In this document: positions 1 to 33,305 of the stretch, in pieces | Position numbering within the stretch: position 1 is the first letter of the stretch | Layout of the letters: each line of letters begins with the position of its first letter | Assembly: GCF_945890115.1 (NCBI RefSeq) | Contig: NZ_CAMDCK010000010.1 | Coordinates: forward strand, 1-33,305 | Length of the DNA: 33,305 nucleotides | Direction: 5' to 3' | DNA from: Sphingorhabdus sp. EL138 | Lineage (GTDB): Bacteria > Pseudomonadota > Alphaproteobacteria > Sphingomonadales > Sphingomonadaceae | The notes under the pieces: generated by a model | The model's input: the letters and a program-made list of their open reading frames with translations, nothing else | Database searches by the model: none | Told to the model about the DNA's origin: nothing | Program-made: the position numbers and the translations under genes

Positions 1-138
1 ACCGCGTATTTGGTGCCCTTGTTTGTTGCCGTCGCAGGTTTCAGCCTGTTGTTCGGCGCGCTTGTGCTGATGCGGATGCGCGCTGCATTGGCGGAGATGC
101 GGATTGAAGCGCGGATGCGCCGGATGGCGCAAGGCTAA
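1..138 (+). CDS. ccmC: Heme exporter permease CcmC, C-terminal end (partial)
   Basis: Only the last 45 residues lie in the window; the gene begins upstream of base 1. The reading frame is open from base 1 to the TAA at 136-138. It shows one hydrophobic helix (about residues 3-24, ending LLFGALVLMRMR) followed by a basic, Met/Arg-rich cytoplasmic tail. CcmC is the inner-membrane component that, with CcmAB and CcmD, passes heme to the chaperone CcmE in System I cytochrome c maturation. The assignment rests mainly on context: the stop overlaps the start of a CcmD-like small membrane protein (TAATG), as is usual in alphaproteobacterial ccmABCD operons, and ccm genes follow. The fragment alone is too short to identify the family independently. 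Confidence 0.7.
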   Translation, partial: TAYLVPLFVAVAGFSLLFGALVLMRMRAALAEMRIEARMRRMAQG

Positions 139-269
139 TGCCCCACGCACCTTTCATCATCGCGTCATTCGCGGTCACGGGCGTCGCTATGATTTGGCTG
201 ATCGTTTCTAGCTATCTTTCCATGCGCCGTGCGGAAGCGTCGGCAGATGCATTTAGGGAACAGTCATGA
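138..269 (+). CDS. ccmD: Heme exporter protein CcmD
   Basis: This 43-residue protein has one membrane helix (about residues 6-27, FIIASFAVTGVAMIWLIVSS) followed by MRRAEASADAF. That is the typical CcmD build: a short N-terminus, a single helix, then a charged Arg/Ala/Glu tail. CcmD is a small accessory subunit that helps release holo-CcmE from the CcmABC complex in System I cytochrome c biogenesis. The start ATG overlaps the ccmC stop by one base, and the TGA overlaps the next ATG (ATGA at 266-269), implying translational coupling to the following ccmE start codon. The ORF is too short for many gene finders, but length, topology and position agree. The usual next gene, ccmE, is broken here, so this protein may no longer have a partner. 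Confidence 0.8.
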   Translation: MPHAPFIIASFAVTGVAMIWLIVSSYLSMRRAEASADAFREQS

Positions 270-331
270 AGCCCAAGCATCAGCGTTGTTGTTGGCCCTA
301 ATTGCCGTTGTGGCACTGGTCAGCGCTGGCC
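266..331 (+). pseudogene. ccmE: Remnant of the 5' end of ccmE (heme chaperone), truncated at a deletion junction
   Basis: The ATG overlapping the ccmD stop encodes MKPKHQR, the characteristic N-terminus of alphaproteobacterial CcmE. In this frame a TAA follows at 299-301. The hydrophobic anchor expected of CcmE, LLLALIAVVALVSAG, is present directly afterwards but in the neighbouring frame (286-330), as if one base were missing near 284-287 (for example a T lost before the TTG repeats). After SAG at about 330 the similarity to CcmE ends and the sequence becomes ccmH. The periplasmic beta-barrel with the heme-binding histidine is therefore absent. The piece is non-functional as read. A sequencing or assembly error is a live alternative to genuine decay. 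Confidence 0.7.
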
Positions 332-652
332 AACCGGCAACTCGCCGATCCCGCAAAGGAAGCAGAAGCCATGCGTCTGATGCACGGGCTGCGCTGCATT
401 CAATGTCAGGGGCAATCTATTGCAGATAGCGATGCCGATATGGCCGGCACTATGCGTGCCGAGGTGCGTCAACAAATCACCGCGGGTCAGAAACCACAAG
501 CCATTCGCAGCTGGATGATCGACCGTTATGGTGAATGGGTCAGTTTTGAACCGGATATGAAGGGTGCCGGACTTTTGCTCTGGATCGCGCCCTTTTTGAT
601 ATTCTTCGCTTCAATTTGGCTTGCCCGCGGATTGTTTCGGAGGCGCACATGA
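302..652 (+). pseudogene. ccmH: CcmH/CycL-type cytochrome c biogenesis protein, N-terminally truncated remnant
   Basis: From about base 323 the frame reads ALANRQLADPAKEAEAM and then carries the LRCIQCQGQ redox motif (Cys codons near 395 and 404), the helical QSIADSDADMAG segment and a C-terminal membrane helix (LLLWIAPFLIFFASIWLARG). This is the CcmH family, which reduces apocytochrome c thiols before heme attachment. No signal peptide can be translated in frame: an in-frame TAA lies at 299-301, the only start is a TTG at 302 without a ribosome binding site, and the hydrophobic stretch just upstream is out of frame and belongs to ccmE. The 3' end is intact and overlaps the ccmI ATG (ATGA, 649-652). 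ccmF and ccmG, expected between ccmE and ccmH, are missing. Confidence 0.75.
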
Positions 653-1305
653 ACGGTTGGCTTGCATTAGCGTTGTTATCGCTCCTCAGCCTGTCTGTGC
701 TGGTATATTGCGTGCGGTCGTCAAAGGGATTGTGGCAAGTTGCTGCGGCAGCAGTTTTGTTGGGAATGACCGGCTATGCCCTGCAGGGGCGTCCGTCTTT
801 ACCGCCCGCGCCAGCACAGCCGCTGGAGGCCAGTGCAGCCGGCGCAACGCAGCTGGTCGAGATCCGTGCGGATATGGACGAGAGCTTTGGCAGTGCGAAG
901 CGCTGGCTTGTGACGGCGGATTCCTTTGCCAAGCAGGGTGATTATCCTTTGGCTGCGTCTTATATCCAGTCAGGCTTACGCACTGAGCCGCAGAATGCCG
1001 ATTTATGGTCCGCACTTGGCCTGCAATTGATGCTGGCCAGCGAGGGGCAAATGTACCCGCCCGCAGTATTGGCGTTCGATAAAGCGCGGGCCATTCGGCC
1101 TAACTATCCTGCGCCTTATTATTTTGCGGGGCTCGCGCGTTTGTTTGCAGGCGACCTTGATGGGGCGATTTTGCACTGGGAGAAAACCGTTTCACTGGCA
1201 ACACCGAAAGCCAAATGGAAAACACGGATTGAGTCGCAACTGCAGGCGGCTAAGGCCTTGCAAGCGCAGGCGACAGAATCAGAGTTAAATATCAATTCCA
1301 AGTAA
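649..1305 (+). CDS. ccmI: Cytochrome c biogenesis TPR protein (CcmI/CycH-like)
   Basis: The ATG at 649 overlaps the ccmH stop, giving 218 residues. An in-frame upstream extension to 616 exists but would sit inside ccmH and lacks a signal. Two hydrophobic helices lie at the N-terminus (about residues 3-22 and 28-46), followed by a Pro/Ala linker and a soluble region of about residues 75-195 with tetratricopeptide character (FAKQGDYPLAASYIQSGLRTEPQNADLW, then AVLAFDKARAIRPNYPAPYYFAGLARLFAGDLDGAILHWEKTV in shorter blocks). CcmI-type proteins hold apocytochrome c in the periplasm for CcmFH. The ORF looks intact even though ccmE, ccmF and ccmG are absent next to it, which fits either a recent deletion or an assembly artefact. 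A generic TPR protein is the alternative, but position favours CcmI. Confidence 0.75.
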   Translation: MNGWLALALLSLLSLSVLVYCVRSSKGLWQVAAAAVLLGMTGYALQGRPSLPPAPAQPLEASAAGATQLVEIRADMDESFGSAKRWLVTADSFAKQGDYPLAASYIQSGLRTEPQNADLWSALGLQLMLASEGQMYPPAVLAFDKARAIRPNYPAPYYFAGLARLFAGDLDGAILHWEKTVSLATPKAKWKTRIESQLQAAKALQAQATESELNINSK

Positions 1306-1434
1306 TTGATTATAAGTTAGTTTTATAGATTTCGAACACAGAATTGCTGTGTTGTGAAGGGCAGTGCTCCATGCTATTGACCGCGCCCCAGTCACGGGAA
1401 AGGTGGCGTTTGGGGCATAAGCCGGGGAAACAAT

Positions 1435-3372
1435 ATGGTTGGACCGCAAGCAGACGATTTCGGTCATAGCGATCAGGATCACCATCACAGCCATGCCCCA
1501 AAAGGGTCGCTGTTGGCCTTATGCGTGGGCACTGTTGGCGTTGTCTTTGGCGACATCGGCACCAGTCCGATTTACGCATTCCGTGAAACCTTTGCTGGCC
1601 ATCACCCGATAACCCCCGACCCGATGCACATCAAGGGTGTGTTGAGCCTTGTGTTCTGGTCGATGATGATCGTGGTGACATTCAAATATGTCTTCACCAT
1701 TATGAAAGCCGACAATAAGGGCGAGGGCGGAAGCCTTGCCCTTTTGGCGCTGATCAACCGGCAGACGGCTGGCGCGAAATGGACAGCGCCTTTTGTCATG
1801 CTTGGGGTGTTTGCAACCGCGCTGTTTTATGGAGATTCCATGATTACGCCCGCCATGTCGATCTTGTCGGCGGCGGAAGGTCTGAAATATGTGAACGAAG
1901 GCTTTAGCGCATGGATATTGCCGATAGCTGTTGTGATTATCGGCGCGTTATTTGCATTTCAGTCACGCGGGACGGCGAAGGTGGGGGCTTGGTTTGGGCC
2001 AATCATGCTGGTCTATTTCGCGACATTGGCGGGCTTGGGTCTCATGCATCTGGTTAAGATGCCGTCGATCATCTTCGACGTTTTGAACCCCATGAATGCG
2101 TTTTATTTTTTCTATATTGATGGTTTTCGGGCCTTTGTGGCAATGGGCACCGTCGTTCTTGCCGTGACGGGTGCGGAGGCGCTTTACGCCGATATGGGGC
2201 ATTTCGGACGGCGGCCCATTAAGTTTAGCTGGCTGTTCTTCGTTCTGCCTGCGCTGATGCTCAATTATATGGGGCAGGGGGCAATGATATTGTCCATGAC
2301 CCCCGAAGAGGCGCAGGTTGCTATCCGCGACCCGTTTTTCCTGATGGTGCCAGAACTGATCAGCACGCCAGTCATTTTTCTCACGATCATGGCCGCCATC
2401 ATCGCCAGCCAAGCCGTTATTTCCGGCGCGTTTTCGTTAACGCAGCAGGCAATTCAGCTCGGCTTCATGCCGCGCCTCAGCATATTACACACCAGCGAAA
2501 AGGCCGCGGGGCAGATTTACATTCCGGCGATTAACTGGGGCCTTGCGGTGATGGTTTTGTTGCTGGTTTTATTCTTCCAGTCATCGTCCAACCTTGCCGC
2601 AGCTTATGGTATTGCGGTGACCGGCGCGATGTTCATTGATACCTGTTTGATTGCGGTGGTCCTGCTGTCATTGTGGAAATGGCCAAAGTGGAAAGCGCTG
2701 CCGATCCTCGCTTTGTTCTTCATCGTCGACTTTGCCTATTTGGGCGCCAATTTGTTGAAGGTGCCATCGGGCGGATGGGTGCCCTTGGTAATCGGCTTAG
2801 TCATCTTCACATTATTGACGACGTGGTCGCGTGGCCGCGCTTTGATGCGCGAACGCATGGCAGAAAGCACGATGCCAATGGAGATTTTCATAAAGTCTGC
2901 TGCCAATAGCGCGACCCGCGTGCCAGGCACGGCGATATTTATGGCGTCGGCAGCGAGCGGTGTTCCTTCGGCTTTGCTGCATAACATTAAGCATAATCGT
3001 ATTTTGCACGAGCGCGTCATCATCCTGACGGTGCAGATTGAGGATGTGCCTTATGTTGTGAGCTCTGATCGCATCATCTGTAAGGATTTGGGTGAAGGTT
3101 TCTACCGCGTAAAAATGCGCTTTGGCTTTTTGGAAGAGACCAATGTGCCAGCGACGTTGGACTTAGTTGATTTGTGCGGGCCTAAATTTGACATGATGCA
3201 CACCAGCTTTTTCCTGTCGCGTCAGACATTGATTGCATCCAAAATGCCCGGCATGGCGATCTGGCGGGAAAAGATATTTGCGTGGATGTTGCGCAATGCC
3301 GCCAATGCGATGGAGTTTTTCAAACTGCCCAGCAATCGGGTGGTGGAGTTGGGTAGCCAAGTCGAAATTTAA
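1435..3372 (+). CDS. kup: Low-affinity potassium uptake protein Kup
   Basis: This 645-residue integral membrane protein belongs to the KUP/HAK/KT family, which imports K+ together with protons. The signature [11 protein letters not shown] is at residues 39-49, about twelve hydrophobic helices follow to about residue 460, and a soluble C-terminal domain (about 480-645, including [17 protein letters not shown]) closes the protein. The length is typical for the family. The N-terminus before the first helix is His/Asp-rich ([10 protein letters not shown], residues 11-20); its role is unknown. The start ATG at 1435 has a purine-rich GGGGAAA 5-6 bases upstream. The 129-bp gap before it contains a 7-bp hairpin at 1335-1353 without a T-run. 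No K+-riboswitch was recognised. The gene appears monocistronic and is followed by a hairpin at 3381-3404. Confidence 0.95.
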
Positions 3373-3380
3373 CGCAGCTT

Positions 3381-3408
3381 GCTGCACCGCTTTTACGGGG
3401 CAGCATTT
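3381..3408 (+). terminator. Candidate intrinsic terminator of kup
   Basis: A hairpin with 9-bp arms (3381-3389 with 3396-3404, one A/G mismatch) and a six-base loop lies 8 bases after the kup stop and is followed by ATTTT. The T-run is short, so termination may be partial. Confidence 0.5.
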
Positions 3409-3479
3409 TGCAACAAAATAGATGCTATGCATTTTTGCACTGGACGGATGTTGTTGCAGTTGGCTATCGCAGGACCATA

Positions 3480-3530
3480 ATGAATGTGGCTTTCGACCTT
3501 TCGCTTCTACTTCGACTTACACGCCCTTAG
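3480..3530 (+). CDS. leuL: Leucine-rich leader peptide upstream of leuA
   Basis: A 16-codon ORF encodes MNVAFDLSLLLRLTRP followed by TAG. Five of seven consecutive codons (residues 7-13) are Leu: CTT, CTT, CTA, CTT, CTT interrupted by Ser and Arg. An AGGA ribosome binding sequence lies at 3471-3474, six bases-or-so before the ATG. The stop codon falls inside the left arm of an 11-bp inverted repeat (3523-3533 with 3564-3574). This is the layout of a ribosome-mediated attenuator: a ribosome stalled on Leu codons when charged tRNA-Leu is scarce would leave the arm free to pair. The peptide itself presumably has no other function. The identification is from codon content, ribosome site, position before leuA and overlapping RNA structure. 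Confidence 0.8.
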   Translation: MNVAFDLSLLLRLTRP

Positions 3531-3635
3531 GCGTGCCTGTTTTGCTGACCTCGTTCGGCAACCCGCCTAAGGGCCACACCACCGCAAATTTTACCACCGC
3601 AAATTTTAATAGCCCGTGAACCGGGCGTCTTAGCG
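3520..3635 (+). promoter_or_regulatory. Mutually exclusive RNA hairpins (leuA attenuator-like region)
   Basis: Three pairings can be drawn. A local hairpin uses 3520-3525 with 3530-3535 (6 bp, loop CTTA) and includes the leader stop codon. A long-range hairpin pairs 3523-3533 with 3564-3574 (11 bp, perfect). The second arm can also pair weakly with 3629-3635 (CTTAGCG, one bulge), and a separate 5-bp hairpin lies at 3612-3626. The first two exclude each other, and ribosome position on the leader ORF would choose between them. I do not see a classic GC hairpin followed by a long T-run, so whether the outcome is transcription termination or altered translation of leuA is open. Confidence 0.55.
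3578..3607 (+). repeat. Perfect 15-bp tandem duplication in the leuA 5' UTR
   Basis: The unit ACCACCGCAAATTTT occurs twice without a gap (3578-3592 and 3593-3607) between the long-range hairpin and the leuA start. It looks like a recent slippage or small duplication. Confidence 0.9.
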
Positions 3636-3650
3636 AAGTTGCCACTTATC

Positions 3651-5321
3651 ATGATGCTTTCTGACCCATCACGTAAATACCGCCCTTTTCCCCAAGTTGA
3701 TCTGCCCGACCGTATATGGCCGACGCGGACTATCGACCGCGCGCCACGTTGGCTTTCCACCGACCTGCGCGATGGAAACCAAGCGCTCATCGACCCCATG
3801 GGGACGGAGAAGAAAAAACGCTTTTTTGACCTGTTGCTGAAGGTCGGCGTAAAAGAGATTGAGGTTGGCTTCCCAAGTTCGGGTGCCACGGATTTCGACT
3901 TTATTCGCGGGCTCGTCGACAGCGGATGCATTCCGGATGACGTTACGATCCAAAGCCTGACCCAGTCGCGGCGCGACCTGATTGAAAAAACGTTCGAGAG
4001 CATGGCTGGCGCGCCGCGCGCAATTGTCCATCTCTACAATGCGGTCAGCCCGGCGTGGCGCGATATCGTCTTCAACCTCGACAAGGCGGGCGTGAAGGCG
4101 ATCGCTATCGAAGGCGCGCATATCCTGAAAGAGCAAGCGACGAAATATCCGCAAACCGACTGGCATTTCGAATATAGCCCGGAAACATTTTCGACGGCGG
4201 AACTCGAATTCAGCCTTGAGGTGTGCGAAGCGGTGATGGACGTGCTGCAACCCACGGCGGCAAAGCCACTGATCCTCAATCTGCCAGCGACGATTGAGGC
4301 CGCCATGCCCAATGTCTATGCCGATCAGATCGAATGGATGTGCCGCAACATCAGCGCGCGCGATCATGTCGTCATCAGCCTGCATCCCCACAATGATCGC
4401 GGCAGCGGCATCGCCGCCGCCGAGCTGGGCTTGCTGGCAGGCGGTGACCGCATCGAAGGTTGCCTGTTCGGCAATGGTGAACGCACCGGCAATGTCGATT
4501 TGGTGACGCTGGCGCTGAACATGTATACCCAAGGATTGAATCCTGGCCTGGATTTTAGCGACATTGACGAGGTCATTCAGACGGTCGAATATTGCAACCA
4601 GTTGCCCGTACACCCGCGCCATCCTTATGCTGGCGAATTGGTATTCACCGCCTTTTCAGGGTCGCATCAGGACGCGATTAAAAAAGGGTTCGCGGCACAA
4701 GAACGGCAGAATGACGAAATCTGGCGCGTGCCCTATTTGCCCATTGATCCCGCCGATTTGGGCCGCAATTATGAAGCCGTCATTCGCGTCAATTCGCAAA
4801 GCGGCAAGGGCGGCGTGGCTTGGGTGATCGAGCAGGACCAAGGTTTGAAGCTGCCCAAACGGATGCAGGCGAATTTTTCGACTACCGTTCAAGCATTGTC
4901 CGACAGTACCGGACGCGAACTGACCAGCGGTGATATTTGGGAGGCGTTTGAAAAGCGTTATTATCTAAAGGGCGATGGCCGGTTCCTGTTAATCGATTTC
5001 CACGAAACCCAAAGCCAGCGGCAAAAGGACGAACGCATATTTGCGGGTAATATCCGCATAGATGGCGTCGAACAAAGCGTCAGCGGACGTGGTAACGGCC
5101 TGATTTCCAGCCTTGCCAACGCATTGGAGGACGCGCTGGGCGGGCGGCTGGATATCATCGACTATAGCGAGCATGCTATTGGCCATGGCACCGATGCCCG
5201 CGCCGCTGCTTATGTCGAATGCCGCGTGGGTGACGGACCGATTATATTTGGCGTCGGTATCAGTCAGGATGTGGCCACAGCGTCCGTCAGGGCCATTCTG
5301 AGCGCTGCTAACGGCGCTTAG
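3651..5321 (+). CDS. leuA: 2-isopropylmalate synthase
   Basis: LeuA condenses acetyl-CoA with 2-oxoisovalerate to give 2-isopropylmalate, the first committed step of leucine synthesis. From the ATG at 3651 the protein has 556 residues, the long LeuA form (E. coli type is about 523). Visible motifs are [11 protein letters not shown] (36-46, metal-binding Asp), LHPHNDRG (about 244-251, metal-binding His pair) and GNGERTGN (about 274-281). The C-terminal allosteric domain for leucine feedback covers about residues 425-550. A second ATG at 3654 is equally possible; neither has a clear Shine-Dalgarno site, so translation may depend on the leader RNA. The gene stands alone, preceded by a leucine leader peptide (3480-3530), which supports regulation by leucine supply at RNA level in addition to feedback inhibition. 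Confidence 0.95.
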
Positions 5322-5329
5322 GACAAAAT

Positions 5330-5377
5330 CCACCGCAGCGATGCAGTGTATCTGCGCTGGAGCGCTCCGGTGGTATT
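5330..5377 (+). terminator. Candidate structured terminator after leuA
   Basis: Outer arms CCACCG (5330-5335) and CGGTGG (5368-5373) enclose smaller complementary segments (CAGC/GCTG, GCAG/CTGC), followed by TATTTG. The stem is interrupted and the T-run weak, so this is tentative. The rest of the 226-bp gap to the next gene holds only a possible promoter. Confidence 0.35.
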
Positions 5378-5482
5378 TGCCTTCAGGCCTTGCATCTGCA
5401 GCTATGGCAAACATTGGGGCGGGGTAAAGCACGCGCGCCGGAGCACCTTACCCTACGGCATAGCCCGTTCAAAAAGGTGGGT

Positions 5483-5512
5483 TTGACAGCCGCTACGCGC
5501 TGTGGCTAACCC
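5483..5512 (+). promoter_or_regulatory. Possible sigma-70 promoter for the nitronate monooxygenase gene
   Basis: A consensus -35 TTGACA is at 5483-5488. With an 18-bp spacer the -10 would be TAACCC at 5507-5512, which is a poor match. The spacer contains a short hairpin (ACAGC/GCTGT). Confidence 0.3.
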
Positions 5513-5547
5513 GCATTTAATTGATGATTTAACAAGGGATTCGACGC

Positions 5548-6519
5548 ATGGCACTTCCGGCAATTTTTGATAATCTTCGGCTTCCAGTGATCGGCTCACC
5601 GCTGTTCATCGTGTCCGGGCCAGAACTGGTCATCGCACAGTGTAAGGCGGGTGTTGTCGGGTCGTTTCCGGCGCTCAATGCACGTCCTGCAAGCCAATTG
5701 GACGAATGGCTGCATCAGATTACCGAAGAGCTGGCGGCCCATAATCGTGACAATCCTGATCGTCCCGCCGCGCCTTATGCGGTGAACCAGATTGTCCATA
5801 AGTCGAATAACCGGCTGCAGGAAGATATTGCCATTTGTGCCAAATGGCAGGTGCCAATCACCATCACCTCGCTGGGCGCGCAGGAAGAATTGAACAAAGC
5901 CGTGCATAGCTGGGGCGGGATTGCGTTGCATGACGTCATCAATGACCGGTTCGCACGCAAGGCAATCGAAAAGGGCGCCGATGGCCTCATTCCAGTTGCC
6001 GCTGGCGCTGGCGGTCATGCCGGCGTGACGTCGCCTTTCGCGTTGATGCGTGAAATCCGCGAATGGTTTGACGGGCCTGTCGCTTTGTCCGGCTCTATCG
6101 CGCATGGTGCCTCGGTCCTTGCAGCACAGGCCATGGGCGCAGATTTTGGCTATATCGGCAGCGCTTTCATCGCGACCAAGGAAGCGAACGCGGTTGACGG
6201 TTATAAGGAAGATATCGTGGACGCGAAGGCCGCCGACATTGTCTATTCCGACCTGTTCACCGGCGTCAGCGGCAACTATCTGCGCCAATCGATTGAGCGC
6301 GCTGGGATGGATCCTGACAACCTGCCCAAGGGCGACATTTCTACGATGGACTTCGGTTCCGGCGGCAACAGTGAAGCCAAGGCGTGGAAAGACATTTGGG
6401 GCTCGGGCCAAGGCATTGGCGCGGTTAAAGCTGTCAAAACCGTTGCAGAATTCGTTGACCAGCTTGAGGCGGAATATCGCGCAGCGAAAGCCAGCCTTGA
6501 TACTCGCTATTTGGGGTAA
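5548..6519 (+). CDS. Nitronate monooxygenase family flavoprotein
   Basis: This 323-residue protein has the FMN-dependent TIM-barrel build of the NMO/2-nitropropane dioxygenase family, which oxidises alkyl nitronates such as propionate-3-nitronate to carbonyl compounds and nitrite. The N-terminal IFDNLRLPVIGSPLFIVSGPELV is typical, GAGGHAG at about residues 153-159 contains the conserved active-site His region, and the phosphate-binding segment SGSIAHGASVLAAQAMGADF followed by GYIGSAFIATKEA lies at about 184-215. The start ATG at 5548 has an AAGGGA sequence about nine bases upstream. No neighbour suggests a particular substrate; detoxification of nitro compounds is the usual proposal for the family. 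Some members act as other flavin oxidoreductases, so the exact substrate is open. Confidence 0.88.
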   Translation: MALPAIFDNLRLPVIGSPLFIVSGPELVIAQCKAGVVGSFPALNARPASQLDEWLHQITEELAAHNRDNPDRPAAPYAVNQIVHKSNNRLQEDIAICAKWQVPITITSLGAQEELNKAVHSWGGIALHDVINDRFARKAIEKGADGLIPVAAGAGGHAGVTSPFALMREIREWFDGPVALSGSIAHGASVLAAQAMGADFGYIGSAFIATKEANAVDGYKEDIVDAKAADIVYSDLFTGVSGNYLRQSIERAGMDPDNLPKGDISTMDFGSGGNSEAKAWKDIWGSGQGIGAVKAVKTVAEFVDQLEAEYRAAKASLDTRYLG

Positions 6520-6550
6520 GTGCGCTCCAGCAGTTTAATCACCTACCACT

Positions 6551-6639
6551 GTCATCCTCGCGCATGGGGATCCATGGCCTGCGGCGGAAGTTTAAAATGA
6601 CGGGTCAGACCATGGACCTCCGATCACGTCGGGGGTGAC
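6551..6639. repeat. Paired inverted palindromic repeats (REP-like, GTCAT...CCATGG family)
   Basis: The left unit 6551-6581 (GTCATCCTCGCG... ending ATCCATGGCCTG) and the right unit 6606-6639 (CAGACCATGG... ending GGGGGTGAC) face each other across about 24 bp. Both resemble the units at 27863-27969 and those flanking the GIY-YIG gene at 29329-29694. The pair lies just after the nitronate monooxygenase gene. Within the 323-bp gap to the next gene I see only this element and the repeat at 6713-6819. Confidence 0.75.
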
Positions 6640-6712
6640 AATGTTTTGGGCTGGGATTTCGCTCGGCGATGCAGTCGCCAGACTGCTGCCTGTTTTGTTC
6701 TGCCCAATTTTC

Positions 6713-6819
6713 TCACGCAAAGCCGCAAAGACACAAAGAAGGAGATTCTTCAATTTCCTTATCTTTGCGCCTTCGCGGCTTTGCGTGATGATATTTAGAC
6801 CTTAGCTGGCTTTTTCAAA
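6713..6819 (+). repeat. 107-bp direct repeat, copy A (palindrome plus yceI 3' tail)
   Basis: It matches 7954-8060 base for base without gaps apart from roughly eight to ten substitutions (offset 1241). The first 76 bp form a long imperfect palindrome with perfect 14-bp ends, TCACGCAAAGCCGC (6713-6726) and GCGGCTTTGCGTGA (6775-6788). The last part repeats the 3' end of yceI, including the complement of codons for FEKAS and the stop (6802-6819). Similarity stops immediately after, at GGTGG versus CGCAA. Confidence 0.9.
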
Positions 6820-6842
6820 GGTGGATTTACGCAGTCCCGGCC

Positions 6843-7664
6843 CTAATTCTCTTGGATATATTCCACCATTGCACCTCTGAGGCGCTTTTGCTGCTGCCAA
6901 ATAGGCCTGTCTGGCGCAATTTTATACAGCGCATGCAAATACGCACGATCCCAGATGGTCAGGTTACGTAGCGCCTCTATTCGTGGCTTATCATTGTTAA
7001 ACATGCCCAAAATCGATGAATTGCCGATAGCTTCCTGCGTTGCGCCGTTAATTTGGGCAAATGCGATCATGGAGATGTAGCTCGCCACAGATTCCAACGG
7101 ATATCCGTTGGACTGACTTATATCGACGATGATAACCGTAGATTTAAGATCAATCTCGTAGCCGGTGGAAATCAAGCTGGCGACGTTTCCTGTTCGTCTA
7201 CCCTCTGTAGCGTACCACCATCGCACAGGCTTTTTTGACTGCATAAGCTCGTCAATTTTCCGGATTGGTTGCGCGCCGATTATGGCAGAATATCTGCGTT
7301 TCAAAGCCGCCATAAGTGCATCGCCGTCCTTTGAAAACATAACATGTATATTGGGCCGACATCCCTCCGATGCCTCTTTGGGTGCTCTTGCTACTGTTGC
7401 AGTTTCCCGAATTTTTTTTCGTATCAAGTCATGATATGCAAGATCAATTCCCACGATCTTGATGCAAAACGGATCATCACGGCGGGAGAATTGGTTTTGT
7501 TCTGCTGTATCTGAAATAGTTCTTACGAAATTCAGCGTTTGTTTTTTGAGTTCTTTATGTGCACGCGCTGGCGCAGTGACGATTATGTCAGTCGGTTTTT
7601 GATCCGGCGGGGTATTTCCGAGCAAAAGAAACAATAGGGCTGTTCCACGAAATGCGTAGGGCAT
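6843..7664 (-). CDS. Uncharacterised exported protein (273 aa)
   Basis: From the ATG at 7664 the protein starts MPYAFRGTALLFLLLGNTPP, a plausible signal peptide, followed by DIIVTAPARAHKELKKQTLNF. A GGGAG site lies about 7 bases before this ATG. An upstream in-frame ATG at 7805 with its own GAGGGA site would add 47 residues and bury the signal, so it is less likely. The mature part has Cys in DPFCIKIVGID and in EGCRPNIHVMF, and a conserved-looking end (LTIWDRAYLHALYKI). I recognise a resemblance to a family of exported, function-unknown proteins common in Sphingomonadaceae that open with an (I)VVTG-like segment and share the two-Cys and W-D-xx-L-ALY features. No catalytic motif is evident. 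By eye the gene is more AT-rich than its neighbours, and it lies between 107-bp direct repeats, suggesting acquisition or duplication. Confidence 0.7.
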   Translation of the reverse strand: MPYAFRGTALLFLLLGNTPPDQKPTDIIVTAPARAHKELKKQTLNFVRTISDTAEQNQFSRRDDPFCIKIVGIDLAYHDLIRKKIRETATVARAPKEASEGCRPNIHVMFSKDGDALMAALKRRYSAIIGAQPIRKIDELMQSKKPVRWWYATEGRRTGNVASLISTGYEIDLKSTVIIVDISQSNGYPLESVASYISMIAFAQINGATQEAIGNSSILGMFNNDKPRIEALRNLTIWDRAYLHALYKIAPDRPIWQQQKRLRGAMVEYIQEN

Positions 7665-7692
7665 TGATCGCTCCCAAGACCGTGCGCACGTT

Positions 7693-7718
7693 ATTGCAAT
7701 ACCCGATTGCAATACCCG
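7693..7718 (+). repeat. 13-bp tandem duplication upstream of the exported-protein gene
   Basis: ATTGCAATACCCG occurs twice in direct succession (7693-7705, 7706-7718), about 30 bp before the chosen start codon (minus strand). Otherwise the stretch 7665-7953 contains no convincing gene. Confidence 0.8.
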
Positions 7719-7953
7719 CTGCGATATTGCCCCGCGAACGTCGGATGCCGAATGGCCATATCCTTGCGAGACCGGGTTTGTTTCGGCTTCACCCAACACA
7801 ATCATAGGTTTCCCTCTCTGATTAGGCGTTTTGTGGACCGGATGACTAAAATGTTGTTATTTTGGGTTATTGTCAATTTTTTTCTGTAGGGGGAGGACGA
7901 CGTAGCGCATTTCTTGCGCTTCTTTTGCGGCAACCGACCACTCAATATTTTTA

Positions 7954-8060
7954 TCACGCAAAGCCGCAAAGACACAAAGAAGAAGGTTTTTCAATTTCCT
8001 TCCCTTTGCGCCTTCGCGGCTTTGCGTGATAATATTTAGACCTTAGCTGGCTTTTTCAAA
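7954..8060 (+). repeat. 107-bp direct repeat, copy B (overlapping the yceI 3' end)
   Basis: This is the partner of 6713-6819. Its palindrome has the same perfect 14-bp ends (7954-7967 and 8016-8029), and its last 18 bp are the genuine 3' end of yceI (8043-8060). Because yceI reads through into this copy, copy B is probably the original position. The palindrome, as RNA on either strand, forms a long hairpin and could end yceI transcription. Confidence 0.9.
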
Positions 8061-8672
8061 CGCAACGCTGATGTCCAATGTCACGTCATCCGAGATCATC
8101 GGGACGGCATAGCTTATGCCGAATGCGCTGCGTTTGATGACGGAGGTGGCGTGAAAGCCGACGGTGGCTTTCTTGTTGAACGGGTTATTGCCGGCCCCTG
8201 AAAATGTGGCGTCCAGAACGACTGGCTTAGTGACGCCGTTCAGCGTGAGGTCGCCCGTGATTTTGGCGCTGGTGCCCGATGCCACCACGCGGGTTGAGAC
8301 GAATTTGGCATCGGCTGGGGCCGGGCCAAAAAAGTCTGCCTTGCCGCCGTCCTTGCCTGCGCGCAGCAGATGTCCCGTCAGGCCAGCACTTGCGGTCGTG
8401 ACCTTGCCGACAGGAATAGTGATATCCACCTTGGCAGCATTCGGATTGGCGGGGTCAAGTGTCAGCGTTCCCGTCGCATCGCCGAAAATGCCGAAATAAT
8501 CATTGAAACCAAAATGGCTCACGCGCCAGCCGATCAATGTATGGCCGGGGTCGGTGTTGTAGGTTCCAGCGGTAACGCGGGCGACGTCCATTGTTCCGGG
8601 CATTTGCGGGGCGCTTTGCGCGATCAATGGCACAGCGAACAAGAGGGGAAGGGCACATAAAAGCTTACGCAT
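8043..8672 (-). CDS. YceI family periplasmic protein
   Basis: The ATG at 8672 gives 209 residues and has GGAG eleven bases upstream; a longer in-frame reading to 8735 would run across the ilvC terminator and is rejected. Residues 1-20 are a signal peptide (MRKLLCALPLLFAVPLIAQSA). The remainder is the YceI lipocalin-like beta-barrel, with typical TYNTDPGHTLIGWRVSHFGF, GTLTLDP, KADFFGPAPADAKFVST, GDLTLNGVTKPVVLDATF and GFHATSVIKRSAFGIS segments. YceI proteins bind isoprenoid chains such as polyprenyl pyrophosphate or quinone precursors in the periplasm; the exact role is not settled. Its last 18 bp are duplicated at 6802-6819 as part of a 107-bp repeat. It lies downstream of ilvC but is separated from it by a strong terminator, so it probably has its own promoter. 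Confidence 0.9.
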   Translation of the reverse strand: MRKLLCALPLLFAVPLIAQSAPQMPGTMDVARVTAGTYNTDPGHTLIGWRVSHFGFNDYFGIFGDATGTLTLDPANPNAAKVDITIPVGKVTTASAGLTGHLLRAGKDGGKADFFGPAPADAKFVSTRVVASGTSAKITGDLTLNGVTKPVVLDATFSGAGNNPFNKKATVGFHATSVIKRSAFGISYAVPMISDDVTLDISVAFEKAS

Positions 8673-8690
8673 GAGTCTGCTCCAGATAGC

Positions 8691-8724
8691 AAAAAGGGGA
8701 AGCATCAGTGTCGATGCCTCCCCC
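8691..8724 (-). terminator. Intrinsic terminator of ilvC
   Basis: Read on the minus strand, GGGGAGGCATC (8723-8713) pairs with GATGCTTCCCC (8706-8696) with one G-U pair and a six-base loop, followed by TTTTT (8695-8691). It lies 27 bp after the ilvC stop and ends the ilvBNC transcript. Confidence 0.85.
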
Positions 8725-8750
8725 AAATGAGTCAAGCTAGGAAAAAGCGA

Positions 8751-9889
<1,139 letters not shown>

Positions 9890-9898
9890 ATATCTCCA

Positions 9899-10414
9899 TT
9901 AACTCGCGTCGGCTCCGCGCATTAGGCCGACAATGCCAGTCCGACCAACCTCGACCAGCCCAACTTCGCGCATCAACTTTACAAAAGTGTCGATCTTTTC
10001 AGGGCCACCCGTGATTTCGAAAATGAAGCTGTTGACCGTGGCGTCGATGACGCGTGCGCGATAAATGTCAGCAAGGCGCATCGCCTCAACACGTTGGTCA
10101 CCAGTGCCGTGGACTTTTACCAATGCAAGTTCCCGCTCCACATGTGGCCCGGCTTCGGTGAGGTCAGTGACTTTATGCACGGGAATGAGGCGTTCGCATT
10201 GCGCAATGATCTGGTCGATCACGGGCGGCGGTCCCTTTGTGACAATCGTGATCCGGCTTGTCGTATGGTCTTCGCTGATATCGGCCACGGTAAGACTATC
10301 GATATTGTAGCCGCGCGACGTGAACATGCCGGCGATGCGGGCCAATGTTCCCGCTTCATTATCGACCGTGAGCGTCAGCACATGCCGCTCGGTAAGTTCT
10401 TGCTTGATATGCAT
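9899..10414 (-). CDS. ilvN: Acetolactate synthase small (regulatory) subunit
   Basis: This 171-residue protein is the regulatory partner of IlvB and confers valine feedback control. The N-terminal ACT domain (about residues 8-85) starts HVLTLTVDNEAGTLARIAGMFTSRGYNIDSLTVA, the classic IlvN/IlvH motif; the C-terminal regulatory domain includes FIFEITGGPEKIDTFVKLMREVGLVEVGRTGIVGLMRG. Its ATG overlaps the ilvB stop by one base (TAATG), so the two subunits are translationally coupled, suiting a fixed complex. ilvC follows after a 128-bp spacer. The length is slightly above the E. coli IlvH form and normal for alphaproteobacteria. Confidence 0.96.
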   Translation of the reverse strand: MHIKQELTERHVLTLTVDNEAGTLARIAGMFTSRGYNIDSLTVADISEDHTTSRITIVTKGPPPVIDQIIAQCERLIPVHKVTDLTEAGPHVERELALVKVHGTGDQRVEAMRLADIYRARVIDATVNSFIFEITGGPEKIDTFVKLMREVGLVEVGRTGIVGLMRGADAS

Positions 10415-12156
10415 TATACGAGCGCCTTTGCTTCGTCATCCATGGTGCCCGATACTTGGTCTGCACTCAGGATCATGTCCGTATGGGCTGCGCCCGATGG
10501 AATCATAGGGAAACAGTTCGACGTTTTGTGCACGCGGCAATCGAACATTACGGGCCCGTCATATGCCAGCATTTCGGCAATGGCATCATCGAGCTTGGCG
10601 GGGTCATCGCACCGAATGCCTTTCCAGCCATAAGCTTCGGCCAAAGCGACGAAATCAGGCAGGCTGTCCGAATAGCTTTCGGAATAGCGGCTTTCATAGG
10701 TCAGCTCTTGCCATTGGCGCACCATGCCCATCCATTCATTGTTGAGGATGAAGACCTTCACCGGCAAGCGATACTGCGTTGCTGTTGCCATTTCCTGAAT
10801 GTTCATCTGGATCGATGCCTCGCCGGCGATATCGATCACAAGCGCGTCCGGATGGCCCATTTGCGCGCCAATTGCGGCAGGCAGGCCATAGCCCATGGTG
10901 CCAAGGCCGCCGCTGGTCAGCCACTTGTTTGGCGCATCAAAATGGAAATGCTGCGCCGCCCACATCTGATGCTGGCCAACTTCGGTCGTGATGATCGGCG
11001 CTTTATCCTTTGTGGCTTCAAACAGGCGCTCAATCGCATATTGCGGCATGATTTCCTGCGTGCTGCCGGGATAATTGAGGCAATTAACGGCCCGCCAGCC
11101 CGTGATGCGTGCCCACCATTCGGTCAGCGGCTGTTTTTTGGTTTTCCGGCCTTTCCAGACATCGATCATCTGCTGCATGGCCGTGCCAACGTCAGCGACA
11201 ATAGGCAGGTCAACGCGCACAGTTTTATTCATCGAACTGCGGTCGATATCGACATGGATTTTGACGCTATCGGGTGAAAATGCGTCCAAGCGGCCCGTTA
11301 CGCGGTCGTCAAAACGTGCGCCAAGGCAAACCATGACGTCGCATTGGTTCATGGCCATATTGGCTTCATATGTGCCGTGCATGCCCAACATACCCAACCA
11401 AGCGTCACCAGAGGCGGGATATGCGCCAAGGCCCATCAGGGTGGATGTCACGGGCGCACCGGTCAGTTCGGCCAGCTCGCGCAGTGCGGCACTTGCGGCG
11501 GGGCCCGAATTGATGATGCCGCCGCCTGTGTACAATATCGGCGCCTTGGCATTGGCAATCAATTCGACCGCGCGGTTGATTTCGGCATAGTCGGCTTCGC
11601 CCGCATAAGTGAAGCGCGATCGGGCAGGGCGCTTTACATCGGTACTCGCCGTCGCGACCTGCACGTTTTTGGGAATGTCGATGACAACCGGGCCGGGACG
11701 TCCTTTGGTGGCAATGGCAAAAGCCTCTCGCACGACCGTTGCGAGTTCGGCAGGATCTTTCACCAAATAATTATGCTTGGAACAATGGCGCGTTATGCCA
11801 ACGGTATCGGCCTCCTGAAAGGCGTCGGTGCCGATTAAATTGGTCGCAACCTGACCTGTCAGGACGATCAACGGGATGGAATCCATGAACGCATCTGCAA
11901 TGCCGGTAACAGCATTGGTGGCGCCGGGGCCGGATGTGACAAGCACAACGCCGGGTTTACCCGTTGCGCGGGCATAACCCTCCGCCGCATGCGCAGCGCC
12001 CGCCTCATGCCGGACGAGGACATGTTTAATTTTCTTCTGCTGAAATAAAGCATCGTAAATGGGCAGGACTGCACCGCCGGGGTAACCGAATACGGTGTCC
12101 ACGCGCTGTTCAACCAGGATATCAATCAAAATTTCGGCGCCGGATTTTTCGGGCAC
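10414..12156 (-). CDS. ilvB: Acetolactate synthase large (catalytic) subunit
   Basis: IlvB is the thiamine-diphosphate enzyme that makes 2-acetolactate from pyruvate or 2-aceto-2-hydroxybutyrate from pyruvate plus 2-oxobutyrate. It has 580 residues. GYPGGAVLPIYDAL (24-37) and the catalytic Glu (E51 in VRHEAGAAHAAEGYARATG) are in the N-terminal domain; FDDRVTGR is central. The Mg-ThDP motif reads IAGEASIQMN (E446) with NN about 26 residues later, so Glu replaces the usual Asp of GDxS; my recollection is that this occurs in other alphaproteobacterial enzymes. Translation starts at GTG 12156 with AAGGA seven bases upstream. A long imperfect hairpin (12179-12220) lies in the leader. The gene heads ilvB-ilvN-ilvC. 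Confidence 0.96.
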   Translation of the reverse strand: MPEKSGAEILIDILVEQRVDTVFGYPGGAVLPIYDALFQQKKIKHVLVRHEAGAAHAAEGYARATGKPGVVLVTSGPGATNAVTGIADAFMDSIPLIVLTGQVATNLIGTDAFQEADTVGITRHCSKHNYLVKDPAELATVVREAFAIATKGRPGPVVIDIPKNVQVATASTDVKRPARSRFTYAGEADYAEINRAVELIANAKAPILYTGGGIINSGPAASAALRELAELTGAPVTSTLMGLGAYPASGDAWLGMLGMHGTYEANMAMNQCDVMVCLGARFDDRVTGRLDAFSPDSVKIHVDIDRSSMNKTVRVDLPIVADVGTAMQQMIDVWKGRKTKKQPLTEWWARITGWRAVNCLNYPGSTQEIMPQYAIERLFEATKDKAPIITTEVGQHQMWAAQHFHFDAPNKWLTSGGLGTMGYGLPAAIGAQMGHPDALVIDIAGEASIQMNIQEMATATQYRLPVKVFILNNEWMGMVRQWQELTYESRYSESYSDSLPDFVALAEAYGWKGIRCDDPAKLDDAIAEMLAYDGPVMFDCRVHKTSNCFPMIPSGAAHTDMILSADQVSGTMDDEAKALV

Positions 12157-12178
12157 TGGAGAATCCTTATATGTTAAG

Positions 12179-12220
12179 CCGCTTGCCTATGTTGCACTGC
12201 AATAGGGTAAGCAAGAGCGG
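12179..12220 (-). promoter_or_regulatory. Imperfect hairpin in the ilvB leader
   Basis: CCGC, TTGC, CTAT and TGCA segments in 12179-12197 find complements in the same order in 12198-12220, giving a long bulged stem ending 22 bp before the ilvB GTG. No T-run follows and no convincing Ile/Leu/Val leader peptide is visible, so its role (miaA 3' end, mRNA stability or ilvB control) is undecided. Confidence 0.35.
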
Positions 12221-12222
12221 GC

Positions 12223-12251
12223 TAGCTAATGATTAGAAAATGACTTGTCAA
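12223..12251 (-). promoter_or_regulatory. Possible sigma-70 promoter for ilvBNC
   Basis: A perfect -35 TTGACA is at 12251-12246 (minus strand). A 17-bp spacer leads to TAGCTA at 12228-12223, a weak -10. It is positioned to start a transcript about 60 bp before the ilvB GTG. Confidence 0.35.
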
Positions 12252-12257
12252 ATACAA

Positions 12258-13157
12258 TCATTGAAATAATATTTCAAAATTATCGATATTTGAATCATTT
12301 ATTGTGGTTATCTGCTGCCAATCCGCTGGGGCCTGATTGCGGAACCACGTAAACTGCCGCTTTGCATATTGCCGCGTGGCGATTTGGCCGCGCGCAATCG
12401 CCTCCGCTCGCGACATCGTCCCTTTCAGATAGGCCGAAATCTCAGGCACGCCGATGGCGCGCATAACGGGTGCATCTTGCGGCAGATTGCGGGCAAGCAA
12501 TGCTTCTACTTCATCAATTGCCCCGCGCTCCATCATCTGTTCAAAGCGTGTGTCGCAACGGTCGTATAGCCAATCGCGCGGGGGCAAGAGCAGCAACGGC
12601 CGCAAACGGATGTCATTGGATATCCCCCCAGTCTTGGTTGCGCGCCATGCCAATATGCTGCGCCCGGTGCTTTGCACGACCTCAAGTGCGCGGGTGATAC
12701 GGCTGACATCAGTGGGGGCTAAGGTTGCGGCGACTGGCGCATCATATGTTTGAAGCGCAGCATAGGCCTGATCCACCGGCATCGCGCGTATCTCAGCGCG
12801 CAATGCAGGATCGACCTCCGGAATGGGCGCAATGCCGTCAAGTAAGGTGCGGATATAAAGACCGCTACCGCCCACCAATATAGGGGTCGCGCCGGCGGCA
12901 TGGGCCTGCGCAATAATGTCCTTAGCATCTTGTGCCCAGCGCGCGGCGGAGCAGGGTGTGACGCCATCGATATAGCCAAAAAGATGGTGCGGAACGCTGC
13001 GTTGCTCGTCGGCTGTGGGCTGGGCGCTCAATAGGGGTAGATCAGAATATACTTGCGCGCTGTCGGCGTTGATAATCTCGAAATTACCGGATTGGGCGAG
13101 ATGCAGCGCTAATGCCGTCTTGCCGCTCGCTGTCGGACCCGCAATAAGCGCGACCAT
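12258..13157 (-). CDS. miaA: tRNA dimethylallyltransferase
   Basis: MiaA transfers dimethylallyl from DMAPP to N6 of adenosine 37 in tRNAs reading UNN codons. From the ATG at 13157 it has 299 residues. The P-loop GPTASGKT is at residues 7-14, followed by the family motifs NADSAQVYSDL (DSxQxY), GGSGLYIRTLLDGIAP and, near the end, ATRQYAKRQFTWFRNQ. An alternative ATG at 13181 adds MGISNPQN but would overlap the start of the divergent serB; neither start has a strong ribosome site. A much longer in-frame extension to 13454 runs antisense through serB and is rejected. The C-terminal 15 codons are unusually AT-rich. miaA is followed by ilvB on the same strand after a 101-bp gap. Confidence 0.94.
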   Translation of the reverse strand: MVALIAGPTASGKTALALHLAQSGNFEIINADSAQVYSDLPLLSAQPTADEQRSVPHHLFGYIDGVTPCSAARWAQDAKDIIAQAHAAGATPILVGGSGLYIRTLLDGIAPIPEVDPALRAEIRAMPVDQAYAALQTYDAPVAATLAPTDVSRITRALEVVQSTGRSILAWRATKTGGISNDIRLRPLLLLPPRDWLYDRCDTRFEQMMERGAIDEVEALLARNLPQDAPVMRAIGVPEISAYLKGTMSRAEAIARGQIATRQYAKRQFTWFRNQAPADWQQITTINDSNIDNFEILFQ

Positions 13158-13173
13158 ATTTTGAGGATTCGAT

Positions 13174-14064
13174 ATGCCCATTTGCACTCTGATAGCAGCA
13201 GACATTCTGGAAAGCGGCAACTTTTCCGAGGCTAAGGATCGATTGGCTGAAGCTGGCTGTATCCCCAAGGCTTTTGACTGGCTCGCAGCGGGTAAAGCCG
13301 TCGATATATCGTTTGACGGCGACCTATCTGATGCACGCCTAGCCCTAGAGGGTCTTGAGGACCGCTTCGATATTGCCTTACAAGATGGGGGCACCCGCCG
13401 CAAAATGTTGTTGGTGTCCGATATGGACAGCACCATGATTACGGTCGAATGCATTGACGAACTGGCGGACTATGCGGGCATTAAGCCGGAGATCGCCGCG
13501 ATTACCGAACGTGCAATGGCTGGCGAGCTCGATTTTGCCGACGCGTTAAAGGCGCGGGTCGCTCTGCTGGCGGGGCTGGACGAGAACGTCATTGCACAGT
13601 GCCTTCGCGAACGTGTGCAGCCAATGCCGGGGGCCGAAATCCTTGTGCGTACGATGACCAGATGGGGCGCGCATGCGGTGCTTGTGTCGGGCGGTTTTAC
13701 CAGCTTTACGGGCCCTGTGGCCGATATGCTGGGCTTTCATGAAGTGCATGCCAACCTTCTGGAGATTAAAGACGGCCGACTGACCGGCGCATTAGCGGTT
13801 GATATAGTCGATGCGTCGACAAAGCGTGTGGTGTTGCACGCCGCCGCGCAAGCATGCGGTGTTGCCCTCGGGTCGGCGTTAGCGGTTGGTGATGGCGCGA
13901 ATGACCTGCCGATGATCGCTGCGGCGGTGTCCGGCGGCGGCCTTGGTGTTGGCTATCATCCGCGTCCGCAATTGGCGCAAGCCGCCAACTTTTCCGTGCG
14001 GCACAATGATCTGACAGCGTTGTTGTTTGCACAAGGCGTTAAGCCCGACGAATGGGCCGATTGA
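13174..14064 (+). CDS. serB: Phosphoserine phosphatase
   Basis: SerB is the HAD-superfamily enzyme that dephosphorylates O-phosphoserine, the last step of serine synthesis. The 296 residues comprise a divergent N-terminal regulatory part (about 1-75) and the catalytic domain. HAD motif I is DMDSTM (83-88, nucleophile Asp83), motif II is LVSGGFTSFTG, the Lys of motif III is near STKRVVLHAAA, and motif IV is AVGDGANDLPMI. GAGGA lies 7 bases before the ATG at 13174. The start lies 16 bp from, or overlaps by 8 bp, the start of divergent miaA depending on the miaA start used. Serine made here feeds cysteine (cysK at 18776-19696) and tryptophan synthesis (trp genes at 30576-33305), although the genes are not linked in one operon. 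Confidence 0.95.
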   Translation: MPICTLIAADILESGNFSEAKDRLAEAGCIPKAFDWLAAGKAVDISFDGDLSDARLALEGLEDRFDIALQDGGTRRKMLLVSDMDSTMITVECIDELADYAGIKPEIAAITERAMAGELDFADALKARVALLAGLDENVIAQCLRERVQPMPGAEILVRTMTRWGAHAVLVSGGFTSFTGPVADMLGFHEVHANLLEIKDGRLTGALAVDIVDASTKRVVLHAAAQACGVALGSALAVGDGANDLPMIAAAVSGGGLGVGYHPRPQLAQAANFSVRHNDLTALLFAQGVKPDEWAD

Positions 14065-14137
14065 ATGCATGAAACAAATTGAGTGCCGCTCGGTTGATGT
14101 TATGCTTTGCCCACCCATCTGGAATCAGGAGAAGAAT

Positions 14138-14677
14138 ATGCGTAAGATTTTGCCGATTTTCATCATTCCGATCCTCGCCAGTTGCTCTACCCTGCAATCT
14201 ATAGAGACAGCCGAGGTGTCCGAAGTACTGACGGCTGATCTCGCCCGTGCCGACGGCAGCTGGGCTGGCGTTGCGACCATTTCGCAGCGGCGCGATGGCG
14301 TGTTTTTGATCCTGTCTGCCCAAGCGCCTGCCGCCGGAACATATGGCATGCATCTGCATGCTGTTGGAAAATGCGAAGCACCCGACTTCGCCAGCGCGGG
14401 GCCGCATTGGAACCCTGATATGAAGCAGCATGGCCGCGAAAACCCTACGGGCGCGCATGATGGCGATTTGCCGAATGCGAATGCGGGCGCTGATCTTAAA
14501 ATCACGCTGAAGTATAAATTGACGGATATTACGCTGTCAGGGCCGACCGGTCTAATGGATGCTGACGGCGGCGCGCTTGTCATTCACGAGAAAGCCGATG
14601 ATTATAAAACCGACCCAAGCGGCAATAGCGGGAAACGGATTCTGTGTGGCGTATTCAAATCAGGCAACCGGAGCTGA
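14138..14677 (+). CDS. sodC: Cu/Zn superoxide dismutase, predicted lipoprotein
   Basis: SodC removes superoxide in the periplasm. The 179-residue precursor begins MRKILPIFIIPILASC, a lipoprotein signal with lipobox LASC (Cys16), so it is probably anchored to the outer or inner membrane. All metal ligands can be identified: MHLHAVG (two Cu His), GPHWNP, KQHG and AHDGD (bridging and Zn ligands including Asp), and VIHEKADDY (last Cu His). The disulfide Cys pair is in GKCEAP and ILCGVF, and GNSGKRILCG carries the active-site Arg-like region. CAGGAGAAGA lies just before the ATG at 14138, which rules out the longer frame that overlaps serB. The gene ends 2 bp from the convergent L,D-transpeptidase-like gene. 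Confidence 0.95.
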   Translation: MRKILPIFIIPILASCSTLQSIETAEVSEVLTADLARADGSWAGVATISQRRDGVFLILSAQAPAAGTYGMHLHAVGKCEAPDFASAGPHWNPDMKQHGRENPTGAHDGDLPNANAGADLKITLKYKLTDITLSGPTGLMDADGGALVIHEKADDYKTDPSGNSGKRILCGVFKSGNRS

Positions 14678-14679
14678 GA

Positions 14680-15306
14680 TCACACCTTATCAGCGTATAA
14701 CAGGCATCCGGGGGCCACACGCTCGAGGATTATGTTTATGTCATCCTTGGCAAAGGCGAAGCAGCCTTGGCTGCGGCCAATCTTGCCTTGGTCGTGAATG
14801 AGCGACTGGTTCACATACCAAGCAGGGTGAATGACGATCGCGCGGGCCTCGGCTTGGTCATTCTGCGCATCAAGCCCGATTAACCGGCGGGATTCGCCAT
14901 ATTGACCAAAATAGGTCTCACCGACGAGATAGCTGCCCGCTGAGGTCGCTTCCGACCCATGCACATTGGAGAATTGTTGCACCCAGCCGCTATGGCTTGG
15001 GTCCGAACCCTTGCCATGGGCGACGAGGAACGTTTCGGATTGACCGCTGCGCAGATCGACAATGTAAAAGCGTGGGTCGCGCGATGGCTTGGAAAAGTCA
15101 GCTATTGCAAGCAAATCATGGTTACGAATGCGCGCCTTATGCGCGGCCAATGCCGCCTTTGCGCGGCCAAGCAATAAAGGCGATGGGCCGCCCGTTTCGG
15201 TGCCTATGCCTGGCCGAAAGACGATGTCGGCCGCCTTTGACGGGACGGTGAGCAGGCTCGCGCCTAAAACTGCGGAATGAATGAATTGCCTGCGACCTAT
15301 TTCCAT
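14680..15306 (-). CDS. Murein L,D-transpeptidase catalytic-domain family protein
   Basis: This 208-residue exported protein has an N-terminus GRRQFIHSAVLGASLLTVPSKA (split around residue 20) with a twin-arginine-like RRQF motif, suggesting Tat export. The rest resembles the YkuD_2 group: PRFYIVDLRSGQ, FLVAHGKGSDP, SAGSYLVGETYFGQYG, AIVIHPAWYVN and the catalytic-site-like GRSQGCFAFAKDD, with Cys near residue 183 preceded by Ser-Gln-Gly. L,D-transpeptidases use this Cys to form 3-3 or protein crosslinks in peptidoglycan; this subgroup's substrate is not established. It is convergent with sodC (2-bp gap). A second, classical YkuD protein is encoded nearby at 15523-16338. I see no strong ribosome binding site before the ATG at 15306. 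Confidence 0.85.
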   Translation of the reverse strand: MEIGRRQFIHSAVLGASLLTVPSKAADIVFRPGIGTETGGPSPLLLGRAKAALAAHKARIRNHDLLAIADFSKPSRDPRFYIVDLRSGQSETFLVAHGKGSDPSHSGWVQQFSNVHGSEATSAGSYLVGETYFGQYGESRRLIGLDAQNDQAEARAIVIHPAWYVNQSLIHDQGKIGRSQGCFAFAKDDINIILERVAPGCLLYADKV

Positions 15307-15522
15307 GCCCTTCAGATAAGGACCAAATCTTTACATAAACAGGCCTCCAAAAGCATTTGAGCGCAAAAGGAGGACGGTTAGGCGCATCATGTCGGAACTT
15401 ATGAGCCGCAACCTAATTTATACAGCTGCGGGAAAATTGACGTCGAATTTTCATGTTGATGATGGTATGCTGCACCGGCTGCTGTTTTGTGCGGCACATT
15501 ATCCGGTAGTTAGGGCAATTTC

Positions 15523-16338
15523 ATGGGTTTCGGCGCGGGCATCCGCAAAATGCAGGGCATAATTGCGCTTTTGTTGATGAGTGCGGTGCCGGCCACGGCT
15601 GGAGCGCAAATATTGGGGCAGGCGCAATCTGCGCCTATCCAGCAAGGTCCATTGCCTGAAGTAGGTCCGGCGGATGCGGCGTTGGCCACGCCACCAGCGC
15701 AAACGCAATCAGGCGCTGTGCCGCCTACGGCAACACCACCCACAGTGAATCCTCCGATTCCAACGCCGGCAGCAAAGCCCCGCAAAAAAGGACCCGTTGA
15801 TGCGCTCAAGCCTGGACAGTTTTTTTGGGTGAAGCAGGACGTTTATGAAGGACCAATGAAAATCGTCATCGTGCTCGATACGCAGCGGATCTATGTGTTT
15901 CAGAATGAACAGCTTATTGGTTTTAGTACGATTTCGTCAGGGAAAAAGGGCAAGGAAACGCCGACGGGTATTTTCAACATTTTGCAGAAAAATGTCGACC
16001 ATAAATCCAACCTCTACAGCAATGCACCAATGCCTTTCATGCAGCGCCTGACATGGGATGGTATTGCTGTCCACGGGGGTGATTTGCCGGGATATCCAGC
16101 GTCGCATGGTTGCATCCGTTTGCCCATTGTCTTTGCCAAGGCTTTGTTTGGCGTCACGCAAATGGGACAGGAGGTCGTCGTTCTTCAAGATACGTCAACT
16201 CCGGTTAAGCGGCCAGCACCGCAGCCGCCCTCAGATTCTGTGGCAGGGTCAGCGGATGCGACCGCTGACCCCGCGCTGGCCCCGCCGGTACTTGCGCCAA
16301 ACCCCGCAGAAGCATTTCCGCTCGAGCCATCCGTTTAA
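15523..16338 (+). CDS. L,D-transpeptidase (YkuD domain) with proline-rich linkers
   Basis: The 271-residue protein has a signal peptide (about residues 10-29, MQGIIALLLMSAVPATAGAQ), a Pro/Ala/Thr-rich spacer (about 35-90), a YkuD catalytic domain (about 100-225) and a second Pro/Ala-rich tail. The domain begins KIVIVLDTQRIYVFQNEQLIGFSTISSG, contains KGKETPTGIFNI and ends with the catalytic motif HGGDLPGYPASHGCIRLP, with the conserved His, Ser, His, Gly, Cys and Arg. It should catalyse L,D crosslinking or protein attachment in peptidoglycan. The start could be ATG 15523 (AGGG upstream) or ATG 15550, which places the signal at the very N-terminus. It is transcribed away from the neighbouring transpeptidase-like gene and precedes the MerR gene by 94 bp. 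Confidence 0.92.
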   Translation: MGFGAGIRKMQGIIALLLMSAVPATAGAQILGQAQSAPIQQGPLPEVGPADAALATPPAQTQSGAVPPTATPPTVNPPIPTPAAKPRKKGPVDALKPGQFFWVKQDVYEGPMKIVIVLDTQRIYVFQNEQLIGFSTISSGKKGKETPTGIFNILQKNVDHKSNLYSNAPMPFMQRLTWDGIAVHGGDLPGYPASHGCIRLPIVFAKALFGVTQMGQEVVVLQDTSTPVKRPAPQPPSDSVAGSADATADPALAPPVLAPNPAEAFPLEPSV

Positions 16339-16380
16339 CCTGCTATATTTCCTACCGCAGTTGTAACTTCCCCGATTGAC

Positions 16381-16398
16381 GTTTACGCTAACGTAAAC
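16381..16398 (+). promoter_or_regulatory. Palindromic operator candidate for the MerR-family regulator
   Basis: GTTTACGCTAACGTAAAC is symmetrical in all but its centre. It is preceded by TTGAC (16376-16380), forming a -35-like TTGACG that overlaps the palindrome, as in MerR-controlled promoters where the regulator sits between -35 and -10. It lies 35 bp before the regulator's ATG and resembles, from memory, LiuR-type sites. Confidence 0.6.
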
Positions 16399-16432
16399 TA
16401 GTGACCTTAGGGCAATCAAGAGGGAAGGCGCT

Positions 16433-16885
16433 ATGGAATCTGGAACGCGCGACGAAAGGCGGACCGATGCCACTATTGACACGCCCGACGCACATAATCG
16501 GGATTCGTTTACGATATCCGACCTATCAGTCGAATTTGAGGTAACCGCGCGGGCATTGCGTTTCTACGAGGATCAGGGTCTGATTTCGCCGGAACGTATG
16601 GGCTTGGCGCGCATTTATTCGAAGCGCGACCGGGCCCGGTTGGCGTGGATATTACGGGCAAAGCGCGTCGGGTTTAGCCTGGCCGAAATCCGCGAGATGA
16701 TCGATCTATATGACCTCAATGACGGCCGCAATATTCAGCGCCGCGTGACTATTGAAAAATGCCGCGACCGTATCAATCTTTTGAAGGCCCAGCGCGACGA
16801 TATCGAAAGCGCAATCAACGAGTTGACCGAATTTGTTTCAACGGTGGAACAGGTCGAAGCGGCGGAAAAATCCGCTGCGGCCTGA
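16433..16885 (+). CDS. MerR family transcriptional regulator (LiuR-like)
   Basis: This 150-residue regulator has a winged helix-turn-helix (about residues 26-95): FTISDLSVEFEVTARALRFYEDQGLISPER, then ARIYSKRDRARLAWILRAKRVGFSLAEIREMIDLYD, and a coiled-coil dimerisation helix (about 105-145). There is no Cys metal-binding loop, so it is unlikely to be a metal sensor. The first 24 residues are a charged, probably disordered extension. In proteobacteria MerR regulators of this kind (LiuR) control branched-chain amino acid and fatty acid catabolism, and the next gene, 31 bp downstream, is an acyl-CoA dehydrogenase. A palindrome at 16381-16398 probably mediates autoregulation and control of both genes. 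The effector is not predictable from sequence. Confidence 0.88.
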   Translation: MESGTRDERRTDATIDTPDAHNRDSFTISDLSVEFEVTARALRFYEDQGLISPERMGLARIYSKRDRARLAWILRAKRVGFSLAEIREMIDLYDLNDGRNIQRRVTIEKCRDRINLLKAQRDDIESAINELTEFVSTVEQVEAAEKSAAA

Positions 16886-16916
16886 GACCACTTCACTGCT
16901 ATTTTAAGGACCGAAA

Positions 16917-18716
16917 ATGCCAAGCTATACCGCCCCCGTTCGCGATATGCAGTTCATCCTCAACGAAGTTCTGGGTATCGAGCGCTATGCCAATCTGCCC
17001 GGGTTTGAAAATGCCAGCGCTGACATGATCGATGCGATCCTGACCGAAGGCGCAAAGTTTGTGGAAAACGTGCTTTTCCCCCTGAACCAAGTCGGTGACC
17101 TGCAAGGCTGCACCCGCCATGAGGATGGCAGCGTGACCACTCCTGATGGTTTCAAGGAAGCCTATAAGCTATATTGCGAAGGTGGCTGGGGCACATTGTC
17201 TGGCCCCGTGGAGTTTGGCGGGCAGGGCATGCCGCATATCGTTTCCATGGCCTTTGAAGAGCTGATGTCGAGTTCCAACATGGCGTTTGGTATGTACCCC
17301 GGTCTGACGCAGGGCGCTGTATCCGCGATTTTGGTCAAGGGCAGCGAAGAACAGAAGGTCAAATATGCGACGAACATGATTTCGGGCAAATGGGGCGGGA
17401 CAATGAACCTGACCGAGCCGCATTGTGGAACCGACCTTGGCCTTATTCGGACCAAGGCTGAACCCAATGGAGATGGCAGCTTTGCCATTTCCGGGACCAA
17501 GATTTTCATCTCGTCGGGTGAGCATGACCTTACTGAGAATATCATTCATCTGGTGCTCGCAAAAACACCAGGTGCACCGGACAGCGTGAAAGGTATATCG
17601 CTGTTCATCGTACCGAAATTCCTTGTAAATGACGACGGATCGCTTGGTGCACGCAATGCATTATCCTGTGGTTCGATTGAACATAAAATGGGCATTCACG
17701 GCAACGCCACCTGCGTCATGAATTATGACGGTGCCACCGGCTATTTGGTTGGCGAAGAGCATAAGGGCCTTGCGGCGATGTTTATCATGATGAATATCGC
17801 GCGGCTTGGCGTCGGGCAGCAGGGCTTGGGCATTGCAGAAGTCGCTTACCAAAATGCGGTTCATTATGCCCAAGACCGCCGTCAGGGCCGTGCACTGACT
17901 GGCCCGCAGGATTTGGACCAAAAAGCGGACACGTTGTTCGTCCACCCCGATGTGCGCCGCATGTTGATGGATGCAAAGTCGTTTACCGAGGGCATGCGCG
18001 CTTTGTGCCTGTGGGGCGCGTTGCAGGCCGATTTGCTGCATCATGCGCAAACCGAAGAAGAGCGGCAGACCGCCGACGATTTACTGTCTTTGCTGACACC
18101 CGTGATCAAAGGGTACGGCACGGACAAGGGCTATGAAGTCGCGACCAATGCGCAGCAGGTCTATGGCGGCCATGGCTACATCGCCGAATGGGGCATGGAG
18201 CAATATGTCCGCGATGCCCGCATTGCGATGATCTATGAAGGCACAAACGGTGTTCAAGCCATGGATCTCGTTGGCCGGAAACTCGCGCAAAATGGTGGCC
18301 GCGCCATTCAGGCGCTTTTCAAGATTGTGGATGAGGAATGCGCTGCTGCCAAGGATGGGCCGCTGACGGACTTGGCCATTCGTCTTGAGAAGGCCAATGG
18401 CGATTTGAAGGCGTCAACCATGTGGTTCATGCAAAATGGCATGGCCAATCCGAACAATATCGGCGCGGGCGCGCATCATTATATGCACATCATGGGCATC
18501 GTTGCGCTTGGCCTGCAATGGCTACGTATGGCGCAAAGCGCGCAAAAGGCATTGGATGCAGGCACAGGAAACGCGTCATTTTACCAAACCAAGCTGGTGA
18601 CGGCGCGTTATTTTGCGGAGCGTCACATGCCGGATTGTGGCGCGCTGCGTCGCAAGATTGAAGCGGGCAGCGAAGCGATCATGGCGCTAACGCCGGAAAT
18701 GTTCGCTGCGGCGTAA
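16917..18716 (+). CDS. Acyl-CoA dehydrogenase (DmdC/FadE-like, with C-terminal extension)
   Basis: This 599-residue FAD enzyme belongs to the long acyl-CoA dehydrogenase group annotated as FadE-like or 3-methylmercaptopropionyl-CoA dehydrogenase (DmdC). It removes two hydrogens from the alpha-beta carbons of an acyl-CoA and passes electrons to ETF. Visible are the FAD/substrate segment [19 protein letters not shown] and [17 protein letters not shown], the helical C-domain with [23 protein letters not shown] and the catalytic Glu in [18 protein letters not shown] (E441). The extra C-terminal domain (about 470-599) is normal for this group. AAGGA lies just before the ATG at 16917. It is co-directional with the MerR gene (31-bp gap) and ends at a strong terminator. 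Chain-length specificity cannot be told from sequence; beta-oxidation is the likeliest role. Confidence 0.92.
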
Positions 18717-18740
18717 ACACGCACTGCACCGTCAGAAAAC

Positions 18741-18772
18741 AAAATGCCGGGAAGCTGTGTCCCGGCATTTTT
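18741..18772. terminator. Bidirectional intrinsic terminator
   Basis: A perfect 12-bp stem (18741-18752 with 18760-18771) around a 7-base loop has A-rich and T-rich flanks, so it works on both strands. It lies between the convergent acyl-CoA dehydrogenase and cysK genes. Confidence 0.92.
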
Positions 18773-18775
18773 GGT

Positions 18776-19696
18776 TTATTCAACCGGCAAGAAATCCGGA
18801 ACTGATAGATAGCGTTCGCCGGTATCATAGTTGAAACCAAGTATGCGGCTTCCGGCGCGGAGTTCGGGCAGTTTCTGGGCAATCGCAGCCAGCGTTGCGC
18901 CCGATGAAATGCCCACCAACATGCCCTCTTCGCGCGCGGCGCGGCGGGCGGTTTCTTTGGCATTTTCGGGATCGACCTGAATGACCCCGTCAAGCAAAGC
19001 CGTATGTAAGTTTGCCGGTATAAACCCTGCGCCAATTCCTTGGATCGCATGTGGACCCGGTTGCCCGCCGCTGATGACGGGGGACAATGTTGGCTCAACC
19101 GCAAACACTTTCAGATTTGGCCACGCCTTTTTCAAAACTTCTGCGCAACCCGTGATATGCCCACCTGTGCCGACGCCCGTAATCATGACGTCGATGGGGG
19201 TGTCGGCAAAATCTTCTAATATCTCCAGCGCGGTTGTGCGCACATGGACGTCGATATTGGCGGGGTTTTCGAATTGCTGTGGCATCCATGAATTTGTGGT
19301 TTGTGATACCAGTTCAAGCGCGCGTTCAATCGCGCCCTTCATGCCCTTTTCACGTGGGGTGAGGTCAAACGACGCGCCATAAGCCAGCATCAAGCGGCGA
19401 CGCTCCAGCGACATGGATTCGGGCATGACGAGGATAAGTTTGTAACCCTTGACCGCTGCCACCATGGCAAGGCCAACGCCCGTATTGCCGGAGGTCGGTT
19501 CAATGATTGTGCCGCCGGGTTTAAGGCTACCGTCTTTTTCGGCTGCTTCTATCATGGCCAAGCCAATGCGGTCCTTAATCGACCCACCGGGGTTTGACCG
19601 TTCCGATTTAATCCAGACCTCTGCATTCGGGAACATACGTCCCATGCGAATATGCGGACTATTCCCAATGGTTTCGAGGATCGATTGTGCTTTCAT
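18776..19696 (-). CDS. cysK: Cysteine synthase A (O-acetylserine sulfhydrylase)
   Basis: CysK makes cysteine from O-acetylserine and sulfide using PLP. The 306-residue protein has the PLP lysine in NPGGSIKDR (K41), the substrate loop PTSGNTGVG (about 68-76), the phosphate-binding [10 protein letters not shown] (about 175-184) and [10 protein letters not shown] near the C-terminus. Length and motifs match CysK better than CysM or cystathionine beta-synthase. The ATG at 19696 overlaps the stop of the upstream MFS gene by four bases (ATGA), so the two are probably co-transcribed and coupled; the MFS partner might export cysteine, its precursors or something unrelated. Transcription ends at the hairpin 18741-18772. 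Confidence 0.95.
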
Positions 19697-21021
19697 GGAC
19701 TTTTTCCTCTATATTGTGGTTCGAAACTGCGGGCGTTTTTAAGCTCGGGGAATAACCCTGCCCAAATGGCTGTAACGAATATGGCACCAGCGCCACCAAA
19801 TACAACTGCGCCGACGGGACCAAGCACCGCTGCGGCCAAACCGGATTGTAATTCGCCCAATTCGTTGGACGCGGAAATGGCGAGGCCGGACACTGAACTC
19901 ACGCGGCCGCGCATTTTGTCCGGTGTGTTGAGTTGCACGAGGGATGAGCGCACATAAACGGACAGCATGTCCGACGCGCCAAGCACGATGAGCATGACCA
20001 AAGCGACTGCCATGCCGGCCCCCATGTTCAAGAAGCCAATTTCAGCATTGCCAAACACGCGCGCGCCGATTTCATGGCTCAGGCCGAAGCCAATGGTCGC
20101 AATCCCGAATATGACCACGGCCCACAGCATTTTAGCGCCAACATTATGGCGCAGCGGGCGGAAGGTGAGCAGGAGTGCCACCACTGAAGCGCCTATAGCA
20201 GGTGCCGCGCGCAATTGGCCAAGCCCGTCCGGTCCCACCATTAATATGTCGCGCGCATAGACGGGAAGCATGGCCGTTGCGCCCGCCAGCAACACCGCAA
20301 ACAGGTCAAGCGTTATGGCCCCCAATAAGAAGCGTTCCGACCACGTATAACGTATGCCATCGATCATTTGGCGGATGGGGTGGATCTTCTTTTCCATCGG
20401 CGGCGGGTAGACTGGCCGAACGCAGCTGAGGCTGATGGTCGCCATCAACATGAGGCCAGCCGATGCAAAATAGGGCAGTGACGGATGTGCGGCGAACATC
20501 AGGCCGCCTGCCGCAGGGCCGATCACGGAACCGATCTGCCAAGCAATGGAGCTTAAGGCAATCGCGCGCGGTAGGGATGCGGGCGGCACGATGTTGGGGC
20601 CAATCGCCGACATGGACGGCCCGACAAAAACGCGTGCGACGCCGTGCAAGGCTGCAAATAGGAAGAGGAGTGGCAGGGTCAGTCCGTCAATGAAGGTGAA
20701 CCAACCCAAAGCAAGCGCGACCATCATATCTATGCTATTGGCGAGCCGCGCCACAGTCCGCCGTTCCCAGCGATCTGCGGCCCATCCCGCCACCGGCGTC
20801 AGCAGCGCCAGCGGAACGAACTGCACCAGCCCCAATAGGCCCAGTTGCAACGAAGCCTCGCGAATGGACATGCCATAATCGCTGCGTGCGATATCATAGG
20901 CCTGATAACCGATGACAACGACCATCCCCATCGTCGCAAGCACCGCCATAAACCGCGCCATCCAGTAAAAGCGGAAGTCCGCAATTTTAAGCGGGTGGAT
21001 TTCAGCAGGTGTGTCGGACAT
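19693..21021 (-). CDS. MFS transporter (EntS/MFS_3-type exporter)
   Basis: This 442-residue protein has about 12 hydrophobic helices split by a basic central loop ([24 protein letters not shown], about 205-230, written here in part). The first loop contains [15 protein letters not shown], the MFS loop 2-3 motif. The overall pattern ([18 protein letters not shown] at the N-terminus, [43 protein letters not shown]) is that of the MFS_3/EntS-like group of exporters. The substrate is unknown. The ATG at 21021 is preferred over an upstream TTG at 21048. The gene ends in a four-base overlap with cysK, so a link to cysteine or sulfur metabolism is possible but unproven. Confidence 0.87.
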
Positions 21022-21107
21022 GTTCTGAGCGCCTATCGGCTTGCGCAAGCAAGTGCAAGGCGCGGACGTTTATTCGCTGACAAAGCTGTATTTATATGCT
21101 GCGCCGA

Positions 21108-22250
21108 CTAACCCGCATCTTCCGGAACGCCGTGATAATCATTGATCGTTTCGAATATCGCCGTCAGCGCGGCGCGTTCGTCCAACGATATTTCAGGACG
21201 CCAAATTTCGAACAGCAAAATGACCCGCGTTTCGTCGCTTTTATTCCATGCCTCATGTTCAAAACTGTCATCGAAAATCAACGCTTCGCCTGCACGCCAG
21301 CTTCGTGTCTCATTGCCGACGCGAAGGGCGCAACCCTGCGGGACGATTAACGGAATGTGGCAGATGAGGCGGGTGTTCAACAGGCCATGATGCGGCTGAA
21401 TATGCGTGTCTGGTTTCAGTAAGGACCATAATGCAATCGGTGACCTCTGGTCGATCAGCGGCATCGGCGCATGTGCCAAAGCCTGCATAGTAACGGGACA
21501 GCGCGCAGCGTTTTCGGGCACAATTGCGCCATTACGCCAAAAATAATACGCCCCCCATTTGGGATCGTTCATCAGCGGATTGGCCGCAAGCGGCCGGTCC
21601 GCATGTGCCTCCACATAAGGTGCAAAATCATTGCCATCCGCCAACACAGCGCGCAGTTCAGCTTGCATTTCTGGCACGGCGGCCTCGATTTCCGTCAGCC
21701 ACGGGAATTCATCGCGCTCGTAAAATTGCCGTTGCGGCAGTCCTGGAAAATAAAAGCTTGAAGGCTGCTGCAGATAAAGCTGCTTTCGGCCCAGCAGCAT
21801 ATCGACGGCAGTTCCGACCCTGCCATCGCGCGTGAGGCCAGCCTGTTCCAGCCCGTCAATCAAATGCTGTTCAAACTTGACCTGCACTTGCCCGATAAAA
21901 TCGCGCGCACGGTTGAGCATTGGGTGGAAAGCGGTCGGCACGTTCGGGGTGGTTGCCGCTTGATTGAGCGCGGCTTGAAAGAAGGCATTCGCCGCGCGGT
22001 CATCGCCCATCCGCGCCTTTAACTCGCCCGACAAGATCAATGCAGGCAGGTTGCGTGGTTCCAATAGCAGCAGGCGCTGTAATGCTGCCTCTTCGTCTAT
22101 CACGTTGCCGAGTAGGTTGCATGCCTGCGCCAGCAGCAACCAAGGCATTTCACTTTCCGGAAGCTCCGCCAGCAAGCGTTGCGCACGCGCGCCGTCGCGC
22201 CGCTGAACCGCCGCTCTGGCGTCATTGATGAGATTGGAATTCCCTGCCAT
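21108..22250 (-). CDS. Aspartyl/asparaginyl beta-hydroxylase domain protein with TPR-like N-terminus
   Basis: The 380-residue protein has a helical TPR-like N-terminus (about residues 8-100: NDARAAVQRRDGARAQRLLAEL, LQRLLLLEPRNLPALILSGELKARMGDD shown in part) and a C-terminal Fe(II)/2-oxoglutarate dioxygenase domain (about 210-355). Metal ligands are likely His288 (QPHHGLLNTRL) and His332 (DDSFEHEAWN), with Arg342 ten residues later binding 2-oxoglutarate, the same spacing as in human AspH. AspH enzymes replace the usual second-shell carboxylate by water, so the absent HxD is expected. Bacterial substrates include lipid A acyl chains (LpxO) and proteins; no neighbour indicates which. No membrane helix or signal is seen, so it is probably cytoplasmic. 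No clear ribosome site precedes the ATG at 22250. Confidence 0.88.
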   Translation of the reverse strand: MAGNSNLINDARAAVQRRDGARAQRLLAELPESEMPWLLLAQACNLLGNVIDEEAALQRLLLLEPRNLPALILSGELKARMGDDRAANAFFQAALNQAATTPNVPTAFHPMLNRARDFIGQVQVKFEQHLIDGLEQAGLTRDGRVGTAVDMLLGRKQLYLQQPSSFYFPGLPQRQFYERDEFPWLTEIEAAVPEMQAELRAVLADGNDFAPYVEAHADRPLAANPLMNDPKWGAYYFWRNGAIVPENAARCPVTMQALAHAPMPLIDQRSPIALWSLLKPDTHIQPHHGLLNTRLICHIPLIVPQGCALRVGNETRSWRAGEALIFDDSFEHEAWNKSDETRVILLFEIWRPEISLDERAALTAIFETINDYHGVPEDAG

Positions 22251-22303
22251 GCGTCACTTTAACCGCAAGCAACGCGCCTTTACCAGCCTTATCATGGACC
22301 TAT

Positions 22304-24607
22304 TCACCCCAAGCTGACAAAGCTGTCCATTACCCGCTTACGGCCAGCTTGTTCAAAATCGATCTCCAACTTGTTGCCCTCAATCAAGATAATTGCGCCA
22401 TAGCCGAATTTTTCGTGGAAAACGCGCAGACCAATGCCGAGGTCGCTTCGGCCCATGTTCCCAAGACTGACGGCGCTGCGGGTATTTTCGGCTATGCGCT
22501 GCGGGCGGGGGTTGAAGCCACCCGAGGTAGCGGCGCGTTGCCAGCCTGGGCCGCGCGCATTGCTTCGCCCTTGGTTGGCGGCGGCCAGATGCGCGAACGG
22601 GTCGGTCTGTTCGCTCCAGTTCGCCCGCCATAAGGATGCGCCGCCCGTCATGGTCTGTTCAGCTTCGATATGGTCGATCGGCAACTCTTCAATAAAACGG
22701 CTTGGGATGCTGCTGGTCCATTGGCCATAAATCCGGCGGTTTGCGGCATGGATGATGGTGCATTTGCGCTTGGCGCGGGTGATCGCGACATAAGCCAAGC
22801 GGCGCTCTTCCTCCAATGACGCAAGGCCGCCTTCGTCCAACGCGCGTTGCGATGGGAAAATGCCTTCTTCCCACCCGACCAAGAAGACATTGTCATATTC
22901 AAGGCCCTTGGCGGCGTGGATGGTCATGATGGTGACACTGGCGCCTGTGTCGCCGCGATCATTGTCCATGACAAGGCTGACATGTTCAAGGAATTCGCCC
23001 AGGGTCTCATATTCTTCCATCGCGCGGGCAAGTTCGTTCAGATTTTCTAGGCGGCCCGATGCCTCAACGCTGCGTTCAGCTTGCAAGACGGCGGTATAGC
23101 CGCTCTCGTCCAATATTAGCCGTGTCAGATTGGCCGGCGACATCGTCGCGGCCTCGTCCCGCCAGCGGGCAATGTCGACCACAAGGTCCGCAAGCGATTT
23201 GCGTGCCTTGCCCGTCAGTTCGTCGGTTCCGACCAGACGCGCGGCAGCAACCGACAAAGGCGCACGTTCTGCGCGGGCCACGATATGGATTTTTTCGACC
23301 GCCTTGTCGCCAATGCCGCGCTTGGGCACGTTGACGATCCGTTCGAACGCAAGGTCGTCGGCGGGCTGATTAACGATGCGTAAATAGGCAATGGCATCGC
23401 GAATTTCGGCACGTTCGTAGAAACGAAAACCACCGACGATCCGGTAATTAACGCCAATTTGTATGAAGCGGTCTTCAAATTCACGGGTCTGGTGCTGCGC
23501 GCGGACGAGAATGGCGATGCTGTCCAGACTTTCGCCCTTATACTGGATGGCCTCAATTTCTTCACCGACGCGGCGGGCCTCTTCAGGGCCGTCCCAAACG
23601 CCGATGATCCGAACCTTTTCGCCATCGTCCAATTCGGTCCATAACGTCTTGCCAAGCCGTGTGCTGTTGGCATCGATCAGGCCTGATGCAGCCGCAAGAA
23701 TATGCGGTGTGCTGCGGTAATTCTGTTCCAGCTTGATTGTCTTTGCGCCCGGGAAATCCTTTTCAAAGCGCAAAATATTCGCAACTTCCGCGCCGCGCCA
23801 TGAATAGATGCTTTGGTCATCATCGCCGACACAGCAGATATTTTTGCGCTTCTGCGCCAGCAATCGCAGCCAGAGATATTGGACGGCGTTTGTGTCCTGA
23901 TATTCGTCGACGAGGATATATTTGAACTGCGCCTGATATTTTTCGAGAATGTCCCGGTTGTTCTTCAACAGGTTCAGGCCATGCAACAACAAATCGCCAA
24001 AGTCGCAGGCATTCAATGCCAGCAACCGCGCCTGATATAGCGCATATATATGCTGCCCTTTGCCGTTGGCGAAAGCTTCATTATCGGCGGCATCCAAATC
24101 AGCAGGGGATTTGCCCGCATTCTTCCATTTGTCGAGCAAGCTCGCAAGTCCGCGCGCGGGGAAGCGTTTCTCGTCCAAATCCTCAGACTGAATGAGCTGC
24201 TTTAACAGCCGAAGCTGATCATCTGTATCGATGATCGTAAAGTTGCTTTGCAGGCCAATGACTTCGGCGTGGCGGCGCAGCAGTTTTGCGCCAATGCTGT
24301 GAAAGGTGCCAAGCCACGGCATCCCCTCGACTGCGGAACCCACCATTGCGCCAATGCGCTCCCGCATTTCGCGCGCTGCCTTATTGGTGAAGGTGACGGC
24401 AAGGATTTCCGACGGCCATGCTTTGCGTGTATATAATATCTGAGCGATACGAGCGGTCAGCGCGGCCGTTTTGCCCGTGCCTGCGCCCGCCAGCAGGAGC
24501 AGTGGGCCTTCGGTCGTCAGCACAGCTTCACGCTGCGGCGGGTTTAACCCGCGCAACCAAGGTGGTTCCGTTTGCGGCGGCTCAGTCTGGACCTCAATTT
24601 CGGACAT
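22304..24607 (-). CDS. UvrD/PcrA-type ATP-dependent 3'-5' DNA helicase
   Basis: This 767-residue superfamily 1A helicase unwinds DNA in repair and clears replication or transcription blocks. Motifs in order: Q motif LNPPQREAV (21-29), Walker A AGAGTGKT (40-47), Ia AVTFTNKAAREM, II VDEYQDTN, III GDDDQSIYSWRGA, IV EQNYRST, V TIHAAKGLEYDNVFLVG and VI YVAITRAKRKC. The C-terminal ~110 residues end in a Tudor-like fold (LRVFHEKFGYGAIILIEGNKLEIDFEQAGRKRVMDSFV, given in part) as in UvrD/PcrA, which binds RNA polymerase. Start ATG 24607 is chosen over an upstream TTG. Length fits PcrA/UvrD rather than Rep or RecB. It stands between the hydroxylase gene and rsmD on the same strand. Confidence 0.95.
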   Translation of the reverse strand: MSEIEVQTEPPQTEPPWLRGLNPPQREAVLTTEGPLLLLAGAGTGKTAALTARIAQILYTRKAWPSEILAVTFTNKAAREMRERIGAMVGSAVEGMPWLGTFHSIGAKLLRRHAEVIGLQSNFTIIDTDDQLRLLKQLIQSEDLDEKRFPARGLASLLDKWKNAGKSPADLDAADNEAFANGKGQHIYALYQARLLALNACDFGDLLLHGLNLLKNNRDILEKYQAQFKYILVDEYQDTNAVQYLWLRLLAQKRKNICCVGDDDQSIYSWRGAEVANILRFEKDFPGAKTIKLEQNYRSTPHILAAASGLIDANSTRLGKTLWTELDDGEKVRIIGVWDGPEEARRVGEEIEAIQYKGESLDSIAILVRAQHQTREFEDRFIQIGVNYRIVGGFRFYERAEIRDAIAYLRIVNQPADDLAFERIVNVPKRGIGDKAVEKIHIVARAERAPLSVAAARLVGTDELTGKARKSLADLVVDIARWRDEAATMSPANLTRLILDESGYTAVLQAERSVEASGRLENLNELARAMEEYETLGEFLEHVSLVMDNDRGDTGASVTIMTIHAAKGLEYDNVFLVGWEEGIFPSQRALDEGGLASLEEERRLAYVAITRAKRKCTIIHAANRRIYGQWTSSIPSRFIEELPIDHIEAEQTMTGGASLWRANWSEQTDPFAHLAAANQGRSNARGPGWQRAATSGGFNPRPQRIAENTRSAVSLGNMGRSDLGIGLRVFHEKFGYGAIILIEGNKLEIDFEQAGRKRVMDSFVSLG

Positions 24608-24696
24608 GTGCGAACAGGTAGGGAACAACGCGACGAACTGCAAGCGCTGTTCGATTAGCTGGCTGAACTATAATGCGCCGCAAGGCGCGCGCGCCG

Positions 24697-25245
24697 TTAA
24701 ATGGCCGCAGGCCGCAATAATGTTAGTTTTGCCTTGCCGACATTGCGAACGGTGTCGATCGTGAAACCCTTCACATCAATTTCTTCTTTTATGCTGGTTT
24801 CGACGCTGATCCATGCAGATGGGGCAAACCAGCCAAAGCGGACCAATTTATCGAGCGCGACTGAACCCGCGCCGCTCAAATAAGGCGGATCCATCAGGAC
24901 AATATCAGCTGGCTTTATTGCGGTGCCGAGCGACAATACCGAGGATTTACGCACGTCGCTTTGGTCTTTTGCGCCAAGTTTGTTGATATTTACGGCAAGC
25001 GCGTCGAGTGCGAGTGCATCCTGCTCCACAAAGGTGCAGTGTACCGCGCCGCGCGACAATGCTTCAAGCCCGAGCGCGCCAGACCCGGCAAATAGGTCCA
25101 ATACACGCAAATCTTCAAAAGACCCCAGCCGACTGGTCAGCATGGAGAATAATGTCTCCCGCGTGCGGTCTGCGGTTGGGCGGGTGGTATCGCCCTTTGG
25201 TGCTATCAATGGGCGAGAGCGCCACTGGCCGGAAATGATCCGCAT
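24697..25245 (-). CDS. rsmD: 16S rRNA (guanine(966)-N(2))-methyltransferase
   Basis: RsmD methylates G966 of 16S rRNA in the assembled small subunit using S-adenosylmethionine. The 182-residue length is typical. The N-terminus MRIISGQWRSRPLIAP is canonical, with RPTADRTRETLF at 22-33, SAM motif I VLDLFAGSGALGLEALSRGA (48-67) and the catalytic DPPY at 119-122. The start has a perfect GGGAGG site seven bases upstream, and that site is one arm of an 11-bp inverted repeat (25253-25279), so its accessibility could be controlled by RNA folding. The upstream gene is the RluB-type pseudouridine synthase 97 bp away, so two ribosomal RNA modification genes may be co-transcribed. Confidence 0.95.
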   Translation of the reverse strand: MRIISGQWRSRPLIAPKGDTTRPTADRTRETLFSMLTSRLGSFEDLRVLDLFAGSGALGLEALSRGAVHCTFVEQDALALDALAVNINKLGAKDQSDVRKSSVLSLGTAIKPADIVLMDPPYLSGAGSVALDKLVRFGWFAPSAWISVETSIKEEIDVKGFTIDTVRNVGKAKLTLLRPAAI

Positions 25246-25252
25246 GTTTATG

Positions 25253-25303
25253 CCTCCCTATCGACTTGCGATGGGGAGGTGGCAGCCGGAGCGGAAGCTC
25301 CGG
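25253..25303 (-). promoter_or_regulatory. Hairpins in the rsmD leader, one masking its ribosome binding site
   Basis: Read on the minus strand, the arm at 25279-25269 pairs with 25263-25253 (10 of 11 positions, loop five bases); the second arm contains the GGGAGG of rsmD. A second hairpin at 25303-25286 (arms CCGGAGC/GCTCCGG, four-base loop) followed by GTCAT-type sequence resembles another REP-like unit. Confidence 0.5.
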
Positions 25304-25342
25304 ATGACGGAGGGGCGCTCTTCCTACGCATTTCAAGGAAAA

Positions 25343-26188
25343 TCACTTCAACGTCTTTCGAAATTCAATCAGGTCCACGCGGCGCACTTCGCCGACGGTG
25401 CCCGGCGCAAGCTCGCCCAGCACGAACGGGCCATAACGCGTGCGGATCAGGCGGCTGACTTCAAGTCCCAAATGTTCCAGCACGCGGCGGACTTCGCGGT
25501 TCTTGCCTTCCGTCAACGTCATTTCGACCCAGCCATTGCGGCCCGTACGGCGTTCCAGATTGGCGTCGATCTTGCCATATTTCACGCCCTCAATCTCGAT
25601 ACCGTGAATGAGTTCCTCAAGCTGTTCCTGACTGACATCGCCAAAGCAACGCGCGCGATAGGTGCGTTCAACACCGGTGGACGGCAATTCCATCTGGCGT
25701 TTGAATTCGCCATCATTGGTCAGCAACAATAAGCCTTCGGTGTTGAGATCGAGCCGGCCAATCGGCATCAGGCGCGGCAAGTCTTTTGGCAGAACATCAT
25801 AGATCGTCTTGCGCCCGCTAAAGTCACGTTCGGCGGTCAAGCAGCCTTCGGGTTTGTGGAACATGTAAAGCTGCGTTGGCGCAGGCTGACCCACGGCCTT
25901 GCCATCCACCGCAACCCCGTGCAGCGATTTCAGCAGGGTTGCGGGCGTTTCCACCTTTTCATTGTTCAGCGTGACACGGCCATCGGCAATCATGCGTTCG
26001 ATTTCGCGCCGCGACGCAACGCCCGCGCGCGCGAGCAGCTTTGCAATGCGTTCCTCACCATCCTTACGTTCCAAAGCGCCCTTGCTAGGGCCAGCATTTG
26101 GGTTGGGTTTACGCGACGGTTTACTGTCCCAACGCAGACGCGGTGGCTTGGCGGGACGGGCAGGTGCTTTTGACGGAGGTTTAACCAT
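25343..26188 (-). CDS. rluB: Pseudouridine synthase, RluB/RsuA family
   Basis: This 280-residue enzyme isomerises uridine to pseudouridine in ribosomal RNA (RluB acts on 23S U2605 in E. coli). The first ~45 residues are Lys/Pro/Arg-rich and probably disordered. An S4 RNA-binding domain follows (about 46-105: RIAKLLARAGVASRREIERM) and then the catalytic domain, with the nucleophile Asp147 in GRLDLNTEGLLLLTNDG and the family end GKNREVRRVLEHLG. The basic extension plus S4 domain favours RluB over RsuA or RluE. Start ATG 26188 is chosen; an upstream in-frame ATG at 26224 would translate a palindrome (26198-26218) and has no ribosome site. It is divergent from the AmpG-type gene. Confidence 0.9.
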   Translation of the reverse strand: MVKPPSKAPARPAKPPRLRWDSKPSRKPNPNAGPSKGALERKDGEERIAKLLARAGVASRREIERMIADGRVTLNNEKVETPATLLKSLHGVAVDGKAVGQPAPTQLYMFHKPEGCLTAERDFSGRKTIYDVLPKDLPRLMPIGRLDLNTEGLLLLTNDGEFKRQMELPSTGVERTYRARCFGDVSQEQLEELIHGIEIEGVKYGKIDANLERRTGRNGWVEMTLTEGKNREVRRVLEHLGLEVSRLIRTRYGPFVLGELAPGTVGEVRRVDLIEFRKTLK

Positions 26189-26197
26189 GTCCGCGCC

Positions 26198-26218
26198 TTT
26201 GACGCATATTGCGTCAAA
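26198..26218. promoter_or_regulatory. 21-bp palindrome in the rluB/ampG divergent promoter region
   Basis: TTTGACGCA (26198-26206) and TGCGTCAAA (26210-26218) are perfect 9-bp inverted arms separated by TAT. It lies 10 bp before the rluB ATG and 61 bp before the ampG ATG. The symmetry suits a dimeric regulator; no regulator is recognised. Confidence 0.5.
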
Positions 26219-26279
26219 AGTCACTGGCCATTCAGGAAAATGCCGTTAGTCATCGTCGCAATAATTTCGGAGGGGCCAA

Positions 26280-27842
26280 ATGTCAGTCGATTTGCTGCGG
26301 TTTATCATTTTTGCGGCTATTTTGCTCGCTCTGCCATTGATCGCGCTGACTGTTCCGGCTTTCCGGCCCTATTTACGCAAAAACCCCGTCATTACGTTTC
26401 TGCTGGGCATTTCCAGCGGCTTTCCGTTGACGTTGCTTGTCGCGACAATGACATTTTGGTTGGCAAAGGTTGGCATTGACACCGCGACCATCGGTTTTGC
26501 GGTGGCATTGGGCATTCCGTACACGATAAAATTCCTGTGGGCGCCGTTGGTCGACAAGCTGCATCTTCCGGTTTTGACCAAATTGTTCGGTCAACGTCGT
26601 AGCTGGCTGTTTTTCATCCAAGCGTTGCTGTTCGTTTCGATCTGGCAGTTGGGTGCGACTAACCCACAACCGGGTGACATGGGGATGTTCGCGATTTGGG
26701 CGCTGATCACCGCGTTTCTATCGGCCACGCAGGATATCGTGATTGACGCCTATCGTATTGAAATTTTGGAAGAAGAAGAATTCGCGCACGGCACGGCGAC
26801 AAACCAGTTTGGGTATCGCACGGGCAATTTGATCGCGGGCGCAGGGACCATCTATTTTGCCTCGCAAGAAGGGCTGGGTCTTGGCTGGTCAACGGCTTAT
26901 GGCCTGACCGCATTTTGCATCATTCCGGCCATCATTGGCGCGTTATGGGCGGGGCCTGGCAAGTTTGTGGATCGTTTCGCCCATGTGGAGGGCATGAAGC
27001 CTAAGCAATGGCTGACCGAGGCGGTAGTCAATCCGTTCCGCGAATTTTTAACGCGCCATGGCGCGTTCCTCATCCTTGGCTTTGTCCTTGTGTATAAGGT
27101 GGGCGATGCGATGGGGCAGGCGATGTTAAGCCCGATGATTGTCGATCTGGGCTTTTCCGATCTGGATTATATTTCCGCCAATAAATTATGGGGCTTCGGC
27201 GCGTTGATTGTGGGTTCGGCCTTAGGCGCGCCTTTTATCTTGTGGCTCGGCATGGGCCGCGCTTTGCTGATTTCGGGCCTGTTGATGATGTTCTCCAACA
27301 TCATGTTCATGATCTTGGCCGCCACGGGCAATAATTACTGGATGATGGTCGCCGCAATTTGCACGGAGAATTTAACAAGCGGTATTGGCCTCACCGTGTT
27401 CGCAACCTATTTGTCTGGCTTGTCGAGTATCGCTTATACCGCGACACAATTTGCGTTGCTGTCGTCCTTTGCTGGGGTTGGCCGGACGTTCATGGCCGGG
27501 CCTGCGGGCATTGTTGCGGAAAATATAGGTTGGGTTGGCTTTTGGGGCTTCACCGTTGTTGCTGCGATCCCAGGCATGGTTTTGTTATGGCTGTTGTGGA
27601 GCAAGGGCTATGTGGTCCAAAGCATCCATCAGGTTAAGGCTGTCGATGAAAAGGCGATGAAGGATCCGGTCGGGCCGATACGCATCCTTGGCTTCTTGCT
27701 CGTGGTGGCGGGACTGATTGGGTTGCTGCTGGCCAAGCCGCTGGAGTTTGCAACCAATCTCACATGGGCTTTTGCTGGTGTGTTCGTTGCTGGTGGACTG
27801 CTGGCATGGAAGGGACAGCCCAAAAGGGTAGCACAAGGCTGA
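26280..27842 (+). CDS. ampG: AmpG-like MFS permease
   Basis: This 520-residue membrane protein has 12-14 hydrophobic helices. AmpG imports anhydromuropeptides from the periplasm for cell-wall recycling. Family-typical features are the early helix segment FLLGISSGFPLTLL, PYTIKFLWAPLVDKL, and SATQDIVIDAYRIEIL, the last being a strong AmpG/Pht1-like motif (around residues 148-165). TGIGLT-like ENLTSGIGLTVFATYLSGL and YTATQFALLSSFAGVGRTF are also characteristic. A near-perfect GGAGGGG site precedes the ATG at 26280. Extra hydrophobic segments at the C-terminus (about 465-510) give the longer alphaproteobacterial form. No AmpR/AmpC or NagZ neighbour is present, so the muropeptide role is by family only; a related MFS solute carrier remains possible. 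Confidence 0.85.
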   Translation: MSVDLLRFIIFAAILLALPLIALTVPAFRPYLRKNPVITFLLGISSGFPLTLLVATMTFWLAKVGIDTATIGFAVALGIPYTIKFLWAPLVDKLHLPVLTKLFGQRRSWLFFIQALLFVSIWQLGATNPQPGDMGMFAIWALITAFLSATQDIVIDAYRIEILEEEEFAHGTATNQFGYRTGNLIAGAGTIYFASQEGLGLGWSTAYGLTAFCIIPAIIGALWAGPGKFVDRFAHVEGMKPKQWLTEAVVNPFREFLTRHGAFLILGFVLVYKVGDAMGQAMLSPMIVDLGFSDLDYISANKLWGFGALIVGSALGAPFILWLGMGRALLISGLLMMFSNIMFMILAATGNNYWMMVAAICTENLTSGIGLTVFATYLSGLSSIAYTATQFALLSSFAGVGRTFMAGPAGIVAENIGWVGFWGFTVVAAIPGMVLLWLLWSKGYVVQSIHQVKAVDEKAMKDPVGPIRILGFLLVVAGLIGLLLAKPLEFATNLTWAFAGVFVAGGLLAWKGQPKRVAQG

Positions 27843-27862
27843 CTAAGTCTCGTAGAACCCTT

Positions 27863-27969
27863 GTCATCCCCGACTTGATCGGCGATCCATGGTCTGACCC
27901 CAAGTTTTAAGGTGGGTAGCGGATTAGCTGAACACGTAGACCATGGATCCCCGCCTTCGCGGGGATGAC
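27863..27969. repeat. Paired inverted palindromic repeats (REP-like, GTCAT...CCATGG family)
   Basis: The left unit 27863-27898 (GTCATCCCCGAC... GATCCATGGTCTGAC) and right unit 27938-27969 (AGACCATGGATCCCC... CGGGGATGAC) face each other across about 39 bp between the convergent ampG and folC genes. The right unit has the same CGCGG-type palindrome as those flanking the GIY-YIG gene. Confidence 0.8.
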
Positions 27970-27974
27970 AAAAT

Positions 27975-29315
27975 CTAGTCAGGGACCTGATCGTTCAGCC
28001 GTAACACTTCGCCAGCCAAATATAGCGATCCGCAGATCAGGACATTGGCGGGCGCTTGCTGCCCCGCCAACTGCCCGAGCGCGGTTACAATGTCGCCTGC
28101 TGTCCGTGCGTCCGTGATGTGCAATTTGGAACGCGCGAGGTCGCACAATTCGCTTGGCGTATGATGTTCATGCCCCGCTATTGGCACTGCAATCAGCGTT
28201 TCAATTTTGTGCGCAAATGGGGTGAGGAAACCAAGCGCGTCCTTATTCTGCAACATGCCGATGATGACAATCACGGGCGCGCCGTTTTCCAGTGTTTTGG
28301 CAATCGCTGCCCCTGCGTCGGGGTTATGGCCACCGTCCAACCAAATATGTGAACCATCGGGCAATAATTCGGTCAGGGGGCCTGCCGCCAGTAATTGCAT
28401 CCTTGCGGGCCAGCGCGTCCACTCCATCGCGGCGGACAAGGCGGCTTCGGGAACCGAAATTGCCGTTTGATGCCGCAGCATCGCCACCGCCAAGGCCGCA
28501 TTATCGACCTGATGCGCGCCCGGCATGCGGGGCAGGGGCAGGTTCAACTTTCCAGCCGCGTCACGATAATGCAGGCGGCCATCATATACCGCCGCATCCC
28601 AGCCTTCGCCGCGCGCATGTAACACGGCCTTGTGCAACGATGCTTGCGCGGCAACGGTGTTTGCCATGGATGCGCTATATTTCTGCGTTACTAAAGGCGA
28701 ACCGGACTTGGCAATGCCCGCCTTTTCAAAGGCGATCCGGTCCAGCGGCGGCAACTCGGGCACGCCGTCCTCTGCCGCCAACAAAAATGCCTCATGATCC
28801 AACCCCAGTGAGGATATGCCGCACGCTACGGGCTTGGTCAGAACATTGGTGGCGTCCAACCGTCCGCCAAGGCCAACTTCGACAATGCAGGCATCGGCCT
28901 TCGTCCGCGCAAAGGCGCAGAAGGCAACGGCGGTGGTGACTTCAAAAAAGCTCGCCTCCAACCCTTCTGCATGGTCGAGAACTTCGGACAGGAGTGCAGA
29001 CAAAGTAAAATCATCAATCAACCGCCCTGCCACCCGGATACGTTCGTTAAAGCGCACCAGATGCGGGCTGGAGTAAACATGCGCAGTCAGCCCCGCCGCC
29101 TCAATCGCGCCACGCAGAAAGGCACAGGTCGAACCTTTGCCGTTGGTGCCAGAAACATGGAAAACGGGCGGGAGATGATGATGCGGGTTGCCAAGCCGAT
29201 CCAGCAAGGTTGCGATGCGTCCAAGGCCCAATATGTCCTTGCCTGGCGACAGCATCGTCAACCGGTCAAGCTGCGCCTGAACGGCAGGGTCAGTGGAGGT
29301 CGCGTGGTCAGGCAT
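27975..29315 (-). CDS. folC: Bifunctional folylpolyglutamate synthase/dihydrofolate synthase
   Basis: FolC adds glutamate to dihydropteroate and then to tetrahydrofolate, trapping folates in the cell. From ATG 29315 it has 446 residues. The P-loop is VSGTNGKGST (54-63), followed by YSSPHLVRFNERI, EVGLGGRLDATNV, SLGLDHEAFL (Mg/substrate His), FEKAGIAK and, in the C-terminal domain, WLDGGHNPDAG. AAAGGAC lies eight bases before this ATG. An upstream in-frame ATG at 29331-29333 falls inside a REP-like palindrome and is considered fortuitous. In alphaproteobacteria folC usually follows accD directly; here a 366-bp GIY-YIG cassette (29329-29694) separates them, which may affect co-transcription. 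Confidence 0.95.
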   Translation of the reverse strand: MPDHATSTDPAVQAQLDRLTMLSPGKDILGLGRIATLLDRLGNPHHHLPPVFHVSGTNGKGSTCAFLRGAIEAAGLTAHVYSSPHLVRFNERIRVAGRLIDDFTLSALLSEVLDHAEGLEASFFEVTTAVAFCAFARTKADACIVEVGLGGRLDATNVLTKPVACGISSLGLDHEAFLLAAEDGVPELPPLDRIAFEKAGIAKSGSPLVTQKYSASMANTVAAQASLHKAVLHARGEGWDAAVYDGRLHYRDAAGKLNLPLPRMPGAHQVDNAALAVAMLRHQTAISVPEAALSAAMEWTRWPARMQLLAAGPLTELLPDGSHIWLDGGHNPDAGAAIAKTLENGAPVIVIIGMLQNKDALGFLTPFAHKIETLIAVPIAGHEHHTPSELCDLARSKLHITDARTAGDIVTALGQLAGQQAPANVLICGSLYLAGEVLRLNDQVPD

Positions 29316-29328
29316 GCGCTTGTCCTTT

Positions 29329-29694
29329 GTCATTCCCGCGCACGCGGGAATCCATGGTCTGCTTTATCGGTTCAAATCGAACCATAAGTCGCGCCATTGG
29401 GGGTTGCTTCGTTCAATGAGTTCTATTTTCCATGCGCGGTTCCACTTTTTCATCTGCTTCTCGCGCTTGATTGCCTCTCGGACATCGGCATATGGTTCAA
29501 AATGTACCAGCCTTTTGGTCCGGTTGCGCGCGGAAAAGCCGGGGCGTAAGTTTTCCCGATGCTCGTAAGCTCGACGCACTAAGTCGTTGGTCACACCGAT
29601 ATATGTGGTGCCGTTTCGCTGACTGGCCATGATGTAGACATAGTAAACGGGTGACATATTTCAGACCATGGATTCCCGCTTTCGCGGGAATGAC
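29329..29694. mobile_element. GIY-YIG nuclease cassette bounded by 33-bp inverted palindromic repeats
   Basis: The left repeat is 29329-29361 and the right repeat 29662-29694. Read outward-in on opposite strands they agree in 31 of 33 positions (GTCATTCCCGCG, then CAC versus AAA, then GCGGGAATCCATGGTCTG). Each repeat is itself a palindrome (TTCCCGCG/CGCGGGAA). The single ORF between them stops 2 bp from the left repeat and starts 4 bp from the right. Related paired repeats without a gene occur at 6551-6639 and 27863-27969. The unit interrupts the usual accD-folC adjacency. No target-site duplication is obvious. That the unit moves is inference. Confidence 0.6.
29364..29657 (-). CDS. Small GIY-YIG domain endonuclease
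   Basis: The 97-residue protein is a single GIY-YIG nuclease domain of the UvrC-N/YhbQ-like group. The two defining motifs are YVYIM (Y6-x-Y8) and TTYIGVTNDLVRRAYEHR, with YIG at 19-21, the catalytic Arg at 28 or 29 and His33. The metal-binding Glu is E66 in AIKREKQMKKW, and SNPQWRDLW closes the protein as in its relatives. Such nucleases cut DNA with one active site; the biological role of this small chromosomal group is not established. There is no ribosome binding site in the four bases between the repeat and the ATG, so translation may depend on readthrough coupling or be weak. It is flanked on both sides by inverted palindromic repeats. Confidence 0.92.
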   Translation of the reverse strand: MSPVYYVYIMASQRNGTTYIGVTNDLVRRAYEHRENLRPGFSARNRTKRLVHFEPYADVREAIKREKQMKKWNRAWKIELIERSNPQWRDLWFDLNR

Positions 29695-29718
29695 AAAAGT
29701 GGTTTTTGCGAGTTTGGG

Positions 29719-30573
29719 TCAAGCCGCCTTTTTCTCCGGCGCGAGATAGCCGATGAGTTGCGACAACACACCGCGTAGGTCGTGGCGATGCGTGACCATG
29801 TCGATCATGCCATGCTCCAACAAATATTCGGCGCGCTGGAAACCTTCGGGTAGTTTTTCACGGATGGTCTGTTCAATCACGCGCTGTCCAGCAAAGCCAA
29901 TCAAAGCGCCGGGTTCGGCAATCTGCACGTCGCCCAGCATCGCATAAGATGCGGTGACGCCGCCCGTGGTCGGGTCAGTCAGCACCACGATATAGGGCAA
30001 TCCTGCATCGTGCAGCATCTGGATCGCTACGGTTGAACGCGGCATTTGCATCAGGCTCAATATGCCCTCCTGCATGCGCGCGCCGCCAGCAGCGGTGAAG
30101 ATGACATAAGGGCATTTGGCGCGGATTGCGGCCTTTACTGCGTCGATGAACGCTTCACCAACCGCCATGCCCATGGATCCGCCCATAAAGGCAAAGTCTT
30201 GGACGCTGACAACAACCGTCTGGCCGTCGACTTTGCCTTTGGCCGAAATCATCGCATCGGTCTCGCCCGTGGCAAGGCGCGCGGCCTTTATACGGTCGAC
30301 ATATTTTTTGGTGTCTCGGAACTTCAACGGGTCTTCGCCAACGACGGGCGGTTTGAGAATGTCATAGCTTTCGTCATCGAACAGAGCGGCAAAGCGTGTC
30401 GCCGGGCCAATGCGGCCATGATGATCGCATTTGGGGCAGACAGACTGATTTTCCTCAAATTCCTTAAGGAAGATCATCGCCTGACAGCCCTTGCATTTAT
30501 GCCAGAGCGTTTCAGCGGTCTCGCGCTTAGTGATGAAGGGAATGGCGTTACGGACGCGGGTGACCCAGTTCAT
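29719..30573 (-). CDS. accD: Acetyl-CoA carboxylase carboxyltransferase subunit beta
   Basis: AccD with AccA transfers the carboxyl group from biotin to acetyl-CoA, giving malonyl-CoA for fatty acid synthesis. The 284-residue protein has the N-terminal zinc ribbon with Cys27, Cys30, Cys46 and Cys49 (CKGC and CPKC), then the crotonase-like core with [23 protein letters not shown] and [17 protein letters not shown], the oxyanion-hole region. [28 protein letters not shown] (shown in part) is family-typical. The ATG is 2 bp from the trpA stop, so accD is expressed with the trp genes, the standard alphaproteobacterial arrangement. A GIY-YIG cassette follows in place of folC directly. Confidence 0.97.
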
Positions 30574-30575
30574 GT

Positions 30576-31361
30576 TCAGACCTTTCTGGCTGCAACAATG
30601 GCTTGCTTTAAGGATGCCACATAATCGCGGACAGGGCCAGCGGCGCTCGCGCCATGCTGGGCAACCAGTTCAACAATGGCAGAGCCAACCACCACGCCAT
30701 CGGCGACACGCGCGATGTTGGCGGCTTGTTCGGGGGTGCGGACGCCAAAGCCGACGGCGATGGGCAGGTCGGAGTGGACCTTGAGGCGCGCAACAGCTTC
30801 ATCAATGCTCGTCTGTGCCGCGACTTGCAGGCCAGTGATGCCAGCGACGCTGACATAATATAGGAAACCCGACGCCCCGTTGAGGACCGTGGGCAAGCGT
30901 GCAGCGTCCGTTGTCGGTGTCGCCAAGCGGATGAGGTCAATGCCAGCATTGCGCAACGCAGGGCCAAGCTCGGGGTCTTCTTCGGGCGGAATATCGACGC
31001 AGATGACGCCGTCGACGCCCGCCTTGTTGCATTCGGACGCAAACCAGTCACCGCCACGAATTGTCATCGGGTTGGCATAGCCCATTAATACCAAGGGCAT
31101 GTCGGGATGGCGTTTGCGGAAAGCGGAGGCGAGGGCGAAGATGTCTGCGGTGGTCGTGCCCGCGTTCAGGCTGCGGATATTCGCCTCTTGAATAACGGGA
31201 CCGTCGGCCATCGGGTCGGTGAACGGCATGCCAAGTTCAATGACATCCGCCCCGCCCGCAACCAGCGCGTCGAGATTGGCAGCCGTATCGCCATCGCCCG
31301 CAGTTATGAAGGCGACGAGCGCAGGATGGGGTTTGGAAAAGGCGGCGGAAAGGCGGGTCAT
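30576..31361 (-). CDS. trpA: Tryptophan synthase alpha chain
   Basis: TrpA cleaves indole-3-glycerol phosphate and channels indole to TrpB. From ATG 31361 it has 261 residues. The catalytic Glu42 and Asp53 lie in [18 protein letters not shown] with the same 11-residue spacing as E. coli Glu49 and Asp60; the phosphate-binding region is [11 protein letters not shown] and [12 protein letters not shown] longer in-frame reading upstream (to 31538) is antisense-free but overlaps orf72 in another frame and has no family similarity, so it is rejected. The start ATG overlaps the orf72 stop (ATGA, 31358-31361) and has no clear ribosome site of its own, implying translational coupling. accD follows after 2 bp. 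Confidence 0.95.
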
Positions 31362-31576
31362 TGTCCGGAAGACTTTCGAAGCCAGCCAATGAAGAATGTA
31401 TTCAGTAAACTGCCAAAGAGCGCCAATATGACGATCCATGAAAAGCTCTGTGGTGGCATTTTTGATATCGACAACGAAAAGCTGTGATCTGCGCCGAGAT
31501 GATAAGCAATTACTCCGATTACGATTAACGCTGCCCAAAATAAAAGCATTTTGATCAGCACAGATAACTGCCTCAT
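31358..31576 (-). CDS. Two-helix membrane microprotein inserted in the trp operon
   Basis: This 72-residue protein is not a family I recognise. It has two strongly hydrophobic segments, about residues 8-27 (IKMLLFWAALIVIGVIAYHL) and 45-66 (FSWIVILALFGSLLNTFFIG), linked by a short polar loop, and ends RKSSGQ. It has a very good ribosome site (GGGAGGGA about eight bases before the ATG at 31576). Its TGA overlaps the trpA ATG by four bases, so it is almost certainly translated and coupled to trpA. It lies between trpB and trpA, which are normally adjacent. Function is unknown; a small envelope protein is the most that can be said. Confidence 0.75.
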   Translation of the reverse strand: MRQLSVLIKMLLFWAALIVIGVIAYHLGADHSFSLSISKMPPQSFSWIVILALFGSLLNTFFIGWLRKSSGQ

Positions 31577-31596
31577 ATCAGCGTCCCTCCCGCATC

Positions 31597-31670
31597 GTCA
31601 CCCTGAACTCGTTTCAGGGTCTTACTTTGCGACGATGAAAAGTAGGATGCTGAAACAAGTTCAGCATGAC
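31597..31670. repeat. Paired REP-like hairpins between trpB and orf72
   Basis: The left unit starts GTCACCCTGAACTCG (hairpin 31601-31607 with 31613-31619). The right unit ends TTCAGCATGAC (hairpin 31647-31654 with 31660-31667). They face each other, and on the opposite strand the right unit reads GTCATGCTGAACTTGTTTCA, clearly the same family. The left unit matches the one at 9793-9818 in the ilv operon. Confidence 0.85.
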
Positions 31671-31682
31671 AATCGGTCAGTT

Positions 31683-32924
31683 TCATATCTTCGTCCCCAG
31701 CGCCTCAGCCACGGTGAAAATATCCTTGTCACCACGCCCACACAAGTTGGCCAAGATAATCTGGTCGCGGTCCATCTTCTTCGCTTCGCGCTCAACGGCG
31801 GCAATGGCGTGGGCAGGTTCCAGTGCCGGGATGATGCCCTCGGTGCGGCACAGCAACTGGAACGCAGCGAGCGCATCGGTGTCCGTCACGCTATCATACC
31901 GCACGCGGCCGATTTCCTTCAGCCAGCTATGTTCCGGACCAATGCCAGGATAATCCAGGCCAGCGGAAATTGAGTGCGCCTCGGCAATCTGGCCGTCTGC
32001 ATCCTGCAGCAAATAGGTTTTGTTGCCGTGGAGGATACCGGGGCGACCGCCCGCAAGACTTGCGGCATGTTCGGCGTCAAGGCCATGACCCGCCGCTTCA
32101 ACGCCGAGCATCGCCACGTCTTTGTCGTCGAGGAACGGGTGAAACAGCCCTAGAGCGTTTGAACCGCCGCCGATGCAGGCGACCAGCAAATCGGGCAAGC
32201 GGTTGATCCGGCTCAGCATTTGTGCGCGCGCTTCTTTACCGATCACGCTTTGGAAATCACGCACCAGTTCAGGATAAGGATGTGGACCTGCCGCCGTGCC
32301 GATGATGTAGAATGTGTCATGGACATTGGCGACCCAGTCGCGCAGCCCTTCATTCATCGCGTCCTTCAACGTGCCTGCGCCGCTGGTCACCGGAACGATC
32401 TCCGCGCCCAACAATCGCATGCGGAACACATTGGGCTGCTGCCGCTCAATATCCTTCGCGCCCATGTAAATAAAGCAAGGTAGGCCAAAACGCGCGCAGA
32501 CAGTTGCAGTGGCAACGCCATGTTGGCCAGCGCCGGTTTCGGCGATAATGCGCGTCTTGCCCATCCGAATCGCGAGTAAAATCTGACCAACGCAGTTGTT
32601 GATTTTATGCGCGCCGGTATGGTTCAACTCATCGCGCTTAAACCAGATTTGCGCGCCTTTGCCCGCTGGTGCATCCTTGCGGACTTCCTCGGTCAAACGC
32701 TCGGCATAATATAGCGGCGATGGGCGGCCGACATAATGTTCCAGCAGGTCATCGAACTGCGCGGCAAAGGCCGGGTCCTGTTGCGCCGCACGATATTCGC
32801 GTTCCAGATCGAGCACGAGCGGCATAAGCGTTTCGGCGACATAGCGTCCGCCAAACTGACCAAAATGGCCGCGTTCGTCGGGTTGGTTGCGGAAGGAGTT
32901 CGGGGTGCGATCAGTGATTGTCAT
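31683..32924 (-). CDS. trpB: Tryptophan synthase beta chain
   Basis: TrpB is the PLP enzyme that joins indole and serine to give tryptophan. From ATG 32924 it has 413 residues. [17 protein letters not shown] (19-35) is the signature start, the PLP lysine is K107 in [33 protein letters not shown] follows in part, and the phosphate-binding [10 protein letters not shown] lies in the second half. The start overlaps the end of trpF by 14 bp, so the two are coupled. It is separated from trpA by a REP-like pair and orf72, unlike the usual tight trpB-trpA junction. A longer in-frame reading to 33020 is antisense-free but lies within trpF and is rejected. Confidence 0.97.
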
Positions 32925-33305
32925 AGTCCCGCACCGCTTGGCAGAAGGCCGCAATCTTGTCCACATCCTTGATGCCGGGCGCGGATTCGACGCCCGAAGA
33001 TGTGTCGACCAATTGCGCACGTGTTTGGCGCAAGGCTTCCTTTACGTTGTCCGCGGTCAGCCCGCCCGCAAGGCCCCATGGAAGCTTATGTTTATGCTCA
33101 GTTAGCAAGGACCAATCAAAACGCATGCCCGTGCCGCCCGGCAAAGCTTGCGCAGGCGCATCGAACAGGATGAGATCGGCGGCATCAACATATTCATCTG
33201 CATTTTTAAGCGATGCCGCATCCCGAACGCCAAAGGCTTTCCAAATTTCGATGTCCACGGTGCTTTTCAGCGCACGGAGCCATAATGCGGTTTCCGATCC
33301 ATGAA
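32911..33305 (-). CDS. trpF: Phosphoribosylanthranilate isomerase, C-terminal part (5' end outside window)
   Basis: TrpF isomerises N-(5-phosphoribosyl)anthranilate in tryptophan synthesis. The frame is open to the window edge at 33305, so the first part is missing; about 130 residues are visible. They start [20 protein letters not shown] (the LHG.E segment typical of the family), continue VWKAFGVR-like [11 protein letters not shown], then [19 protein letters not shown] and the signature [15 protein letters not shown], which forms the phosphate-binding end of the barrel. The stop overlaps the trpB start by 14 bp. An internal GTG at 33258 is not the real start, because similarity continues upstream of it. 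Confidence 0.95.

Follow-up and report, generated by a model that had tools for sequence, protein, structure and literature searches.

Locus structure and the REP family in the window genome

What kind of element is formed when a small nuclease gene lies between two inverted REPs with almost no base to spare on either side? The question is raised by the accD-folC region of the window, which is the whole stretch of 33,305 nucleotides from Sphingorhabdus sp. EL138 (genome G000) analysed here. A 97-residue GIY-YIG nuclease is encoded on the minus strand at 29364..29657, as evident from its open reading frame and a Pfam match to PF01541 (E 1.8e-15). On the stop-codon side of this gene we found an outward-tagged CGTC-type REP with an inner CCATGGTCTG box (29326..29361, plus strand; core 29332-29351), and on the start-codon side its inverted partner (29662..29697, minus strand; palindrome core 29672-29691). 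The two arms are 36 nt each and 94% complementary; between arm and gene there are two bases on the stop-codon side (left arm) and four on the ATG side (right arm). The tight framing noted in a preliminary description of the window proved exact to the base, the 33 bp given there being the inner part of the 36-nt arms. Each arm has a TGTC tag at its outer end, an 8-bp stem with a 4-base loop, a CCA tail and then an inward TGGTCTG, and the REP cores of the unit are direct as well as inverted repeats. No target-site duplication was seen by eye outside the arms, and accD-folC offered no clean pre-insertion sequence. Both neighbouring genes are on the minus strand, accD at 29719..30573 (open reading frame and accD match) and folC at 27975..29333 (open frame). 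Since the first ATG of folC falls inside the left REP, translation probably begins at the following ATG (first base 29315), which would give a protein starting with MPDH.

The same repeat family is dispersed in the rest of the genome. Exact ATTCCCN8GGGAAT cores were found at 19 sites in the 2.31-Mb G000 genome (reversed control, 0), and the inner box GGRATCCATGGTCTG, with up to two mismatches, was found at 29 sites (control, 3), a few of which look like chance matches. At least eight gene-less inverted pairs marked by the inner box are present in G000. Two of these lie within the window, at 27863..27969 and, in a more degenerate form, at 6551..6639 (recognised by tag and inner box; no strand assigned). 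Like the gene-bearing pair, both carry TGTC tags and an inner CCATGG box, so their earlier assignment to the repeat family of the window unit was correct. Several of the gene-less dimers in G000 are heterodimers, in which a REP with a 4-base loop is paired with a REP with a 5-base loop.

G000 contains three copies of the GIY-YIG nuclease, together with a fourth GIY-YIG domain in a 716-aa frame that we take to be UvrC. The window copy is flanked by class a REPs, as defined below, and CTGAACTTGTTTCAG REPs are found around the C5 copy. The third copy (L048, C10:69085-69267), located approximately 40 kb from the window copy, is framed by a different REP type with a CCCCAGC stem (score 27.5), and its sequence suggests that it is probably degenerate and frame-broken. 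We also observed a palindrome of the core pattern at C4:86163-86182 (L008, L049), approximately 350 bp upstream of the GIY-YIG domain in the uvrC-like frame.

Comparison with known repeat systems

CGTC REPs were surveyed in 2013 by Di Nocera et al. (PMC3733652). In the portions of that survey used here, they occur in five phyla, mostly in alphaproteobacteria, include the Neisseria dRS3 repeats (as CGTC-1) and are apparently without a dedicated transposase; no tyrosine transposase gene is described there as flanked by them, the few associations with other transposases are regarded as fortuitous, and REPs in repair genes are remarked upon. The published REPs and the window REPs have in common the C/TGTC tag, the 8-bp stem, the 4- or 5-base loop and the CCA tail, and both families form HH dimers that include homo- and heterodimers (PMC3733652, same portions). 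In the gene-bearing pair of the window, TGTC tags at both outer ends were accompanied by 8-bp stems, 4-base loops and CCA tails in an inverted dimer, within the 8-9 bp and 4-5 bases expected of CGTC-tagged REPs. The main difference is that the published CGTC REPs, in those portions, have no associated transposase gene (PMC3733652), whereas here a nuclease gene lies inside the dimers. The gene framed in 99 of the 110 loci described below is this nuclease, whose role is putative and which we do not equate with a transposase.

As in the window, RAYT/REP systems and REPINs show REPs beside the gene of the system as well as gene-less inverted pairs (PMC3116915, PMC2817692, in the passages used here). 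RAYT/REP systems have a Y1 HUH transposase and GTAG tags (PMC3733652, in part), whereas the window unit has a GIY-YIG nuclease and CGTC tags. The nuclease gene is flanked by REPs of its own class, as a RAYT gene is; its product belongs to PF01541, no match to Y1_Tnp (PF01797) was found in G000, and the unit contained neither a Y1 HUH transposase nor a GTAG tag. The parallel that had been drawn with RAYT systems, with a GIY-YIG nuclease replacing the Y1 enzyme, therefore stands. An insertion sequence has a transposase between its inverted ends; here the ends are likewise inverted, and the enzyme is a nuclease with a putative role. A homing endonuclease gene sits in the site that its product cuts in empty alleles; here, nine relatives have fused REPs at accD-folC, and another locus has REP-free empty sites.

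The preliminary description knew of no formal account of such a pairing, and on this point it probably has to be corrected. Site-specific single-stranded nucleases (Ssn), reportedly presented by Chenal et al. in Nat Commun in 2025, are said to be GIY-YIG nucleases that cut a dispersed Neisseria repeat, and their role is reportedly the modulation of natural transformation. Ssn is reportedly a small single-domain GIY-YIG protein tied to a dispersed repeat, and the window protein is likewise small and single-domain. With this reported work, the pairing of nuclease and repeat would be known in kind; neither gene-less dimers, nor a match of classes in different hosts, nor a mobile unit of the form REP-gene-REP is known to be part of that account. 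Our search, which covered mainly open-access papers, found no paper on the pairing itself, the mobile unit, the lineage matching or the copy-number tracking. The CGTC REPs themselves are already described in PMC3733652. A survey of the GIY-YIG superfamily classifies bacterial GIY-YIG proteins (PMC1564403); in the text consulted, the word 'flank' is absent, and where 'repeat' appears, DNA repeats beside the gene are not the subject.

Framing of homologous genes by inverted REPs

Homologues of the window protein were present at E 1e-8 in 273 of 397 family genomes, in a patchy pattern. A locus was called framed, by a test blind to the repeat sequence, when an inverted repeat scoring at least 16 was found between the two 150-base flanks. 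By this measure, 99 of 110 family loci were framed: 28 of 30 taken from the best matches, the window copy included, and 71 of 80 picked among the matches listed, so that the sample was not random (the 80 were mostly in rank order, and the last 20 favoured genomes with several copies). The expectation that homologues generally have flanking palindromes was upheld by these counts. Shifted windows at the same loci gave 0/1048 and 0/1770 (0/2818). In 80 named loci from many phyla, 49 of the 75 that were testable were framed, compared with 29 of 2482 shifted windows. When heuristic ORF ends replaced the match edges, 81 of the 110 nuclease genes were framed, compared with 2 of 120 neighbouring ORFs and, for the accD control, none of 29 testable loci. 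No pair reached the threshold at 11/110 family homologues and 26/75 named loci, or at 29/110 family homologues with ORF ends. REPs are frequent and mostly intergenic, and it might be argued that they merely gather in the spaces beside small genes. The shifted-window (0/2818 family, 29/2482 named), neighbouring-ORF (2/120) and accD (0/29) controls, all lying far below the nuclease loci, and the class match described below lead us to reject such chance framing, to which we attach almost no probability.

The orientation and form of these REPs were largely uniform. Tags pointed outward in 86 of the 99 framed loci and inward in 5; complete dimers were present on each side in 4, and 4 were unclear. 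The tags of 97 hairpins from framed loci were CGTC in 31, GTCA in 19 (a count that reflects a 7-bp stem call, which leaves the A outside the stem) and TGTC in 12, the rest being other or cut, and the commonest combinations of stem and loop were (8,4) in 37, (7,4) in 28 and (8,5) in 24. A homologue in N. gonorrhoeae, putatively a member of the Ssn family, shows 58.9% identity to the window protein; dRS3-like CGTCATTCCCGC repeats flank it on both sides, and the nearer of them begins 2 bases past the stop codon.

Other replicons were also considered. The plasmid collection contained 33 matching records, some of them plainly chromosome-sized, and of seven stretches chosen from these (L165-L171), five scored at least 16, with L167 and L171 below. 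At L168 (Azospirillum lipoferum 4B AZO_p3), the nuclease gene lies between sufB and sufC with complete REP dimers on both sides. Planktothrix agardhii p1 (L171) has a homologue located between the gene of an MmeI-type restriction enzyme and drmA (DISARM), with only a weak inverted pair (score 14). The phage collection contained no match to the nuclease at E 1e-5, and a reading as a phage gene was rejected on this ground.

Correspondence between nuclease lineage and REP class

Three REP classes were distinguished after the sequences had been seen: class a is GTCA-tagged with a CCCGC-type stem and a loop of 4, class b has a loop of 5 and mostly a CTGAA stem, and class c has a start of the GTGCTCC or GTTCCCC type. 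L018 and L172 were put in class b by loop length, and their REP resembles the loop-5 partners in the G000 dimers. Among the 110 loci, 13 had no class call and 3 were unclear, and the tree comprised 94 nuclease proteins. REP class changed only 4 times on this tree, compared with a mean of 38.9 and a minimum of 33 in full shuffles. Shuffles within the 13 genomes that have copies of different class gave a mean of 14.9 and a minimum of 6, with 0 of 2000 at 4 or fewer. Because 4 changes are set against at least 6 in the within-genome shuffles, REP class goes with the nuclease lineage and not with the host. Joint inheritance of the gene with its flanking REPs would by itself give part of this match, and to that extent the match would also arise if the gene were passive cargo, as considered below.

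The sequences of hairpin and protein were also compared. Across 76 elements, 35 stem pairs had both bases changed from one REP of an element to the other, and 34 of these are Watson-Crick in either REP, as expected if each hairpin matters and not the duplex arm; in another 20 stem pairs a single base differs, so that these are non-Watson-Crick in at least one REP. In the protein, window residue 73, which lies in a K-x-W-x-R stretch of the nuclease, separates the classes best: most class a proteins have N or R there (39 of 49), most class b proteins H (18 of 23) and most class c proteins K (18 of 22). The best reading of the lineage-class match would be that the nuclease recognises the REP.

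Dispersed REP number across genomes

REP numbers were compared in 149 family genomes, with only the stronger match rows entered and with class thresholds fixed after looking at known loci. Among the 39 genomes that encode a class b nuclease, the median number of class b REPs was 11 (one zero); among the 110 that do not, it was 0 (77 zero; p 6e-16, kinship uncorrected). Similarly, class a REPs had a median of 13 in the 29 genomes with a class a nuclease, none of them zero, and of 1 in the 120 without (45 zero; p 1.4e-6, kinship uncorrected). Cross-class links were weaker but present (p 0.016 and 0.0076, kinship uncorrected). With one genome per genus (94, from hand-made lists), and after two copies had been deducted from each genome with the matching nuclease, the p values were 6e-8 for class b and 0.006 for class a, and 0.042 and 0.064 across classes. 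The number of dispersed REPs thus tracks the matching nuclease, and the proposed relation between palindrome number and presence of the nuclease was recovered in the 149 family genomes.

We also considered whether a Y1 (RAYT-type) transposase mobilises the unit in trans, as REPs of other bacteria are paired with RAYTs and a Y1_Tnp match is present in 56 of the 397 family genomes. Class b REPs are slightly more numerous with Y1_Tnp (medians 4.5 versus 0; one genome per genus, p 0.096), but the numbers of class a REPs and of both classes together do not follow it (p 0.77 and 0.59), so that Y1 transposases do not detectably track these REPs. G000 has no Y1_Tnp match, and the consulted portions of PMC3733652 report no case of CGTC REPs on both sides of a tyrosine transposase gene. 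A Y1 enzyme acting in trans is therefore very improbable, and we reject a RAYT as the main driver, given its absence from G000 and REP numbers that do not follow Y1_Tnp.

Some REP populations occur apart from a matching gene. Of 93 genomes without a class a or class b nuclease, 27 still have at least 10 REPs of these classes; a homologue at E 1e-15 was found in 15 of these 27 and in none of the other 12. Such genomes speak against a strict pairing of nuclease and REP. One genome rated 100% complete (G134) has an orphan population of 90 class a REP matches, with no nuclease homologue at E 1e-8 or 1e-15 and no Y1_Tnp match.

Mobility and the accD-folC junction

To what extent does the unit behave as a discrete element? 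For 38 pairs of related nuclease genes (at least 76% identical) at unrelated loci, both ends of the homologous stretch were located, using the coordinates of the first locus in every pair. Of these 76 ends, 43 fell within 10 bp of the outer REP end (32 of them within 5 bp) and 33 lay more than 10 bp away; they are not independent, because the pairs have loci in common. In particular, the match between L200 and L229 spans 406 bp and, on L200, runs from one outer tag to the other; the sequences beyond it are unrelated, and L229 has another REP further out than the matching stretch. The L200 site reads as lying between what are presumably ruvB and ruvA. The L217/L229 locus is occupied in G209 and G160, and the same-genus genomes G282 and G313 have short REP-free junctions with no nuclease homologue in the stretch examined; three other searched genomes matched one side only.

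At accD-folC, folC lies directly downstream of accD in all 30 same-genus loci examined (L050-L079; an accD match was present in 42 genomes, 30 of which are covered here), and the nuclease gene is present there in G000 only, which agrees with the earlier view that the unit interrupts a normally adjacent gene pair. Outside these 30, G389 has a homologue approximately 60 bp from its own accD, and the two proteins of G389 are placed next to the window protein in the tree's leaf order. The junction collects REPs: the loci besides G000, assigned by eye, comprised a fused palindrome tagged on both sides in 9, a half REP in 4, pairs or remnants of other REP families in 13 (e.g. CACCCTGAACTTGTTTCAGGGT) and none of these in 3. 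Because a normal REP has one tag, the fused form would best be read as the scar of a former dimer. The fused and half REPs of relatives look like deletion scars, so that loss is as visible as gain at this junction. Since the fused state is not confined to a single clade of the accD tree and the G389 homologue lies beside accD, early presence with repeated loss is as likely as recent gain. The prediction of empty sites in relatives was accordingly borne out at the L217/L229 locus, in two same-genus genomes; at accD-folC, relatives mostly have REP scars or other REPs.

These observations bear on whether the gene is passive cargo, moved between its REPs by homologous recombination or annealing of dispersed REPs and encoding a nuclease without recognition. 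REP cores that are direct as well as inverted repeats suit such a process, and the fused accD-folC palindromes would be the expected remnant of a core-to-core deletion. We nevertheless regard this reading as improbable, since one protein family is framed in many phyla, the number of dispersed REPs follows nuclease class in a way that joint inheritance does not predict, and a gene-bearing unit is found where two comparators have no REP at all.

Judged from sequence comparison, the locus is a mobile REP-gene-REP unit with a REP-matched nuclease, because of the framing, the class match, the tracking of REP number, the related genes at unrelated loci and the empty sites. The mobile unit of the preliminary description is retained on the same grounds, with homology between related genes at unrelated loci often stopping where the outer REPs end, and with REP-free empty sites.

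Conservation of the nuclease and a possible host function

The DNA and protein comparisons revealed that the nuclease is under purifying selection, with dN/dS of 0.06-0.22 in 14 of 16 homologue pairs (undefined in two). Tyr8, Tyr19, Arg29, His33 and Glu66, presumably the catalytic set of GIY-YIG enzymes, were invariant in 54 proteins from many phyla. A search of NCBIfam with the window protein gave no family. The PDB sequence search gave a WD-40 chain at 1e-7, of which no stretch passed alone, and otherwise weaker matches, among them two UPF0213 structures (E 0.0013 and 0.0016). UPF0213 proteins and E. coli YhbQ are small single-domain GIY-YIG proteins, like the window protein; the K-12 yhbQ region gave no tblastn match to the window protein at E up to 1, and YhbQ was rejected as a close relative.

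The nuclease may serve the cell, for example by limiting or shaping the uptake and recombination of single-stranded DNA, with REPs as target marks that another process spreads. This follows the role that Neisseria Ssn reportedly plays in the uptake of single-stranded DNA, and the reported Ssn work speaks for it, as do the purifying selection and the REPs that persist without the nuclease in some genomes. Additionally, L025, L034 and L042-L044 carry the nuclease before a gene that reads, we assume, as lpdA, which suggests long residence. However, the nuclease gene is itself enclosed by the repeats and accompanies them at different loci, its presence is patchy (273/397 family genomes), and Y1_Tnp, the type of enzyme known to mobilise REPs, shows no significant association with the number of these REPs. 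A host function is possible, although we hold it to be rather unlikely as the main account, and it is compatible with the reading preferred here.

Proposed mechanism and implications

We consider it likely that the locus is a gene-bearing dimer of CGTC-type REPs whose nuclease recognises its own REP class. Two CGTC-type REPs, with tags outward and tails inward, frame the small GIY-YIG nuclease gene, and REPs of the same family are also scattered as gene-less dimers. The nuclease is predicted to recognise its own class of REP hairpin and might cut it when single-stranded, as may occur while DNA is replicated, repaired or taken up. The unit and its gene-less relatives could then be copied, inserted or deleted by host repair or by annealing of one REP to another. 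The nuclease may in this way drive the movement of the unit. To our knowledge, no GIY-YIG nuclease joins DNA, so movement would need help from the host.

More tentatively, and with somewhat less than even confidence, the nuclease might be the long-missing dedicated enzyme of CGTC REPs, forming a second REP system without HUH chemistry, in which residue 73 would help to determine the hairpin that is recognised. A class-specific hairpin nuclease, together with host repair, would then spread gene-bearing and gene-less REP dimers in many phyla. Framing, class match and copy number name one candidate enzyme for CGTC REPs, and the question of their dedicated enzyme becomes testable in laboratory strains. 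The matched pairs of nuclease and hairpin may also be a source for rules of single-strand cutting.
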